60,447 nucleotides of DNA. Source: a virus. Made by a program: the position numbers and the translations under genes. Shown one piece after another: positions 1 through 60,447 of this stretch (the first letter of the stretch is position 1; the number at the start of each line of letters is the position of its first letter). The stretch spans positions 1 through 60,447 of IMG/VR virus record IMGVR_UViG_3300025000_000108; one strand, given 5' to 3'. The notes below the pieces were generated by a model. It was given only the letters and a program-made list of their open reading frames with translations. It was not told the origin of the DNA and did not search any database.

Positions 1-346
1 GTAGTATGGCTGGGACTCCTAGTAGGGGGCTAATAATGCTCATAAATGTATGATATTGTGGCTAAAGGTACACCCCCCATAGCACCTACCAGGGTTCTCA
101 GAGGTGCTGAGAGGGGTCCCCCAGGGGCTAAAAGAGGTGCCCCCAGGAGGTGCTGAGAGGCAACCCTTTAGAAATCTCCGAGCCTTTTAGAAATCTTTTG
201 TCTCAATAGCTGCAACTTACCCCCAGTCCTGATAGACTATCAGCCTATTAGTCCTAACAGATTACCATAGCACCTTATAGCTACTATTAGGTAGTTAATA
301 CAAGATGTTAGATGCTAATAGAGCTATTAGCATCTAACAGTATATA

Positions 347-362
347 CTAATAGTACTATTAG
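347..362. repeat. 16-bp perfect palindrome, copy 1
   Basis: CTAATAGTACTATTAG, a perfect dyad. The same 16 bases recur at 5028-5043 and 35400-35415, always between genes. It could be an operator for a dimeric regulator or another protein-binding site; the function is inferred only from symmetry and location. Confidence 0.6.
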
Positions 363-499
363 GTACTCTATGGGTACTTAGTGAGGTGCTAATAGTACTC
401 CTATTAGAGTTATTGTTATTTAATCTAATAATGCTGTTAGGTCTATAAGAGTTATGGGAAGTCACCATGAGATACTAGACTTGATTAGTACTTTTTCTC

Positions 500-528
500 T
501 TGACTAGTATCTGACTTGAGGGTATAAG
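500..528 (+). promoter_or_regulatory. Host sigma-70 type early promoter
   Basis: TTGACT at 500-505, a 17-bp spacer, then TATAAG at 523-528. Spacing and both hexamers are close to the bacterial consensus. It points right, toward the first early genes, and is the best candidate for the promoter used by host RNA polymerase on entry. Confidence 0.65.
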
Positions 529-984
529 ACTCTCATACTACATACCTGCTTAGGTGATTGCTTTTCGGATAGCTTAGATAATGCGTCTCTTTAGATAGCG
601 TCTTTAATGGCTCCGATTAACTCAGGTACTATTAGAGTACCAGTTGTAACCAATAGCTGTTTGACCCTGGTATCTTGTTTACCAGTTAGGCTAATAGGTG
701 CTGAGAGTGTACATAACGCAGCTAGATAATAGCTGTATGACCTACTAACGAACCTGTAGGATACATTGAGTCTTGTTAAGTCTTGCACTCAGTAGCTAAA
801 GCAAGATGAGCGCCAATTTACCCTTTTATGGCGCTAGTGATAAAAGGTGAGTTCAAGGGCTGCTAACTAGCCATGACTATGTTAGATGAATTACTGTTTA
901 ATTGTGCTGATAGGTGCTATCAGCTTCTATCAGTACAAACTAGCCAGTAGTTAACTAAATAACTCAATCTAATAGGTGCTAACA

Positions 985-1161
985 ATGAAAAGCAACGTAG
1001 TTGCTGTTGAGCGTAGCGAAGTAAAAGCAAAAGTAGTGGGAATGGTGCAAAAAGAAACAAGAGTCAAACCCTGGCAGGTACCTTGCAAGGTGCCCTTCGG
1101 ATCAATGTTACGAAAGGAGTTGAGTAAGCGATTGATTCCTGTGAATCGTGCTGGACGTTAA
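985..1161 (+). CDS. Small basic hypothetical protein
   Basis: 58 residues, basic, with no recognised domain and no membrane segment. The ATG at 985 is preferred to an upstream GTG because AGGTG lies a suitable distance before it. It is the first gene after the early promoter, a position that in T7-like phages usually holds small host-takeover proteins; that role is only an inference from position. A hairpin terminator follows directly. Confidence 0.5.
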   Translation: MKSNVVAVERSEVKAKVVGMVQKETRVKPWQVPCKVPFGSMLRKELSKRLIPVNRAGR

Positions 1162-1167
1162 CCTTTA

Positions 1168-1197
1168 GTGCTATCAGGTGCTATAACCTGATAGCAC
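1168..1197 (+). terminator. Hairpin after first early gene
   Basis: A perfect 12-bp stem (GTGCTATCAGGT with ACCTGATAGCAC) and a 6-base loop, followed by CTTTAAG. It lacks a long U tract, so it may act as a weak terminator or as an RNA processing or stabilising hairpin. Confidence 0.55.
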
Positions 1198-1300
1198 CTT
1201 TAAGAATACTAGATGTTTATCTAGTGTGTTTAAAGGTGCTATAAGAACGGATACTTCAGTATCCACTAAACAACTAACAGAAAAACAAAAGGTGAAAATT

Positions 1301-2020
1301 ATGTTAACTCAATTCAATGCAATGGGTAATGGTTTCTGGTCACATTTAGAAGAAGCACAAAGAGCAAAGATATCATCTCGTCAAAGATATGGACAATTGA
1401 TGGATGAGCTGCAAAGCAAGGGTGTTGCTTTCCAGGATATTGAAGCACATATGATGAATGAGGCTAAAAGGTGCGGATTGTACAGAAAGAACCATTGGTC
1501 AAAGACTGAACTAGTTTATATGCCTGTTAGTCTTCTCGCGAAGAGAAGAATCAATTGGTATATATGTCTGAATAACTTCCTCAATTGGCTGAGAGTTAAC
1601 TATGCTTCTTATGATCTCACCTTGAAAGAGAAAGCAAAAAGAGATAATTCGATATCTCAACTCAAAGGAGAGATAGCTGCAAGACAAGCTGCAAAGTCTG
1701 GTACTGCTATCATCCGCAAGACAGATGAAAGGGGTAATGTATCTGAAACAATCATCAATGTGACAGGTGCAACAATCGGACAAGTAACCTCTGAACCTGT
1801 AGTAGAAGAAGAGATACTTGCAGATCTGCGAGAAGAACAACAGCAAAGTATAACAGCACCTGTTAGCCTTGCACCTGAATTGTCACTCATTCAGGTGCAA
1901 CAAGTAATCCTTCAAAACTTCAGTGTGCTTGGTAAGATAGCACAGGAGAAAGGAGCAAGCGCAGTCGATGCTTTTAATGCTCTTATGCTAGAACTAGGTA
2001 TGACTGAAGAGTTGTTATAA
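1301..2020 (+). CDS. Hypothetical early protein
   Basis: 239 residues from the ATG at 1301, which has AAAGGTGAAAATT just upstream. A GTG at 1226 would extend the frame but lacks a good ribosome site. The protein is charged, mostly predicted helical, with a Glu/Gln-rich segment in the last third and no membrane segment. I do not recognise the family. It lies alone between two hairpins in the early region. Confidence 0.6.
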   Translation: MLTQFNAMGNGFWSHLEEAQRAKISSRQRYGQLMDELQSKGVAFQDIEAHMMNEAKRCGLYRKNHWSKTELVYMPVSLLAKRRINWYICLNNFLNWLRVNYASYDLTLKEKAKRDNSISQLKGEIAARQAAKSGTAIIRKTDERGNVSETIINVTGATIGQVTSEPVVEEEILADLREEQQQSITAPVSLAPELSLIQVQQVILQNFSVLGKIAQEKGASAVDAFNALMLELGMTEELL

Positions 2021-2041
2021 GATAATCTTATAGGTTCTACA

Positions 2042-2068
2042 AGGTGCTAAAAGACTCTTTTAGCACCT
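2042..2068 (+). terminator. Hairpin after 239-residue early gene
   Basis: A perfect 12-bp stem (AGGTGCTAAAAG with CTTTTAGCACCT) and a 3-base loop. The stem is again built from the AGGTGCT/AGCACCT word. There is no strong U tract after it. Confidence 0.55.
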
Positions 2069-2118
2069 GATAGAGTATGTAAGAAAAGATAAAAACTTTA
2101 CTAATAGGTGATACTACT

Positions 2119-2661
2119 ATGATTAAAAAAGACGGTAATTATTGGATTGATGAAAATAGAAATAGATGGAATGCAACTTTATACAATAAAGAACAAGCTG
2201 AAAAGTACTCTAAGAGCTTAATTAGTTGCAGCGATTGCAGAAATTGCAGCAATTGCAGCTATTGCAGCTATTGCAGCTATTGCAGCTATTGCAGCTCTTG
2301 CAGCGATTGCAGCTCTTGCAGCGATTGCAGCTATTGCAGCTCTTGCAGCGATTGCAGCTCTTGCAGCTATTGCAGCTATTGCAGCTCTTGCAGCTATTGC
2401 AGCTCTTGCAGCTATTGCAGTAACTATAAGGAAAACCCAAACAGATACACGGGAAATAAGATAGGAAGTAGAAAAAGCCAAACTACAGTCTATTGGCTAC
2501 CAGGACAAACAGAGCAAGTAGTTTGCGGTTGTTTTAAAGGTAATCTCGATCTATTAGAAAAAGCAGTCTTACAGAAACATAAAGGCACTGTATACGAAAA
2601 AGAATACATGTCCTTTATTAACACTGTAAGAGCTATTAGGAAGATGGAAGAATCACAGTAA
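2119..2661 (+). CDS. Cys-Ser-X repeat protein
   Basis: 180 residues. The N-terminal 36 residues are charged. Then follow about 22 tandem Cys-Ser-X triplets (X mostly Tyr, Ser or Asp) at about residues 37-102, and a C-terminal globular part with YWLPGQTEQVVCGCF and a helical end. Repeat-bearing proteins with this kind of C-terminal part occur in phages and bacteria, without known function as far as I know. A cysteine every third residue suggests metal binding or a disulfide-rich solenoid; this is inference. ATG at 2119 is preceded by AGGTGATAC. Confidence 0.75.
   Translation: MIKKDGNYWIDENRNRWNATLYNKEQAEKYSKSLISCSDCRNCSNCSYCSYCSYCSYCSSCSDCSSCSDCSYCSSCSDCSSCSYCSYCSSCSYCSSCSYCSNYKENPNRYTGNKIGSRKSQTTVYWLPGQTEQVVCGCFKGNLDLLEKAVLQKHKGTVYEKEYMSFINTVRAIRKMEESQ
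2227..2424 (+). repeat. 9-bp tandem repeat array (TGCAGCNNN)
   Basis: About 22 units of TGC-AGC-(TAT, GAT or TCT) encode the Cys-Ser-X array. All six frames stay open through the array, so the other-frame open frames here are shadows. Near-identical units imply recent slippage expansion. Confidence 0.85.
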
Positions 2662-2668
2662 GTTAGTC

Positions 2669-2702
2669 AATAGGTGCAAACAGAGTGTAGTTTGCACCTA
2701 TT
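2669..2702 (+). terminator. Hairpin after Cys-Ser-X gene
   Basis: A perfect 13-bp stem (AATAGGTGCAAAC with GTTTGCACCTATT) and an 8-base loop. Placed directly after the stop codon of the repeat gene. Confidence 0.55.
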
Positions 2703-2836
2703 AGCTAGATTATTGTTTGTTGTTAAATACGTAGTATTTTTGAGGTTGTTTTCTAGACAACCGAATAAAAATGTCTTAGATTCTATAAAGAGTATAGGAT
2801 AGTTTTGTTGTTTCTTTAAACTAATAGGTGTATAAA

Positions 2837-3010
2837 ATGATTACAAGAGTTAGTCCAACAGTAGTTAGAGTATCGAAGAGACACCTAGCAGAAGTAAAGA
2901 GTAACAGATCTGCTAGGGAATTGTCAATAAGCATCTTACAGGGTCAAATAGGTGCAAGGAGATTTAGCTTGCAGAGGTTCATACAAGAGAGAAGTTCTGT
3001 TATTCTGTAG
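2837..3010 (+). CDS. Small basic hypothetical protein
   Basis: 57 residues, rich in Arg, Ser and Val. The ATG at 2837 follows AATAGGTGTATAAA. No domain is recognised. The size and charge resemble the first early gene, but the sequences do not align convincingly. It is flanked by non-coding DNA on both sides. Confidence 0.45.
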   Translation: MITRVSPTVVRVSKRHLAEVKSNRSARELSISILQGQIGARRFSLQRFIQERSSVIL

Positions 3011-3163
3011 ACTTACAGAAACACCTTAAATAGGGTGTCTAATAGGCTCTGTATGCAATGATAGTTTAAACATGAGTTACCCTACGTGGTAGGTGCTAGA
3101 TTTTCAATGTAGGTACCTTGTAGCCTCTTTTTGAGGTATATCTAAAACTAAAGGAGATGAATT

Positions 3164-3288
3164 ATGATTAATGTGTGTATGTGTAAACATGAAAGTCAAG
3201 ACAAGATGTTCAAGTATTACCAGTAGAGTTAGTGCAACTCGCACGTAAAGAGGTACAAGAGATGTTGAAACCAACAGAAACCAAATAG
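3164..3288 (+). pseudogene. Possible frameshifted small gene
   Basis: AAAGGAG precedes an ATG at 3164, but the frame stops after 20 residues (with a Cys-Met-Cys-Lys-His start). A second frame that continues with VELVQLARKEVQEML reads to a stop at 3286-3288. Joined by one frameshift near 3205-3215 they would form a 40-residue protein. The 20-residue product could also be real. Confidence 0.25.
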
Positions 3289-3302
3289 TTAACCTCTATC
3301 GG

Positions 3303-3325
3303 AGCCTATAAGCACCTTATAGGCT
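3303..3325 (+). terminator. Hairpin upstream of repair gene
   Basis: A 9-bp stem (AGCCTATAA with TTATAGGCT) and a 5-base loop, with no U tract. Confidence 0.35.
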
Positions 3326-3368
3326 ATAGTAGGTGTTAAATCTACTACTCAAATAAGAGGTACTAATA

Positions 3369-3710
3369 ATGCGTATGTGGATGATAGAACCTAGTTTATT
3401 GTGCAATCAGCACCTACTAGGGGAACATAATGAGCTTCATAAATTCAAACCTTCATTTGAAAAGAAGTACTCTATAGCCAAGAGAGTATTCCCAATAGTT
3501 CAAATAGAACCTCTTATGATGGAGATAAGACATAATCAGTTAGTTGAAGAGATGACTATTAGAGGTATGAAGCACAATAGTCCTTATTTCCTTCCTGATC
3601 TCTCTTATCTCCCTGATTGGCAGTTAGAAGTGAAAGCAGATATTAGCTATAACTTACAAGATCTTTGCAATAGGTGTGAAGATTGTAATATTAGAATAAT
3701 AGGAGAATAG
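3369..3710 (+). CDS. Pyrimidine dimer DNA glycosylase (T4 endonuclease V-like)
   Basis: 113 residues. The N-terminus MRMWMIEPSLLCNQHLLGEH, the central RVFPIVQIEP and the YFLPDLSYLP segment are typical of the bacterial and phage family related to T4 DenV. These enzymes remove UV-induced pyrimidine dimers by glycosylase and AP-lyase action; the N-terminal region carries the catalytic amine and the Glu. The length fits the shorter family branch. It is followed after 4 bases by a radical SAM gene, so the two are probably co-transcribed. Confidence 0.75.
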   Translation: MRMWMIEPSLLCNQHLLGEHNELHKFKPSFEKKYSIAKRVFPIVQIEPLMMEIRHNQLVEEMTIRGMKHNSPYFLPDLSYLPDWQLEVKADISYNLQDLCNRCEDCNIRIIGE

Positions 3711-3714
3711 TTAT

Positions 3715-4569
3715 ATGAAACTAAGGTGCAATTGCTGCGATGGTATTTATAACTCCTTAGATGTTCATTTTACTAGTGCTTGTGATAACAAATGTTCTCA
3801 TTGTGTTGATCTTTGTTATAAAGGTCTTGGTATAAAAAGGCCAAATGTAAGTGCAATAGTAAAAACAATATTAAACAACTGTAACAATATAGATGATGTT
3901 CTTTTCTTAGGTGGAGAGCCTTGTCTATACATAGACGAATTAATAGACTGTGTGAGACAACTGAAGTCCAGGACACAGCTAAAATTGTTTGTGACAACTT
4001 CAGTTCCTAAGATATGTTATGATAATAAAGATAAATTCTATGAGTTAATAGATCTTATTGACGGAATTAATCTCTCTGTTCAACACTATAAGGAGAATGT
4101 AGCTGATAAAATAAGACGGACAACTTCATCGTATGATAGACAATCTTTTTATTCTAACTTACCTAATAAGAGTAAAATTAGAATAAACCTAAATATTGTA
4201 AAACCATTCTTATATACAAAAGAAGATATATCGAATTGTCTTCGTCATTACGATAAGATGGGTTTCGATTCGATAAAAGTGTCTGAGATACAACATGGAG
4301 AAGATGTTTTTATCTCTTTCGAGGAGGTATTTAACTTAAAGATGAAATCCCCATACTCAAGTGGATGCCAGATGTACTTAAATATGAATAAAATATTAGG
4401 TGATTTTTCAACACCTGTATTACTAAAAAGATCTTGCTTCTTGTGTGAGGAAACACTAACAGCGTCTATCGCTGATGGTGTGAAAGTACTTCTGAAGTTC
4501 TTTAAGAAGAGTAGTAATGGCTATGGCGTTGTATATGAAGATGGGACATTAACAAAAGGGTGGATATAA
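3715..4569 (+). CDS. Radical SAM protein
   Basis: 284 residues. C23-X3-C27-X2-C30 in ACDNKCSHC would bind the 4Fe-4S cluster, and LFLGGEP near residue 65 is the GGE motif that contacts S-adenosylmethionine. The C-terminal part has three further cysteines (SSGCQMY and RSCFLCEE), which could bind a partial auxiliary cluster or substrate. The substrate is unknown. The stop codon overlaps the start of a 27-residue peptide ending in His-Cys-Gly-Gly-Gly-His-Cys-Ser. That arrangement would fit a peptide-modifying enzyme, but a repair or nucleotide-modifying role beside the UV glycosylase is also possible. Confidence 0.8.
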   Translation: MKLRCNCCDGIYNSLDVHFTSACDNKCSHCVDLCYKGLGIKRPNVSAIVKTILNNCNNIDDVLFLGGEPCLYIDELIDCVRQLKSRTQLKLFVTTSVPKICYDNKDKFYELIDLIDGINLSVQHYKENVADKIRRTTSSYDRQSFYSNLPNKSKIRINLNIVKPFLYTKEDISNCLRHYDKMGFDSIKVSEIQHGEDVFISFEEVFNLKMKSPYSSGCQMYLNMNKILGDFSTPVLLKRSCFLCEETLTASIADGVKVLLKFFKKSSNGYGVVYEDGTLTKGWI

Positions 4570-4652
4570 TGTTGTACACAAAAATTCTTAGAAGGGTTGT
4601 AAAAGTATTAGAAAGAATGGCAGGTCATTGTGGTGGTGGTCACTGTTCTTAA
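4569..4652 (+). CDS. 27-residue peptide with HCGGGHCS end
   Basis: ATG at 4569 overlaps the stop of the radical SAM gene (TAATG), implying coupled translation. The first 18 residues are amphipathic and basic (LYTKILRRVVKVLERMAG); the end is His-Cys-Gly-Gly-Gly-His-Cys-Ser. The layout looks like a leader plus a short Cys/Gly core, as in peptides modified by radical SAM enzymes. It may instead be a metal-binding microprotein, or not made at all. Confidence 0.45.
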   Translation: MLYTKILRRVVKVLERMAGHCGGGHCS

Positions 4653-4670
4653 TAGATAATAGAGGTAGCT

Positions 4671-4775
4671 ATGTTCATTAAGGTGCTAATAGCAATTGTA
4701 GTTCTACTTTTCGTAATCCTTGTGCTATCAGATGATGACCGGGATAATGATAGTACTAATGATAACCTCTTGTAG
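4671..4775 (+). CDS. Single-span membrane microprotein
   Basis: 34 residues: MFIKVLIAIVVLLFVILVLS forms one membrane segment, followed by a very acidic tail (DDDRDNDSTNDN). AGAGGTAGCT before ATG gives a ribosome site. It lies 18 bases after the Cys/Gly peptide gene. Function unknown. Confidence 0.5.
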   Translation: MFIKVLIAIVVLLFVILVLSDDDRDNDSTNDNLL

Positions 4776-4788
4776 AAAACGCTTAGAT

Positions 4789-4849
4789 TGACCTGTAAGC
4801 TCATTTTCCTACCAACCTATCCTACCCTACTGACCTATACCTAATCGTT
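4789..4849 (+). promoter_or_regulatory. Two-block promoter-like element, left copy
   Basis: Block A is TGACCTGTAAGC at 4789-4800, then 17 non-conserved bases, then a 32-bp block B at 4818-4849 beginning TATCCTACCC. Both blocks and the 17-bp gap recur on the minus strand at 34985-35045, in the same orientation to local transcription. Two conserved boxes 17 bp apart fit a -35/-10 promoter layout, and the phage encodes a sigma factor that could read it. In this copy the end of block B also pairs with downstream bases (TGACCTATAC with GTATAGGTCA). Confidence 0.6.
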
Positions 4850-4893
4850 CCGTATAGGTCATCCTCAGCCCTTTTAAGGGTATTCTAGTAATA

Positions 4894-4930
4894 GCACCTG
4901 CCAGAAATCTAGTAGCACCCTGGCAGGTGC
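4894..4930 (+). terminator. Hairpin in control region
   Basis: An 11-bp perfect stem (GCACCTGCCAG with CTGGCAGGTGC) and a 15-base loop, followed by CTCTTGTT. This is plausible as a terminator, though the loop is long. Confidence 0.45.
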
Positions 4931-4955
4931 CTCTTGTTAAGTTACAATAAGTACA

Positions 4956-4974
4956 GGGCTTCGTGCAGAAGCCC
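4956..4974 (+). other. Short GC-rich hairpin
   Basis: A 7-bp stem GGGCTTC/GAAGCCC with a 5-base loop. It was checked as part of a tRNA, but the needed T-arm and anticodon arm are absent. Its role is unknown. Confidence 0.35.
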
Positions 4975-5027
4975 AAGGCAGCTGCCGTTTGAGGCGATCT
5001 AGTAAAGATTCAAACAATCTATAGGTA

Positions 5028-5043
5028 CTAATAGTACTATTAG
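5028..5043. repeat. 16-bp perfect palindrome, copy 2
   Basis: CTAATAGTACTATTAG again, embedded in a 90-bp run of further TAGTACTA half-sites. Confidence 0.6.
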
Positions 5044-5159
5044 GTGTCATTAGTACTATTAGTACTATAGGTACTAATAGTATCTATAGTACCCATAGGT
5101 CTAATAGAAAAGAAGATAAATAATATTATTAACTTATCTATTAGGTATAGTCTATTAGC

Positions 5160-5200
5160 TTCTGTATGTGCTTTTAGTACATCTACGAGCACATACAGAA
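5160..5200 (+). repeat. Hairpin repeat A (TCTGTATGTGCT)
   Basis: A 13-bp perfect stem (TTCTGTATGTGCT with AGCACATACAGAA) and a 15-base loop. A second version of the same stem occurs at 5287-5325. Confidence 0.45.
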
Positions 5201-5253
5201 CCTAATAGGGTTGAGAGTACTCAAAAGGCTCTCTCTCAAGCGGCGAGGGCCTA

Positions 5254-5273
5254 GAGGTTCCTAACGGAACCTC
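5254..5273 (+). terminator. Tight hairpin between repeats A and B
   Basis: An 8-bp perfect stem GAGGTTCC/GGAACCTC with a TAAC tetraloop. There is no U tract; it could be a terminator or an RNA-stabilising structure. Confidence 0.4.
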
Positions 5274-5286
5274 GTCTAATAGATGA

Positions 5287-5325
5287 TCTGTATGTGCTTA
5301 TAGATGTACTAATAGTACATACAGA
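5287..5325 (+). repeat. Hairpin repeat B (TCTGTATGT)
   Basis: A 9-bp stem (TCTGTATGT with ACATACAGA) whose sequence repeats that of 5160-5200. It ends just before the AAAGGAG ribosome site of the gene at 5342, so it may affect that gene's translation or mRNA 5' end. Confidence 0.45.
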
Positions 5326-5341
5326 ACCCAAAGGAGCTAAT

Positions 5342-5425
5342 ATGTCTAAAAGCAATCTGTATTATCATAAAGATATTGACAGTTTAGTGCTATTAGTACC
5401 TCCTATAGAACCTAATAGGTGCTAA
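5342..5425 (+). CDS. 27-residue microprotein
   Basis: AAAGGAGCTAAT followed by ATG gives a strong start. The product is MSKSNLYYHKDI followed by a hydrophobic Leu/Val/Pro-rich end and a terminal Cys. No family is recognised; only the start signal supports it. Confidence 0.35.
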   Translation: MSKSNLYYHKDIDSLVLLVPPIEPNRC

Positions 5426-5537
5426 TGGGTGTGTTGGTCAGACTGGTAGGTGTGTAAGAGATTCTAATAGGATGGCAATATGCTTAGAAAATAATCAAGT
5501 GCATACTAGGGATCTTTAAGAGGTTAAAGGAGCTAAT

Positions 5538-5756
5538 ATGAACTGTCATAATTGTGGTAAGAATATAACTGATAGTAACATTGTTAATTATCTTCTATAC
5601 GATGGTAATGAAGGTTGGACTAGAACACCTGGTGCTATAATAACTATTTGCTCTGCTTGTAGATCACCTAATAGAAGTGCTTATAGGTTAGCTACTAAAC
5701 CCAATAGATGGAAACTATTTATACCTGTTGGAGAGGTGTTTAATGAGATGCTCTAA
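5538..5756 (+). CDS. Small zinc-ribbon protein, paralogue 1
   Basis: 72 residues. MNCHNCGKNIT gives one CxxC knuckle and ITICSACRSP a second, about 34 residues later. The same plan (CxxC near the N-terminus, a hydrophobic middle, ICxxC) is seen in the neighbour at 5743 and in a gene at 17898, so these are paralogues. AAAGGAGCTAAT precedes ATG. Probably a small zinc protein; target unknown. Its 3' end overlaps the next gene by 14 bases. Confidence 0.65.
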   Translation: MNCHNCGKNITDSNIVNYLLYDGNEGWTRTPGAIITICSACRSPNRSAYRLATKPNRWKLFIPVGEVFNEML

Positions 5757-5955
5757 TTGTAGGAATGAGATAACTGATAACCTATTAGGGATATTATACC
5801 ATACAGAGGGACAGTGGTCTGGTTATTTCAGGGGAGATAATAATGGAACTGAGTATTTTATTACTCTTTGTACTAATTGTAGAACCTATAAGTTTGAAAA
5901 AGATATAGGTGCTTTTCAGTCTAAAACACATAAAGTATTTAAACTAAAGCAGTAA
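5743..5955 (+). CDS. Small zinc-ribbon protein, paralogue 2
   Basis: 70 residues from the internal ATG at 5743 (MRCSNCRNEIT). Two CxxC pairs, in RCSNC and LCTNC, match the layout of the gene before it. It ends in a KVFKLKQ strand like the other small proteins of this phage. Translation is likely coupled to the upstream gene because they overlap by 14 bases. Confidence 0.6.
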   Translation: MRCSNCRNEITDNLLGILYHTEGQWSGYFRGDNNGTEYFITLCTNCRTYKFEKDIGAFQSKTHKVFKLKQ

Positions 5956-5986
5956 AGTTTATTAACTTAATAAGGAGAATAACTGA

Positions 5987-6061
5987 GTGCTAATAGACCT
6001 GATAGGACAAGTAGCTATTATAGTTTTTATTATCTATTCTTTAATTATAAGATCATCCTAG
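5987..6061 (+). CDS. 24-residue membrane microprotein
   Basis: GTG start 5-8 bases after AAGGAGAATA. The product is one hydrophobic segment (IGQVAIIVFIIYSLII) with a short basic end. The next gene starts immediately after its stop codon. Function unknown. Confidence 0.4.
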   Translation: MLIDLIGQVAIIVFIIYSLIIRSS

Positions 6062-6262
6062 ATGCACCCTAAGAACATATTCAGGATAAGAGATAAACTC
6101 TTTTTACGTATTAGAAATCCATCGAGTAACTGTAGGAATTGTTATTTCTATGAGCCTGATACTTGTATCTCTTATACTGCTGATAGGTGTGGCAGTATAT
6201 ACGATTCTTTAAGGTATAACTTTACTCTTTTAAAGGAGAAAGTAGATGTTAATATATCTTAA
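6062..6262 (+). CDS. Small Cys-rich protein
   Basis: 66 residues with a basic N-terminal half and a NCRNCYFYEPDTC cysteine cluster plus DRC. It shares the CxxCYxY...C pattern with the next gene (CYGCYLYDNFNGC), so the two may be diverged copies. Starts directly at the stop of the preceding microprotein gene. Confidence 0.55.
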   Translation: MHPKNIFRIRDKLFLRIRNPSSNCRNCYFYEPDTCISYTADRCGSIYDSLRYNFTLLKEKVDVNIS

Positions 6263-6440
6263 AAGAATAGACACAATGCTATTAGGTGTAAAGAGTAAAT
6301 CTAACAGTCCTGACCTTTGCTACGGATGCTATCTTTATGATAATTTTAATGGTTGTAACTGTGAAGATTGTTGTTGTCCTAAGCATTATGGAGTAGACCA
6401 AGATCAAACTCTTGTAACTATTAAACTAAAGGAGAAATAG
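6246..6440 (+). CDS. Small Cys-rich protein
   Basis: 64 residues. LCYGCYLYDNFNGCNCEDCC suggests a zinc site. AAAGGAGAAAGTAG before ATG 6246 decides the start and is encoded within the upstream gene. The C-terminus VTIKLKEK is encoded by bases that also form the ribosome site of the next gene. Confidence 0.55.
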   Translation: MLIYLKRIDTMLLGVKSKSNSPDLCYGCYLYDNFNGCNCEDCCCPKHYGVDQDQTLVTIKLKEK

Positions 6441-6441
6441 A

Positions 6442-6705
6442 ATGAAAATTATCTTAGAGAACACAGAGCACAATACCAAAGCAGAAGTACAACTGAGGGA
6501 AGATATTATTCAACCAGGAGTCTTTAAAGAAGTGAAGACTCACTTGTGCAAGTGTGGTGGTAAGTGTGGGTGTTCTGAGATGGGTCATCATGTGTGTAAA
6601 TGCAAAGAGAAGGAACTACAAGTAGCTATTTGCACTGATACTCAAGGTGAGGTATATGGGTTGATAACTAATGAAAATATTAGTATTAAAGGAGAAAAAG
6701 AATGA
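6442..6705 (+). CDS. Cys-rich hypothetical protein
   Basis: 87 residues. An N-terminal beta-like segment is followed by HLCKCGGKCGCSEMGHHVCK with closely spaced Cys and His, then another beta-rich part. This probably binds metal. AAAGGAGAAATAG before ATG. It overlaps the next gene by 4 bases (ATGA), so they are coupled. Confidence 0.55.
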   Translation: MKIILENTEHNTKAEVQLREDIIQPGVFKEVKTHLCKCGGKCGCSEMGHHVCKCKEKELQVAICTDTQGEVYGLITNENISIKGEKE

Positions 6706-6941
6706 CAGGTTTTAGTTGGTACTCTATGGAGTCTGCCATTGTCTTGTTGAATATGGCAGAAAAGAGAGGAGAGTGGGAGAAGACTTTCAAGGGTTATGGA
6801 AAAGATGGTATAGACTTTAAAACTAAGCTGACAAGGAAGGATGAACTTATAGAGGTCTATATAGATGATAAGCTTATCAAGAAGTGCAGTAATGAGGGTG
6901 AAGTTCTGGATATCCTCTCAAAGAAAGCTGAGGAATTTTAA
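6702..6941 (+). CDS. Hypothetical protein
   Basis: 79 residues, charged, predicted alpha/beta, with no cysteine cluster apart from one Cys. The start overlaps the upstream stop (ATGA). No family is recognised. It is the last small gene before the ATP-grasp enzyme. Confidence 0.55.
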   Translation: MTGFSWYSMESAIVLLNMAEKRGEWEKTFKGYGKDGIDFKTKLTRKDELIEVYIDDKLIKKCSNEGEVLDILSKKAEEF

Positions 6942-6972
6942 CTAAAAGTATAACGTTTAAGGAAATAAAACA

Positions 6973-7770
6973 ATGAAGATTCGTATTTTACGATATGGTG
7001 TAAGCGATAGCCTTAATGGGCTTATAGATATTCTAAGAGCAGATGGGCATGATGTAAAGAAACTCCTCTTAGGTGAATTGAGTAATTACTGTGGTGTAAG
7101 AGGTCATCTTGTAATTAATTGGGGGTCATCTGACAGAGGTAAGGTGAGAAACACAGTAAAGATTCTTAACGATCCTGCCGCTGTTAGAATCAGTAGTGAT
7201 AAACTGAAAACCTTTGAACACCTTACAGCACAAGGCTTTACTGGTAGGATTCCTGATTGGACTACCAATAAAGATGAAGCTAAAAGGTGGATCACTGAGG
7301 AATTTGTACCTGTATATTGCCGCACTATTCTCAGAGGTTCACAGGGCCACGGAATCGTTGTAGCTAACACAACTGATGAGATTGCAGAGGCTAGTCTCTA
7401 TGTGAAGAAACTTCCGGTTGATAGGGAGGTAAGAATCCATGTATTCAATAGAGAGGTTATTGATTTCAGCCAGAAGAAAAAGATCAACAGAGAAAGGAGA
7501 GAAGCTGAAAACATTACTGTCAACACTGATATTAGGAACCATCAGAATGGATGGGTCTTCGCGAGAGAAGGTATCACAGTACCAGACAGGGCAAAAGAGT
7601 TAGCTATAAGTGCTGTCAGTGCTGTGGGTTTAGATTTTGGTGCTGTAGATATTGTTATACACAATGATGTACCAAAGCTGTTAGAGATTAATTCCGCACC
7701 AGGAATGGAAGGGACAACTCTTGAGCGATACTTCCAGGCTACCCGTCTATACATATCTAGTTGTCAATAA
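6973..7770 (+). CDS. ATP-grasp ligase
   Basis: 265 residues. RTILRGSQGHGIVVA (about residues 117-131) matches the glycine-rich ATP loop; LPVDREVRIHVFN follows; DFGAVDIVIHN and LEINSAPGMEGTT (about residues 235-248) match the metal-binding end of ATP-grasp enzymes of the RimK type. These activate a carboxylate as an acyl phosphate and join it to an amine. The next genes are an amidoligase and a class II glutamine amidotransferase, so the three likely act in one amide- or peptide-forming pathway. The substrate is not visible in the sequence. Confidence 0.8.
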   Translation: MKIRILRYGVSDSLNGLIDILRADGHDVKKLLLGELSNYCGVRGHLVINWGSSDRGKVRNTVKILNDPAAVRISSDKLKTFEHLTAQGFTGRIPDWTTNKDEAKRWITEEFVPVYCRTILRGSQGHGIVVANTTDEIAEASLYVKKLPVDREVRIHVFNREVIDFSQKKKINRERREAENITVNTDIRNHQNGWVFAREGITVPDRAKELAISAVSAVGLDFGAVDIVIHNDVPKLLEINSAPGMEGTTLERYFQATRLYISSCQ

Positions 7771-7885
7771 ACATAAGTCAGGTTGCTCATTTGAGTCATA
7801 CCTAGCTGGTTCCCTCTTACAATATTTCAACGAACAAGATAATTCACTTTTTAAACAACTTCTATCTAAGGAGAATACTATACCT

Positions 7886-9535
7886 ATGTCTACCGTTCAT
7901 TGTGCTGTTTGTTCAACTGATATTACTAACATCCCTGAAGATTACCTTAAAAAACAATACTATCAAGAAGAGTATCCTGATATTCTTATTGGACCCTACT
8001 GTGTTTCTTGCTTCCAGAAGATCCGTATCTGCTGTGGTTGTCAGAAGCCTCTTGTAAAAGATGAATCAATTAAGTACTTCAACAAGGGTCTTTGGTACTG
8101 CACTGAATGTTCCTCTAATCTCACCACATGCTCCAAGTGTAACTCTATCTGTAGTAAAACAATAGAGGTGAATGGAGAAGAATTATGTGAGAACTGTATC
8201 TCTCAACACTATTTCTACTGTGACTTCTGTAAGTCCTATCATAAGAATAATATAAATGTCTTTGATGATAGGAACAATGTAGATGCAAGATTGTTCAAAG
8301 CACAGTACCCAACTGTTTCTAAGATGTACCCCAAAGGTATTTGTGGAGAGGGTTTCGGCAAGGCAACTGCTAAATTAAAGCCAGTAGATGTAAAGCGATG
8401 TGATAACTGTGGTGATATTAAATCATCTACTGGTATGGAGAATAGCAAGTACTGTAAGAGTTGCTATAAAGCATTCTATAAGTGTGCTGTGTGTGGTGAT
8501 AAACACCCTCACATTGAGAGCTATAGGGTTGATGGAAAGGCTGTCAGGATGTGTAGAGGTTGTTTTAATAAGTTACATAAGTGTGATATGTGCGGGAATG
8601 CTACACATAATCACACAAAGATTGAGGGTAAGTTCAGAACCTACAAGGTGTGTAAGCCTTGCTATGAGAACAACAAGCACCTTAAGGAGTGTAAGATGTG
8701 TCTGAATCTTACAGAAATAAATGAAGATGGTATCTGCTACGCCTGTGAGTCTATATATGTGAACAACAAGTGTGGTTATTGTGGTGCTACTAAAGATTTT
8801 GATAACAGATGTAGATCTTGTGGTGGTGCTAATATCTACAACTATTCTACAAAACCTCACCTTCACTTTAATATGATTGGTGAAGAAATAGGTGAGTTGT
8901 TCTTTGGTATTGAGAATGAGATGACCTTTCAAAGCGAAGAGGATCAACGTAAGAGCCTCAAAGAACTCTATAAGAGTTATGACCCTACAGTGCTTTTAGC
9001 TAAGTCAGATGGTTCTATTCGTGGTCCTGGCTATGAGTTGGTTACACAACCAATGACCTTCAAGTATTTCAATAATCTCAACATAGCACCTTGGTTTAAC
9101 AGGAGTGTAAAGAGTAGCTCTTGTGGACTCCATGTACATATGGATAGAGCTTCCTTCTTATCAGAAGTTCACCTCTACAAGATGATAAACTTTATTCACA
9201 ACCATACCAAACTGTGTAATAAGGTTGCTGGTAGGGACTATAACGACTACAACCGTAGGATTCCTGGTAAACCATCCCAACATACCAAGAAGGGGTCAGG
9301 CTCTAGATACTGTAGGGTAAATACGTCTGGTAGGTCTACTGTTGAGATCAGAATGTTTGCTGGATGTACAACTGAGTTTGAGATGAGGTATCGTGTAGAG
9401 TTCCTCCATGCACTGTGGAAGTTTACAAGAGATATTGGAATTAAAGATTCTAATAAGGATAAGTTCTTGTTGTTTCTAAAAGAGGAGCAGAAGGTGTATC
9501 ATAATCTCTGTAGGTTTCTTAGTGGAACTAAGTGA
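7886..9535 (+). CDS. Amidoligase with N-terminal zinc-ribbon array
   Basis: 549 residues from ATG 7886, which has TAAGGAG upstream; a longer TTG start at 7721 would overlap the ATP-grasp gene and lacks a ribosome site. About residues 1-320 hold some nine CxxC pairs (for example CVSC, CTEC, CAVC, CRGC, CDMC). The last 200 residues fit the glutamine-synthetase-like amidoligase family: FFGIENEMTF (about 340), GYELVTQP, SCGLHVHMD (about 413) and RSTVEIRMFAG. Members are predicted to form amide bonds with ATP. The zinc array probably binds the target, perhaps protein or nucleic acid. Confidence 0.75.
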   Translation: MSTVHCAVCSTDITNIPEDYLKKQYYQEEYPDILIGPYCVSCFQKIRICCGCQKPLVKDESIKYFNKGLWYCTECSSNLTTCSKCNSICSKTIEVNGEELCENCISQHYFYCDFCKSYHKNNINVFDDRNNVDARLFKAQYPTVSKMYPKGICGEGFGKATAKLKPVDVKRCDNCGDIKSSTGMENSKYCKSCYKAFYKCAVCGDKHPHIESYRVDGKAVRMCRGCFNKLHKCDMCGNATHNHTKIEGKFRTYKVCKPCYENNKHLKECKMCLNLTEINEDGICYACESIYVNNKCGYCGATKDFDNRCRSCGGANIYNYSTKPHLHFNMIGEEIGELFFGIENEMTFQSEEDQRKSLKELYKSYDPTVLLAKSDGSIRGPGYELVTQPMTFKYFNNLNIAPWFNRSVKSSSCGLHVHMDRASFLSEVHLYKMINFIHNHTKLCNKVAGRDYNDYNRRIPGKPSQHTKKGSGSRYCRVNTSGRSTVEIRMFAGCTTEFEMRYRVEFLHALWKFTRDIGIKDSNKDKFLLFLKEEQKVYHNLCRFLSGTK

Positions 9536-9723
9536 AGATAAGTATAGTTTCACCTAAAGGTGGAATAGGAACATGCAATGATGAATTTTTCTCTACACTG
9601 ATTGTTAATAAAGGAAGAGAAATACACCTACATTATTGTATGCCTATAAGCCAAAAGTATATTTCAAGTATTGGGTCAGAGTTCTATAAGAAACATATCA
9701 TTGAACTAAAGGAGAAGAAATAA
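9532..9723 (+). CDS. Small inter-gene cassette protein, family member 1
   Basis: 63 residues from a GTG overlapping the stop of the amidoligase by 4 bases. It starts with a strand (MKISIVSP) and ends with HIIELKEKK. It resembles in size and plan some nine other small genes up to 15788: an N-terminal strand, a middle turn with Gly and often Arg-Cys, and a C-terminal strand with alternate hydrophobics and LKE. The codons for LKEK contain AAAGGAG, the ribosome site of the next gene. Confidence 0.55.
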   Translation: MKISIVSPKGGIGTCNDEFFSTLIVNKGREIHLHYCMPISQKYISSIGSEFYKKHIIELKEKK

Positions 9724-9725
9724 GA

Positions 9726-10544
9726 ATGTGTATTGCAATTTATAAACCAGCATTCAAGGTAATCAGTAAAGAGATCCTCAAAGAATGCTTCGATAGTAAT
9801 AAAGATGGGTGTGGCTTGGCTTATATTAACACAGATCATCTCGGTGTTAAGAGGATCAAGGTATATAAGTCTATGTTCTTCAATAAGTTCTATGAGAAAT
9901 ACGAGAGAGCTATTAGGTTGAATCCTGATAGTCCTTTCATCATTCACTTTCGCATAGCAACTCATGGAACTGTAGATACCTTTAACTGTCATCCATTCTG
10001 GATTAATAATAATACTGTATTTATCCACAATGGTATCATCTCTGGTGTCAGTAAGGACGATAAGAAGAGTGATACTCAGATGTTTAATGAGGAGTTCTTA
10101 CAGCACATAGATGCTACTCTTCTTTTAAAGGATGGACCAGTAAAGAAACTAATCGAGAAGTTTGTAATTGGGTCTAAGTTGGTAGTCCTAAATGTAGAGG
10201 GTGATGTGTCTATCTACAATGAGTCCTCTGGTAATTGGAATGATGGTGTATGGTACTCAAATCTTTCTTGGAAACCCATTAATAGGGGGTCAGTAACCTA
10301 CTATAAAGGGGGTACTACAAAGACTACTTTCTACAGGAAGCACCTGTCAGATGTATCTTATGCACCTTGTGAGGAGTGTGGTACTTATCATCAAGTGACT
10401 AATATGACCCCTTACAGGAACTCTATCGAGCTTGAAGTGTACTGTAAGAACTGTTCGAGAAAGATTCAAGATAAGTTCAAGATGAATGCTGTGACCACAG
10501 AGCAGTACATTGATTGGAACAATGAGTTGGCTCTGTACAACTAA
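9726..10544 (+). CDS. Class II glutamine amidotransferase with zinc ribbon
   Basis: 272 residues. MCIAIYKP exposes Cys2, the nucleophile of Ntn-type glutamine amidotransferases once Met is removed. FIIHFRIATHGTVD (about 78-91) and VFIHNGIIS (about 99-107) are the matching substrate-site motifs. The C-terminal part has CEECGTYH and CKNC, a zinc ribbon. The enzyme would release ammonia from glutamine, or cleave a related amide, for the ATP-grasp and amidoligase partners just upstream. ATG 9726 is placed 9 bases after AAAGGAG. Confidence 0.8.
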   Translation: MCIAIYKPAFKVISKEILKECFDSNKDGCGLAYINTDHLGVKRIKVYKSMFFNKFYEKYERAIRLNPDSPFIIHFRIATHGTVDTFNCHPFWINNNTVFIHNGIISGVSKDDKKSDTQMFNEEFLQHIDATLLLKDGPVKKLIEKFVIGSKLVVLNVEGDVSIYNESSGNWNDGVWYSNLSWKPINRGSVTYYKGGTTKTTFYRKHLSDVSYAPCEECGTYHQVTNMTPYRNSIELEVYCKNCSRKIQDKFKMNAVTTEQYIDWNNELALYN

Positions 10545-10735
10545 TGAAACTGAGTTTCTATAAGGCTGGTTGTAATCAAGAATCTAAAAGTCTTATAGTT
10601 AATGACGATGGGAGGACTAAAGTGTATAAGTGTTTCTTTGGTGATTATTCTCACAACCCTGCTTTAGTAGGTAAGGTTTGGTTTGAAAGGTACACTATAT
10701 CCCTGATAGAAAAGAAAGATGAAAGAAATAGTTAG
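10544..10735 (+). CDS. Small inter-gene cassette protein, family member 2
   Basis: 63 residues; start overlaps the upstream stop by one base (TAATG). MKLSFYKAGC at the N-terminus and YTISLIEKK near the C-terminus fit the family plan. It overlaps the next gene by 17 bases. Function unknown. Confidence 0.55.
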   Translation: MKLSFYKAGCNQESKSLIVNDDGRTKVYKCFFGDYSHNPALVGKVWFERYTISLIEKKDERNS

Positions 10736-10910
10736 ACTGTATAGGAGTATAGACTCTCCTAGTGAGAACCCTTTTAGACTCTCAAGGTGTCTAGTTGTAA
10801 CAGAAGAGATAGCTGATGGTAGGGCTAATAATGTTCTTTATCACGGAGGTAGAACAGGGTGCTGGAGTTCTTCTATTGCACAAGATGCGATAACACTAAA
10901 ACAAGTATGA
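10719..10910 (+). CDS. Small inter-gene cassette protein, family member 3
   Basis: 63 residues. EIVRLYRSID is the N-terminal strand, LSRCLVVTEE carries the Arg-Cys pair, HGGRTGCW the glycine turn and AITLKQV the C-terminal strand. GAAAAGAAAG before ATG is inside the upstream gene. Confidence 0.55.
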   Translation: MKEIVRLYRSIDSPSENPFRLSRCLVVTEEIADGRANNVLYHGGRTGCWSSSIAQDAITLKQV

Positions 10911-11083
10911 ATCTATTTATACTGAACTCTAAGGGTAGTAATACAAATATGGATAGATGTATAATGGTAGTTAAAAATAAAGAAAAACTAGTTCTTTATG
11001 GTGGGGGGTTTAGAGGATCTAATGTAAGTTACTTTGATTTTAAGAGGAACGCAATAAAACTACATGAGAAGAGAAAAGAATAG
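10907..11083 (+). CDS. Small inter-gene cassette protein, family member 4
   Basis: 58 residues from ATG 10907, overlapping the previous stop by four bases (ATGA). MNLFILNSKG, MDRCIMVVKN, YGGGFRGSN and NAIKLHEKRKE follow the family plan strand by strand. It overlaps the primase-helicase gene by 20 bases. Confidence 0.55.
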   Translation: MNLFILNSKGSNTNMDRCIMVVKNKEKLVLYGGGFRGSNVSYFDFKRNAIKLHEKRKE

Positions 11084-12704
11084 ACCTTGCCAGGAGTGTA
11101 GAGCAGTAGGTCATGATAAGTCCGGTGACCATCTGTGGCTTATGTCAGATGGTTCTACATGGTGCTGTCAGAAACCATATCATAAACCTTACTTCGAGAG
11201 GGAAGGAGAACAGATAGTAGTTGACAGACCTAATAGACTGTTAGCATCTGAGGTATTTAATCTACCTATAGTAGAGAATAAGGATAGAGGTATCTTAGAG
11301 AAAGTAATGAAGAGGTTCAGGGTACGTACAGAGTTCTCTGAGGAGACAGGAGAACCTGTTAAGATTTATTACCCTGAGGCAACTAATGGTAAACCTATGG
11401 GGTATAAGATCAGGAAGTTACCAAAAGCCTTTTCAGTTATATATAGAGAAGGATATGGTAACGATAATGTACCTGATCTTTTCGGTGAGCACTGTTGCCC
11501 TAGAAGTGGAAATAGAATACTGGTGTGTGCAGGGGAGGAGGATACTCTTGCTGCCTACCAGATGATGATTAACAAGTACCCCGATTGGGAAGATACATTA
11601 GCAATAGTAGGTCTTCCCAGAGGTGAAGAGGGATCAGTAAATGTAGTAGCTGAGAAGCTATCATTCTTATCAGGATTCAAGGAAGTTATTATTGCAACTG
11701 ATATGGATGACGCTGGAAGAAAGGCATTATCCAAGATCATCCCTGTGGTTGGTGAGTCTGCCAGGATAATAGATTTCTCAGAGAAAGATATATCTGATAT
11801 GCTCACCAAGGGTAAGCAGAAGGAATTTATTAATGCTTACTTCTCCTGTAAGGAGTACAGACCTTCTTCTATTATCCAAGTAGCTGATGTTCTGGAAGAG
11901 GCTGTAACACCTGTAACGTGGGGCTTGAGTTACCCTTGGCCTTCATTAACTAAGCTAACCTATGGCATGAAGAACAATGGAGAGATTATAGGATTAGGTA
12001 GTGGACCAGGATCGGGAAAGACGACCTTCCTAAATCAGATACAAAAGCACATCATCTTTCAGCACAAAGAAAAAATAGCAATCTTTGATATCGAAGAAGG
12101 ACCAGTTATAGGTTTGAAGAAACTTATAGGGTCTGAGATGAGGAAGCCTATTCACCTTCCTGATTGTGACTACGATGTAGATAAGGCTAGGGAGATAGGT
12201 AGGTCATACAGCGGATATGCCAACTTCTATGGAGGTGACTCTGAGAATTGGGCAGAAGTGGAGGATGCTATTAGATACTTTGCCAGTAAGGGTATCAGAT
12301 TTTATTTCATAGATCCACTATCAGCACTAGTAGAGCATCTCTCTTCCTCAGATGCTAATACAGAGTTAGGTAAGATCATGAGAGCTATGAGGAAATTCAG
12401 AAAGCACCAAGGACTTACCTTCTTCCACGCTAATCACTTGAATAATCCTCAAAGTGGTAAGGATCATGGGGAGGGGGGTCATGTAAGGGGTTCTCAGTTC
12501 TCTGGTAGTAGGCACCAATGGAAGTACTCTACACTTCTATTGGGACTAGAAGGAGATCAGTTAGCTGAAGATCCTGGTGAGAAACACAAGAGGAAACTTG
12601 TTGTAATTAAAGATCGTCTTGGTGGTCACACAGGGTATGTTGACTTGAAGTATAATCCAGATACAGGGGTGCTAGAAGAAGATGAGTTCAGAGAGATGCT
12701 ATAG
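11064..12704 (+). CDS. Primase-helicase (T7 gp4-like)
   Basis: 546 residues. An N-terminal zinc motif (CQECRAVGH ... WCC, residues 8-38) serves primer-site recognition. A Toprim primase domain follows, with ILVCAGEED and EVIIATDMDDAGRKA. The C-terminal DnaB/RecA-type helicase has Walker A GSGPGSGKTT, a Walker B-like FYFIDPLSA and the GSRHQWKYS region. It makes primers and unwinds DNA at the phage fork with the polymerase encoded downstream. The length is close to that of T7 gp4 (566). ATG 11064 lies within the end of the preceding small gene. Confidence 0.9.
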   Translation: MRREKNRPCQECRAVGHDKSGDHLWLMSDGSTWCCQKPYHKPYFEREGEQIVVDRPNRLLASEVFNLPIVENKDRGILEKVMKRFRVRTEFSEETGEPVKIYYPEATNGKPMGYKIRKLPKAFSVIYREGYGNDNVPDLFGEHCCPRSGNRILVCAGEEDTLAAYQMMINKYPDWEDTLAIVGLPRGEEGSVNVVAEKLSFLSGFKEVIIATDMDDAGRKALSKIIPVVGESARIIDFSEKDISDMLTKGKQKEFINAYFSCKEYRPSSIIQVADVLEEAVTPVTWGLSYPWPSLTKLTYGMKNNGEIIGLGSGPGSGKTTFLNQIQKHIIFQHKEKIAIFDIEEGPVIGLKKLIGSEMRKPIHLPDCDYDVDKAREIGRSYSGYANFYGGDSENWAEVEDAIRYFASKGIRFYFIDPLSALVEHLSSSDANTELGKIMRAMRKFRKHQGLTFFHANHLNNPQSGKDHGEGGHVRGSQFSGSRHQWKYSTLLLGLEGDQLAEDPGEKHKRKLVVIKDRLGGHTGYVDLKYNPDTGVLEEDEFREML

Positions 12705-12855
12705 GGTTATAATAGATGGGTTAGATAGGTCAGATCATTTCGATTACTCCTCCACTGGTGAACACGATAAGGCAAAAAGATCTATTCATATTCTAGCGGA
12801 GGATGAACATACAATAGATGATGACATCTTACTCAAGTGTAAGTCCGATGAGTGA
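12682..12855 (+). CDS. Small hypothetical protein after primase-helicase
   Basis: 57 residues in another frame from ATG 12682, overlapping the end of the primase-helicase gene by 23 bases. It has Arg-Cys-Tyr-Arg-Val-Ile-Ile-Asp near the start and ends DDILLKCKSDE, so it may be a divergent member of the small cassette family. There is no strong ribosome site. Confidence 0.35.
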   Translation: MSSERCYRVIIDGLDRSDHFDYSSTGEHDKAKRSIHILAEDEHTIDDDILLKCKSDE

Positions 12856-12870
12856 AACGGAGGTGAGCGA

Positions 12871-13047
12871 ATGATAAGAGTCTGTCTAATACCACCAGAT
12901 CATAACATAAGCCCAGATTTCTCTAGGTGTATATGTTTCTATTATAAAAATCCAACAACACACACCAATGGGAAGATAATCAATGCACCTTCACTGATAG
13001 GTGTAGAGCTGGGGAACCCTATTATTAATCTTATAGAAAAGAAATGA
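12871..13047 (+). CDS. Small inter-gene cassette protein, family member 5
   Basis: 58 residues. ACGGAGGTGAGCGA precedes ATG 12871, a strong ribosome site. MIRVCLIPPD, FSRCICFYYK and NPIINLIEKK follow the family plan. Its stop overlaps the start of the polymerase exonuclease gene (ATGA). Confidence 0.55.
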   Translation: MIRVCLIPPDHNISPDFSRCICFYYKNPTTHTNGKIINAPSLIGVELGNPIINLIEKK

Positions 13048-13754
13048 CTAAGTTAATCTTCGATACAGAGTCAGATGATCTACTGTATGGTGCTACAGTA
13101 ATACACTGTATATCCTGTAAGGATAAAGATACAGGTGAGGTTCAATCATTTCCACCTGACAGTATACAAGAAGCTATAGGTGTGCTGTCAGGTGCTAAGA
13201 TGTTAATAGGGCATAACATAGCACAGTTTGATATACCTCTAATAGAGAAACTGTATGGTGTGAATCTCTTCAAACACTGCACTGTTAGGGATACTTACTG
13301 TATGTCTAAGTTGTTCTACCCTGAAAGGACACAAACAGTTGGTCACTCACTTGATAGTTACGGTAAGCAACTTGGTAGGTTCAAACCTGTGCATGAGGAT
13401 TGGTCTAAGTTCTCACCTGAAATGTTACACAGGAACGTAGAAGATGTAGAGATTAATTATCTATTATACGATCTTCTAGTCAAGCATAACTGTATGAGTT
13501 GGGATTGGGTTGAAGCACTAGAGTTGGAGCAACTCTTTGCATACTATCAGGGGTGGCAAGAAGTAGAGGGTGTGGATATAGATGTTGATCTATGTCATAA
13601 GATAGTAGCTGATATAGATAAAGAGGTGGAAGAGATTGATTCAATTCTGAAACCTATGTTACCTAAGAGGATAAAAGCTAAGGGGAACCCTATTATGAAA
13701 CCATTCAAGAAGGATGGGAGTTATATGAGTAAGGTGGTAGAGTGGTGGGAATGA
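13044..13754 (+). CDS. DNA polymerase, 3'-5' exonuclease part (split gene)
   Basis: 236 residues matching the N-terminal exonuclease domain of T7-type family A polymerase. Exo I is LIFDTESDD (D7, E9), exo II is GHNIAQFDIP (D63), exo III is RNVEDVEIN (D134). T7 has Tyr where this protein has Arg130 in exo III, so proofreading may be altered. The protein ends at VVEWWE, at the exonuclease/polymerase boundary. The polymerase part resumes 542 bases later as its own gene. The stop overlaps the next small gene (ATGA), so the parts are translated as a chain rather than by readthrough. Confidence 0.85.
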   Translation: MTKLIFDTESDDLLYGATVIHCISCKDKDTGEVQSFPPDSIQEAIGVLSGAKMLIGHNIAQFDIPLIEKLYGVNLFKHCTVRDTYCMSKLFYPERTQTVGHSLDSYGKQLGRFKPVHEDWSKFSPEMLHRNVEDVEINYLLYDLLVKHNCMSWDWVEALELEQLFAYYQGWQEVEGVDIDVDLCHKIVADIDKEVEEIDSILKPMLPKRIKAKGNPIMKPFKKDGSYMSKVVEWWE

Positions 13755-13927
13755 TCATACTGAAGTGGAATGAGAGAAGAGGAAACTATGAAGGCGGATG
13801 TCACGGTATACGTGGTAAAGAATTTAGGGGTCTATATGATTTAACCAGATGTGACACCATTGGGAATGAGATATATAGATTCTATGTAAAAGAAGAAATG
13901 ATGATACACTTAAAGGTGAAAGAGTGA
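13751..13927 (+). CDS. Small cassette inside split polymerase, family member 6
   Basis: 58 residues from ATG 13751, overlapping the exonuclease stop by four bases. MIILKWNERR, LTRCDTIGN and MMIHLKVKE fit the family plan. Its 3' codons for LKVKE hold AAAGGTGA, the ribosome site of the next gene. It is the first of three small genes that separate the two polymerase parts. Confidence 0.6.
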   Translation: MIILKWNERRGNYEGGCHGIRGKEFRGLYDLTRCDTIGNEIYRFYVKEEMMIHLKVKE

Positions 13928-14115
13928 ACGTAGGTGATACTGGTTTAGCTATCTACAAAGTACCTGATGGAGAGGGAGAATCTATGAGGTTAGTCTTAGT
14001 AAAGAAGGTAGCAAATACAGGGATTGAAGACTATAAGGTCCGCTCTGTACCTAGGGGTACTTGGGGTGGAAGTAGGTACAACAGAAGATTTATCTCTCTC
14101 AAGGAGCTAGTGTGA
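13924..14115 (+). CDS. Small cassette inside split polymerase, family member 7
   Basis: 63 residues, GTG start overlapping the upstream stop (GTGA). GLAIYKVPDG, SMRLVLVKKV, the Gly/Arg-rich turn PRGTWGGSRY and FISLKELV follow the family plan. AAGGAG inside the LKEL codons serves the next start. Confidence 0.55.
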   Translation: MNVGDTGLAIYKVPDGEGESMRLVLVKKVANTGIEDYKVRSVPRGTWGGSRYNRRFISLKELV

Positions 14116-14300
14116 AGCAACTTGCAACCTCAGTAAGACCACGAAGAGAGATGGAAAGGAGAACACTACAGGTTGTAGAGAAGAGAAAGGATAGTGATAT
14201 TGTTACTAATGAGAGAGGGGTAGTTAGTTTCAATCAGATCAGATGTGACTATGAGGAGGGTATATTTGATTGGAGAATCATAGTCCTGAAGGAAGTATGA
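14112..14300 (+). CDS. Small cassette inside split polymerase, family member 8
   Basis: 62 residues, GTG start overlapping the upstream stop (GTGA). It is basic, with RRTLQVVEKR, QIRCDYEEG and WRIIVLKEV. The codons for LKEV contain GAAGGA just before the polymerase-domain start. The most divergent of the three at its N-terminus. Confidence 0.5.
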   Translation: MKQLATSVRPRREMERRTLQVVEKRKDSDIVTNERGVVSFNQIRCDYEEGIFDWRIIVLKEV

Positions 14301-15388
14301 TACCAGATATAAAAGGACCATTCACCCGAATAGAGTGCTTAGATATTGATCTTAACTCTTTCGATCAAGTTAAGACCTATCTTCTCTCTATTGGCTGGAA
14401 GCCTACTCGGTGGAATGTAAGTAAAACTACAAGAGAAATAACATCCCCTAAGTTAACAGAAGATTCTTTTGACTCTATCGAGGGTGATCTTGGTAAACTT
14501 ATAGCACGAAGGTGGGTTCTCAGGCATAGAAGGAACACTGTTCAGAACTATAAAGACCCTGAGAATAAGGGTATCCTAGCTGCTATAAGAGAGGATGGGA
14601 GGGTAGCTGCTGAGGTTATAACATGTAATGCTGTTACTGGCAGGTGTACTCATACTGGTGTTGTAGTTAATATACCAAAAGCAAAACCTAAGCTCGTATA
14701 TGGAAAGGAGATGAGGAGTATCTTCTGTGTAAGAGATCCTTATGTGATGTTAGGTGCTGATTTAAAACAAATAGAAGCTGTGGTAACAGCACACTATGCT
14801 AACCTATTCGATGGTGGAGAGTACATAAAGGTGCTGAACAGTGTTAATAGTATCCACGATTATAATGCAGCTTTGATAGAGAGGGATAGAGATACTGCTA
14901 AGTCCTTCCAGTACTCTTTGTTCTACGGAGCCAGAGCACCTAAGTTGGCGTCAATATTAAAGTGCTCTAAGAAGAAAGCAGAAGTATACATAGAGAACTT
15001 TTGGAATGGTAATAAGGGGATCAAACTACTTATAGATTACTTAGAGAAATACTATAAGAAATATGGATTCATTAAAGGTCTAGATGGACGAAAGATATTC
15101 ATTCGAGCGGAGTACAAGTTACTCAACTCTCTTATCCAGACAGGTGCTGGAATTATCTTTAAGAAGTGGGGAGTTCTGGCGAACGAGGGACTAAGAAGAG
15201 ATGGTCTTCAGTGTTTTCAGATGATGAATTTTCATGATGAGTATGACTACAGGTGCCACCAGGATCATGTAGATGACTCCTCCTTTATAATCAAGGATGC
15301 AGCCACAAGGTCTGGTGAGTACTTCAAATTAGCAATGCCAGTGGAGGTAGATGTGAAAGTAGGTAAAAATTGGGCACAAGTTCATTGA
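14297..15388 (+). CDS. DNA polymerase, polymerase domain (split gene)
   Basis: 363 residues from ATG 14297, overlapping the previous stop (ATGA). It aligns with T7 gp5 from just after the exonuclease domain to the end. Motif A is GADLKQIEA (D155; the usual Glu-Leu-Arg is Glu-Ala-Val here). Motif B is RDTAKSFQYSLFYGA with the conserved Arg, Lys and two Tyr. Motif C is FHDEYD (D314). KGLDGRKIFIR and the C-terminal NWAQVH also match. It must pair with the exonuclease gene product to make a full enzyme, or work as a stand-alone polymerase. Confidence 0.88.
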   Translation: MIPDIKGPFTRIECLDIDLNSFDQVKTYLLSIGWKPTRWNVSKTTREITSPKLTEDSFDSIEGDLGKLIARRWVLRHRRNTVQNYKDPENKGILAAIREDGRVAAEVITCNAVTGRCTHTGVVVNIPKAKPKLVYGKEMRSIFCVRDPYVMLGADLKQIEAVVTAHYANLFDGGEYIKVLNSVNSIHDYNAALIERDRDTAKSFQYSLFYGARAPKLASILKCSKKKAEVYIENFWNGNKGIKLLIDYLEKYYKKYGFIKGLDGRKIFIRAEYKLLNSLIQTGAGIIFKKWGVLANEGLRRDGLQCFQMMNFHDEYDYRCHQDHVDDSSFIIKDAATRSGEYFKLAMPVEVDVKVGKNWAQVH

Positions 15389-15591
15389 TGTTCTTAGTGA
15401 AGAGTTATAGTAGATTTGATAGGATACCAGACCCCAATAATGTAGGTGTTGTTGGTGAGTTATTTGAAGAGGAGTCTAGATCTATAAGAGTAAGTGATAG
15501 AGATTCAGGGTTCTCACAGAGACTATTGTTTCCAGATACTTACTGGTGGTACGATAATAACTGGATCATAAAGTTAAAGGTGAAAGAGTGA
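15388..15591 (+). CDS. Small inter-gene cassette protein, family member 9
   Basis: 67 residues; ATG 15388 overlaps the polymerase stop by one base (TGATG). MFLVKSYSRF, the Trp-Tyr-rich turn WWYDNN and WIIKLKVKE follow the family plan. AAAGGTGA in the last codons leads into the next gene. Confidence 0.55.
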   Translation: MFLVKSYSRFDRIPDPNNVGVVGELFEEESRSIRVSDRDSGFSQRLLFPDTYWWYDNNWIIKLKVKE

Positions 15592-15788
15592 CAGAAATTT
15601 ATTTACTGAATAATCGTAAGGAACTGAGAAATGAGACTTACTTTGTTGAGGATGAGTCCCCAGGGTGGCACCCGAAGATGTCTCTGAATAATAGATCTAT
15701 AGTAGCCTCTGATCCACAGAGAGGAAATATGTGCCTAAAAGGATTCTACTATAAAGGCTCTTGGATAAAGAAACTTATACCAGTATGA
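15588..15788 (+). CDS. Small inter-gene cassette protein, family member 10
   Basis: 66 residues, GTG start overlapping the upstream stop (GTGA). TEIYLLNNRK at the N-terminus, a central Gly-Trp and SWIKKLIPV at the end. Its stop overlaps the sigma factor start (ATGA). Confidence 0.55.
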   Translation: MTEIYLLNNRKELRNETYFVEDESPGWHPKMSLNNRSIVASDPQRGNMCLKGFYYKGSWIKKLIPV

Positions 15789-16321
15789 AAGACTACAAGG
15801 ATCTCGCAGAGAACCACTACCAAGTAGTTGATATCATAGTTGATAAACTACTAAAGACAACTCAGTACAGACAGTATAAGGAGTACAGAGAGGAGCTGAT
15901 AGGTGAGGGTACTATCTCTCTTATGAAGTCAGCAAAAGACTTTGATCCTGACAGGGGTGTTAAGTTTGTAACTTACTGTTCTAAGAGGATAAGTCTAGAT
16001 GTAAAGAGGTACGTTAACAGGGTACTGTCACAGTATATTAGCCATCATTGGCATATAGACAGTATAGACGAAAATGAGTTACCCCTAATCGGTGAGGAAG
16101 AGGAGCAGAAGAAAGATGACGTAGAGATTGATTGGTGCAAGTACGAACCAGAAAGAGAAGTATACAAGAGTATCTACTATCGTGTTCTTCTGAATGGAGA
16201 ACCACAACGTGCAGTTGCTAAAGACCTTAACATAGGTTATAGTACCTTGAAGGTCTTTAAGACTAGAATTATTAAAGAACTTAAAAAGAAACTTACAGGA
16301 GAACAACATGCCGAAATGTAA
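15785..16321 (+). CDS. Phage RNA polymerase sigma factor
   Basis: 178 residues. Region 2 is clear: ELIGEGTISLMKSAKDFDPD, then RGVKFVTYCSKRI, the -10 binding helices of the sigma-70 family. The C-terminal AVAKDLNIGYSTLKVFKTRI is a helix-turn-helix of region 4 type. Length fits a small two-domain sigma factor. It would redirect host RNA polymerase to phage promoters; the two-block elements at 4789 and 34985 are candidate targets. No T7-type RNA polymerase gene is present. The start overlaps the upstream small gene by four bases. Confidence 0.85.
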   Translation: MKDYKDLAENHYQVVDIIVDKLLKTTQYRQYKEYREELIGEGTISLMKSAKDFDPDRGVKFVTYCSKRISLDVKRYVNRVLSQYISHHWHIDSIDENELPLIGEEEEQKKDDVEIDWCKYEPEREVYKSIYYRVLLNGEPQRAVAKDLNIGYSTLKVFKTRIIKELKKKLTGEQHAEM

Positions 16322-16796
16322 AGGAAAAGCTATGTGGGCTTTCACTCAACAACCAGACTCTAAGTACAACTGTTGGAAGGTAGCTCTCTACATCGACTCA
16401 ACAGAAGCTAAGAAGATGATTGATCTTGGTTTGAAGAAACAAGTTAGACGAGTAGACCCCCTGATGGAACCTGATAATGCTGCACTGGGTGAGTATGTAA
16501 TTAAGTTTTCTCGATATGTGAATGGTAAAGGGAAAGCTGCTGGTAAGAAGAATCCTAAACCAGAGGTTATCAATGTAGATAATGAACCTTTTGATGAGAT
16601 CATTGGAAACGGATCTGATGTTATTGTAAGGTTCAATGTGTACAAGTGGGGTCCAAATGCTTTTGGTTCTGGTATCGGTACTGATCTTGACGGTATCAAA
16701 GTTATTAATCATATTCCGTATGCACCCGTAGAAACAGTAGCTGACACTAAGGAAGAGGAATCTACCGTAGAAGCTGCTGAAGAGGATAAGTGGTAG
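16308..16796 (+). CDS. Single-stranded DNA-binding protein (T7 gp2.5-like)
   Basis: 162 residues. The OB-like beta region has YVIKFSRYVNGKG and VIVRFNVYKWGPNAFGSGIG, as in gp2.5, and the C-terminus is acidic with a final aromatic residue (EEESTVEAAEEDKW), the tail that contacts polymerase and helicase. ACAGGAG precedes ATG 16308, which lies inside the sigma gene. A strong terminator follows. Confidence 0.75.
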   Translation: MPKCKGKAMWAFTQQPDSKYNCWKVALYIDSTEAKKMIDLGLKKQVRRVDPLMEPDNAALGEYVIKFSRYVNGKGKAAGKKNPKPEVINVDNEPFDEIIGNGSDVIVRFNVYKWGPNAFGSGIGTDLDGIKVINHIPYAPVETVADTKEEESTVEAAEEDKW

Positions 16797-16835
16797 GGTT
16801 CGCTGCGCTTAACCCATTCTGATAGATTAAATAAA

Positions 16836-16864
16836 AGAACCCTACTAGGTGCTAGTAGGGTTCT
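16836..16864 (+). terminator. Terminator after ssDNA-binding gene
   Basis: A perfect 12-bp stem (AGAACCCTACTA with TAGTAGGGTTCT) and a GGTGC loop. It closes the long chain of overlapping genes that began near 9532. The downstream bases TAACAAGG are not U-rich, so it may be partial. Confidence 0.6.
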
Positions 16865-16879
16865 AACAAGGAGGAAACA

Positions 16880-17131
16880 TTGAGTAATGAAAGTAAGTGG
16901 AGTAGTACATTTCAGTGGTGGGATAACAATCCTCCTGGTGAAGTCATACAGATTCCTATATCAGAGTTAATAGATTATGAATCTACATACACACATATGT
17001 TCAACTACCTGAGAGAGAAGGGGTGGACAAGAGAGGAAAACAAATGGAAGCACTCAGCTCCTGATAGGATCTTTAGAACAATACAAGAAGCATACGAATA
17101 TCAGATCTATTTCTTGGAGACTGTAAGGTGA
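16880..17131 (+). CDS. Hypothetical protein
   Basis: 83 residues. The start is TTG 16880, decided by the perfect AAGGAGG 5 bases upstream. Trp/Tyr-rich (WSSTFQWWDN, HMFNYLREKGWTREENKWKH), acidic to neutral. Overlaps the exonuclease gene by four bases. Family not recognised. Confidence 0.6.
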   Translation: MSNESKWSSTFQWWDNNPPGEVIQIPISELIDYESTYTHMFNYLREKGWTREENKWKHSAPDRIFRTIQEAYEYQIYFLETVR

Positions 17132-17910
17132 CAACTAGCCACATAGATTTGGACATAGCAGTCTACACTATAGGTTCTGTCAGTGACAATAGACACTGGC
17201 TGTACAAAGGGCAGAGGTATGATAGTAAGTCTCAGCTCAATAAGCAGCTAAAGAAAGATGGGGTAGATGAGAGTGCTATAGAGACAGCCATAGAACCAGA
17301 TGAGTGGGAGAAGGTAAAAGAATCTCTCTGCACCTTCTATGATAATCTAGAGTCTTATCTTGGTTGTGACTGTCAGGGGTATATTTCTGGTAAGGGTAAC
17401 TTCAGGTATCAAGTAGCTACTATCTTACCTTACAAGGGTAATAGAGATGGTAATGAAAAGCCCTTTTATTATGATGCTATCAGACAGTTCTTTGTTGATA
17501 TCTACGGTGCTAAATTATCTTCAGGTATGGAAGCTGATGATGCTATAGGTCTAGCTACTGATCCTGAAGAAGATATTATTGTAACTATAGATAAGGATCT
17601 TGATTGTATCCCTGGTGTTCATTACAACTGGAACAGGTTAGATTGCTATTATGTATCTGAGTTAGATGCTAATAGACACTTCTTCAAACAGGTGCTAGTA
17701 GGTGACAAGACAGATAACATACTAGGTTTGTTTGGTGTAGGTAATGAGAGTCAGTTAGTTAAGAACGTCTATCAGATGCAGACAGTAGAGGAGATGAGAG
17801 ACTATGTTATCAATGAGTATCGTAGGAGATTTGGATCTCATTGGAGTCTCTTCTATGAAGAGACTTGTTCCTTAGTTTGGATCTTACAGAGACGACAATG
17901 CCCGAAGTAA
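17128..17910 (+). CDS. 5'-3' exonuclease (T7 gp6-like, FEN superfamily)
   Basis: 260 residues, GTG start. GMEADDAIGLA holds the metal-binding Asp residues; TIDKDLDCIPG and VGDKTDNILGLFGVG match the H3TH region of flap/5' nucleases. In T7-like phages this enzyme removes RNA primers and degrades host DNA. Overlaps the genes on both sides. Confidence 0.85.
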   Translation: MTTSHIDLDIAVYTIGSVSDNRHWLYKGQRYDSKSQLNKQLKKDGVDESAIETAIEPDEWEKVKESLCTFYDNLESYLGCDCQGYISGKGNFRYQVATILPYKGNRDGNEKPFYYDAIRQFFVDIYGAKLSSGMEADDAIGLATDPEEDIIVTIDKDLDCIPGVHYNWNRLDCYYVSELDANRHFFKQVLVGDKTDNILGLFGVGNESQLVKNVYQMQTVEEMRDYVINEYRRRFGSHWSLFYEETCSLVWILQRRQCPK

Positions 17911-18104
17911 TATGTACTAACTGTAGCAAGGTGATTACAGGGAAGAATAAGTTACATGGTCTTCTCTGGTATGGTTATCCCTGGGAGACAAATGGCATGG
18001 AAAAGAGTTGTTTTATAACTATCTGTAAGAGCTGTAAAACAGCAGGTATACATGCACGTAATTATAAGTTCTTTAAGGTGAAAGAGGAGATAGTTGAGCT
18101 ATAA
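17898..18104 (+). CDS. Small zinc-ribbon protein, paralogue 3
   Basis: 68 residues from ATG 17898. ICTNCSKVIT and ITICKSCKTA are spaced as in the paralogues at 5538 and 5743; the end FFKVKEEIVEL is a strand like that of the small cassette proteins. It sits between two nuclease genes and overlaps both. Confidence 0.6.
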   Translation: MPEVICTNCSKVITGKNKLHGLLWYGYPWETNGMEKSCFITICKSCKTAGIHARNYKFFKVKEEIVEL

Positions 18105-18558
18105 GAAGAGAGAACGAATAGCCCCATACAAGAGTACATTAGAGTACAAAGTAGCCAAAGAGATCCTCACAGAATATGAGTATGAGCCTATAGGAACTAG
18201 AGTAGCATACTCAATCCCGCATGAATATGTCCCTGATTTTATCCACAGAAACCAACCTGATATCCTAATTGAAGTTAAAGGATATATGGTTAAAGGTCAC
18301 AGTGACTGTCAGAAGTATATCTCAGTGCAAAGAGATAACCCAAACAAAGAACTCATCTTCATCTTCTCAGACCCTTATAAAAGGGCGTACCCTCAGTGTC
18401 GTGTGAGAAAGGATGGTAGTGTTCTCACATTAGCTGAGTGGTGTAAGGGAAATAACTTCCTGTTCTTTAAGACTGACAGTGTGCCAGTAGAACTCTGTCA
18501 GGGTCTGTGGGGTGTCTCTGAGGTGAGGGAATATAAAAGGAGATTGTATGGGAACTAA
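18094..18558 (+). CDS. Endonuclease I, Holliday junction resolvase (T7 gp3-like)
   Basis: 154 residues, TTG start. YKSTLEYKVAKEIL, EYVPDFI and ILIEVKGYM give the Glu...Asp...Glu-X-Lys active site of the T7 endonuclease I fold. It resolves branched DNA before packaging and helps degrade host DNA. Close to the T7 enzyme in length (149). Confidence 0.85.
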   Translation: MSYKKRERIAPYKSTLEYKVAKEILTEYEYEPIGTRVAYSIPHEYVPDFIHRNQPDILIEVKGYMVKGHSDCQKYISVQRDNPNKELIFIFSDPYKRAYPQCRVRKDGSVLTLAEWCKGNNFLFFKTDSVPVELCQGLWGVSEVREYKRRLYGN

Positions 18559-18703
18559 GTGGGCATGCGGGGAGTGTGGATGTAGATGGGATAGTGATTG
18601 GGAGGCCAGAAGGTGTGCTAAAAAAGATAGAAGAAAAGAAGAAGAAATAATAAAAGGATTCAAGGATGCATTAAATAAGAAGAAAGACAAGGAGGTTACG
18701 TAA
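18548..18703 (+). CDS. Small Lys-rich protein with CxxC
   Basis: 51 residues from ATG 18548 inside the endonuclease gene end. WACGECGCRW near the N-terminus is a possible zinc site; the rest is a charged Lys/Glu-rich helix. AAGGAGG in its 3' end is the ribosome site of the next gene. Confidence 0.5.
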   Translation: MGTKWACGECGCRWDSDWEARRCAKKDRRKEEEIIKGFKDALNKKKDKEVT

Positions 18704-20356
18704 TTGCCAAAACGTTTTGATAACTGCCGAGTTTTAGTTCTTTCAGATACTCACGCCCCGTATCACCATAGGGGGACACTTGATTTCTTATCCGCTGTTA
18801 ATGCAGATTACAAACCTGATAGGGTTATCCACGCCGGGGATTGTGGAGACATATACTCGGTTTCAGAGTACCCAAAGGATTTGGAACATAGGGATACGTG
18901 GGGAGATGAGATAAAAGGGCTTCGTAAGTTCGTAAAAGAACTTGGGTCTCTATTCCCAAGAGTAGATCTCCTTGAGAGTAATCATGATTGCTTTGACAAA
19001 GAAACAGAAGTACTTACAAAATCAGGTTTTATTCCCTTTGAATCTCTAGAAGATGGTGTGGAGGTTGGTACACTTAATTTATCTACAAATGAAATTGAGT
19101 ATCAGTTTCCAACAAAAGTTACTAGAGACTTTTATAATGGAACTATGGTGAGAATTAATGGAGCCACCTCTATTGATCTACTAGTGACTCCAAATCACAG
19201 GTTGTATGCATCTAGGCAAACTAGAGGGCACTTTAAGATGCAAACAGCAGAGGAGTTATTAAATAGCAAGTGCAATAAGATCTTCACAAAAGATGCAGGT
19301 ATAAACAACAAACCAGATTATGATATAGACGATACAACTTTAAAAATAGTTGGTTGGTATTTAACAGATGCATCTCAAAAAGGAAATACTATTGTGTTCT
19401 TACAGAGGAAATCTAACTACAAAAAAATAACAGATCTTTTAGATTGTAAAGGGATTCCCTATAAGCTATACGAGAAGGATTGCTCAAGGATTACACATAT
19501 TTGTGGGAAGGAGTTAAAGAAAGTTCCTGAGAATCAAATGGTAATTTCTATCAGAGCTAATGAACTTAATCACTTAGTTCCAAATAGATACAAATTACCA
19601 GACTGGTTATACAACCTATCTAAGAGGCAAGTAGATATTCTTCTTGGTGTTCTTATAGAAGCTGATGGTTCTACTTACACTCAGAATAGAAAAGCTCTTG
19701 TACTCTACGGAACATACGATTTTGTCAATCAAGTTCAAAAACTTCTTCTCCACTCAGGGTACAGGGCGACTATAAGGTGCTATCGGGGTAAAGATTGGAA
19801 GTTAAATATTACAGAGAGAATGGAATCTTGTTCTTATAATTTCAAGAAGCATATTTATACCCAAGAGTATATGGGTTCAATTTATTGTGCAACAGTTCCG
19901 AATGACACATTAATTGTAAGGAGAAATGGGAAGATATCTATCACTGGAAATTCAAGGCCGTATAGAAAATCTGTAGTGGCTGGTATTCCAAGAGAGTTTC
20001 TAATTAAGTATCTAGATGTTATAAATGCACCACCAGATTGGAAGATACACTCATCTCTTAATATCACAGTAGATGCTGATAGATCTAACTGGACAATGGT
20101 ACATAGTTTTGGTGGGAGTAATGCGCTAAATGTAGCGAAGCACAAAGCAACTAACATAGTGATGGGACACCACCACAGTCGAAGTGGCATAGCATCTTTC
20201 AATAACGGGAGGAGAGTGGTACATGGTGTAGATACTGGTTGTCTCATCTCTGATGTTGGCAGTCCTTATCGGTACAATCGTCTTGATATTGGTAGACCTA
20301 TTAGATCTGTTGTGATGATCATAGAGGGTGTACCGCATATTATCCCTATGAGATAA
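18704..20356 (+). CDS. Metallophosphoesterase containing an intein
   Basis: 550-residue precursor, TTG start 10 bases after AAGGAGG. The N-extein (1-95) has LVLSDTHAPY, HAGDCGD and ends ESNHD, the metal-binding motifs of calcineurin-type phosphoesterases. The C-extein (from 417) begins SRPYRKS and carries VMGHHHS. Splicing would give about 229 residues. The intein sits right after the catalytic Asn-His-Asp motif, so the unspliced enzyme is probably inactive. A second, intein-free phosphoesterase lies at 25074. The substrate is unknown; DNA-end or nucleotide processing is usual for phage members. Confidence 0.85.
   Translation: MPKRFDNCRVLVLSDTHAPYHHRGTLDFLSAVNADYKPDRVIHAGDCGDIYSVSEYPKDLEHRDTWGDEIKGLRKFVKELGSLFPRVDLLESNHDCFDKETEVLTKSGFIPFESLEDGVEVGTLNLSTNEIEYQFPTKVTRDFYNGTMVRINGATSIDLLVTPNHRLYASRQTRGHFKMQTAEELLNSKCNKIFTKDAGINNKPDYDIDDTTLKIVGWYLTDASQKGNTIVFLQRKSNYKKITDLLDCKGIPYKLYEKDCSRITHICGKELKKVPENQMVISIRANELNHLVPNRYKLPDWLYNLSKRQVDILLGVLIEADGSTYTQNRKALVLYGTYDFVNQVQKLLLHSGYRATIRCYRGKDWKLNITERMESCSYNFKKHIYTQEYMGSIYCATVPNDTLIVRRNGKISITGNSRPYRKSVVAGIPREFLIKYLDVINAPPDWKIHSSLNITVDADRSNWTMVHSFGGSNALNVAKHKATNIVMGHHHSRSGIASFNNGRRVVHGVDTGCLISDVGSPYRYNRLDIGRPIRSVVMIIEGVPHIIPMR
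18989..19951 (+). mobile_element. Intein with LAGLIDADG homing endonuclease
   Basis: 321 residues. Cys1 begins CFDKETEVLTKSGF; block B is TPNHRLY (T67, H70). Two LAGLIDADG helices are IVGWYLTDAS (120-129) and LLGVLIEADG (218-227), each with its Asp. The C-terminal splice end is KISITGN followed by Ser as the +1 residue. The penultimate residue is Gly instead of the usual His, a variation known in some active inteins but which can slow Asn cyclisation. Insertion at a catalytic motif is typical of inteins. Confidence 0.88.
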
Positions 20357-20358
20357 CA

Positions 20359-20541
20359 ATGGAACGTAATGTACGCATGTATCTAATATGGCAAGAACGA
20401 CAAGACCTTCCAGGTACTTCCAGGGTCAGACACTTCCCTAATATGAATGCTCTGAATGATTTCCTGTCAGCACTGGATGGTGCTAATGTGAAGTCTGTAA
20501 AGGTGCTGGCAGCTATGCTATTAGAAGAGAGGGAAGAGTAA
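20359..20541 (+). CDS. Hypothetical protein
   Basis: 60 residues, alpha/beta with RMYLIWQERQD and a C-terminal helix LAAMLLEEREE. ATG 20359 lies 3 bases after the phosphoesterase stop. GAGAGGGAAGAG at its end serves the next start. Not recognised. Confidence 0.5.
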   Translation: MERNVRMYLIWQERQDLPGTSRVRHFPNMNALNDFLSALDGANVKSVKVLAAMLLEEREE

Positions 20542-20612
20542 TGGTAATCTGGATTATAGGGTATCTAATAACTATCGGAGCTTTTATGGACAGTATAGCT
20601 AAAGATAAATAG
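20541..20612 (+). CDS. 23-residue membrane microprotein
   Basis: MVIWIIGYLITIGAFMDSI is one membrane span, then AKDK. ATG overlaps the upstream stop by one base and has GAGGGAAGAG before it. A second hydrophobic microprotein follows 16 bases later, so the two may act together. Function unknown. Confidence 0.45.
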   Translation: MVIWIIGYLITIGAFMDSIAKDK

Positions 20613-20627
20613 TATAACCAAATATTC

Positions 20628-20711
20628 ATGACGCTTGCTCTTCTCCCTCTTTGGCCTTTACTTATCGGAGCAACAATCGGAGAACTGATAAATAAATTAG
20701 ATGGCCAGTAG
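20628..20711 (+). CDS. 27-residue membrane microprotein
   Basis: MTLALLPLWPLLIGATIGEL forms one span with a short polar tail. It overlaps the next gene by 11 bases. No clear ribosome site, so translation may depend on coupling. Confidence 0.4.
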   Translation: MTLALLPLWPLLIGATIGELINKLDGQ

Positions 20712-20895
20712 AGGATATAATGGTAGATTAATCTACCTATTAAAACAAGATCATAAGAACTATGCACTCCTTCAGTTTGGCAATGAGTTTCAAGTAGCAC
20801 CTAAGTGTATCTATGAGATGAACTTAGATAATTGGATAGAAGATGCTGAGGAGAAGGATGTGTATAGTCAATGGTGGAACTTTGAGCTTGTCTGA
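20701..20895 (+). CDS. Hypothetical protein
   Basis: 64 residues, beta-rich N-terminal half (GRLIYLLKQ, YALLQFGNEFQVA) and acidic end. Its stop codon lies inside the loop of a terminator hairpin. Not recognised. Confidence 0.5.
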   Translation: MASRGYNGRLIYLLKQDHKNYALLQFGNEFQVAPKCIYEMNLDNWIEDAEEKDVYSQWWNFELV

Positions 20896-20913
20896 AGACA
20901 AGCTGTTCTTTTT
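20885..20913 (+). terminator. Rho-independent terminator
   Basis: An 8-bp stem AGCTTGTC/GACAAGCT with a TGAA loop, followed by GTTCTTTTT. The loop includes the stop codon of the upstream gene. This is the most canonical terminator of the left arm. Confidence 0.75.
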
Positions 20914-20927
20914 GAAGGGGATAAATA

Positions 20928-21071
20928 ATGTTGAGTAATATATGGTACTGGCTGAAAGGATTGTTTTCTGTAATCAACAAGGTGGAGCCAGTAATTGATA
21001 AGGTGCAACAAGAGTTCAATGAGATCGTGGATGAAGTGCAAAAAGTATCTAAGAGGGTAGATAAAGAATGA
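20928..21071 (+). CDS. Small coiled-coil protein
   Basis: 47 residues. A hydrophobic, Trp-rich start (MLSNIWYWLKGLFSVI) is followed by a heptad-like amphipathic helix (VIDKVQQEFNEIVDEVQKV). GAAGGGGATAAATA before ATG. First gene after the terminator; overlaps the next by four bases. Confidence 0.5.
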   Translation: MLSNIWYWLKGLFSVINKVEPVIDKVQQEFNEIVDEVQKVSKRVDKE

Positions 21072-21316
21072 AGTATAGAAAGAAGCCAGTAGTAATAGAA
21101 GCTGTTGAATACACTGTTGATAACCTTGTTGATGTTAAAAAGTTTATAACAAGTTACACTTATTTCTCTGAAGATACAAAACAGTTGATGATACAAACAC
21201 TAGAGGGAGATATGTGGGCATCTCCAGGTGATATGATCATTCAGGGTGTTAGTGGTGAGTTCTATCCCTGTAGACCAGATATCTTTGAGATGACATATGA
21301 GAGGGCTGAAGAATGA
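21068..21316 (+). CDS. Conserved phage protein of unknown function
   Basis: 82 residues. YRKKPVVIEAVEY and the end PGDMIIQGVSGEFYPCRPDI match a family seen in very many phages, of unknown role. ATG overlaps the upstream stop (ATGA). Confidence 0.7.
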   Translation: MKYRKKPVVIEAVEYTVDNLVDVKKFITSYTYFSEDTKQLMIQTLEGDMWASPGDMIIQGVSGEFYPCRPDIFEMTYERAEE

Positions 21317-21525
21317 TATCAATTAATTGTCCGTACTGTGAGAAGATCATTGAGGTACACACACTGTCCTCTGACGGTCCATTCAGTCTGCACGAACAAG
21401 AGAGAATCCCATACCACATTAAGCTTAGTTTAGATGGTACTCTTATGTTCTGTGGTGGCTGTAAGAAAGCTAGTAGATTTGAATATGATTATGTGGATGA
21501 TAAGTTATCTGTGGTGAAAGGATGA
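21313..21525 (+). CDS. Zinc-ribbon hypothetical protein
   Basis: 70 residues. NCPYCEKIIEV and MFCGGCKKA form a two-knuckle zinc site about 40 residues apart. Four-base overlaps on both sides show it is part of a translated chain. Confidence 0.6.
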   Translation: MISINCPYCEKIIEVHTLSSDGPFSLHEQERIPYHIKLSLDGTLMFCGGCKKASRFEYDYVDDKLSVVKG

Positions 21526-21725
21526 AAGAAGTCTTTAACAAAGATGAAATAAAGATTCTATTTAGAAGATGTACATCATGTAGTGGAAATGGATACACTT
21601 TAATCTCTTCTCACGATTGTTGGGGAAAAGACGAGAGCTATCATAGGGCTTGCTCCTCTTGCAATGGATATGGATTTACAATAAGACCTGACTTTGTAAA
21701 AGTAATAAAGGAGACTATTCTTTGA
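21522..21725 (+). CDS. DnaJ-type zinc-finger protein
   Basis: 67 residues. CTSCSGNGYT and CSSCNGYGFT are the CxxCxGxG repeats of the DnaJ central zinc domain, here alone without a J domain. Probably a small protein-binding zinc module. Coupled to both neighbours. Confidence 0.6.
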   Translation: MKEVFNKDEIKILFRRCTSCSGNGYTLISSHDCWGKDESYHRACSSCNGYGFTIRPDFVKVIKETIL

Positions 21726-22138
21726 AAGTTAAACTATTACACCCTAGTGCTATCTGTCCTACCAGGGGTACTGCTTGGTCTGCTGGTTGGGATCTGTATG
21801 CAGTAGAGGATATCATCATAATTCCTGGTACATCTGAAGTTATACCTCTTGGTATTGCAGTAGATGTGGGTAAGGGAAACTTTGGGTTACTGACTCACAG
21901 ATCTTCCTTCGGATTCAAGTTAGATACCATTGCTTCTTTTGGATGTGTGGACGCAGATTATCGTGGGGAAGTTAAAGTGAAGTTATTCAACTTAGGTGCT
22001 GATGGTGTCTATATTAAAACTGGAGATAGGGTTGCTCAGTTACTTATAGTACCTGTAGAAATGAAAGGTATAGAGGTGCTAGAAGAACTAGAGGAAACTT
22101 TCAGAGGAGAGGGAGGATTCGGACATTCCGGAGTATAG
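21722..22138 (+). CDS. dut: dUTPase
   Basis: 138 residues, TTG start overlapping the upstream stop. All five trimeric dUTPase motifs are present: SAGWDLYA, RSSFGFK, GCVDADYRGEVKV, GDRVAQLLIVP and FRGEGGFGHSG. It converts dUTP to dUMP and pyrophosphate, keeping uracil out of phage DNA and feeding thymidylate synthesis. Confidence 0.92.
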   Translation: MKVKLLHPSAICPTRGTAWSAGWDLYAVEDIIIIPGTSEVIPLGIAVDVGKGNFGLLTHRSSFGFKLDTIASFGCVDADYRGEVKVKLFNLGADGVYIKTGDRVAQLLIVPVEMKGIEVLEELEETFRGEGGFGHSGV

Positions 22139-22146
22139 ATAAATGA

Positions 22147-22347
22147 ATGAGTAAAAGGAAAAGAATATACTGTTCTAATAAAACCTGTGTGGTGCGTACA
22201 TGCTCTAGAAACATCTGCCATCACACAGGTAGATACTATAGGAACACTGATTGGATAAGGTTAGGTCCAGATACCTGTGAGTTATATAAGGGCTTAGAAA
22301 GATTTTCTACTTTGTTTCAAAAAGAGGAGATTGAAGAAGATGAGTGA
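22147..22347 (+). CDS. Small Cys-rich protein
   Basis: 66 residues. IYCSNKTCVVRTCSRNICHH is a tight cysteine cluster and DTCELY adds another; the C-terminus is acidic. It resembles in pattern the Cys-rich genes at 6062-6440. Overlaps the next gene by 8 bases. Confidence 0.55.
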   Translation: MSKRKRIYCSNKTCVVRTCSRNICHHTGRYYRNTDWIRLGPDTCELYKGLERFSTLFQKEEIEEDE

Positions 22348-22492
22348 TGTAGAGCCGTGTGATCATTTACTTGGGTGGATGTACGACATAGATCAGTTTA
22401 GTGAAGAGATGTTTACACCCGTGTATGCCTCGGATCAGATAGATCCTGATGAGTGCTTTTTATATTGTCCTTTTTGTGGAGAGGAATTGTAA
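22340..22492 (+). CDS. Small acidic zinc-knuckle protein
   Basis: 50 residues from ATG 22340. Acidic (MSDVEPCDH...), ending in CFLYCPFCGEEL, a CxxC knuckle. Its stop overlaps the next start by one base (TAATG). Confidence 0.5.
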   Translation: MSDVEPCDHLLGWMYDIDQFSEEMFTPVYASDQIDPDECFLYCPFCGEEL

Positions 22493-22752
22493 TGCCCTCA
22501 TACATCTATCTTTGTTCTCATTGCGGATTAAAGTTTGAAAGACAACTATCAGTAGATATGAGGAACCTCCCCCTAATAGAAGAGTGCCCTAGGTGCCAGG
22601 AGTATGAGGTAATTAAGTTACCAAGTGTATGTACCATTAAAGTACCAGAAGGAAACTGCGGCAATGCAGCTAACAACTATAGCTCAACACATGGTGACTC
22701 GGAAAATGCAAGAGCTAGGAACAGAGGTGAACCAGAACCCTATAAGAAGTAA
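22492..22752 (+). CDS. FmdB-like zinc-ribbon protein
   Basis: 86 residues. MPSYIYLCSHCGLKFERQLS and ECPRCQ match the FmdB-type ribbon, a small protein family of putative regulators. The C-terminal half is polar and low in structure. Start at ATG 22492 fits the family N-terminus exactly. Confidence 0.65.
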   Translation: MPSYIYLCSHCGLKFERQLSVDMRNLPLIEECPRCQEYEVIKLPSVCTIKVPEGNCGNAANNYSSTHGDSENARARNRGEPEPYKK

Positions 22753-22915
22753 CTGGTATGTGCTATGTGCGACCAGAGAGAACTCTTGGTGGAACGGTCC
22801 AGTAACTAGGAGAGAAGCTAATAGGTTGTCTAACCACTATAAGAACGGATTATATAGAGGAGATATAGAAGTAATTGTTATACAAGCTAAAGATCCAACC
22901 TTACCACGGAGGTAA
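22706..22915 (+). CDS. Hypothetical protein
   Basis: 69 residues from ATG 22706; ATG 22691 in the same frame is an alternative. It is Asn/Arg/Trp-rich (SWWNGPVTRREANRLSNHY), with no recognised domain. It overlaps the genes on both sides, in other frames. Confidence 0.45.
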   Translation: MQELGTEVNQNPIRSNWYVLCATRENSWWNGPVTRREANRLSNHYKNGLYRGDIEVIVIQAKDPTLPRR

Positions 22916-23624
22916 CTTAAAGGGGGTGTGGTTGTTCACTAGGAAACTAGATGGTATCTGTGCAAACCTAGACGCACTGAACCGTAGAGTCCTTAGTAGA
23001 CATAATCATCCCCTTTATAATTTTGAAGAGATCTTTAATAATCACCGAGATCTAAAAGGAATCTATGAGGTATTCAGAACTGATTGGGAAACCTCAGTAT
23101 CTCTGTGCAGATCGAAGACTAGTAGACTCAGAGTTGAGAGAGAGGATCTCTATCAGTTAGACATACCAGAAGAGAGGATCATATTAGATAAGTATGTATA
23201 TCCTACAGAAGAGTTCATCAAACAGCAACTTCAAGAAGCTCTTGATAGGGGTGATGAAGGTCTAGTCTTGATTCCGTTAGAGTCTAAGAGAATCCTGTAT
23301 GCACCTAATTACAATCTACCAAGACTTAAGGTTAAACCAGCATACAATCTTGATGTGAGAGTGACTGGTTTCAGGGAAGGTACTGGAAAGTTCAAAGGAC
23401 TACTAGGTGCATTGACAACTAACTATGGTGATGTTGGTATAGGGTTCTCAATGGCCGATAGGTATGAACTGTGGGCTAATAGGTTCATAATCAGTAGCTC
23501 TATCATTGAAGTTAAAACAACTGGTATGACAAGAGATAATAAAATGAGATTCCCATCCTTCGTTCGTAGGAGATGGGATAAGGATTCTGAAAACTTAGAA
23601 TGTTCATCATTACTTATTTACTAA
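22875..23624 (+). CDS. ATP-dependent DNA ligase
   Basis: About 249 residues. FTRKLDGICAN gives the adenylated Lys of motif I (KxDG); GIYEVFR, DEGLVLIPL and RLKVKP are motifs III, IV and V; VRVTGFREGTGKFKGLLGAL leads into a short OB domain. The protein seals nicks at the phage fork. The start is uncertain: TTG 22875 keeps 23 residues before the motif I Lys; GTG 22926 after ACGGAGGTAAC would leave very few. Confidence 0.8.
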   Translation: MLYKLKIQPYHGGNLKGVWLFTRKLDGICANLDALNRRVLSRHNHPLYNFEEIFNNHRDLKGIYEVFRTDWETSVSLCRSKTSRLRVEREDLYQLDIPEERIILDKYVYPTEEFIKQQLQEALDRGDEGLVLIPLESKRILYAPNYNLPRLKVKPAYNLDVRVTGFREGTGKFKGLLGALTTNYGDVGIGFSMADRYELWANRFIISSSIIEVKTTGMTRDNKMRFPSFVRRRWDKDSENLECSSLLIY

Positions 23625-23719
23625 AGTCTTTTCTGATTCTATCAGGTGTCATCTCTCTTTCTCTGATGGCACTGATAGGATTCAACTTAATCTTTTATGG
23701 GTCTGTATGGGGGAAATGA
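23600..23719 (+). CDS. 39-residue membrane protein
   Basis: Starts inside the ligase gene. MFIITYLLKSFLILSGVISL and SLMALIGFNLIFYGSVW form one or two membrane segments. The stop overlaps the next small membrane gene. It has holin-like size but sits far from lysis genes; function unknown. Confidence 0.45.
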   Translation: MFIITYLLKSFLILSGVISLSLMALIGFNLIFYGSVWGK

Positions 23720-23808
23720 TAGATATACTTTTATTGATTGTAGTTACTATAGATATCTTTGTTACTATTGGAGTTTACTTTAAGAGGGAGAAATATGTTC
23801 GTAGATAG
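23716..23808 (+). CDS. 30-residue membrane microprotein
   Basis: ATG overlaps the upstream stop (ATGA). MIDILLLIVVTIDIFVTIGV is one span followed by basic KREKYVRR. It overlaps the next gene by 14 bases. Its pairing with the preceding membrane gene suggests a two-part membrane unit. Confidence 0.45.
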   Translation: MIDILLLIVVTIDIFVTIGVYFKREKYVRR

Positions 23809-24184
23809 AGTATCGTTGTACAAGATGGTGTGTCCACACTGTAATAAAGAGGTGAGTATATTTGATACCTTTTGTAGTAGTTGCAAGAGAAACATGAATG
23901 AATATTATTACAGTGATAAAGACTGGAGTTATCCCTCAAAGAAAGACAAAGAGAAAAAGATTGAAGATCCGAAAGCACTAGATAAACAAGAAGCTGGTAA
24001 CCACTACCGTAAATACAAGATTCAGCCGGTTGAGTTCTGCCAGAAGAATAACCTACCATACTGTGAGTCGAACGTGATTAAGTACGTAGTTAGACACAGA
24101 GACAAGAATGGTCTGGAAGATCTGAAGAAAGCTAAACATTATTTAGAGCTGATAGCGCAGTTGGAATATGGAGAAACAATATGA
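23795..24184 (+). CDS. DUF3310-like protein with zinc ribbon
   Basis: 129 residues from ATG 23795. The N-terminus has CPHCNKEV and CSSCKRN. The C-terminal half (NHYRKYKIQPVEFCQKNNL, then VIKYVVRHRDKNGLEDLKKA) matches the DUF3310 family, which is common in phages and sometimes annotated as nucleotide kinase without proof. Confidence 0.7.
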   Translation: MFVDRVSLYKMVCPHCNKEVSIFDTFCSSCKRNMNEYYYSDKDWSYPSKKDKEKKIEDPKALDKQEAGNHYRKYKIQPVEFCQKNNLPYCESNVIKYVVRHRDKNGLEDLKKAKHYLELIAQLEYGETI

Positions 24185-24390
24185 ATACACCGAAACTATA
24201 TTGGGAACAAATTGATAATTACCACCAGAGGTGTAAAGTTCCGGGAGGTTGGCTAGTGAAAGCCTATGAAGATGTATATGCAGATCTATCTAATTATAAT
24301 GGAGGTATACAGTCTCCCTATAGTCTTCAAGTATCTATGTGTTTCCTGCCAGATCCTAACTATAAGTGGAAAGAAAGTGAGATAGTTTGA
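24181..24390 (+). CDS. Hypothetical protein
   Basis: 69 residues, beta-rich (WEQIDNYHQRCKVPGGWLVK, YSLQVSMCFLPDPNYKW). This compact pattern with VPGGWLVK occurs in other phage small proteins of unknown role. Overlaps both neighbours by four bases. Confidence 0.5.
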   Translation: MNTPKLYWEQIDNYHQRCKVPGGWLVKAYEDVYADLSNYNGGIQSPYSLQVSMCFLPDPNYKWKESEIV

Positions 24391-24887
24391 GACAATTTAA
24401 GAATCACTTAGGTCTATCAGCACTAGATACTAAGTGCATCTTGATTGCTGATGGCCCTTCTAAAAGAATCCCAATAGAACACCCTAAACTTATAACTCTT
24501 GACTATCCTGTTGCTGTAGTAAATAGAGTTGGATACCAGTACCCTGGTAGAAAAGATTACTGGTTCTCACTTCATCCTGAGAATTTCTGCGAGTGGGCTG
24601 ATAGAGCAACTAACCTATCCCGGTGTGCATTCATAGGCTTTAAGGTATCAAAGTTAAATTTATCTACCTATAGGTACATTAACACTAACTATAGGTTAAT
24701 CACTGGTGGTACATCAAGTCTCTTTGCAATAGAGAACCTAATAGCTATAGGGTACAAGGAGATAGATCTCTATGGTGTGGATATGGATATAGAACCTTAT
24801 CTTGGTCATAGAAAGTGTTGGTCTGCTTTAGCAGATACTGATTGTGTAATTAAAAACAAAGGTGGTATATGGCATTGGGAAAACTAG
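24387..24887 (+). CDS. Hypothetical protein, DUF115-like nucleotide-binding fold
   Basis: 166 residues, TTG start. ILIADGPSKRI, YWFSLHPENF, LITGGTSSLFAIENLIAIGY and IDLYGVDM resemble the Rossmann-like DUF115 and sialyltransferase-like group often found in phage genomes. The Gly-Gly-Thr-Ser and Gly-Val-Asp-Met motifs point to nucleotide-sugar binding, but the activity is unproven. Confidence 0.5.
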   Translation: MRQFKNHLGLSALDTKCILIADGPSKRIPIEHPKLITLDYPVAVVNRVGYQYPGRKDYWFSLHPENFCEWADRATNLSRCAFIGFKVSKLNLSTYRYINTNYRLITGGTSSLFAIENLIAIGYKEIDLYGVDMDIEPYLGHRKCWSALADTDCVIKNKGGIWHWEN

Positions 24888-25084
24888 AAGAAGTTGTAGC
24901 ATGGTCTGACGGTAGAGGGCAGTTACATAAGAGTAAAGAGGAGGCTATCTTTGCTGAACTAAACATTAAGCTATTAGATGTTAATAGACATGGTACATTC
25001 GTACTGAGAGAAACTGATATCTTAAAACCTCAGTTCCGAAAGGAGATTATAGAACTCTTGGAGATGCTAGATAGTGAAGAGTAA
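24869..25084 (+). CDS. Hypothetical protein
   Basis: 71 residues. VVAWSDGRGQLHKSKEEAIF is a pattern seen in small phage proteins with a reactive-looking strand-turn-helix; the C-terminus is an acidic helix. Overlaps the genes on both sides. Confidence 0.5.
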   Translation: MALGKLEEVVAWSDGRGQLHKSKEEAIFAELNIKLLDVNRHGTFVLRETDILKPQFRKEIIELLEMLDSEE

Positions 25085-25754
25085 AGTTATGGTGGTTGGT
25101 GATATTCATGGGGATTGGGCATCTCTGAATACACTTATAACTAAGAAGAAACCAGATATCATCTTACAGTGTGGAGACTTTGGGTGGTGGCCTACATTTA
25201 GTAGAATCAAAAGTACACTGTATAGAGAGAAAGAATGGTCACACACAGGGGTTAAACCACAGGAAACTACTATCTATTGGTGTGATGGGAATCATGAGGA
25301 TCACTCAGATCTTAGTAAACACAAGGAGATAACTGAGTTATATAAAGGGATTAACTATTGCCCAAGAGGATCTACTATCACCCTTCCGGACAATAGAGTT
25401 GTTCTCTTTATAGGAGGAGCTGAGAGTATTGATAGAAGGTGGAGGACAGCAGGTGTTGATTGGTTCGCAGAAGAGTTAATCAATAACGATGATCTAGATA
25501 AATGCCTTGTCCACGATAGGGTTGATATTGTTATCTCTCATACTTGTCCATTTGAGTTCCATGTTGTAACTAAATCTGTAGATAAGTACAATGACCCCTC
25601 TCAAAAAGCGTTGTCTGTGGTGCTTGATAAATATAAACCAGATCAGTGGTTCTTTGGACACTTCCATAAGAATCAAATAGGTAAGAGAAACAATACCTAT
25701 TGGGAGTGTCTAGATTATCCTAGGAATGGAAACAAATGGTGGAGGTGGTTATGA
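25074..25754 (+). CDS. Metallophosphoesterase
   Basis: 226 residues, GTG start. VVGDIHGDW, QCGDFGWWP, WCDGNHEDH, ISHTCPFEF and FFGHFHKN give the complete calcineurin-like metal site. It has no intein, in contrast to the phosphoesterase at 18704. Substrate unknown; phage members act on protein phosphates, nucleotides or DNA ends. Confidence 0.85.
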   Translation: MKSKVMVVGDIHGDWASLNTLITKKKPDIILQCGDFGWWPTFSRIKSTLYREKEWSHTGVKPQETTIYWCDGNHEDHSDLSKHKEITELYKGINYCPRGSTITLPDNRVVLFIGGAESIDRRWRTAGVDWFAEELINNDDLDKCLVHDRVDIVISHTCPFEFHVVTKSVDKYNDPSQKALSVVLDKYKPDQWFFGHFHKNQIGKRNNTYWECLDYPRNGNKWWRWL

Positions 25755-26272
25755 AAGTTAAAGTGCTAAAAGAAGCAGGGTTTGAAGAGGCGCTGTTAGG
25801 TATTTCATTTAGCTATAATTCTACACCAAACAAGAAAGTAGCTGATAGACTGGCCTGGAAACAAGGAGGACATAATAAGTTCCTCGAAAGTATTATTGTT
25901 TGGCTAGATGTTACAGCCCCTCGGTACTGGTGGCAAGAATCAGATACCTACAGACACACAAGTAAGCAGTCCCAAGCTACAATCCATACAATTCAAAGGA
26001 GAACTCTTACAGAGGAAGACTTTGTAGATGGTGATATAGACCCTATAATCCTCTCTAGGGTTAATGAGATTATCTTAGAGGGTAATCTACTTAAGATAAA
26101 AAGAAATCTCCCAGAAGGGTTCTTACAGCGCAGAGAATGGAGAGTAGATTACAAGACCTTGCAGAACATCTGTATGCAAAGGAAAGGGCATAAGCTACCA
26201 GAGTGGCAGTTGTTTATTAGCTCCTTACAGGAGCAATTAGAACACTCTTACTATGTGGTGAGGCCAGAGTGA
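25751..26272 (+). CDS. ThyX-like or related phage protein
   Basis: 173 residues from ATG 25751; ATG 25736 is possible. WLDVTAPRYWWQESDTYRHT and SKQSQATIHTI recall the RHRxxSxNExS region of flavin-dependent thymidylate synthase. LQRREWRVDYKTLQNIC and RKGHKLPEWQLFI are shared with many phage proteins. The classic ThyX motif is not intact, so a true thymidylate synthase activity is unsure. The neighbours dUTPase and ribonucleotide reductase fit a nucleotide role. Confidence 0.5.
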   Translation: MKVKVLKEAGFEEALLGISFSYNSTPNKKVADRLAWKQGGHNKFLESIIVWLDVTAPRYWWQESDTYRHTSKQSQATIHTIQRRTLTEEDFVDGDIDPIILSRVNEIILEGNLLKIKRNLPEGFLQRREWRVDYKTLQNICMQRKGHKLPEWQLFISSLQEQLEHSYYVVRPE

Positions 26273-26580
26273 TAGGTGCTGTCAGAGAACAACTAAAAGT
26301 ACTGACTAGATCATCAGGTTGGTCTAAGGTAAGGAAAGAAGTTATCCAAAGAGATAAGGCTTGTAGAGTCTGTGGTAAAAAGAAGAACCTACAAGTACAC
26401 CACATAGTTCCTTTTCATATATTACCTCAGAGAGAGTTAGATAAAAATAACTTGGTGACTCTGTGTGGTAGGTGTCACCTACTTATAGGACATAAGGATA
26501 ATTGGAAAGACTATAATCTTAATGTAGCTACAGATGCTATGTGGATCTTAACTAAGATACTAAGGAGGGTGATTGATTGA
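26269..26580 (+). CDS. HNH endonuclease
   Basis: 103 residues, GTG start overlapping the upstream stop. CRVCGKKKNLQVHHIVPFH, then NNLVTLCGRCHLLIG, is a full HNH active site with its zinc cysteines. It could be a free-standing homing nuclease or a nuclease for host DNA or packaging. Confidence 0.8.
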   Translation: MIGAVREQLKVLTRSSGWSKVRKEVIQRDKACRVCGKKKNLQVHHIVPFHILPQRELDKNNLVTLCGRCHLLIGHKDNWKDYNLNVATDAMWILTKILRRVID

Positions 26581-26819
26581 ATTGGGATATAGTTTCACAG
26601 ATCTGGATAACTATATTTGGGTGCAGTGCTATATATCTTGTTGGTAGGTTAGACAAGTGGAAGAAGTATGGTTACCTATTAGGGTTGTTCTCTCAACCAG
26701 CTTGGTACATTACTTCCTATATTAATGAGCAATGGGGTATCTTATTTCTTTCTCTTTGGTACACATACTCATGGGCTAATGGATTCTATAATTACTGGTA
26801 CAAGGAGGGTTCTGTTTGA
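26577..26819 (+). CDS. Small membrane protein
   Basis: 80 residues, TTG start. Two or three membrane segments: WITIFGCSAIYLVG, YLLGLFSQPAWYITSYI and GILFLSLWYTYSWA. The Trp/Tyr-rich pattern recalls PnuC-type nicotinamide riboside transporters, but the protein is far too short for one. It precedes the ribonucleotide reductase with a four-base overlap. Confidence 0.55.
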   Translation: MNWDIVSQIWITIFGCSAIYLVGRLDKWKKYGYLLGLFSQPAWYITSYINEQWGILFLSLWYTYSWANGFYNYWYKEGSV

Positions 26820-28786
26820 GTGTAGAGGAACAACTAAGCAACTATATTTTTCTCAGCAAGTACAGTAGGTGGCAGGAAGACAAGAACAGAAGAGAGACTT
26901 GGAGTGAGTGTGTAAGAAGATATACTAACTTCTTCGAGAAAAGAATCTCAGAGATGATAGGGAACGATGAGTACACTCTGAACACTATTTGTCAGATAGA
27001 AGGTGCTATCCTAAACAAAGAAGTTATGCCATCAATGAGAGCACTGATGACTGCCGGTAAAGCCTTAGAGCGTGATCATGCAGCAGGATATAATTGTGCT
27101 GCAATTGCTATCAGTCACCCTAGATGCTTTGATGAGATCTTCTATCTTCTTATGAATGGTTGTGGTGTTGGCTATTCAGTGGAGAGACAGTACATCAGTA
27201 AACTTCCTACAGTCTCTGAGAACTTCTATGAAACTGACACAACAATTAAAGTACAAGACTCAAAGATTGGATGGTCTAAGGCACTTAAGGAACTTATTGC
27301 TCTATTGTATAATGGGGATATACCTAATTGGGATCTCTCTGCTGTACGCCCTGCTGGTGCTCGTCTGCGTACCTTTGGTGGTAGGGCTTCTGGTCCTTCC
27401 CCTCTTAATTCTCTATTGGAATATACTGTTAGGCTTTTTAAAAGAGCAGCAGGAAGAAAGCTGAACTCTCTTGAATGCCATGACCTATGCTGTAAGATTG
27501 CCGATGTGGTTATAGTAGGGTCTGTAAGAAGAAGTGCAATGATCTCAATGAGTAATCTTACAGATCTCCGTATGTCTACAGCTAAGTCTGGTGAGTGGTA
27601 TCTGAAGAATCCTGAAAGAGCACTTGCAAATAACTCAGTAGCTTATACTGAGAAACCTGACTTCAGTAACTTCCTTGAGGAGTTCAAAGGACTCTACCAG
27701 AGTAAGGCAGGTGAAAGAGGTATCATTAATAAAGTTGCACTTAGGAAAAAAGCTGAGAGTTGTGGCAGAGAACACGATGGTGATTACCTTTTAAACCCAT
27801 GTGGAGAAGCAGTACTCAGAGACTCAGGGGGTTTTTGTAACTTAACTGAGGTTATAGCTAGACCAACAGATACTCTTGAGGATCTAAAGAGAAAGGTTAA
27901 ACTAGCTACTATCATTGGTACTCTTCAATCTACTCTTACAGATTTCAGGTACTTACGTAAGATCTGGAAGGATAATGCAGAGGAAGAGAGACTATTAGGT
28001 GTATCTCTTACAGGTATCATGGATCATCCTGTGATGAATGGTTCTCTAGATGAGTACTGTAATAAACATGAGCACGAATACCCATCTGTTTGGGAACATT
28101 CGGACTTTTATTCATGCACCTCACTAGAAGAAGCCCTGACAGAACTCAAACAAGTTGCTATAGAAACCAACAAAGAGTGGGCAGAGTATCTTCAGATAAA
28201 TCCCTCCAAACAGTTGACTTTAGTAAAACCATCTGGTACTGTCAGTCAGTTATGTAACACATCATCAGGGATACATCCTCATTTCTCTCCCTATTACTTA
28301 CGGAGAGTAACTCAGGATAGGAAAGATCCTCTGACAGATATGCTTATATCTCAAGGAGTTCCTCATGCTATTCGAGGAGAGAAAGCTATCTTCAGTTTCC
28401 CAATCAAGTCACCTGAAGGTGCTATTTGTGCTAGAGATATCGGGCCACTAAAGCAACTAGAACTCTGGAAGACATATAGAGAATACTGGTGTGATGGTAA
28501 CCCAAGTCAAACTATCTACTACACAGACGACAGCTTCTTGGATGTTCAGAGTTGGGTGTGGAAAAATTGGGACTCTGTTGGTGGACTATCTTTCTTCCCT
28601 CTTGATGATTATGTATATGATAGGGAGATACAACCGTATCTAGAGATCAATCAAGAAGATTACCAGAAGTACCTAGCTGAGTTCCCTGATATTGCTTGGG
28701 ATAAGTTAGTAGACTTCGAGGAGGAAGATGGCACACAAGGACAAACAGAGTATGCCTGTCAAGGCGGGCAATGTGACCTTGTGTAG
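26816..28786 (+). CDS. nrdJ: Class II ribonucleotide reductase (B12-dependent)
   Basis: 656 residues. The active site is seen in GYNCAAIAI (first redox Cys), LLNPCGEAV (Cys329 and Glu331, radical and general base) and GFCNLTEV (second Cys). KPSGTVSQLCNTSSGIHPH is the conserved phosphate-binding region, and CQGGQCDLV at the C-terminus carries the swinging reducing pair. Similarity in size and motifs is to the monomeric adenosylcobalamin ribonucleoside-triphosphate reductase. It supplies deoxynucleotides without oxygen and needs host or environmental B12. Confidence 0.88.
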   Translation: MSVEEQLSNYIFLSKYSRWQEDKNRRETWSECVRRYTNFFEKRISEMIGNDEYTLNTICQIEGAILNKEVMPSMRALMTAGKALERDHAAGYNCAAIAISHPRCFDEIFYLLMNGCGVGYSVERQYISKLPTVSENFYETDTTIKVQDSKIGWSKALKELIALLYNGDIPNWDLSAVRPAGARLRTFGGRASGPSPLNSLLEYTVRLFKRAAGRKLNSLECHDLCCKIADVVIVGSVRRSAMISMSNLTDLRMSTAKSGEWYLKNPERALANNSVAYTEKPDFSNFLEEFKGLYQSKAGERGIINKVALRKKAESCGREHDGDYLLNPCGEAVLRDSGGFCNLTEVIARPTDTLEDLKRKVKLATIIGTLQSTLTDFRYLRKIWKDNAEEERLLGVSLTGIMDHPVMNGSLDEYCNKHEHEYPSVWEHSDFYSCTSLEEALTELKQVAIETNKEWAEYLQINPSKQLTLVKPSGTVSQLCNTSSGIHPHFSPYYLRRVTQDRKDPLTDMLISQGVPHAIRGEKAIFSFPIKSPEGAICARDIGPLKQLELWKTYREYWCDGNPSQTIYYTDDSFLDVQSWVWKNWDSVGGLSFFPLDDYVYDREIQPYLEINQEDYQKYLAEFPDIAWDKLVDFEEEDGTQGQTEYACQGGQCDLV

Positions 28787-28788
28787 CT

Positions 28789-29268
28789 ATGGGGTACAAC
28801 AGGGGCGGAAAAGCAGAAAGAGAAAACTGGCCTGATGGTCACAGAAGATGCACTAAGTGTGACAAGATTCTCCCATTCTCCGAGTTTCATGCGCTAAAGC
28901 ATTCTTACTATGGTGGTGTAAACACTGAGTGTAAACTGTGCAAGAAGTTGAGATCAAAGGGGGACTATACAAAACAGTCTATAGAATCTAGATTATATAA
29001 CTCTGCAAAGAACAGGGCGAAGAAATATGGGAGAATATTTTCTATAGGTATCGAAGATGTAGTTATTCCAGATAGTTGTCCTGTGTTTGGAACTAAGTTT
29101 GAGGTTGGTAATTATCAAACATGTGCAACTCTAGATAGAATAGATAATTCTAAGGGTTATGAAAAGGGCAATATATGTATAATATCTGGGAGAGCTAATA
29201 GGTTAAAAGGAGATGCAGATGTACTTGACTTAGAGTTACTTCTCAGTTGGATGAAAAGTATCAACTAA
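28789..29268 (+). CDS. HNH-type endonuclease (free-standing)
   Basis: 159 residues. CTKCDKILPFSEFH and CKLCKK are zinc pairs; TLDRIDNSKGYEKGNICIIS is the HNH-like core (Asp/Asn variant). Its build is close to the nuclease at 58826. It follows the reductase stop after 2 bases. Reductase genes are frequent homing targets, which fits a mobile nuclease. Confidence 0.75.
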   Translation: MGYNRGGKAERENWPDGHRRCTKCDKILPFSEFHALKHSYYGGVNTECKLCKKLRSKGDYTKQSIESRLYNSAKNRAKKYGRIFSIGIEDVVIPDSCPVFGTKFEVGNYQTCATLDRIDNSKGYEKGNICIISGRANRLKGDADVLDLELLLSWMKSIN

Positions 29269-29334
29269 ATACTTTACTTTTACTAATCAGCGTGTATAGT
29301 ATCGTTTAACCATCTAACTTTTATAGGAGGACTA

Positions 29335-29580
29335 ATGATGCCAACACGTAGAGTAGATAATAGTAAACACCTTGCGAACTCTAAGAAAAGAACCAGACAG
29401 AAAATCAGAGTCGTCAAGACACCAGTAAAACAATTTAGTATAACTCCAGACCCTAGAGTACCCAAGCAGTTTGATGTGTGGATGGGTGCTGTGAAGTTCA
29501 AGTTTCAGATAGAGGATCTGATAGAGTTAACTAAAACATGTGCAGAAGTTCTGAATAGAAGTAAGAGCTTCTGGAAATAG
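29335..29580 (+). CDS. Hypothetical basic protein
   Basis: 81 residues (or 80, from the second ATG at 29338). A perfect AGGAGG lies 5 bases upstream. The first 40 residues are very basic (KKRTRQKIRVVK), then an amphipathic helix with one Cys. It is separated from the upstream gene by 66 bases and followed by a terminator, so it may have its own transcript. It may bind nucleic acid. Confidence 0.6.
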   Translation: MMPTRRVDNSKHLANSKKRTRQKIRVVKTPVKQFSITPDPRVPKQFDVWMGAVKFKFQIEDLIELTKTCAEVLNRSKSFWK

Positions 29581-29583
29581 TTC

Positions 29584-29628
29584 GCATACCTCGTATGCTA
29601 AAAAGCCCTGATAGGGTCTATCAGGGCT
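29584..29628 (+). terminator. Double-hairpin terminator
   Basis: GCATAC/GTATGC (29584-29598), then a 10-bp stem AGCCCTGATA/TATCAGGGCT (29604-29628). The second is flanked by AAAA on the left, but no clean U tract follows. Confidence 0.55.
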
Positions 29629-29640
29629 AATAGGTGCTGA

Positions 29641-30201
29641 ATGGAATTTAAGAAATTATTTATATTATTAACTTGTGTGATAGGTCTTTCTTCTTGTGCA
29701 ACTCCTTATGATGTGGATATTGTAAAAGAGGATGCTAGTATGTTTAAGTCACATACAACAAGTGCAGCTAGTCAAGTAGACTCTAAGGTGCAAGCTATAT
29801 CTAAATTAACATTTAATTGTACTGATGATACAGCTTCTTGTGGTGCAGCTAAGGCGATGAATAATGTGCTTGTATCTCAAGCAATAGCAGGTATACAAGC
29901 ACCTGAGTACCAAGGTAAGAACCACAAGACAGGGCTTGATGTACAAGATAAAGCAGTTGAGAAGGTTGGAGATGGCATTCCTATTGCTGGTATGACTATA
30001 GTATCTAGATCCGCTATTAACAAAGACAAAGGAACTACCAGGATAGATGCTAAAGAGGGATCTGAGGTATCTTATGAGTACAGAGAGGATCACGCTACCA
30101 GTTTAGGAGATGGCACTGCGATTAACACTCCTGGCCCTGCTGGTGGGACTGTAGACACAAGTAGTGGTCATAACACTGACGATCATAGTACAACTAATTA
30201 A
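29641..30201 (+). CDS. Lipoprotein
   Basis: 186 residues. The signal peptide MEFKKLFILLTCVIGLSSC ends in the lipobox Leu-Ser-Ser-Cys (Cys19), so the mature protein is lipid-anchored. The rest is Ala/Ser/Thr-rich with an unstructured Gly/His/Thr-rich tail. It could be an outer-membrane spanin part, a superinfection-exclusion protein or a surface protein; no inner-membrane spanin partner is adjacent. AGGTGCTGA upstream of ATG. Last gene of the left arm. Confidence 0.7.
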   Translation: MEFKKLFILLTCVIGLSSCATPYDVDIVKEDASMFKSHTTSAASQVDSKVQAISKLTFNCTDDTASCGAAKAMNNVLVSQAIAGIQAPEYQGKNHKTGLDVQDKAVEKVGDGIPIAGMTIVSRSAINKDKGTTRIDAKEGSEVSYEYREDHATSLGDGTAINTPGPAGGTVDTSSGHNTDDHSTTN

Positions 30202-30206
30202 AACAC

Positions 30207-30248
30207 AAAAAGCCTAATAGGGTTCTATATGAACTCTATTAGGCTTTT
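30207..30248. terminator. Bidirectional terminator between arms
   Basis: A 13-bp perfect stem (AAAAGCCTAATAG with CTATTAGGCTTTT) extended by GTTC/GAAC around a TATAT loop. T-rich on the right flank and A-rich on the left, so it can end both the plus-strand left arm and the minus-strand right arm. Confidence 0.85.
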
Positions 30249-30285
30249 CTTATTGGTGCTGTTATTGATATTAGTTTCTAATCAA

Positions 30286-32430
30286 TCACACAGCCTCTTC
30301 TGCGCCAAATGCGATAGTTGGAACAGTCGAGACATATTTTTGTACCCTAATATCGTCAATGAAAGCCCCTCCCACGTAATTGGACCCTACGACCTCAACA
30401 TTAATAGGGTTATTAAATTGCGACGACAAAGTACCAACTTGAGTATCATCAATGAGGAAAATTACAGAGCTGTCTGATTTTATAACTATAGAAAACTTAT
30501 GCCACCCCAACGACCTATCTATGGTTGTCACTGTCCATTCAAAAGTTTTGTTGTGATAAGCGAACTTTGTCGTTGACCCACTGGTGTAAACACCAATACC
30601 AACTTTATTACCGCCCCCGGAATAGGCTCTGAATGCTACGACGTTAGGGGAATCAAGATCATCATAAAAATCAGCACTCAGTATTATGTCAGCCCCAACC
30701 AGGCATTCATTGACATGCCTAACCAACATAGTTGCCCCTAAATACTGCTCAAGATTAAAGCTATAGCCGCCACGCCTAGAGGTTCTCGACCTCCCATATA
30801 TCCCCACTCCCTGAATCCTCCCCCATGTCCCGGCTGTTGTCATCGCATATGCATATGGCACTTCATCGGTGACGGATATATGGTATTCAAAGGCTTCATT
30901 TAGTGCTGAGTACCAGATTTTAACTGTATCTGTGGTGGGGTAATAGACCATAGATGATTGGTATATGAGCCTGTCCCATGCATCTAGCCTGTTCATTATC
31001 GCTGTATTCGAGCAGGGAGTGAATGTCAAACCGTTATCACTTGTATAGATAATCAAATCCTTCCCGGTTGTATATTCCGCTACAAGGGCAATGTATTTCG
31101 ATTTTTCCGATATATACGTAATATTTAAATGCCATGCCCTTGCAATCCCAGATGTTGCAGTTTCGTCCGTCCACGTCACGCCGTCAGTTGATGTCCACCG
31201 CTTGAGGGAGGTAGACACGGTTGCATTTTGCAGCCAAAGATAATATGTTGATCCTATCTTTACCACAGACGGTGAAACATATGAAATTGTTCCGGTATCA
31301 AACTGCATCAGTGATAAAGGAACGCTCCAAGATATTCCGTCGCTTGACTTTATCAGCCATACAGTTTGCGTGGAGCCGACCCTATCCATGTAATAGATCC
31401 AAATCTCATCCGTTGATTCGTGATATAGTTGATAAGGATCAAAATTATGACTTCCGCCCACACCTTCACTTGGAAGCGGAACAATCGGATTTGTTAATCC
31501 AGAAGGAACACTCCAGAACTCACCATCGTCAGAAACAAGCATTGACGGATTTTCAATCAGGTAACCTGTAAAATTGTCTCCGTGAGGGGTAAATACCATC
31601 CAATATTTGTGGCCATTCCACCCATTGGGGAAATATAAAACAGACGGATGGACTGCGTTTCCACCCCCATCGTATGTTGGTGTTGTAAGCGGATTGTTAT
31701 TTGCGAACGATCCGCCTATAGGCTGTTCAAAATCCTCTGCGAACAAAAACGTATCGGAAATCGACGATGAATCAGTTGCAGCAGCGTTGCCATAATAGCA
31801 ATAAATCGTAGTGTCTCCACTGCCTAATACAGTCGGCACTTTGATATAAAAAGTGGCAGAAACACCATCTGTTTTCGACTCAAGCCAGAACGACAGATCG
31901 GTTGTCCCGTCAGAAGCGCGAAAGCGAATGTCGGAAAAATCCGCCTGCATGTCGCTGTCATAAGCGATGGTGACAAGCTGTTGATAATCAGTGATTACTG
32001 ACCCTGAGTTGGTGAGTGTGATTGGCTTGCGCTTTGTCCAGGCAGGAATTACTGGCGGGGAGTAAACCTCTCCAGCCCACGAGTATGCTCTGCGCAGGAC
32101 CGCTTCGGCGGTGCCTATTATGTAGAGGAAATAGCCCTTAGAAGCGTTGCCTCCAAGTTCCCATCCGTTATTGAGATATATACTGGCCTGCATATTCGCG
32201 ATGATCGTTGCGGCGTCGAGCAACGAAACAGGTTGTCCTTCTCCGTCGAGAGCAAAGAAAATTGACCAAAATTCTGCCCTGATATTTGGCGCGTCACTGA
32301 TTGATAAGCCGATAGTATCAACCAAATTATTACTTACTAACCATTTCCCTATCAGCCCCTCGCTGGGTAGCCCAGTGCCACCTGTGAGCACCCTCCTGAA
32401 CAACTTCCTATAAGACTTTCTATTACTCAT
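30286..32430 (-). CDS. Tail fibre or adhesin with DUF2341, propeller and lectin-like domains
   Basis: 714 residues. Residues 1-125 are a virion-attachment-like start. About 130-215 match DUF2341 (WTKRKPITLTNSG, FSDIRFRASDGTTDLSFWLE, IYCYYGN). About 250-540 look like a five-bladed glycoside-hydrolase-type propeller, with repeats such as EIWIYYMDR, TYYLWLQNA and TVKIWYSALN. The last 170 residues are beta-rich with concanavalin-like strands (WHKFSIVIKSDS). Probably binds or trims a surface glycan. The base composition is clearly more GC-rich than its neighbours from about 30,780 to 32,100, suggesting recent acquisition. Confidence 0.75.
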   Translation of the reverse strand: MSNRKSYRKLFRRVLTGGTGLPSEGLIGKWLVSNNLVDTIGLSISDAPNIRAEFWSIFFALDGEGQPVSLLDAATIIANMQASIYLNNGWELGGNASKGYFLYIIGTAEAVLRRAYSWAGEVYSPPVIPAWTKRKPITLTNSGSVITDYQQLVTIAYDSDMQADFSDIRFRASDGTTDLSFWLESKTDGVSATFYIKVPTVLGSGDTTIYCYYGNAAATDSSSISDTFLFAEDFEQPIGGSFANNNPLTTPTYDGGGNAVHPSVLYFPNGWNGHKYWMVFTPHGDNFTGYLIENPSMLVSDDGEFWSVPSGLTNPIVPLPSEGVGGSHNFDPYQLYHESTDEIWIYYMDRVGSTQTVWLIKSSDGISWSVPLSLMQFDTGTISYVSPSVVKIGSTYYLWLQNATVSTSLKRWTSTDGVTWTDETATSGIARAWHLNITYISEKSKYIALVAEYTTGKDLIIYTSDNGLTFTPCSNTAIMNRLDAWDRLIYQSSMVYYPTTDTVKIWYSALNEAFEYHISVTDEVPYAYAMTTAGTWGRIQGVGIYGRSRTSRRGGYSFNLEQYLGATMLVRHVNECLVGADIILSADFYDDLDSPNVVAFRAYSGGGNKVGIGVYTSGSTTKFAYHNKTFEWTVTTIDRSLGWHKFSIVIKSDSSVIFLIDDTQVGTLSSQFNNPINVEVVGSNYVGGAFIDDIRVQKYVSTVPTIAFGAEEAV

Positions 32431-32432
32431 AG

Positions 32433-32819
32433 TTAATCAATAAGGTAAAAGATTACTTTAACTTTAGCTGAATTAGTTGCATTACCAGTTAGTGTTATAG
32501 TACCACCGTTTATAATAGGTGTGTTCTGGCTCAACAGACCCCTACCAGAACTGGCAGTAATAGTAGTTGTGCCAGACCCTGGTAGATATGGGATAGCATA
32601 TCCATCCTTGATCACATAAGTTAAACTATTAGGTGGTGTAGTTCCGTCAAATACAAAACTAATATCAGACACCATCCCTGCAAAATCAGTTGGTAGTGTG
32701 TACACAGGGAAAGAACCATCAGCAGCATCAGCAGTAAATTGAACTACCCAAGCCTTAGTATATGATAATGATCTGTCCACAGTACCTGTCAACAAACTTC
32801 CTACAGCAGTTCCTGCCAT
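32433..32819 (-). CDS. Structural protein, probably tail-fibre associated
   Basis: 128 residues, beta-rich, Thr/Gly-rich, with a small positive start MAGTAVGSLLTGTVDRS. The pattern (strands of Thr/Val, GGTITLTGNAT) fits a trimeric fibre or decoration protein. It lies 2 bases upstream of the large fibre gene on the same strand. Confidence 0.5.
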   Translation of the reverse strand: MAGTAVGSLLTGTVDRSLSYTKAWVVQFTADAADGSFPVYTLPTDFAGMVSDISFVFDGTTPPNSLTYVIKDGYAIPYLPGSGTTTITASSGRGLLSQNTPIINGGTITLTGNATNSAKVKVIFYLID

Positions 32820-32838
32820 ATTATTCCTCTCTATAGAG

Positions 32839-32869
32839 ACAACACCTGATGGGGTATATCAGGTGTTGT
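32839..32869 (-). terminator. Hairpin between tail genes
   Basis: A perfect 12-bp stem (ACAACACCTGAT with ATCAGGTGTTGT) and a 7-base loop. No U tract on the minus strand; it may modulate rather than stop transcription. Confidence 0.5.
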
Positions 32870-32879
32870 TAGTTTCAAT

Positions 32880-33071
32880 TTAAATCCTTTCGGGATTCCC
32901 TATCTCTTTAGCTCCTGTCATTTCTTTCAGTTCTTCAAGAGTTATTCCCTTCTCTTCTTGCTCTTTTATAAGCACATCTAAAAGAGAGATAGCACCAATA
33001 GTTTGATGGTACACAGCAAAAGCATTATCTCTCTGTGCTATCAGGTTCTCTCTTTCTTTATAAAGATTCAT
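32880..33071 (-). CDS. Small coiled-coil protein
   Basis: 63 residues, an almost continuous amphipathic helix (KERENLIAQRDNAFAVYHQT, then EEKGITLEELKEMTG). It lies immediately after the fibre gene at 33071 with a one-base overlap. Such small coils occur next to fibre genes as chaperone-like proteins. Confidence 0.5.
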   Translation of the reverse strand: MNLYKERENLIAQRDNAFAVYHQTIGAISLLDVLIKEQEEKGITLEELKEMTGAKEIGNPERI

Positions 33072-33916
33072 TAACTTTCAGTCCTATTGGTGTTAGCATC
33101 TGTGAGCATAATGTAATAGGGGGTTCCATCTTCACTGACAATCTTTAAAGAGTGGGTAAGTCCCTGTGTAGTATGAACACAGAGCAAACCACCAGTTTCA
33201 GCAGCTACGTTAGGTACTCGCATAAGGTTATTAGACTTCTTAGCCCCTGTATTAGTGAATCTCAAGAATGCAAAGTTAGTTGGTACAGTAGCTTCTGTTG
33301 CTATATCAGTGTCCACTTGGATAACAGAACAAGTACCACCAATATTAGTAGATGCAGCAGCAATACCGAAAGTTGCTCTGAGTGCATTAGCAGCTCCACT
33401 TACGGCAGCACTAGCTCCAGCAGTCCCAAGAGAAATATGAGCACCATTAACAGTACCACCAGTAGCGACTGATACCCCATTAATAGTAGCCATAGTCCTA
33501 AATGCCTCTCCTGAACCACCAGCACCAGAGAAGTACAGTCGAAGGTACTGACCACGCATATCACCAGTGGTGTGTGTACCGTCCAAATAGAACTCCATAG
33601 CATTCAGGGCAGTAGCACCGAGAGAACTATTAGCACCACTAGTACCAGCACCTAACAAACTACCTGCCGTGGTGGTCTTTAGTGTGAGCTTATCAGCAAT
33701 TACATTCCGGAAGCTACCAATATCTTTGTTAGCATCTACTACTACAGCTTTACTTGCAACTACAGTCCCTGCTACAGAACCATCAATAAGATTCAACTCA
33801 GCAGCACTAGCTGTGGTGGTAATACCAGCAGTAGCATAAAGCTCAGTGAAGTTATCGTTGATGTTCTTACGGTCACTCGAATTAATACTTACAGATTTCA
33901 ATACTTTCTTTGCCAT
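33071..33916 (-). CDS. Tail fibre/structural protein
   Basis: 281 residues. The first 30 residues (MAKKVLKSVSINSSDRKNIN plus DNFTELYA) resemble the start of the gene at 34021. ASAAELNLIDGSVAGTVVAS is a repeat common in tail fibre and head-fibre proteins. The rest is a Gly/Ala/Thr-rich beta structure. Likely part of the fibre or tail-tip complex. Confidence 0.65.
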   Translation of the reverse strand: MAKKVLKSVSINSSDRKNINDNFTELYATAGITTTASAAELNLIDGSVAGTVVASKAVVVDANKDIGSFRNVIADKLTLKTTTAGSLLGAGTSGANSSLGATALNAMEFYLDGTHTTGDMRGQYLRLYFSGAGGSGEAFRTMATINGVSVATGGTVNGAHISLGTAGASAAVSGAANALRATFGIAAASTNIGGTCSVIQVDTDIATEATVPTNFAFLRFTNTGAKKSNNLMRVPNVAAETGGLLCVHTTQGLTHSLKIVSEDGTPYYIMLTDANTNRTES

Positions 33917-34020
33917 TTAATTACTCCTTCGATAAGATTTATATTACTGCTTTCATTCGGTCATATAATAATGGCTAATCATATAACCCCCAATCTAATA
34001 AGTCCATTACCTATTAGATC

Positions 34021-34632
34021 TTATTTTGTTGTATTAGAATAAGAACCTAATGTGTCAGATAAATAATGAATATCAAACTCTTTAACTAATATATCTCCAG
34101 CAACTAAGTTGTCCTCTCTGTATATTTGTATATCAAGGATAGAAGATATAGTTGTTATTCCGGACCCAACTATAGGTGGAAATAAAAGCTTATTATTTAT
34201 AGTTCCAGAGGTATAACTAAAAGTATTTGTTGTACTAATTATAGTTGTAAAAACTGGTATTGTTTCTCCAAGTTCATACCACCTATACTTTAGTTTAAAG
34301 GTAGGTAGATCAGCACCTGTTTGAATATAATGTAGGTGAGGAACTATATTTGTACCTAACTTATAGCTATGTGGTAATTGAGCTACTATATAAATTATTT
34401 CAGTAGCATCGTTCTGTGGAAATAATAGACCATTATCTGTATAGTCAAAGTCAGGTTTATTAAGAGCACCTAGTCTTGTAGATGTAACTGGAAATCTTAA
34501 ATCATCCCACACAGAGTTATTTCCAGTACCACTATAGTCAACCTTGTTCGTGTAGATATCTGTGAAGTTATCATTAAGAATCTTCTTATCTGTTGATGGT
34601 AAGAAATTATTCTTTATAATCTTCTTTGTCAT
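34021..34632 (-). CDS. Tail-associated structural protein
   Basis: 203 residues. MTKKIIKNNFLPSTDKKILN plus DNFTDIYT matches the N-terminus of the gene at 33071, so both may dock to the same virion site. The C-terminal part is beta-rich (HLHYIQTGADLPTFKLKYRW) as in receptor-binding or fibre-joining domains. It overlaps the holin-like gene by four bases. Confidence 0.6.
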   Translation of the reverse strand: MTKKIIKNNFLPSTDKKILNDNFTDIYTNKVDYSGTGNNSVWDDLRFPVTSTRLGALNKPDFDYTDNGLLFPQNDATEIIYIVAQLPHSYKLGTNIVPHLHYIQTGADLPTFKLKYRWYELGETIPVFTTIISTTNTFSYTSGTINNKLLFPPIVGSGITTISSILDIQIYREDNLVAGDILVKEFDIHYLSDTLGSYSNTTK

Positions 34633-34943
34633 ACAAATACCTTACCTAATACCCACACAGCAAATGGTGATATAAAAGCTAGTAGTCCAACTATAGCACC
34701 AGCTTTCACTGTGAAATCATGACTCTTCTGTATCTCCTTATCCTGCTGCTTATTATAATTCTTTAGTTCTTCTAGTGTTCTTGTTACTGATTCATTGAAC
34801 CTTTGTAGCTCTAGTATGTTCTCGGAGAGTCTAGCAATAATCTCTCTGTTATCTTGCTGTCCTCTTGACACCTCCGATACTAGATCCTTTAAGTCTTTGA
34901 TCATCTCCATAACATACTTATGTGCCTCACAGTCTACTGTCAT
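34629..34943 (-). CDS. XhlA-like holin or lysis protein
   Basis: 104 residues. A long coiled coil (about 10-75, KDLKDLVSEVSRGQQDNREI onward) is followed by one C-terminal membrane span (AGAIVGLLAFISPFAVWVL). This plan is that of the haemolysin XhlA/holin family. It is the first gene downstream of the right copy of the two-block promoter-like element. The lysozyme gene is far away at 55764. Confidence 0.6.
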   Translation of the reverse strand: MTVDCEAHKYVMEMIKDLKDLVSEVSRGQQDNREIIARLSENILELQRFNESVTRTLEELKNYNKQQDKEIQKSHDFTVKAGAIVGLLAFISPFAVWVLGKVFV

Positions 34944-34984
34944 CTTAGATTTCCAATTTAAGGTATCTAGGAGGCTCTGTATTA

Positions 34985-35045
34985 AACGATTAGGTATAGG
35001 TCAGTAGGGTAGGATACCTTGCACCTAATAGTTGCTTACAGGTCA
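34985..35045 (-). promoter_or_regulatory. Two-block promoter-like element, right copy
   Basis: On the minus strand: TGACCTGTAAGC (35034-35045), a 17-bp gap, and the 32-bp block beginning TATCCTACCC (34985-35016). It is identical in both blocks and in spacing to 4789-4849, while the gap sequence differs. It precedes the holin-like and tail-fibre genes in their direction of transcription. The TGA of block A is also the stop codon of the upstream gene. Confidence 0.6.
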
Positions 35046-35342
35046 TCCTAGTGCTTTTCTCTCCCTAGCCTCCTTGTGCTCGTAGTAAGGCTTCCATCCT
35101 CCGACAGTTACACCTACCCACATTGCCAGTGCTACGAGTGGATGCCATTGCTTCAGGACACACAGTGCCAAGGCTGAATCTGCTGCCCACTTGTTCCTAC
35201 CCTCTGCGTAATCCCAATCATGCTTCACGCAGCACTTATGCCAGTTACCCTCTGGGAACTTAGTACACTCCCAATCAGAAGTTATCCAAGGGTACTTCTC
35301 CTGCATAGTCTTCTTCAGCTTCTCAATCTGATCTTTCCCCAT
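35043..35342 (-). CDS. Phospholipase A2-like small protein
   Basis: 99 residues. HKCCVKHDWDYAEGRN has the Cys-Cys-X2-His-Asp core of phospholipase A2 with a following Asp and Tyr. A hydrophobic segment (VALAMWVGVTVGGW) lies near the C-terminus. A membrane-active role in lysis or entry is plausible given the holin-like neighbour, but the calcium loop of phospholipase A2 is not obvious, so this is tentative. Confidence 0.5.
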   Translation of the reverse strand: MGKDQIEKLKKTMQEKYPWITSDWECTKFPEGNWHKCCVKHDWDYAEGRNKWAADSALALCVLKQWHPLVALAMWVGVTVGGWKPYYEHKEARERKALG

Positions 35343-35369
35343 AGCCCACCTAAAGTTGGAGGAAGTTAC

Positions 35370-35391
35370 AAAAAAAAAAAAAAAAAAAAAA
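35370..35391. repeat. Homopolymer of 22 A
   Basis: A run of 22 adenines, U22 in minus-strand RNA, about 28 bases upstream of the phospholipase-like start. It may be real, may have been lengthened by slippage, or may be an assembly artefact. Confidence 0.7.
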
Positions 35392-35399
35392 TTAACATA

Positions 35400-35415
35400 C
35401 TAATAGTACTATTAG
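35400..35415. repeat. 16-bp perfect palindrome, copy 3
   Basis: CTAATAGTACTATTAG, as at 347 and 5028. Followed by TAGTACC and TATAGTAC half-sites. It lies in a 220-bp gap between the giant virion gene and the lysis-type gene. Confidence 0.6.
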
Positions 35416-35613
35416 TACCTATAGTACTTATAGTCCAATAGATCTAATAGGTTAAGTTAATAATATTATTATATCTTTATACTATTAGATCTACTAGACC
35501 TACTAGATGCTGTAAGAACTCCTATCAGCACCTAGTAGATCTCCGATAAATACCAGTAGGTCTATTAGAATTAACTAACGTTAATTTCTTTATTTAACTA
35601 TCTAATAGATCTA

Positions 35614-38600
35614 TTAGCCTTTCTGTTCTTTCTGATATTTTCTTTTAGCTACCATAAGAGAACTGAATGTAATAGTATCTTTCTTATCTTTTCTATTATC
35701 CTTATTGTACTCTCTTACCCACTGATTGTACTTATTGATTTCCTTTCGGTACTTAGAGACACTATCACCCTCTTTAACTCCATCTACTATATTCTTTTTG
35801 ATCTTCTTGAACTCATTCTCATCTGTTCTATCAGACCACCAAGAGTATATTAGTTTACCAAAAGGTAAGTTCTGTACTGTTCTCCAATCAGGATCTCCTT
35901 TAAAGGTAGATATAATATCTCTAAAAGGATCATCTACTATTCCTGTAGGAGGTATGAGAATATCTTTCAGCATAGTCTCAAAGAACCCCTTAGAGAACCC
36001 TTGATCTAAAGTATATCTACTCATAAAACCTATCTTCAATAGGTTCTCATGGACGTTATCAGTGAAACTATCAGAACTCTTACCTAGCAGAAATTCTTTT
36101 AACTCATCAGCAGTAGCACCTGCTAGAACCATAAGTACTATTAGCTTACCAGTATTATAAGCAGCACTCTGTTTCTCTTTAAGATTCTTAGCAGTTCTCC
36201 AGTTATAGACTAACTCCCTATAGATATTATTGAGAGCTTTTATATTATAACTCTTAAGAGCATAGAATATTCTCCCATTACCTGCTCCCTGATATCTAAC
36301 TGGCATTTCTGTAAGGCTGATAGGTTGCCAATCTGATAATTCATTGAAAACAAAGAACCTAGTTAATTCAGTATTTCTATCTGCTTTAATATCATTAAAA
36401 GTTTTATCTGTATCATCACCTAGAATATATTCATACTTCTCTTTGAACTCTGAAAGATTTAATTCTTTAGCTGAGATAAGAGCTGCATTCATAAAAGTAT
36501 TCTTACCAAATAGATCCATATACTTAAGACCTACAACAGTTAATACTTTATCTAACCACTTAGCTGCTCCCTCAGTTTGGAACTCTTTCATAGAGTGTTC
36601 AAGATCTAAGTCCTTAGCTGAAATAATCCTAGGTCCAAACATAGCCCTTATAGTGTTCTTAGGGCCAAACTTATAAATATTAAATGCTTGATCACCTATC
36701 TGAGTAATAGCGCTAGTGGGACTACCAAGAGCTGCCATAAGGGAAATGTTTCTAGCAGTAGCTGCTACACCACTCATCCCTTTCTGATTTAACCTAGCTC
36801 TGATAGTGTTAATAACGAGTCTAGAATCCTCTGGGGATAAGTCAGATGCTTTCTCCGAGAGAAGAGAATCTATCTTATCAAATCTCTTATTAGGATCTTT
36901 CAGTTGTGCTTCTATTTGTTCTAAAAAAGCAACAGTATCTTTCATCTCATCTTCTGTTAGCTTCTCGGATTCTATCTTGTTGTACAGATTGTTTCTCCGA
37001 GTTACTAACTTGTGCCTAGCAGTACTGTCAGCAAACATCCTATGAGCTGCTATAATCTCATGTGACTCATAGATGTGGTTCAGTAGAGCTTCTGGTGCTG
37101 TCTCATAGAAATGCTTCCACTCAGAAGATACTGTCTCTATAGTTCTCTTCTTCCCTGCTGTACCTTTTATAAGAGCTATAGCTGGTATTCTACCAGTGTT
37201 TACCATCTGCCTTATAGCGTGCTCTTTTTCTTCTTTGTTCTTTATCTGATCTATAGACTGTTGGATGAAACTATAGTTAGGGTCTTGAGCCATAGCTTTG
37301 ATAAGACCATCCATATCCTTTACCCTTCTAGGGAAGTACTCAGGAATGGAGCCATATTCATTCAGACCTAGTTCCTCACGGTTATTATAGATCTTCTTGA
37401 GAAGTGCTTCTACTCTACTATAAGAGTCTGTGAGATTATATTTCTTCAGTAGCTCACTACGTTTAGTTACATAATCTGGCTTGTTGTTCATCAGAGTAAG
37501 ATCTAAAAGATTCTTATCATCTGAGGACATCTTAGTGTAACCATCCATGAAAGACTTTATTTCATCTCTAGCCTTTACGTTAGCTTCTGCTATTGACTGC
37601 TCATACTTCCTCATTATACGGAGAATATTAGACCCTATCTTAGAATCTAATTGCCTATAGATCTCAGAGGATGCCTTAAGAATATCTCTTGTGAAAGCTC
37701 TGAGTTGATTACCTATGCTATCCTTTGTGGAAGGATTAGTTCTCATAGACTTCACTCTATCCTCCCAAGACTTAGTAGATTTCTTTTTGTTATCTACTAG
37801 TGAGGGAGAGATACTATCAGCACCTACATTACCCACATCTTCTTTGAACAACTTAGTAGCTAATGTAAGAGTTTCATCAAGGGCATTGTAGGAATCTTTA
37901 GTTAAACCAAGAGCTTCTCTGACTATTGATATGAACTTATCCCATATAGTTCTCAGAGTACCTGTAGGTTTCTGTAGTGGGATCTTCTTGAGTTCTGCTT
38001 GGAAACTCTCAGAGCTAAAAGCCTGTGCTAAGAACTCATCTTCATTCAACAAGGCATAGTAGACTTGATCAGATAACCTATTGAATTGCTTTCTGAATGC
38101 TTGTTTATTTTGAATTACAAGTCTAGGGTTCCACTCATACTCCCACTCAAGTAACTCTTGTTCTTCTAATGTGAGTACCCCTGTTCTTACTTTCTGTAGT
38201 AACTGTGTTACTTGATCTTTTATAACCTTGTTGCTCTTCATGGCTTCTCTAGTGAGTGCATGAATAACTTCATGAAGAACTACAGACTCGTATTCTTTTA
38301 CTCTTGGATCTATGTAGATATGACCATCAGCATAGAAAGCATTCGGTAAGGAAGGTACTGTTTCTTCTCTCTTGTTCTTATAGAGAGTTACATCTCTTAC
38401 TTCTACATTATCTAACTTAGTCCCTGATGCCGAGAGAATGATCTTTAGAATACCTTGTTGTACCTTATTGAGTTGTAAGGACTGAAGGAGTTTCTTAGAG
38501 TTGACTGAGTAGTCTCTTTTAACATCAGTACTCTCAGACTCTGTTGTACTAGCAGGTGTTACACCCTCACCTTTCAGCACCTCTTCTCTCTTACCATTAT

Positions 38601-41160
38601 TATCTTGTAGTTGTGAAGTAAGATGACTAAGAGCACTCTTCTTAGATGCTGCTTGGTTCTTTACGAAAGGATACTTAGATGCTGCTACTATTTCTTCTTT
38701 AGTTGCTGTGTCAGGGAGTTTCTCTATAGCTTCTTTAGCTTTCCTTAGAGTGTTCACCCTGCGTTCTATCAGACGAGTTGGTTCTTTCAGCAGCCTTTCT
38801 TTTTGCCCTTCTCTTTCTTCTTGCCTTTCATTTCTTTTTCCATTTTCATCATTTCTTTCTTTGGTGCTTTCTTTTTCATTCTTCCTACTCCCAATAAGTT
38901 TCTTTATATCACTCTTCTGTTTATCTTTCTCTTGCTTCTCTTTGATCCTATCCATCAGAGTCTTTCTCTCAGAGTCAGACATCTTAATATACTTCACAGG
39001 AGATGCTTCTTTCTTATCCACAACAGGTGTACTTACTTTATCAGGTACAGATACTTTCTTTATCTTCTGTCCACTCTCTTGCATAGTATCCAGAGAAGTA
39101 GTCTGACCTACAGTTTTCTTATAGTCCCTAATAGCACCTATAGCCCTAGCAGTTGCATAGGTTTCAAATGATGCTTTACTTTTAGGATCATACTTCCCTG
39201 CTGATTCAACAATAGAATCATTAACTATATCTTCAAGATCCTTGTTGTTATCTTGTAAGGATACTCCTGCTTTGCTAGATGCTTTTTGAAGAACACTCTG
39301 AGGATTTACTGAAGCTACAAGTTTCAGTTGTTCTTTAGTAACTTCAAGTTTATTTTCTTCAGGTTTCTGATAGAACTCATCAGCATTTTTTCCTTGGCTG
39401 ATAGCACTATCAAGATCTTTCATTGATTTGAAAGTACCCTGATTAATCCTATCACCATCCTCTTGAGTAGCACCTATCCAAGATCTGTCACCTTTCTTGA
39501 TAGCTACTATATTATCTTTCTTGTAGACCTTGATCTCTTTACCATCTACTGTAGATACTTCAGTAGTCCAACCTTTAGGGACTTTCTTTCCTGGCTTAGT
39601 CTGCTTGGTTTCTATTAGTGCTTTCTGTACTTCAGGTACAGTAGATGTGGTTATAGGTTCTTGCTTCTCTATCTTCTTAGCTACAACCTTAGATTCACTC
39701 TTAAGGGTAGTGATCTCCTGCTGTGTACTCTTGATCTCTTTGGTAATATTGTTCTTCTCTTTGAGGTTAGTAGAACTCTTTTGTTTCTCTTGGAGTTCTG
39801 CTACCTTATCTTCCTTTTTCATAAGAGATGCTTTGATTGCATCTTTTACTTTGAGAGAAGATACATCTACTGATTCGTTCTCAAAGATGAAGCTAGATAC
39901 TGTGTTCTGTGGGAAGTACTTATCTATTTCTCTCTGTGCATTCTGAACCCTTACAAGCTCTTTATCTGAGAGGTACTGAGGTTGTGTATTCTCAGGTACT
40001 TCTGGTATATCTCTTGTCTCTACAGGTGGAGGTGGGTTTCTGAAGTTATCAATATCTTCTGAGAGATTCTCAAGTCTCTGTTGTCTCACCCACTCAGCTT
40101 CTCCCTTATCCACAGTACTAGGTACTTCTCTCTGTTGGTTATAAGGAGCACTCTCAACCTGTGTCTCAAAGAGACTTTGAAACATCTCAGGGACTACAGG
40201 TTTAGCATCCTGAGTGGTATCAATTCCAGATGCTGACAGAACCTTCTCAGGTTCTTTGGTGATAACTTCTTTCTCTCTGATCTTATCAAGAGCTTCTTGC
40301 CATTGTGGTGTGCTATCGCTACTCTCTGCCTGTTGCTTGGTAGAACCAATAGCACCAAAACCAGCACCAAATAAACCACCACCAATAGCACCCATAGCTG
40401 CACCAAATGCAGTATCAGATATACTTGCTGGAGCAGTTGGGTCTTCATTAGATGCTATTTGTTCTATGGGACTCTGAAGGATCTCCTCTAAGGATTCTAC
40501 AGCAGCACCTTTAGCACCTGCCTCTAAGAGTCTCCCACCGAAGGTAGTTGCTGTGAACTTCTTAGCTAACTCATCTCTACCTTCTTTTGTAACTAAACCT
40601 AAAGCCCAATTCTGTGGACCAAACTTAGTCTCAATTGCACCTACAGTACCAGCACCTACAAGAGCTACGAGTTTGCTCTTAGCACTCTCGTTCGCTTGTG
40701 GATCATCAAAAATTTGTTTATCCCTGATTGAGCTATATGACGGTAAGGCACTGATAGCTACTGGTCCAAGGTTAGCAACTAGTTGGCCGATACCAGCTAC
40801 TACAGGGGCAGCAGGACCAGCAAGAGGGGACAGGGCTGTAATACCAGTACCTATAGCTCTAGTAGCAAGCATACCACCAATAGAAGTCCCTGCTTGTCCT
40901 GCAACCTCGCTGATTGCTGTTAGTGGTCTATCAGTAATATCTGATAGGGATCTAGTAGCTACAGGGTTATCCTCTTGGAGTTCCCTTCCATACTCTGAGA
41001 TGAAGTTATCATCACCAACACCAGGAATGTAATCTGAAGCTAATCTACCAACACCACCTATAGTTGAACCTATAGTGTTGAGTGCTGATGCTTTCAGTCC
41101 ACCTTCTATCTCTTCCTCTGCTACTGCACTCCCCTCTAAGAAGCTCCAATCAAATGCCAT
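35614..41160 (-). CDS. Giant internal virion (ejected, polyvalent) protein
   Basis: 1,848 residues. The N-terminal 280 residues have Gly/Ala-rich amphipathic and membrane-like segments, as in ejection proteins. About 400-500 is coiled coil. About 640-682 (DLEDIVNDSIVESAGKYDPK, then ASFETYATARAIGAIRDYKK) resembles sigma-70 region 2. About 745-800 is highly charged. HEVIH at 963-967 with NEDEFLAQAF about 75 residues later resembles a zinc metalloprotease site. The remainder is long helical. By size and position it corresponds to T7 gp16, but no transglycosylase motif was seen. Likely injected with the DNA. Confidence 0.8.
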   Translation of the reverse strand: MAFDWSFLEGSAVAEEEIEGGLKASALNTIGSTIGGVGRLASDYIPGVGDDNFISEYGRELQEDNPVATRSLSDITDRPLTAISEVAGQAGTSIGGMLATRAIGTGITALSPLAGPAAPVVAGIGQLVANLGPVAISALPSYSSIRDKQIFDDPQANESAKSKLVALVGAGTVGAIETKFGPQNWALGLVTKEGRDELAKKFTATTFGGRLLEAGAKGAAVESLEEILQSPIEQIASNEDPTAPASISDTAFGAAMGAIGGGLFGAGFGAIGSTKQQAESSDSTPQWQEALDKIREKEVITKEPEKVLSASGIDTTQDAKPVVPEMFQSLFETQVESAPYNQQREVPSTVDKGEAEWVRQQRLENLSEDIDNFRNPPPPVETRDIPEVPENTQPQYLSDKELVRVQNAQREIDKYFPQNTVSSFIFENESVDVSSLKVKDAIKASLMKKEDKVAELQEKQKSSTNLKEKNNITKEIKSTQQEITTLKSESKVVAKKIEKQEPITTSTVPEVQKALIETKQTKPGKKVPKGWTTEVSTVDGKEIKVYKKDNIVAIKKGDRSWIGATQEDGDRINQGTFKSMKDLDSAISQGKNADEFYQKPEENKLEVTKEQLKLVASVNPQSVLQKASSKAGVSLQDNNKDLEDIVNDSIVESAGKYDPKSKASFETYATARAIGAIRDYKKTVGQTTSLDTMQESGQKIKKVSVPDKVSTPVVDKKEASPVKYIKMSDSERKTLMDRIKEKQEKDKQKSDIKKLIGSRKNEKESTKERNDENGKRNERQEEREGQKERLLKEPTRLIERRVNTLRKAKEAIEKLPDTATKEEIVAASKYPFVKNQAASKKSALSHLTSQLQDNNGKREEVLKGEGVTPASTTESESTDVKRDYSVNSKKLLQSLQLNKVQQGILKIILSASGTKLDNVEVRDVTLYKNKREETVPSLPNAFYADGHIYIDPRVKEYESVVLHEVIHALTREAMKSNKVIKDQVTQLLQKVRTGVLTLEEQELLEWEYEWNPRLVIQNKQAFRKQFNRLSDQVYYALLNEDEFLAQAFSSESFQAELKKIPLQKPTGTLRTIWDKFISIVREALGLTKDSYNALDETLTLATKLFKEDVGNVGADSISPSLVDNKKKSTKSWEDRVKSMRTNPSTKDSIGNQLRAFTRDILKASSEIYRQLDSKIGSNILRIMRKYEQSIAEANVKARDEIKSFMDGYTKMSSDDKNLLDLTLMNNKPDYVTKRSELLKKYNLTDSYSRVEALLKKIYNNREELGLNEYGSIPEYFPRRVKDMDGLIKAMAQDPNYSFIQQSIDQIKNKEEKEHAIRQMVNTGRIPAIALIKGTAGKKRTIETVSSEWKHFYETAPEALLNHIYESHEIIAAHRMFADSTARHKLVTRRNNLYNKIESEKLTEDEMKDTVAFLEQIEAQLKDPNKRFDKIDSLLSEKASDLSPEDSRLVINTIRARLNQKGMSGVAATARNISLMAALGSPTSAITQIGDQAFNIYKFGPKNTIRAMFGPRIISAKDLDLEHSMKEFQTEGAAKWLDKVLTVVGLKYMDLFGKNTFMNAALISAKELNLSEFKEKYEYILGDDTDKTFNDIKADRNTELTRFFVFNELSDWQPISLTEMPVRYQGAGNGRIFYALKSYNIKALNNIYRELVYNWRTAKNLKEKQSAAYNTGKLIVLMVLAGATADELKEFLLGKSSDSFTDNVHENLLKIGFMSRYTLDQGFSKGFFETMLKDILIPPTGIVDDPFRDIISTFKGDPDWRTVQNLPFGKLIYSWWSDRTDENEFKKIKKNIVDGVKEGDSVSKYRKEINKYNQWVREYNKDNRKDKKDTITFSSLMVAKRKYQKEQKG

Positions 41161-41165
41161 TTGTT

Positions 41166-42284
41166 TTATCTCATTTGTTGTAGTTTCAGCTTGTAGAACT
41201 CATCAGTCATATTAGGGTATCTTTTCTTGAGTTGTTCTAACAGCCTGTTATCTCCACCTTCTACATTACGAGTTGCAAAACCCTTAACGTCAGACAGGAC
41301 AGACCCTATTGCACTTCCACCAGATGATGGTTTATTTCTACTATTCATTTCCCAATCAGAAACTACAGATTCAAACTGAGTGCCTTTAGTTCTCTCCTTA
41401 GCCTCTCCAAGAGAAAGCTGACCAGAATTAAGAGCACCTTGGATTTGTTTAGAATACTCCCCAAACTTTTCTGGTGATACACCAGTGTTCTGTTTGGTGC
41501 TAGTAGTAGGTTTCCCCTTTCCAGTAGCTTCCATTACGCTCTCAAGATTCATTCTACCCATAAGAGTTGCAGCATCTTCATCTGAGAATGTCTTACCAAA
41601 CTCAACCTTTAGTTGTTTCTTGAAGGATTTTCTTTGATCTTCATCTAAAGTTTCATACCGATCTACACCATCTTTAATTGCAAGCCTAGCTTGCTCGAAT
41701 GGTATCTCTCTCTGAGTAGCTTTCATAGACTCTATGTACACCTTAGCTACTTCCGGTTGCATCACACTAGCTTCAATGAGCATCTTATTTTCATCAGAGG
41801 ATTTCTTATACATCTCTGAAGATTTTATCTCTTCTAACTTCTCTGCTCTCTTTTTCTTGTCAAGATCAAAAGTTACATTAGCTATAGCAACTGCTTGATT
41901 TACAGCAGCACCTTGCTTAATACTCGCTTCTGCCGCTAACAGTTTACTTTTTCCAGCAATAGCCTCATCAGAATACTCATCCTTTGCTCTCTGTCGAGCA
42001 AGATCATCAGCATATTTTATTTGACTCTGCCTATCTTCCTTCTCTATACCATATCTTTCTACTTGAAACTCATTCTGCTGTCCCTGTCTAGTGGTTGCTA
42101 ATTTATCAGCATACTCTACATTAGATCTTTGATTCTGCATCCTGAGAGACTCTAATGATTTTTCCCTTTCATATCTAATTGCTGCTTCTTGAGAGTGCCA
42201 ATCCATCTTAGCTTTCTCATTTAACATTGCACTATAATCTGAAAGACCTCTGCCAGCACCTGCTAACGCACCTAGCATTCCCAT
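41166..42284 (-). CDS. Internal virion protein
   Basis: 372 residues, mostly charged helix and coiled coil (about 20-130), with a Gly-rich start (MGMLGALAGAGRGL). It lies 5 bases upstream of the giant virion protein gene. Position and make-up fit a second ejection protein (compare T7 gp15). Confidence 0.6.
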   Translation of the reverse strand: MGMLGALAGAGRGLSDYSAMLNEKAKMDWHSQEAAIRYEREKSLESLRMQNQRSNVEYADKLATTRQGQQNEFQVERYGIEKEDRQSQIKYADDLARQRAKDEYSDEAIAGKSKLLAAEASIKQGAAVNQAVAIANVTFDLDKKKRAEKLEEIKSSEMYKKSSDENKMLIEASVMQPEVAKVYIESMKATQREIPFEQARLAIKDGVDRYETLDEDQRKSFKKQLKVEFGKTFSDEDAATLMGRMNLESVMEATGKGKPTTSTKQNTGVSPEKFGEYSKQIQGALNSGQLSLGEAKERTKGTQFESVVSDWEMNSRNKPSSGGSAIGSVLSDVKGFATRNVEGGDNRLLEQLKKRYPNMTDEFYKLKLQQMR

Positions 42285-42844
42285 TATCGTGCTCCTCTCT
42301 GCATACCCTTTTGCTCCCTCTTACGAGCGTATGCTTCCATAGCTGTAAGTTGACCGGGTGCTGAGGGAAGCCCTGACTTCTGTGCAGCTTCAAGACCTAA
42401 TGCTCTGTGCTCATCGGACATCATAGGCTCTACTTTCTGCTGTAATTCTACAGGATCTATAGAACCATCTGATAATCCTCTCTCAATATAGGATTGGATT
42501 GTACCTTTCAAGATAGGCTCAACTTGTTCAGCAGTTTCTATCTGAAAGATACCAGCAGCATTCCCCATTTCGATCAGATCACCAACTAAAAACTGAGAAG
42601 CAGCTATAAGAACCTCTAAGCTAGGCTTCTTCCCCTTGGTTTGAATTGCTTGTTCCATCTGATCATTAATCATTAAAGCAACTTGTGGTACTAACTTCTC
42701 AGGGTTATCACCAGACTTCAACATATTCATAACTTGAGGTTGTGTCTTAGGACCATGAAGAATCTTAGATAACCCCATAACATATGTCTTTATTTCTTTT
42801 TCTGTTTGTGGATCTAACTTTTCTTGCTCCACTTGAGGCTCCAT
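42284..42844 (-). CDS. Internal virion or structural protein
   Basis: 186 residues, acidic, helical, no recognised motif. One-base overlaps on both sides show it belongs to the internal-protein operon. Confidence 0.5.
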   Translation of the reverse strand: MEPQVEQEKLDPQTEKEIKTYVMGLSKILHGPKTQPQVMNMLKSGDNPEKLVPQVALMINDQMEQAIQTKGKKPSLEVLIAASQFLVGDLIEMGNAAGIFQIETAEQVEPILKGTIQSYIERGLSDGSIDPVELQQKVEPMMSDEHRALGLEAAQKSGLPSAPGQLTAMEAYARKREQKGMQRGAR

Positions 42845-43677
42845 TACTTATCTCCTATAGAAAGAGAACCTAAGATTTCTTTCATCTTATCTCTTCTTTC
42901 ATTGTACTTGTTATGAATATCGTCCCACTTCTTTTGATGTTGCTGCTTAACACCAGCAATGGCACTTTCTGCTTCTGATATCTGTGCATCATAACCAGCT
43001 AGTGTACCCTTAGCTTCCCCTATTTGATTAGCAGCAGCTCCTAATTGAGAGCTTGCAATACCTAATTCTTTCGCTATAGACTCTTGAGCTTTACTTCTGT
43101 ACTCTGATTCTAATGTAGCAGCACCACTTCTTAGTGGGTCATGAAGTTCTTGGTTTCTATAGTCCTTGGCCATTACATTCAAGTACTTATTATCATCAAC
43201 CCAAGTTGCAAATAATCCCCTCTTACCTACGAGTTCATTAGCTGCATCTCTTGGGAGATAGTACGTAGCCTCAATAGTATCATTCGGACCTATAACTCTG
43301 ATAGGTGTAAGAGTGCTCTTAAAACCACCCCATGCTTTATCAACAGCAGCATTTAGTTGTGGAAGTTTTGTACCAGCAATCTGAGCCTCTTGACCAGCTA
43401 GTTCACTATAAGCACCAGATAGTTTTCCTCTTACATCAGCAAGTTTAGATTCTTGCTCGGATACCTTAGCCTTGTATTCAGACTCTTCCTTTCTTATCTG
43501 ATCAGCAGCAGGTCTTGTAGTTGAAAGACCAAGGTCATCGTACCAGTTAATAAAAGTACCTCTGCCTATATGCTGCTCTCTCTGTGTATTACCAGCAGTT
43601 CTCTGCACTCCTTGACCAGTATCAATAGATTCTCTCTGTGCTCTTAGCCCTGCATTCCTCAGTGCGCTCTCAGCCAT
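42844..43677 (-). CDS. Internal virion protein
   Basis: 277 residues. The first 45 residues are polar (MAESALRNAGLRAQRESIDT); then two coiled-coil stretches (about 60-110 and 180-270) flank a small beta domain (PNDTIEATYYLPRDAANEL). Part of the same operon as the ejection proteins. Confidence 0.5.
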   Translation of the reverse strand: MAESALRNAGLRAQRESIDTGQGVQRTAGNTQREQHIGRGTFINWYDDLGLSTTRPAADQIRKEESEYKAKVSEQESKLADVRGKLSGAYSELAGQEAQIAGTKLPQLNAAVDKAWGGFKSTLTPIRVIGPNDTIEATYYLPRDAANELVGKRGLFATWVDDNKYLNVMAKDYRNQELHDPLRSGAATLESEYRSKAQESIAKELGIASSQLGAAANQIGEAKGTLAGYDAQISEAESAIAGVKQQHQKKWDDIHNKYNERRDKMKEILGSLSIGDK

Positions 43678-44546
43678 TAAGCCACCTGTTCTTGTTGTTG
43701 CTTCTGAAGTTGCTGGTCAATAGTTGGGTACAACTCACTCTCTTGAGCAACCACTTGCTGATCAATAGAGGGTGGAGGTGTACCTTTCAGAGTACCTTTC
43801 CTAGCTGCTATGGCTTGCTGAACAGCAGATGTTTGTCTTTGTCTCATCTGATCTGTCAGTTGGTTATTTACATTATACTGTCTGGTCTGCTCATCTAATT
43901 GTTCTCTGCCAAGTTTATATTGGAGAGCTGCATTAGATTTAGATGTCTCTGCTTGCATTGCTGCAATAGAAGCCTGAGTTCCATTGTTCAGATTAGATAG
44001 ACGTTCTTGAAGTTCTCTATTAGCTTGTTGTTGTCTCTCAGCAGCTTCAAGCTCTTTATTCTTCATATCTTCAAGAGCAGAACCTTCCATAGCCTTTCCA
44101 CCTAAATTAACTAGGGCAGATCCTATTGTCCCGCCAGACCCCTCTAATCCCTTTCCAATAGCAGTCCCTATACTTGAGAGAGCACCACCACCACTAGATG
44201 CTGCTGCACCCCCTGCAACGTTAGCAACTCCACCACCAGAGCCTGAAGATACGACACCTGCTGCTGCATTCTCAGATGCCCCTACAGAAGCAACTACACT
44301 TCCACTACCAGCGCCTGAAGCCCAAGCACCTATACCTCCTGTCACAGCACCACCTATAGCGCCAAAGAGGATACCCTTACCAATAGAACCCCCTGTGACT
44401 GCTGCTGTTAATCCACCGATTGCTGCACCAATAACAGCACCACCAATCACACCAGCTAAGATTGCAGTCATACCTGATATCACAACAGTTGTGCCAACTG
44501 CTGATGCAATTGCACCTATAATAGCACCACCTACTGCAACTGCCAT
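43677..44546 (-). CDS. Internal virion protein with Gly/Ala-rich membrane segment
   Basis: 289 residues from ATG 44546, which has GGAGATATAAA upstream. Residues 1-90 are glycine-zipper-like and hydrophobic (AVGGAIIGAIASAVGTTVVI and on), the middle is Gly/Ser-rich, and the end is a Gln-rich coiled coil. This plan fits a protein that forms part of a trans-envelope ejection channel. Confidence 0.6.
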   Translation of the reverse strand: MAVAVGGAIIGAIASAVGTTVVISGMTAILAGVIGGAVIGAAIGGLTAAVTGGSIGKGILFGAIGGAVTGGIGAWASGAGSGSVVASVGASENAAAGVVSSGSGGGVANVAGGAAASSGGGALSSIGTAIGKGLEGSGGTIGSALVNLGGKAMEGSALEDMKNKELEAAERQQQANRELQERLSNLNNGTQASIAAMQAETSKSNAALQYKLGREQLDEQTRQYNVNNQLTDQMRQRQTSAVQQAIAARKGTLKGTPPPSIDQQVVAQESELYPTIDQQLQKQQQEQVA

Positions 44547-44959
44547 TTTATATCTCCTTCTGTCACTGCATACAGAATTTGATCTGTAGCAGGTAATATA
44601 CAAAGTTTCTTAGCACCTATAGATTTCAAAAAGAACCTTAAGTCCATACGATCCTTTTCAATAAAAGCTAGGAAGACTTCTATAGTTGTATTTCGCTTAA
44701 CCCAAAGACCAGCACTAAGAAAGAACTCTTTCATACTTTTATCCCTAGTTGATCCGAAGGTATGCATCTGACACTTTCTTCTACTTATAGGTTCAAAGAG
44801 TATTGCATGTTCATTATTCAAGAACCACCTGTGGCAAAGAGGACTCTTATCTACAAGATCATTATGTATCTTTGAGTGTAGCCAATCATGTTCTCCATAT
44901 TGAGTTGCAGCTATCTCAAAGAGTTTTGGGAGATCTAATATAGTACAAGGTTTTATCAT
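44531..44959 (-). CDS. GNAT-fold virion-assembly protein (T7 gp13-like)
   Basis: 142 residues. MIKPCTILDLPKLFEIAATQ and FFLKSIGAKKLC follow the N-terminal and C-terminal ends of the acetyltransferase fold, without the acetyl-CoA loop. T7 gp13 has the same position (between tail and internal virion genes), size and ends. Needed for virion assembly in T7. Its 3' end overlaps the next gene. Confidence 0.6.
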   Translation of the reverse strand: MIKPCTILDLPKLFEIAATQYGEHDWLHSKIHNDLVDKSPLCHRWFLNNEHAILFEPISRRKCQMHTFGSTRDKSMKEFFLSAGLWVKRNTTIEVFLAFIEKDRMDLRFFLKSIGAKKLCILPATDQILYAVTEGDIKWQLQ

Positions 44960-45858
44960 GTGGATATCGAAATAGGTTCAAGATAAGTATCTACAAAGTC
45001 CGATAGATCTACGCCAGAGGATGCACCAATAAAGTTGATACTATTAGATGCAAGTGTTTGTAATTGAGAGATAGTATTCTGTAGTGCTGCTGAACCTAAG
45101 TTAAGAAAATCAGGATCAGTCATTAAGTTCTCAACAGAGATCTGATAGTTCTGCATGATACTAGATGCTTGCGTTCTGATGCTTGCAGCTTTCTCTGCTG
45201 TTACTTGCTGCTGTTGTAAGATCTGCTGATGTTGTCTATCAAGATCAGACTCAAACGTTGCATGTTGCTGTTGAAGATCTTGCAGGAATGTCTTTGATTG
45301 TTCAGATGCTCCTTGTATCTTCGAGGTAAAAGCATTCTGAATATTCTGTTGAGTCTGTTTAATAGCTGCATTCTGTTCTGCAAGACCACCAGAGACTATA
45401 GCTTCTGTTTGGATTGTCTGAGTATTATAATCAGCATCTTGCTTTGCCTTAGCGAACTGATTGAAAGTCTGAGCATCCTGTTGTGCTATAGGTAAGGCAG
45501 ATTCTATTGCTGCTGTTCTTCCAGCCTGAGCAGCAATAGTTGAATTAAGTAATCCTCTCTTACCCGAATACTCTTGTGCTTTCTGCTCCTGTTGTTTTAT
45601 ATAAGGGTTATCAGATGCTAATAGGGTCTGAAGTTGACCAGCTACTGTTTGCTTTGCATTATCTATGTATGAAGCAGGTTCTTTATAGTTTATTGTATTA
45701 CTGAGAGTACTACTTACTTTATTTGCATCGTAGTCTTGAAAGTCAGTGACACCTCTTTCAGACTCTGTTTTTGCTATATCACTGTAAGCTACTCCCTGTG
45801 CTTCTGCTACATCTTGAGCACCCTGGGAGATGCTACTAGCTAAAGCTCCTTCTGCCAT
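44956..45858 (-). CDS. Gln/Ala-rich internal virion protein
   Basis: 300 residues, low complexity, Gln-, Ala- and Ser-rich coiled coil from about 90 to 250 (QQHATFESDLDRQHQQILQQ). No known domain. The position suggests an internal core or ejection protein. Confidence 0.5.
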   Translation of the reverse strand: MAEGALASSISQGAQDVAEAQGVAYSDIAKTESERGVTDFQDYDANKVSSTLSNTINYKEPASYIDNAKQTVAGQLQTLLASDNPYIKQQEQKAQEYSGKRGLLNSTIAAQAGRTAAIESALPIAQQDAQTFNQFAKAKQDADYNTQTIQTEAIVSGGLAEQNAAIKQTQQNIQNAFTSKIQGASEQSKTFLQDLQQQHATFESDLDRQHQQILQQQQVTAEKAASIRTQASSIMQNYQISVENLMTDPDFLNLGSAALQNTISQLQTLASNSINFIGASSGVDLSDFVDTYLEPISIST

Positions 45859-46353
45859 TTATTCCCCCTCTAAGAACACATTCTTAAGAGCTTCTTTTTT
45901 AATCTCACCAGCTTGCCAATTGTTCTTCTTGAACTGAAGGTATGCTAATGCAAGACCAGTTATCCCTGCTTTATTTAGAACTACCTTTTTATTCTTTAGA
46001 CCATCAGTACCTTTCTCAGCAGTCTTCCAGCTCTCCGTGTAATTAGACGGAAGTAAAGGGAGCACAGAGAACATACCCTGGATGAACTCAGTGTCAGGGT
46101 AATATAAGTTTCCATTGAAACTAAAAGGTTGCTTATCAGCTTCTTCTACTTCTTTATCTATAGCTAAAAGATTTCTTTCTAATTCTATATACCTATCAGT
46201 TGAGGGGGAAGAGAATGTGCTATTAGTGTACGTCCAATTAATCTTAACATCATCTCCACACTGAACCCATTGTATGGAGTTGTGATATTTCCCTGATGGA
46301 TTGTGATCTATAATTTCTAAAACAGTATTATCACTAATTCTTGCCCACTTCAT
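45859..46353 (-). CDS. Fibre-associated protein
   Basis: 164 residues. MKWARISDNTVLEIIDHNPS followed by a helix and the FNGNLYYPDTEFIQGMFSVL region resembles tail-fibre assembly or DUF4376-like proteins that follow fibre genes. It lies 1 base after the glycine-rich fibre gene. Confidence 0.55.
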   Translation of the reverse strand: MKWARISDNTVLEIIDHNPSGKYHNSIQWVQCGDDVKINWTYTNSTFSSPSTDRYIELERNLLAIDKEVEEADKQPFSFNGNLYYPDTEFIQGMFSVLPLLPSNYTESWKTAEKGTDGLKNKKVVLNKAGITGLALAYLQFKKNNWQAGEIKKEALKNVFLEGE

Positions 46354-46354
46354 A

Positions 46355-47602
46355 TTAATACTCCGTTACAATAACGATTCCGTTAACACCAGAAGCACTA
46401 GTGTAATTACCTGAGCCTCCTGTTTCTGTGCCAGACTGACCACCAGCTCCGTATCCACCATCAGTCCCGCCACGTTTTCGGCCACCACCGAAGTATGAAG
46501 ACCCCCCTGGACCACCAGAGGTCGCCGCCGGCGAACCACATCCACCACTAATATTAATATCACCACCAACACCAGTACCACCACTTACTGATGTGGTTCC
46601 ACTATTACTGTTTGCGTAGTTCAAACCCGCAGACCCACCTGTTGCGGAACAGTGGGCACCAAAAGAAGATGTACCCCCTGTATTACCGTTTATCGCTGTA
46701 GCTACTGATGCTCCACCAGCTCCAACTGTAATTGCTTCTGTGGTAATACCGGAGAGTGATATTCTTTTTCTTGAGTATCCCCCAGCTCCGCCACCTATAG
46801 CATAATTCCCACCTGCTCCTGACCCGCCGCCTGACCCGCCTCCACCTTGTACCTCAACAATTACAACAGTAGCACCAGATGTTGGGGTATATGTGCCGTT
46901 AGAAGTAAATACTTGTACTGCCTTTGGCCCAGCCGAGACAGCACCCCAAGATCTCGTTCCGCTAATAGTACTAGAGAGGGTATATCCATCAGCCGCTGGA
47001 TTACCCAATGAATTTTCTTTCAAATCTAAAGCTGATTGAGTAAGAGTGCTGATAGGTTTATTAGCATCACTCGTATTATCTACATTACCGAGACTAATAG
47101 TGCTTTTAGTTATAGTAATAACAGGATTATTAGGATCTGTATTATCTACACCAGTACCTGTTATTGTTTGTAGTCCTGCATCCGCCTGAGCTTTAGCTGC
47201 CCAATGCTTGGCTGAATACTTACCTGTAGTTACCTGTACATCTTCAGCTTCTTCCGCCCACTGTTCTGCTAGTGCAGCTTTAGTAGTAGCAGTACCAGCA
47301 GATGTACTAGCAGAACTGGCAGAACTAGTAGCGCTATTAGCACTACTAGTTGCACTTGTTCTATCTAGTCCTGTTTGCACTCTATCAGCAGCAGTCTGAA
47401 CTGCATCAGCAGCACTAGCAGTAGCAGAGGCTTCTGCTGCGGTAGCCCAATACTCTACATCAGCAACCATCCCTGATATGTCTGTGTCTGCTAATTGGAA
47501 TGCTGAATCTATTGCGCTATTAATCGTATTCAGATCATCCGCGTAAGCAACATCCCCATCAGAGACTTCCTTACCAGATGGATTATAATATTTAGAAGTC
47601 AT
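46355..47602 (-). CDS. Tail fibre protein with glycine-rich end
   Basis: 415 residues. An Ala/Ser-rich coiled-coil stalk (about 60-150, SATSSANSATSSASSASTSA) and KHWAAKAQADAGLQTITGTG lead to a C-terminal glycine-rich domain (about 250-400) with GGGGSGGGSGAGG-type runs, typical of polyglycine receptor-binding tips. The start (YYNPSGKEVSDGDVAYADDL) probably attaches to the tail. Confidence 0.75.
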   Translation of the reverse strand: MTSKYYNPSGKEVSDGDVAYADDLNTINSAIDSAFQLADTDISGMVADVEYWATAAEASATASAADAVQTAADRVQTGLDRTSATSSANSATSSASSASTSAGTATTKAALAEQWAEEAEDVQVTTGKYSAKHWAAKAQADAGLQTITGTGVDNTDPNNPVITITKSTISLGNVDNTSDANKPISTLTQSALDLKENSLGNPAADGYTLSSTISGTRSWGAVSAGPKAVQVFTSNGTYTPTSGATVVIVEVQGGGGSGGGSGAGGNYAIGGGAGGYSRKRISLSGITTEAITVGAGGASVATAINGNTGGTSSFGAHCSATGGSAGLNYANSNSGTTSVSGGTGVGGDINISGGCGSPAATSGGPGGSSYFGGGRKRGGTDGGYGAGGQSGTETGGSGNYTSASGVNGIVIVTEY

Positions 47603-47611
47603 GTATTCCCT

Positions 47612-49213
47612 TTATAATTGTCGCCCACAGATTTGAAAGTCAGTTATAAAATTCTGGACAGTATGTTGTCGTTTGTATGTTTCAGTAGTTCTAATAGATA
47701 TACTCATATTTGCACCAAGACCTTGGATTGGAAATTTAATTCTATTGGTGCTCTCAGAACCACTATATCTCATAGTACCCCAAAGACCCTCACCCCACCT
47801 AGCTCCAGCAGCTAAGAGGTCAATACCAAATATCCCAGACCGAGGTACATAACCGGAGAGATAATCAAATGCAAATCGAATATCCACTGTAAGATCGCTG
47901 ATGGAAGCTATCTCAAACAAGACTTCTTTAAATCTCTTCCAGTTCCTTGGAGACTTATAATGGTAGAAAGCTGTAGTCATTAATGTACTTATTGCACTTC
48001 CGTCGAAGGAAGTACCTGAGTCCATCTGATATACATACCCATCGGTAGAAGCAAAGAAGATAACAATATTTCCATTTGTATCCTCACCTTCTGTAACTTT
48101 CAAAACAGGTTTTATAAAATCTATAACTGTAACTCCCCTCAGTTTCTTATTCAGAAATGAGAAGTAAAGTCCACCACCATTAGAGAAATACAATCTATAT
48201 TGATTCAGATCTCTAGATACAGTAGCACATGTTATAAGTTGCTTATTATTCTGTAGTGTTTTCTGTACACGCTGAGAGAGACTATTAGCTTTGAAATCAC
48301 CATACTCTTGCGCAGCTTCTATACTAGATACACCTCTATCATCCATATAGATAATAGTGCCAAATATCCTCTGAGCTGTAGATGAGAATGCTCCTGAGAA
48401 GTTAGAGTAGGACTCAACTACAAAGTCATCAGCAGAGTAACCATTAACAACCCTAATAGCTTCGTCGCAAAAGACGACCAAAGAGTTACCAACTGAGGCT
48501 ATCAGGTTCGTTATCTCTCTACCCATTCCAAACTCACCAGATGATGTAGTCCAATCTGTTGGATCACCAGCAGTTGAGTATTGTAGACTACCCCCTGTAT
48601 ATGCTAACCAGAGTCTATCATTGTGTGCTATCAGATTAATAGGTTTATCATTAGCACCTATACCAGCATTGTTTATTGTAGTTACTGTAGAACCATCATA
48701 AGATCTTGCCTGATTTACACCATCTACCCAGAACATTGAGAAATCGTCTGGATCTCCTGTGAAATTATAATTAACAAACTTATAGTTTCCATTAGGATCT
48801 AGCGGATCTCCTGAAGTATCTATCTCATCCCAACCTGTTGCTGTAGCTACATACATGCCTGCCGTAGCCCCACCTACTTTGTTTCTAAATGCGTAGACAT
48901 CTCCTTCAAATATGTGTACACTAAGAACAGCACCTGTACCTGGGACTTCTGTAATCGCAGCTCTCCTAGTGTCCTGTGCCGAATGACTCTCATCTGTCGC
49001 CCCCACAGAGGATGGCTTTGCAGTCCCATCATATCTCTCGTAGCCCTTCACAGATATGTATCCGCCCTGTGAACCCTCTACGAGTTGATAGTTATATCCT
49101 GATATAAGCTCTCCACCTTTCAACTCTATGGAGCTTACATTCTCATTTAAACCCCCATCCATAATAACAGGTTCACTTCTAACAGGGGCGAATCTTACTC
49201 TTCTGTTTTTCAT
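47612..49213 (-). CDS. Tail tubular protein B (nozzle)
   Basis: 533 residues. FAPVRSEPVIMDGGLNENV and LISGYNYQLVEGSQGGYISV near the start, LIAHNDRLWLAYTGGSLQYS in the middle, a beta-propeller-like body. It matches the podovirus gp12-type nozzle in position after tail tubular A. The C-terminal part is beta-rich. Confidence 0.75.
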   Translation of the reverse strand: MKNRRVRFAPVRSEPVIMDGGLNENVSSIELKGGELISGYNYQLVEGSQGGYISVKGYERYDGTAKPSSVGATDESHSAQDTRRAAITEVPGTGAVLSVHIFEGDVYAFRNKVGGATAGMYVATATGWDEIDTSGDPLDPNGNYKFVNYNFTGDPDDFSMFWVDGVNQARSYDGSTVTTINNAGIGANDKPINLIAHNDRLWLAYTGGSLQYSTAGDPTDWTTSSGEFGMGREITNLIASVGNSLVVFCDEAIRVVNGYSADDFVVESYSNFSGAFSSTAQRIFGTIIYMDDRGVSSIEAAQEYGDFKANSLSQRVQKTLQNNKQLITCATVSRDLNQYRLYFSNGGGLYFSFLNKKLRGVTVIDFIKPVLKVTEGEDTNGNIVIFFASTDGYVYQMDSGTSFDGSAISTLMTTAFYHYKSPRNWKRFKEVLFEIASISDLTVDIRFAFDYLSGYVPRSGIFGIDLLAAGARWGEGLWGTMRYSGSESTNRIKFPIQGLGANMSISIRTTETYKRQHTVQNFITDFQICGRQL

Positions 49214-49215
49214 TT

Positions 49216-49893
49216 TTAAGCTATACCTGTTACTCTTATCTTCTTCTCTGGTAAGTACGCTCTTTGCAGCGCACCGTAAAGTTTTGCATGATCGTATGAG
49301 TACTTATCATAAATCTCAGGGGTACTCACAGCAGCACAATATTTAGAGACTGCTTCGTATACAATTACGAGATGAAAATGAGATGGCATCTCAGGAGTGT
49401 CACTATCAGTTACAAGTGTCTGAGGTTTCTTCTGGTAATCTATTCGGACTGCATAGGTACTATCAGGTCTGTTAACCACAATCGCTTCATCATAAGGTCT
49501 AATAGTCCACTCAGATATCTTGTTATTATCTGCTGCTGTATCGTTTAGGTGGCGATAAGCCCAGTTATCATAATCGAGATAATTAGCTGGTTTCTTTTTA
49601 CTATCAGTATCTGTCCAATAAAAAGTATCTTCTCTCCATTTACCTAATCTGTGGCTAGAAGTGGCAAAGACAGTAAATGGTGTGTATACCTCAGTTCCTA
49701 CAGCCACATTAAAAGTAGCTTGACTTCTCATCCATCTCCAATCATCCCTGGAGTTTTGAATATCGAGCCAAGCATCAGACACTACATTAACGAGATCTAC
49801 TTCAGCACCAGCAGCACCTAATATAGAAGAAGGACCAGTTCCTTGCATTCCTACTCGACCTCTTACAGCCCTTACAAGCTCGATAAAAGTCAT
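49216..49893 (-). CDS. Tail tubular protein A (head-tail adaptor)
   Basis: 225 residues. ELVRAVRGRVGMQGTGPSSI and DAWLDIQNSRDDWRWMRSQA are hallmarks of the podovirus adaptor family (T7 gp11-like). It joins the portal to the nozzle. Located directly upstream of the nozzle gene. Confidence 0.8.
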   Translation of the reverse strand: MTFIELVRAVRGRVGMQGTGPSSILGAAGAEVDLVNVVSDAWLDIQNSRDDWRWMRSQATFNVAVGTEVYTPFTVFATSSHRLGKWREDTFYWTDTDSKKKPANYLDYDNWAYRHLNDTAADNNKISEWTIRPYDEAIVVNRPDSTYAVRIDYQKKPQTLVTDSDTPEMPSHFHLVIVYEAVSKYCAAVSTPEIYDKYSYDHAKLYGALQRAYLPEKKIRVTGIA

Positions 49894-49896
49894 AGC

Positions 49897-50130
49897 TTAT
49901 TTCACCTTGGGTTTTCTTCCCACGTATTTCACAAAAGTCTTAGTTGACGGTTCCATCTTTACTTCTTCAACACTCTTAAGTGCAGACATATCTACTTCAA
50001 CTGATTTAGTGTTATCTTCTTTTTCTACAACTTCCCAATCATTTGATTCTGATTTGAGCTTTGCTTCTCCGATTACATAAATACCACCATTAAACTTACT
50101 CTTAACGGTGAACATCTTTTCATTTCTCAA
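49897..50130 (-). CDS. Small structural or hypothetical protein
   Basis: 77 residues from a TTG at 50130 with GAGGTG 5 bases upstream; ATG 50115 is an alternative. The N-terminal half is a small beta domain (FTVKSKFNGGIYVIGEAKLK), the C-terminus is basic. Lies between capsid and adaptor genes, where small decoration proteins are often found. Confidence 0.55.
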   Translation of the reverse strand: MRNEKMFTVKSKFNGGIYVIGEAKLKSESNDWEVVEKEDNTKSVEVDMSALKSVEEVKMEPSTKTFVKYVGRKPKVK

Positions 50131-50149
50131 TTCGACACCTCAAAAATGC

Positions 50150-50190
50150 AAATAGGGTCTATTAGACTAATAGACCAATAGACCCTATTT
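50150..50190 (-). terminator. Terminator after capsid gene
   Basis: A perfect 14-bp stem (AAATAGGGTCTATT with AATAGACCCTATTT) and a 13-base loop. On the minus strand it is followed by GCATTTTTG. It lies 43 bases after the capsid stop and would lower expression of downstream tail genes relative to capsid. Confidence 0.7.
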
Positions 50191-50232
50191 TATTTAGCAG
50201 TAGCACGTAGCTACTGTCAGTTATTTATTACA

Positions 50233-50610
50233 TCAACCAGGAATACAGACTGCTTCTACGAGAGCTGTAGGTTGAACTACAGCCCGGCCAAATACTGCAA
50301 GTCCTCTCATGTACTCCCCGAAACTATCGGGAATGCGAAGGCTTTCGCTCTTGGTCAACTGAGCTGCGAAGCTCATAGCCTCTTTAGTACCTGCAAGTAC
50401 GTAGAAGAGAGTAGCAGTACCTTCCGTAGCAGTATACAGGTTGTTAGTTTGGATGACCTTTGTACGATCAATCATACCCACAACACCAGTGCGGAGAACA
50501 CCAGTGCTGTCTCCGGTAATGTCAGCAGATTTGAGATCACCCTTTTTCAGACGAGCGCAAGCCCACGCTGGCATACAGATCCAGCGATCAGCAGACGGGA
50601 TGTTTTGTTC
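50233..50610 (-). CDS. Major capsid protein, exon 2
   Basis: 125 residues from EQNIPSADRWICMPAWACAR to the stop. The sequence continues the capsid fold begun in exon 1; without splicing it has only a TTG at the intron end to start from. After removal of the 982-base intron the reading frame joins as ...VILD-EQNIP.... RWICMPAWACA and GRAVVQPTALVEAV are common to HK97-fold podovirus capsids. Confidence 0.8.
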   Translation of the reverse strand, partial: EQNIPSADRWICMPAWACARLKKGDLKSADITGDSTGVLRTGVVGMIDRTKVIQTNNLYTATEGTATLFYVLAGTKEAMSFAAQLTKSESLRIPDSFGEYMRGLAVFGRAVVQPTALVEAVCIPG

Positions 50611-51592
50611 CAATTAACCTAATAGGTTATCAGACTATTACTTTAACTTGCGTTTACACATTGTTTAGTCTTTGCATCTTGTTCTAAGTAACTTACCATT
50701 TCATTAATGATATAGTACTTCTTGTATAGACACATATACACACTTAGTTTTCTCAAGAATGATATGGAAAACATTTTATGTTTCTTTCCTAATCCTCTTC
50801 TCCAAGTGTAGTTATTATAATTTGGTTTTTCAGGATTTAGGTTAGCTCTAGCAACATTTCCCTTAAAAGCTTTTTGAATAAAGTGAAGTACATGGATATC
50901 TTTTTCATTTGCTACAGCAGATACCCTTAAGTTGTAATTACTTTTTTCTCCTCTAATTCTTTGTCTAAATTCAAAGTGACCATCACCTGCTAAATAACCA
51001 GCAAGCCATGACCAAGAGGGGTGCTTTGGTTGTTTGAGCCATCTAGAGTTATCTCTAGAACATTTTAAATAAGCTCTAAGATCTTCAATTTGATTGTCTG
51101 TTAGAACTAAATCTTTTATATCGTCGTGAATAGAAACGATATTATCAAAATGAGTACCTTTTATTCTTAGATGTTTACCTATTCTATTAAAAAGAATCTT
51201 AGAGTCCTTAGTTCTCATTACCCACCTGCAAGTAGATAGATGAGTATCTTTATCTCCATTACTATAGATAAGAGTTCCAAGACTAAAGTATTCTTTTATA
51301 GATCTTAACATAATAAAATCAGGATCATTAGACGCAGATTGAAGAAGACCACATTGTATTTGTAATCTATTCCTACAAAAATCTGCTGATATATACCCAT
51401 CTGAGTCTATTAATCCAGCTAAGAATTTATTTAGTTGTTCTGAGTGATTCCTATTTTCCTTTAATTGTCCAGAAATTAGTTTATAACCAAGTGTATTTGT
51501 GTTAAACAATTATCCCTCTCAACGAGTTATATAAACATTGATTCAGATTTTACTCTGTTATTTAAATGTGTTTTGATTGGACAAACTTATTT
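50611..51592 (-). mobile_element. Group I-like intron in capsid gene
   Basis: 982 bases. Exon 1 ends in T and the intron ends in G, as in group I introns, and splicing restores one frame. The intron holds a complete LAGLIDADG endonuclease gene. Near its 3' end, AAAGTAATAGTCTGATAACC could form the P7 region. I could not fold the whole RNA, so the exact edges may shift by a few bases. Confidence 0.75.
50643..51509 (-). CDS. LAGLIDADG homing endonuclease in intron
   Basis: 288 residues from a TTG at 51509 with GAGAGGG upstream. Two LAGLIDADG helices are seen: KFLAGLIDSDGYI (about 28-40) and WLAGYLAGDGHFEF (about 169-182), each with its metal-binding Asp, so it is a monomeric double-motif nuclease. 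It would cut intron-less capsid genes of related phages to spread the intron. It may also assist splicing. Confidence 0.85.
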   Translation of the reverse strand: MFNTNTLGYKLISGQLKENRNHSEQLNKFLAGLIDSDGYISADFCRNRLQIQCGLLQSASNDPDFIMLRSIKEYFSLGTLIYSNGDKDTHLSTCRWVMRTKDSKILFNRIGKHLRIKGTHFDNIVSIHDDIKDLVLTDNQIEDLRAYLKCSRDNSRWLKQPKHPSWSWLAGYLAGDGHFEFRQRIRGEKSNYNLRVSAVANEKDIHVLHFIQKAFKGNVARANLNPEKPNYNNYTWRRGLGKKHKMFSISFLRKLSVYMCLYKKYYIINEMVSYLEQDAKTKQCVNAS

Positions 51593-52165
51593 ATCCAAGA
51601 TTACGTTAACATCTACAATGAAATCTGTAGTGTTGTCAGCAGTCAGAGAAAGAGCATTAGAACCATTAGTTCCACCAGCAGCACCCATACTGATATTACT
51701 CAGTACACCTGCGGTAGCACCTCTGTTGTTGCTATCAGCTTTACCAACTGCATAGGTGAAACAGTTAGTATCAATAGAAATCTTAAGACGCTCTGCTGCA
51801 TCAGCAGCGAAAGTGTTCATAAGATTCAGATCGGTCTGAACTTCATCAATATCATCAATACGGAAAGACCAACTGAGTGCCTGGTCAATCATCAATTCCT
51901 TGTTTGCTTTCTCAGGAACTTCGTAAGTGAGAGTACCACCAACAACATAAGGGTTGATGGTGATAGCAGGGGTGGTCCGAATAAGAACCTTGTCTCCTTG
52001 GGCCTTAATTTCGCCCTGATAGTCCGTATTAGAGATCTCCGAGAACGCAGTCATTGCGTAGTAGTTACGAAGAACCTTTTTACTAAAAATTATGGGAGTA
52101 AACTTACTGGTTCCATCAGATGCATAGGTGTTGTAACCAGAGTCACGAGCGGGGCCATTAGCCAT
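51593..52165 (-). CDS. Major capsid protein, exon 1
   Basis: 191 residues before the intron. FSKKVLRNYYAMTAFSEISN, then GDKVLIRTTPAITINPY and SWSFRIDDIDEVQTDLNL, fit the HK97-fold capsid N-arm and E-loop of podoviruses. Unspliced RNA would end two codons later at TAA (51587). Joined with exon 2 the protein is 316 residues. It follows the scaffold gene. Confidence 0.82.
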
Positions 52166-52188
52166 AATTGTTTACCTCAATATGTTTT

Positions 52189-53148
52189 CTACCCAATAAT
52201 CCTCCCTTCCATGAAGGCTTTATCGAATATCATTTCTTTTTGTTTAGCTTCTTTATCTTTGCCTCTATATAAACCCTTAGATACATCATCCATGAACTTA
52301 GTGTACTCCGAGATACTATAAGTTTCTTTCTTGTTATCATTATCCATATTCACGGAGCCCCCTTTAGTTCCTACTGGTGTTATATGTTTCTTAAGGATTT
52401 CTTCTTTATTAGGTGACTTTTGAGACTTGTATTCCAGATAGAAGGGAGCTACAAGTTTTGCCTTACGTGATTGCACAGCAGACGCAAACAATTCTTTCTT
52501 AGTTACACCTTCTAGTTCATCTACTTCTTCGAGATACTTTAAGAACTGAGGATCAGTATCAATATCTTCCCAATCAGACACAAGAGAGTTCAGGTTGTGT
52601 TTAAGTCTGTCGAAGGATTCTGTTTCCAGAGCTTCTTGACTCTTTTTGTACTCCCTCACCTTATCTTGCTTAAGTTGCTTTAACTCTTCTTTGATACCTT
52701 TCAGTTCATCACTATCTTCAGAAGGAACAACTTTCTTTACTGCTTTCTTAAAGACATTAATAGCTTCAGGTCCAAGTAGATCCTCATCCTCTTGTGAGAA
52801 GAGATCATTAAAAGAATCTTCTTTCTTTTGCTTGGAGATCTGTTTCTTTAGTTCTACCAGCTCAGAGAGAACTACTTCATTCCTCTCAGATAAGGTAGCA
52901 ATGTTAGCCTTAAGATCAGCATTATCTTTCCTGAGTTGAAAGATTGTATTATCAGCAGTAGCTTTGAAGTTAGTAAATCTTTTCTTCCAGTCCTCTTGAG
53001 GAGGGAGTTGAATATCATCTTGCTTAACTTCTACTACTTGCACTTCTTGTTCTTGACCTTGTTCCTCGTTTGTCTGCGTCTCTTCAGCAGACTTGAACAT
53101 CAACTTCTCAGCTTCTTTTTCTTCTCGTTCAAGTTTCTCAAAAATCAT
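52189..53148 (-). CDS. Scaffolding protein
   Basis: 319 residues, very acidic start, long coiled coil (about 70-170), helix-rich basic C-terminus (KGLYRGKDKEAKQKEMIFDK). Position between portal and capsid and composition are typical of phage scaffold proteins; it directs capsid assembly and then leaves the head. Confidence 0.75.
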   Translation of the reverse strand: MIFEKLEREEKEAEKLMFKSAEETQTNEEQGQEQEVQVVEVKQDDIQLPPQEDWKKRFTNFKATADNTIFQLRKDNADLKANIATLSERNEVVLSELVELKKQISKQKKEDSFNDLFSQEDEDLLGPEAINVFKKAVKKVVPSEDSDELKGIKEELKQLKQDKVREYKKSQEALETESFDRLKHNLNSLVSDWEDIDTDPQFLKYLEEVDELEGVTKKELFASAVQSRKAKLVAPFYLEYKSQKSPNKEEILKKHITPVGTKGGSVNMDNDNKKETYSISEYTKFMDDVSKGLYRGKDKEAKQKEMIFDKAFMEGRIIG

Positions 53149-53177
53149 TAAGTCCTCCAGTGTAATTCAAATATGTT

Positions 53178-53214
53178 CCCTGATAGAACCTATCGGCCAA
53201 TAGATCTATCAGGG
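53178..53214 (-). terminator. Hairpin between portal and scaffold genes
   Basis: A 10-bp stem (CCCTGATAGA with TCTATCAGGG) and a 17-base loop. It may act as a partial terminator, or as a stabilising 5' structure for the scaffold-capsid mRNA. Confidence 0.5.
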
Positions 53215-53250
53215 GATACTCTATTACAGATTGTTGGTGTTACACTTCCG

Positions 53251-53439
53251 TTATGGAAGTAAGTTGATAATTAAGGTAAGCATTTGTGCTTTACCTCTTA
53301 GTTCCTCTACCTTGTTTATTGGAAGAGAGATCAAGTCATTCTTGGTCTTTTCCAATTCTTCTTCTAACTTCTGCTTGATAAAGGGTAGATCTCCGGATTT
53401 AAATCTATCTTTATCTTGCTGTTTTAAGTTATGTAGCAT
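53251..53439 (-). CDS. Small helical protein after portal
   Basis: 62 residues from ATG 53439, overlapping the portal end by 11 bases (a GTG at 53460 could add 7 residues). Charged and helical (KQKLEEELEKTKNDLISLPI). Probably a small virion or assembly factor. Confidence 0.5.
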   Translation of the reverse strand: MLHNLKQQDKDRFKSGDLPFIKQKLEEELEKTKNDLISLPINKVEELRGKAQMLTLIINLLP

Positions 53440-55732
53440 TTGATTTATCTTCAAATCCACTCTGAATACTCAGTGCAATGTTCTTATTGTCAGATCTATC
53501 CCTCTGTGCATCTTGCATATTTTGCTTAGCAAGTGCTGTGGTATTACGATCAACACCCTCTTTAACTTTCTGCTCAAGCTCTTGTACCTTGAGTTGCAGC
53601 TTACTAACCTCAATGCGTTCTTTCTGCTCCAACTCAGCAGCCTTAAGCTGTGCATTTCTTTGACTAGCTTGCTCTGCTTGTTGTGTCTGAAGTTGAACTT
53701 GCTGTACACCAGCAGATACTTGATCTTGTTTATTCTGTTGTTCAGCTTGCATCTGTTGTTGCTGTTGAGATTCAGCTTGTTTCTGTCGTCTCTTGAGTTC
53801 AATACGAGATGGAATAATATTAGCACCTAACCCAAGAGAAGATGTCATCTCACGAAGTATCTCAGCTACACCCTCAATACCAACTATTTGCAGATACTGC
53901 TGATTACCAAGGATCTGTAAGAACTCGTTTCTTCTCATCTCCTGAGCACCCTTCATTGTGAGTGCCTGAGATCCTCTAGCAATTACTTGAATATCACCAG
54001 AGAACTGAATGTCAGGATTAGTTATCATATTCCAATAGAACTGATACTCTACCCTAGGCCTTATCAGACCGTCATCTATGTGCCTAATAGCATCCTTGAT
54101 TCCCTTACTTGCAGACTCAAGTAGCATAGATAACCCTGACGCAGTTTGAGCTGCACCACCTGTGCGTTCATTTCCATATGCATATCGAGGGATGCCAGTT
54201 GCATCGTCAGCTCTTATCTCGAACTCTTTATACACTGCAAGTAACTCAGCAGCATTAGATCCTGGTTGCCAGAACTGTACTGCTCTGCCACCAGCACCTG
54301 TAGGGTCTGTAGTTACTTGCCACATCTTAAATGGGTAGATACTCTCTAATTCCTGGTCAGCAGCTAGACGATCCACATAGACCTCTACTTGAGGCCCAGC
54401 AGCAATACCCATGTTATTACTAAGTGCTCTAGCAGTTGCATTACACATCCGCTGAATATCTCTCATCAACTCAGGGAGAGATCTACCCCAGAAAGACCCT
54501 GGAATATTCTGAAAGCACGCTTTGTAGTAAGGTCTGCGAAGAAGGGGGTCATCATTGATGACACACTTGATAACACGATCACCTACTAGGATAGCTTCTA
54601 CATCAAACTCTTTGTCAGTGTCATCTCCAAGATCACTCTCAGGGATACCCCAATCTACAAGAAGTTTATATGGAGCTGTACCAAAGAAGTGAATACCATG
54701 ATATACACCCTTGTTAGCCCTATAGGTATCTCCTCTGTACTCTTCTATTGACTTCTCTTCTTCAATATCAGAGTCTATAAGGTCTGAGAAAGAGTTAGAT
54801 TCATTCTCTAGAATCTCTCTGATATACTCTTCTGAGTAGCTCTCTACACCTATTAGCCCATAAAGCTCTTTCCTTGAAAGTCTTATGTGCTCACAGGAGT
54901 TACCCTCGTCTATCTTAGTTGCAGATGGAGATGGGTAAAAATCAAGTGGAGATACTCTTCTATTTAAGTAGCAATAATCTTCTTTAACTACAGGTTTCCC
55001 TTGTTCCCAGACCATCTTCTTTTTCTTAGCGATGATTGGGCCTTTCATTATTGCAGCTTGGAATACACAGAAGTCTTCTATGAAATCTGAAAGAGCTTCC
55101 TCCCAATCACCCTCATACAATTGATCAGATATAACCTCTTCAAACTTCTTGACCTCTACTTCCGCTAGCTTAAATATCTCATCAGCTATAGCTTCTTCTA
55201 TATCTATCTGAAGCTGATTAAGTTCTTGTACACCAGCAGTAGCACCTTCTAGGCTACCATCTCCTTTCTCTTTCAACTCTTGAGATAGAGATCCTATTCT
55301 TTCTCTGATAGTCTGAGATACCTCTTCTGGTACATCAGGTACTTTACCTGGGGATATAGACCAAGCGTTCTCTTTAGCTGGCATCAGAATATCTCTGATC
55401 CACGACATTGCTGCCCTACACTTCGTTGGTGTAAGGTTCATGTAGATCTCAGAGCCACCAGTACTTTTGATCTGAGCTAGGTCTTCAGGATCATATCGTC
55501 CATTGTAGGCTCTGAGAGATTGCAATAGTTTATCTTCTATTCCAGATGTCTGTCTTGCATCTTTATTATCCTGGAAGACCTGACGGATGAAAGAAGATAA
55601 AGAAGATTGGAGTCTCTCAGAGTCTACTTCTTGTTCTAGTAATTCTTGTTCCCTTAGAATACTTTCTTCCATAGCTACAACTTCTGATGCTGAGGCTATA
55701 AGTATTCCAGGTCTATTATTAACTGTATCCAC
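53429..55732 (-). CDS. Portal (head-tail connector) protein
   Basis: 767 residues, GTG start. GGSEIYMNLTPTKCRAAMSW, SPLDFYPSPSA, RMCNATARALSNNMGIAAGP, GNERTGGAAQTASGLSMLLE and the Gln-rich coiled C-terminus are typical of podovirus portals. Twelve copies would form the DNA gate bound by the terminase. Longer than T7 gp8 (536) because of N- and C-terminal coils. Confidence 0.82.
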   Translation of the reverse strand: MDTVNNRPGILIASASEVVAMEESILREQELLEQEVDSERLQSSLSSFIRQVFQDNKDARQTSGIEDKLLQSLRAYNGRYDPEDLAQIKSTGGSEIYMNLTPTKCRAAMSWIRDILMPAKENAWSISPGKVPDVPEEVSQTIRERIGSLSQELKEKGDGSLEGATAGVQELNQLQIDIEEAIADEIFKLAEVEVKKFEEVISDQLYEGDWEEALSDFIEDFCVFQAAIMKGPIIAKKKKMVWEQGKPVVKEDYCYLNRRVSPLDFYPSPSATKIDEGNSCEHIRLSRKELYGLIGVESYSEEYIREILENESNSFSDLIDSDIEEEKSIEEYRGDTYRANKGVYHGIHFFGTAPYKLLVDWGIPESDLGDDTDKEFDVEAILVGDRVIKCVINDDPLLRRPYYKACFQNIPGSFWGRSLPELMRDIQRMCNATARALSNNMGIAAGPQVEVYVDRLAADQELESIYPFKMWQVTTDPTGAGGRAVQFWQPGSNAAELLAVYKEFEIRADDATGIPRYAYGNERTGGAAQTASGLSMLLESASKGIKDAIRHIDDGLIRPRVEYQFYWNMITNPDIQFSGDIQVIARGSQALTMKGAQEMRRNEFLQILGNQQYLQIVGIEGVAEILREMTSSLGLGANIIPSRIELKRRQKQAESQQQQQMQAEQQNKQDQVSAGVQQVQLQTQQAEQASQRNAQLKAAELEQKERIEVSKLQLKVQELEQKVKEGVDRNTTALAKQNMQDAQRDRSDNKNIALSIQSGFEDKSNAT

Positions 55733-55763
55733 TCGTCGTTACACTCCTCGAAAGCCTGACGGC

Positions 55764-56234
55764 TTAAATCGAATCTAAAAGTTTCTTTTCTAATCTTCTA
55801 CTCCGTATATTAGGAGTGTCCTTACCTGAGTTCCAAAGTACAAAGTCTCTGTGCCATTTAGAATCTATTAGTTCTTTAGCAGATTCTTTTATCTTTCCTT
55901 GTTGAAAGTATCTGAGAAACTTCTTGAAACCCAATAACCTAGTTAAACCTAAGTTGAATGCTAGTTCTATTAGCACTTCTACTTGTGGCTCCGAAGGCTG
56001 ATACTTCCACTCAAAGGTGAGCCAGTTGATATCTTTTGTAGCTATTGATATATCTGTCACTAGTTGTTTCAACCAGTACTCTTTCTTTTCCTTATCTGTC
56101 CAGGTAGCATTAAAAGATAGCCAATCTTGTGCTAGCATTAAATGACCATAACCACCTGTCCATTTATTCTTTGTATCTAGATAGGGGTCTTTCTTGTAGC
56201 CTTCTGATTGAATAATAGAATCTATTAGCCCCAT
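55764..56234 (-). CDS. Endolysin (T4-type lysozyme, GH24)
   Basis: 156 residues. Glu11, Asp20 and Thr26 in SEGYKKDPYLDTKNKWTGGY are spaced as in T4 lysozyme. ELAFNLGLTRLLGFKKFLRY is the C-lobe signature. No signal peptide, so it needs a holin. The first 118 bases are repeated exactly at 57062-57179, inside a chimeric open frame. Confidence 0.88.
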   Translation of the reverse strand: MGLIDSIIQSEGYKKDPYLDTKNKWTGGYGHLMLAQDWLSFNATWTDKEKKEYWLKQLVTDISIATKDINWLTFEWKYQPSEPQVEVLIELAFNLGLTRLLGFKKFLRYFQQGKIKESAKELIDSKWHRDFVLWNSGKDTPNIRSRRLEKKLLDSI

Positions 56235-56235
56235 T
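56118..56235 (-). repeat. 118-bp direct repeat, lysozyme copy
   Basis: Identical to 57062-57179. Contains the start and first 38 or so codons of the lysozyme. Identity over the whole length implies recent duplication. Confidence 0.9.
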
Positions 56236-56788
56236 GTTGAACAATAGCTTTCGCTATCCCCTCAAATGTTTTACTTCTATCTCTCTTCCTAGTGTCTGAA
56301 GGTGGCATCTTCCAAATTCTTTGCTCTCTGCCTTCTACAATATTCGTAGGAGTAAGATGTGGTAGGTTGTATAAAGCGAATCCAGTTCTCTTAGTCTCAC
56401 CGTGACCAAATTGCCAAGGTTGGATGTACTGAGTATTTTTAAGATACTTAAATATAACACTTACTGGGTTTTCTAAGGCTACTCTATTAGAGTATAGCTT
56501 AGATAATTCCCACAAAGAAAGTGTCCAATCTATTGCTTCTCTTCTCTTGTAGTTGAGTGGCATGTTATTCCCATACCACCTATTACCACTGACAGCCATA
56601 GCTGTGCAGTCTGGGTGAAGTATAATCAAATCCCAAGTTCTTGTTGGGATAACTCTCATTATATCTTCTTGGTAGTGCCAATCAGGGTTCCCTCTTGTTT
56701 CTTGTAAGTCGCAAGAAAAACACTCATAACCAGACTCTCTAAATTCTTTAGTTATAGTTTGGGACTCTTCACATCCAACTAGTATCAT
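56225..56788 (-). CDS. DNA methylase-like protein
   Basis: 187 residues from ATG 56788. MILVGCEESQTITKEFRESG, a Rossmann-type start; WDLIILHPDCTAMAVSGNRW with an Asp/Pro-Asp-Cys centre; ALENPVSVIFKYL. These match a phage and prophage family annotated as DNA cytosine methyltransferase-like, with the Glu-Asn-Pro motif. It may protect phage DNA from restriction. Lies between the chimeric frame and the lysozyme, as cargo. Confidence 0.65.
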   Translation of the reverse strand: MILVGCEESQTITKEFRESGYECFSCDLQETRGNPDWHYQEDIMRVIPTRTWDLIILHPDCTAMAVSGNRWYGNNMPLNYKRREAIDWTLSLWELSKLYSNRVALENPVSVIFKYLKNTQYIQPWQFGHGETKRTGFALYNLPHLTPTNIVEGREQRIWKMPPSDTRKRDRSKTFEGIAKAIVQQWG

Positions 56789-56806
56789 AATAAACCATAG
56801 GTGCAA

Positions 56807-57178
56807 TTACACCCACATAAACCTCGCTTGTTTAATAGGACGAGATATTAATCTGGACTTAGTTTCAAAGATAGCATCTCCGAAGGTGAGTGCCAGCGAG
56901 TCGGCTATGTCTGGTGATTCGTAACCCATTTTCTTCAAGTCCTTCTTGGCTAATAGCTGTATCTGCATCTTGCTGTTATAAAAGTATTCCATCGAAGTTA
57001 GCTGAGATATTAAATTAGTTTCCCTATCTTTACTGTAAGTTGGAATATCAGCTCCGTTATGTAGCCAATCTTGTGCTAGCATTAAATGACCATAACCACC
57101 TGTCCATTTATTCTTTGTATCTAGATAGGGGTCTTTCTTGTAGCCTTCTGATTGAATAATAGAATCTATTAGCCCCAT
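56807..57178 (-). pseudogene. Lysozyme-terminase chimera (recombination remnant)
   Basis: 123 residues. Residues 1-39 are identical to the lysozyme start (including Glu11, Asp20, Thr26); residues 36-123 match the C-terminal 88 of the large terminase, with scattered silent and a few amino-acid changes (SLALTF for AIALTF). The join is at Asp-Trp-Leu, where both genes share AGCCAATCTT on the plus strand. The product lacks both the lysozyme C-lobe and the terminase ATPase, so it is probably non-functional, though its frame is intact. Confidence 0.85.
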
Positions 57179-57179
57179 T
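57062..57179 (-). repeat. 118-bp direct repeat, chimera copy
   Basis: Identical to 56118-56235. It supplies the 5' part of the chimeric frame. Confidence 0.9.
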
Positions 57180-57424
57180 TAGATAACCTCTAATCCTAGT
57201 CTTTTATAAAAGGAGACAAGATTTGTTACACTTATACTATTTTCTCTAGGTTCCGCTTGGATCTTTATAGGATCTTTTAACTTGGATGATGCTATTTCTA
57301 CTAGTTCTCTTGCTTTTCCTTGTCTTCTATATTTTTGAAACACATAAAGATTATAAATTATATTTAATTCCGTATCGTAATAGCAATATCCAAAATCAGT
57401 CAGTACATAGGTTTCTTCTCTCAT
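57179..57424 (-). CDS. Short GNAT acetyltransferase
   Basis: 81 residues from ATG 57424, overlapping the terminase stop (ATGA). IIYNLYVFQKYRRQGKAREL is the acetyl-CoA loop (Arg-Arg-Gln-Gly-Lys-Ala); NLVSFYKRLGLEVI is the C-terminal signature. Shorter than usual GNATs (about 140), keeping mainly the central core. Substrate unknown; cargo gene of the terminase-lysozyme interval. Confidence 0.65.
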   Translation of the reverse strand: MREETYVLTDFGYCYYDTELNIIYNLYVFQKYRRQGKARELVEIASSKLKDPIKIQAEPRENSISVTNLVSFYKRLGLEVI

Positions 57425-58833
57425 ACCCACATAAACCTCGCTTGTTTAATAGGACGAGATATTAATCTGGACTTAGTTTCAAAGATAGCATCTCCGAAGG
57501 TGAGGGCTATAGCGTCAGCAATATCAGGAGACTCATACCCCATCTTCTTGAGGTCTTTCTTTGCCATAAGCTGTATCTGCATCTTGCTGTTATAAAAGTA
57601 CTGCATGGATGTTAATTGGGATGCTAGATTAGTTTCTCTGTCTTTACTGTAGGTAGGAATATCGGCACCATTGTGGAGCCAATCTTTCATCTTGCCCCAC
57701 AACTGACTACGCAAGTTACAATAAACATTAGGTTCAGTTGATTTATTAGATACAATAACTTCTGCTACTGGAAGCCTTAACTGCTTACAACGATCATAGG
57801 TTCCAGCACCTACTCCGATGGAGTCAATAAATATCTTGTGGCAATTATGTATTGCTTGATACTCTGACACCTTAGACGCCACTTCCATGGTGTCGAGTCC
57901 TTTGAAGGTTCTGAAGTCAAGTATCTTTGGTCCTTGTCGAACACAGAAACAGGTAGAGTCATCACCAAAGCGAGCGACATCAATTGAGCCGATTTTAGGA
58001 AAGTTATTGTAGCTCTGAGGGTGAATGATGTTTCTAATACACTCTTCAACCACCTCAGAGGAGATGAACTGTGCTACACCTACGCGAGGGAATTTACCTT
58101 CTACACGCATTCTGTATAAATCGCTGTCAGTGCCGTATGTTTCGGCCATTTCAGCGATCCATGTCGCATTTACATTTGGGCTATCCTTCGCAGAGAAGTG
58201 AAGTTTAGTCCACCCTTGTAGATCCCTAGAGAACACTTCATAATAGCGTCCACTCGATCTAACTGGATTACTTACAAGGATGAATCTACCACCATTACCT
58301 GTAGATAAGGTCCCTAATAAGATGTCAAAAACTTCCTCAGTAACACCAGAGGCTTCGTCAATTATCGCGCAGTACGATTCGGAGTGTCCTCCTTGAAGCG
58401 ACTCTTTATTATCAACACTTGCTGTTATTAAGTTTGCTACTTGTACATACTTACTTGATCCTGTGTAGTCTATTCTCTCTCTGGTTATATTAAATAACTC
58501 TTGCAACTGAGGGATCATTCTTCTGTACATCTTAGTTACTTCGGAGTACATAACCCTTGATAATTGCTGGAAAGAAGGGGATGTGAGAAGTACTCTGCAA
58601 TCGGGTAAGATGATTAGATATAATAGAGTCATCATAGCAACACAGCAGGTCTTACCTGTCCCTGTTGCAGAAGCTACTGCTACCCTACATCTAGGGTCTT
58701 CGGCAGCCCTTACAAGCTGCTTTTGCTGATCTGTTAAACGGATCGAGAATATTGATTCTATTGCTGATACATGATCTTTAGACCAAGCAAGTATCAGTTG
58801 GCTGAACTCCTCTTGAGTTAAAGATCTAGGCAT
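57421..58833 (-). CDS. terL: Large terminase subunit
   Basis: 470 residues. Walker A ASATGTGKT (54-62), Walker B AIIDEA (Asp159-Glu160), then the RNase H-like nuclease with GSIDVARFGDD, IFIDSIGVGAG and ESPDIADAIAL carrying the metal Asp residues. The motor pumps DNA into the prohead and cuts it. The last 88 codons have a diverged second copy in the chimera at 56807; the final 80 bases or so are identical in both. Confidence 0.92.
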   Translation of the reverse strand: MPRSLTQEEFSQLILAWSKDHVSAIESIFSIRLTDQQKQLVRAAEDPRCRVAVASATGTGKTCCVAMMTLLYLIILPDCRVLLTSPSFQQLSRVMYSEVTKMYRRMIPQLQELFNITRERIDYTGSSKYVQVANLITASVDNKESLQGGHSESYCAIIDEASGVTEEVFDILLGTLSTGNGGRFILVSNPVRSSGRYYEVFSRDLQGWTKLHFSAKDSPNVNATWIAEMAETYGTDSDLYRMRVEGKFPRVGVAQFISSEVVEECIRNIIHPQSYNNFPKIGSIDVARFGDDSTCFCVRQGPKILDFRTFKGLDTMEVASKVSEYQAIHNCHKIFIDSIGVGAGTYDRCKQLRLPVAEVIVSNKSTEPNVYCNLRSQLWGKMKDWLHNGADIPTYSKDRETNLASQLTSMQYFYNSKMQIQLMAKKDLKKMGYESPDIADAIALTFGDAIFETKSRLISRPIKQARFMWV

Positions 58834-59479
58834 TATTATATTCCTCTAAATAAGAGATAGCAGCCTCAAGTGAGTTTATATTCTCTTTAAAAGAGCCTAA
58901 TGCAGAGTTACATCTGACACACAATAAACCTCTTGTCTTACCAGTACTGTGATTATGATCTATCATGTAAGATCTCTTACTATCAGGGTAGACTAAAGAG
59001 TCACCACATATTGCACAACACCCTAACTGTTTATTCATCTTGTCTTGAATTTCTTCTATAGAAGAAGAATATGCCCTGCCTATTTGCTTTTCTCTTGTTT
59101 TTAATTTTTCTTCTGGACTTTTATATTTTCTTTTCTTTTCGTTAGATAAACTGTTAGAGTTTGCTCTCCTCCAAGATTTTCTTTGTTCTCTTATTTTTTC
59201 TTTATTATCTTGGTAATATTTTTTAGCACATGCCTTGCATTCATCTCTGAATCCATCGGCTTTCGTGTAATTTCTAAAAAAGTATTCTTCAGTTGATGGT
59301 AGTTCATTTTTGCATCTACAACATATTTTTCTATCCCTCTGTACAAAGATCTCTCTATTACTTGTACAGCAACTTTTACACCAAGAGTGTAGACCATCCT
59401 TGTGTGAGATGTCTCTCCAGAAATATTCTGGTAGTGCAGGTAATTCTCTCTTGCACTTACTACAAATCTTCGTATCCAA
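58826..59479 (-). CDS. HNH endonuclease (endonuclease VII-like)
   Basis: 217 residues, TTG start after CACGGAGAA. Repeated CSKCKRELP, CKSCCTS, CCRCKNELP and CKACAKK zinc pairs, then the nuclease core CCAICGDS, MIDHNHSTGKTRGLLCVRCN. This resembles T4 endonuclease VII-type recombination endonucleases. Its place between the terminase genes, overlapping terL by 8 bases, fits either a packaging-linked nuclease or a homing gene. Confidence 0.8.
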   Translation of the reverse strand: MDTKICSKCKRELPALPEYFWRDISHKDGLHSWCKSCCTSNREIFVQRDRKICCRCKNELPSTEEYFFRNYTKADGFRDECKACAKKYYQDNKEKIREQRKSWRRANSNSLSNEKKRKYKSPEEKLKTREKQIGRAYSSSIEEIQDKMNKQLGCCAICGDSLVYPDSKRSYMIDHNHSTGKTRGLLCVRCNSALGSFKENINSLEAAISYLEEYNNA

Positions 59480-59573
59480 TATTAGTTCTCCGTGTCTAAA
59501 CTAATCCTGTAAATAAGTTAAAACTAAGGGAAGAAAGCCAGGATTACTTTCTTATCGGGAGCTACCCTATCCC

Positions 59574-60332
59574 TCAATTAGTGCTATAAGTCTCTTCTTG
59601 ATTCTCTTTTCTGATAGGTCTAAGTAATCTATCAAGAGCATCATCAGAGTTAATAGACTCAACCTTAATATTCTCCTCCCAGACTCCCTGGGACTTACCG
59701 AGTAACTCAATAGACTTCAGTAAGGATGGGAGAACTTTTATATCTGGGTGATTCTTTAATCTCTCCACTAGCGATAACAGCTCTGACTGAAGATTCTTTT
59801 TACCTTCTGTCATCACAGTTAGTTTTTCTTTCTGTAATTCTCTGATACAAGCAGCTACATTACTTTTTCTTTTCAGGTAGAAAGATCTTATTCTGATAGC
59901 ATCTTGATAAGGACCAGGAGTATTGCTATTAAGACCAACAGCTAAACCAGAGTCAATAATACTCCTCTGTTCATCTCCATGACTAGTTACAAATTCAGCA
60001 TATAAGTACTCTTGATCTGTCAGAACACTATCATTCTCTTCTGACAGAAGTGCTAAGAACTCTTCATTGATCTTATCTGACCTAATAGACTCAGTTAAGA
60101 ACCTAAGCTTATCAGGACTCTTCTGAGAAGATAAGAGAGCTTTAGTTTCTATGATTGTCTGAAACTCCTTATATGTATCTCTAATAGTTTTCCTTACAGT
60201 ACTAGTAGATACCTGATACTTCTCTCCGATATCTTCATCTGACAACTTGCACTGTAGGTACTCTTCTATTATCTTCCATTTCTTCTGTAGGTCTAAGGTC
60301 TGTATGGTAGATCGGGTCTTTGTTATAGTCAT
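59574..60332 (-). CDS. terS: Small terminase subunit
   Basis: 252 residues. An N-terminal helix-turn-helix (KLSDEDIGEKYQVSTSTVRK, about 29-48) would bind the packaging site; the middle is helical for oligomerisation; the C-terminus would touch the large subunit. It is the first gene of the right arm, as expected for a terminase small subunit, and longer than many (about 150-180). Confidence 0.7.
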   Translation of the reverse strand: MTITKTRSTIQTLDLQKKWKIIEEYLQCKLSDEDIGEKYQVSTSTVRKTIRDTYKEFQTIIETKALLSSQKSPDKLRFLTESIRSDKINEEFLALLSEENDSVLTDQEYLYAEFVTSHGDEQRSIIDSGLAVGLNSNTPGPYQDAIRIRSFYLKRKSNVAACIRELQKEKLTVMTEGKKNLQSELLSLVERLKNHPDIKVLPSLLKSIELLGKSQGVWEENIKVESINSDDALDRLLRPIRKENQEETYSTN

Positions 60333-60447
60333 AAACTACTCTATTAGTAGAAAAAGAATAAAGCTTCGCAGGTTTCTACCTACTATATGCCGAACAGGGT
60401 TAGTTACGATATACAACAAGTACCTAATAGTACTAATAGAACTACTA
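60333..60447. other. Right-end non-coding region
   Basis: 115 bases with no gene. The last 30 bases carry CCTAATAGTACTAATAG, half-sites of the palindrome seen at 347, 5028 and 35400. The promoter of the right arm should lie here or across the window edge, but no clear -35/-10 pair is visible. Confidence 0.4.

Follow-up and report, generated by a model that had tools for sequence, protein, structure and literature searches.

The DNA polymerase of phage T7, gp5, is a single chain with a thioredoxin-binding domain (TBD), and the present locus raises the question of how a polymerase with the same fold and motifs comes to be encoded by two open reading frames (ORFs) with small genes between them, and whether the two products still make up one enzyme. 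We analyzed this locus in the window, which here means the whole virus record of 60,447 bases, where it lies within a replication module on the forward strand (Table 1). Where a T7-type family A polymerase is a single polypeptide, the window has two ORFs 542 bp apart, and the same was found in eight relatives. Further interrupted genes exist in the window.

Table 1 Features of the polymerase locus and its surroundings in the window
Feature	Position	Strand	Support or remark
Primase-helicase, 546 aa, T7 gp4-like	11064..12704	+	Pfam DnaB_C/Toprim; uninterrupted in the window
Small gene, 58 aa, directly 5' of the exonuclease gene, ATGA overlap; flanking train of tiny genes	12871..13047	+	
Exonuclease subunit, 236 aa, TGA stop; 3'-5' exonuclease domain and first part of the thumb	13044..13754	+	PHROG 17, E = 1e-36
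Small gene A, 58 aa, ATG start overlapping the exonuclease stop codon	13751..13927	+	ORF call
Small gene B, 63 aa, GTG start, Shine-Dalgarno-like AAAGGTG upstream	13924..14115	+	ORF call
Small gene C, 62 aa, GTG start	14112..14300	+	ORF call
Polymerase subunit, 363 aa, ATG start; remaining thumb, palm and fingers	14297..15388	+	Pfam DNA_pol_A, 2.8e-31; PHROG 17, 6.8e-70
Small gene, 68 aa, 3' of the polymerase gene, in a train	15385..15591	+	
Small gene, 66 aa, 3' of the polymerase gene, in a train	15588..15788	+	
Sigma-70 region 2 protein, after the polymerase locus	15761..16321	+	Pfam, 9.3e-7
Gp2.5-like single-stranded DNA-binding protein, same replication module	16308..16796	+	PHROG 112, 4.9e-9

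Both the catalytic polymerase motifs and the acidic residues of a 3'-5' exonuclease, as in T7-type family A enzymes, were found in the two products. Polymerase motifs A, B and C were intact, with D155, R198, K202 and H313-D314-E315 invariant in A5, and the exonuclease residues D7, E9, D63 and D134 were invariant across the split relatives. The polymerase half matched T7 gp5 (1.8e-26, chain residues 318-698 of 1skr), and the exonuclease fold predicted from an alignment with seven relatives gave T7 gp5 residues 1-230 as its top match (Z 19.6). The halves covered adjacent ranges of PHROG 17 (670-893 for the exonuclease and 898-1232 for the polymerase), and zero residues were lost relative to unsplit relatives, so that together they equal a whole T7-like polymerase. 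The exonuclease protein ends in ...KPFKKDGSYMSKVVEWWE and the polymerase protein begins MIPDIKGPFTR, its start codon preceded by the Shine-Dalgarno-like GAAGGAAG. Five junctions with a 4-nt overlap each (ATGA at 13044, followed by ATGA, GTGA, GTGA and ATGA) link the chain of genes, and among 20,000 dinucleotide shuffles of the gap (550 bases) none contained a chain of three such ORFs, each at least 55 codons long, and one contained a chain of two. An earlier note on this DNA, which had described the exonuclease and polymerase ORFs, three frames of 58-63 codons joined by ATGA or GTGA overlaps, and halves that cover T7-type gp5 without obvious loss, was thus confirmed on all these points.

The same note had placed the split at the domain boundary, and here our result differed. 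When a profile of 30 unsplit relatives was aligned to T7 gp5, the cut fell at about residues 306-322, and T7 gp5 residues 269-288 and 294-302 have been assigned to the TBD, with helix H1 starting at 339 (PMC9198812) and TBD residues 300-314 disordered in crystal 2ajq (PMC8867116). By this alignment the cut is inside the TBD of the thumb, at the position of the T7 clamp loop, and away from the exonuclease/polymerase boundary, which is why the initial portion of the thumb belongs to the exonuclease half. Unsplit relatives have a conserved KPFKKxGxYxxxVxxW, a variable stretch and then GPFTRI in one chain, whereas in the window the first motif closes the exonuclease protein and the second opens the polymerase protein; against two sequences across the cut, L013 (KKYFGDDYPKVKGLYTK) and L004 (SWFDDYSIVDGCFSR), no residue was missing. 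A structural model of the unsplit polymerase L014 (mean pLDDT 92.6; T7 gp5 fold match, Z 37) places the cut in its least confident loop (residues 241-260, pLDDT 68), which runs from a helix at 233-238 to a strand at 263-270. The loop is shorter than its T7 equivalent and is interrupted, and the length at this site varies among unsplit relatives; a flexible thumb-tip loop of this kind should accommodate two additional chain ends. Exonuclease residues 203-236, the last 34, had low confidence when this protein was modelled alone (from a shallow alignment of 8 sequences), as expected for a segment that folds with a partner.

The first 245 loci together with the control records included 212 with a full-length unsplit polymerase, and the window's own clade was recovered by a closer search. 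Nine phages, the window included, are cut in the thumb loop. Clade A comprises the window, L093 (61% polymerase identity), L247 (58%), L248 (57%), L254 (44-56%) and L263 (46-66%), the polymerase halves of the last two each being in two pieces, and clade B comprises L095, L252 and L259, with polymerase identities to the window of 41-49%. A further locus, L255, has a polymerase half as in the clade and its exonuclease half beyond the contig end; longer copies were available as L246 for L093, L251 for L095 and L249 for L094. The clade members are uncultured contigs throughout; no isolate in the phage collection exceeded 60% identity to either clade, and exact peptide patterns of the window polymerase or small protein B retrieved no close relatives. 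Two distant relatives came from a scan of genome_contigs: the first is unsplit, and the second, on a MAG contig labelled archaeal, has separate ORFs for exonuclease and polymerase. L184 was set aside as a thumb split, since its sister L167 differs by one in-frame stop codon, possibly an error.

Across all nine phages the start codon of the polymerase half stands 2-5 residues ahead of a conserved G-P-[FY], at a constant alignment position, while the gap lengths are 542, 1091, 559, 596, 504, 1011, 2717, 295 and -26 bp. A 68-row tree grouped clade A (100/99) with the unsplit L013 and L216 (100/96) and placed clade B (100/99) apart from it, and a constraint joining A and B in a single clade was rejected (p-AU 0.0005). 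On this tree, at least two origins of the thumb split at the same site, or a gain and a later re-fusion, would be needed. Relatives with an unsplit gene (L013 and L216) and relatives with other inserts, the two outcomes for which the earlier note had suggested looking, thus both exist. Both halves are under strong purifying selection between L093 and L247 (pN/pS 0.14 and 0.15), and the rank order of exonuclease identities across phages tracks that of polymerase identities (Spearman 0.75, 36 pairs), as expected of co-inherited partners, although plain vertical descent gives the same correlation.

What fills the gap was far less constant. Within clade A, the window has three tiny genes, L093 three plus an Endonuclease_7 gene, L247 and L248 four, L254 three and L263 five, so that every one of the six members with a visible gap carries tiny genes there; within clade B, L095 has about nine unrelated genes (about 2.7 kb), L252 two small genes and L259 none, its halves overlapping by 26 nt despite a DNA identity to L252 of 75-85% over the length of the gene. 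L259 is known from one contig, and a one-base error in a re-fused gene might account for it; the small genes are absent either way. Small proteins A-C gave only unsupported matches above E 0.1 in Pfam and PHROG, no homolog of small protein B was found in viral_contigs, and comparing the window gap and flanking small genes with the tiny genes of relatives produced a single chance-level match (E 0.05, against 0.018 for a reversed control). Unlike these gap proteins, other small genes of the window (16880-17131, 20359-20541 and 22147-22347) were recognisable in clade A. Tiny gap genes of this kind are nevertheless real, because the three common to the L093 and L247 gaps are under purifying selection (pN/pS 0.38-0.56, versus about 1 in other frames), although they diverge about 1.5-6 times faster than the halves at non-synonymous sites. 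Trains of tiny genes also stand on the outer sides of the exonuclease and polymerase genes, some of them tandem paralogs in relatives. Shared '-LKVKR' tails were set aside as a sign of homology among the tiny proteins, since a Shine-Dalgarno sequence in the fixed frame of ATGA/GTGA overlaps would yield such a tail (an effect not quantified here).

The alternative that survives best is that the small proteins are working subunits, which would bridge the cut thumb loop or replace the thioredoxin clamp; the earlier note had likewise proposed that they may be part of the complex. Three to five small genes between the halves in the window, L093, L247, L248, L254 and L263, the selection on those common to L093 and L247, junctions with the halves that suggest coupled translation, and one small protein family common to the exonuclease/polymerase-boundary gaps of L004, L118 and L122 all speak for it. 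Gap contents that differ among the nine phages, down to none in L259, window proteins without detectable homologs even in clade A, similar trains outside the two halves and the faster non-synonymous change of the small proteins speak against it, and we regard this role as unlikely, the note's proposal being weakly favored at best. With the fast evolution, the missing window homologs, the trains outside the exonuclease and polymerase genes and the empty gap of L259, the small genes are probably fast-evolving passengers that occupy operon junctions, including one opened inside the polymerase, though there may be a positional need for tiny genes in the clade A gap. A more specific and rather improbable version holds that the cut loop became the docking site of a new processivity system, in which the tiny gap proteins of clade A would bind both loop ends (KPFKKDG...W on the exonuclease and GPFTRI on the polymerase) as a fast-evolving clamp replacing host thioredoxin; if true, this would explain both the double opening of one loop and the persistence of tiny genes there.

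We consider it probable that the locus encodes, by gene fission, a two-subunit family A polymerase whose halves reassemble noncovalently and of which the small genes are not required parts. The fission would have left the replicative polymerase in two separately translated subunits expressed from one putative operon, presumably co-transcribed, with coupled re-initiation at the ATGA/GTGA overlaps from ribosome-binding sequences inside the preceding gene. The subunits would most likely rejoin through their shared thumb, with no covalent link, as the split T4-type polymerases do, and the small genes would occupy the gap as fast-evolving accessory genes, a passenger role. Reassembly is likely because both active sites are intact and the thumb of the polymerase half is incomplete by itself; with the missing part on the exonuclease protein, the polymerase half would be unable to work normally by itself. 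The earlier note's reading of separate or reassembling subunits therefore stands as regards two separately translated proteins, while their reassembly is likely but inferred.

The halves could instead have been separated to set the dosage of exonuclease and polymerase, for instance to supply a polymerase form without proofreading. Each half has its own start codon and ribosome-binding site, and the exonuclease/polymerase-boundary splits of other phages would leave a complete thumb on the polymerase. The window, however, is cut inside the thumb, so that a free polymerase half would have an incomplete thumb without its loop motif, and a promoter/terminator scan of the coding strand between the halves saw no terminator and no excess of promoter-like sites over shuffles, so that nothing stands out there. 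We judge this reading very unlikely.

Group I introns occur in phage polymerase genes, such as those of HMU phages, and they are present elsewhere in the polymerase gene of same-clade relatives, which could suggest that the 542 bases are themselves an intron, or that a split intein or ribosome bypassing unites the halves. Searches with Rfam found no intron in the window at the gathering threshold and none at E<=10 in 12800-15600, nor an intron match in the thumb gap of any of the nine phages, whereas the same search detected group I introns at conserved-motif breaks in L013, L254, L255, L259, L263, L265 and L285. Those in L013 lie just before the HDE motif, those in L254, L255 and L259 after motif B, and those in L263 and L265 after TGRxxH, with GIY-YIG-like ORFs; L254, L259 and L263 each combine a motif-site intron with an intron-free thumb gap in one gene. 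Introns such as those of L013, L254, L263 and L265 are spliced RNAs that break up this gene within these clades, but at conserved motifs, and the thumb gap has no intron signature. The spread of gap sizes (-26 to 2717 bp) and the differing genes inside also argue against an intron, and a split intein was rejected because neither half is extended enough, the exonuclease ending within about 30 residues of KPFKKDG and the polymerase starting 2-5 residues before GPF. Removal or bypassing of the gap is therefore highly improbable, in agreement with the earlier note, which had excluded a frameshift and an intron. A decayed polymerase or a damaged or misassembled genome, which a single metagenomic contig with other interrupted genes might suggest, can be dismissed, since the split recurs in eight independent contigs, ruling out an assembly artefact, the catalytic residues are intact and pN/pS is 0.14-0.15 for both halves (L093/L247).

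As to how the two-subunit arrangement arose, invasion by a mobile endonuclease gene may have led to the fission. This origin is plausible, because an Endonuclease_7 gene lies directly before the L093 polymerase half, HNH-like genes (judged by eye) follow the polymerase in L247 and L248, and a NUMOD4-HNH gene breaks the L093 primase-helicase gene. Pfam and PHROG searches found no endonuclease gene in the window gap, and at the thumb site one was present in L093 only.

The thumb loop is one of several break points in these polymerases. A second is the true exonuclease/polymerase boundary, at L014 residues 155-165, where splits occur in five groups (L250; L253/L290; L161/L127; L004/L118/L122; L136/L141) and need at least three changes on well-supported branches, or five by parsimony. 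Podoviridae sp. ctwe8250 (MW202615, L004), L118, L122, L136, L141, L161, L250 and L253 resemble the window in having separate exonuclease and polymerase genes; unlike the window, however, they keep the whole thumb on the polymerase protein. Some of the boundary splits also hold small genes between the halves, and one family of small proteins recurs in L004, L118 and L122. Methylophilales phages MEP401 and MEP402 have a family A polymerase in two ORFs, gp13 and gp15, with gp14 (77 aa) between them, and the study describing them saw such a split in the majority of its group I genomes, its authors suggesting a possible intron (PMC10580990). We found no Rfam intron at the MEP401 break at the gathering threshold. 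The MEP401/MEP402 polymerase is cut in the palm, just ahead of motif A, whereas the window is cut in the thumb loop, and we therefore rejected the palm break as the same event.

The closest known parallels come from T4-like phages. The two proteins of the split gene 43 (family B) of Aeromonas phage 25, 43A and 43B, co-purify and polymerise, and the split nrdA of Aeh1 is functional (PMC2988022). Gene 43 of Aeromonas phages 25 and 44RR and nrdA of Aeh1 are alike in presenting an essential replication gene in two ORFs (PMC2988022), and the window locus likewise has in two ORFs a coding sequence that is continuous in unsplit relatives. Their gaps hold a homing endonuclease gene or an untranslated spacer (PMC2988022), whereas gaps of the window type hold mostly trains of tiny genes; gene 43 also belongs to another polymerase family with another cut site, and the thumb site was split at least twice.

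Polymerases encoded in pieces have precedents in T4-like phages (family B) and in MEP401 (family A). The open-licence papers searched gave no description of a break in the thumb's clamp-binding loop, of its use on at least two occasions among T7-type polymerases, or of gap genes being exchanged while the split itself endures. Annotators should be aware that the coding sequence of one enzyme can enclose small genes spanning 540 bp or more. The thumb loop marks a natural break point at which the replicative polymerase can pass from one chain to two subunits, which raises the question of processivity in an enzyme that lacks an intact clamp loop.

Like the polymerase gene, the window's gene for the major head protein (PHROG 267) is in two pieces, which are separated by a LAGLIDADG endonuclease ORF, and an Rfam intron search of the head protein locus gave no match. 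Endonuclease genes are abundant in this genome, with additional HNH and endonuclease VII-type genes, one of which adjoins the terminase large subunit. At the endolysin locus, a DNA methyltransferase gene sits between two ORFs that begin with an identical lysozyme N-terminus (MGLIDSIIQSEGYKKDPYLD...), as if an insertion had either duplicated the beginning of the endolysin gene or displaced it. In L093, the closest relative, a NUMOD4-HNH gene breaks the primase-helicase close to the Walker A motif, with no group I match to this interruption in an Rfam search; the primase-helicase is uninterrupted in the window and in the related contig L248.

Features of the window and of related phage contigs (L-numbers)
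Locus	Strand	Feature	Remark
50233-52165	-	Major head protein gene	two pieces
51587-52165	-	Piece 1	PHROG 267 model positions 33-202
50643-51509		LAGLIDADG ORF	between pieces
50233-50613	-	Piece 2	PHROG 267 model positions 202-323
26269-26580		HNH/endonuclease VII-type
58826-59479		HNH/endonuclease VII-type	adjoins terminase
55764-57178	-	Endolysin locus
56225-56806		DNA methyltransferase
2218-2481	-	Repetitive ORF	AARAAIAA units
13907-13927		-LKVKE/-LKVRR end
15573-15591		-LKVKE/-LKVRR end
L093:1019-3473		Broken primase-helicase	NUMOD4-HNH
L263:7810-9000		Group I intron	polymerase
L265:1262-2607		Group I intron	polymerase
L254:9557-9968		Group I intron	polymerase
L259:4105-4425		Group I intron	polymerase
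L013:2332-2640		Group I intron	polymerase
L184:6101		In-frame TAA	polymerase
L004:3493-3699		Small protein	RIDGMYSxC family
L118:4966-5175		Small protein	RIDGMYSxC family
L122:4204-4431		Small protein	RIDGMYSxC family
L122:4413-5507		RNA ligase	PHA02142 OB-fold + RNA_ligase

In related phages, the polymerase gene carries group I introns at three distinct conserved-motif sites, two of the listed introns being accompanied by GIY-YIG-like ORFs, and some of these genes combine an intron with the thumb split. A single in-frame stop codon in the same thumb loop breaks the polymerase of L184, and is either a mutation or a sequencing error; the gene of its close relative L167 is intact.

Tiny proteins of the window, L093 and L247 carry -LKVKE or -LKVRR tails. 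These apparently arise from translation of the following gene's ribosome-binding sequence, whose reading frame is fixed by the four-nucleotide overlap, and they risk being misread as homology. A separate ORF of repeat units is low-complexity at the DNA level. The gaps at the exonuclease/polymerase domain boundary in L004, L118 and L122 share a single small protein family (...RIDGMYSxC...H.AA...VE...), and that of L122 also holds an RNA ligase gene. This family is a better candidate for a polymerase-linked protein than the small proteins of the window.
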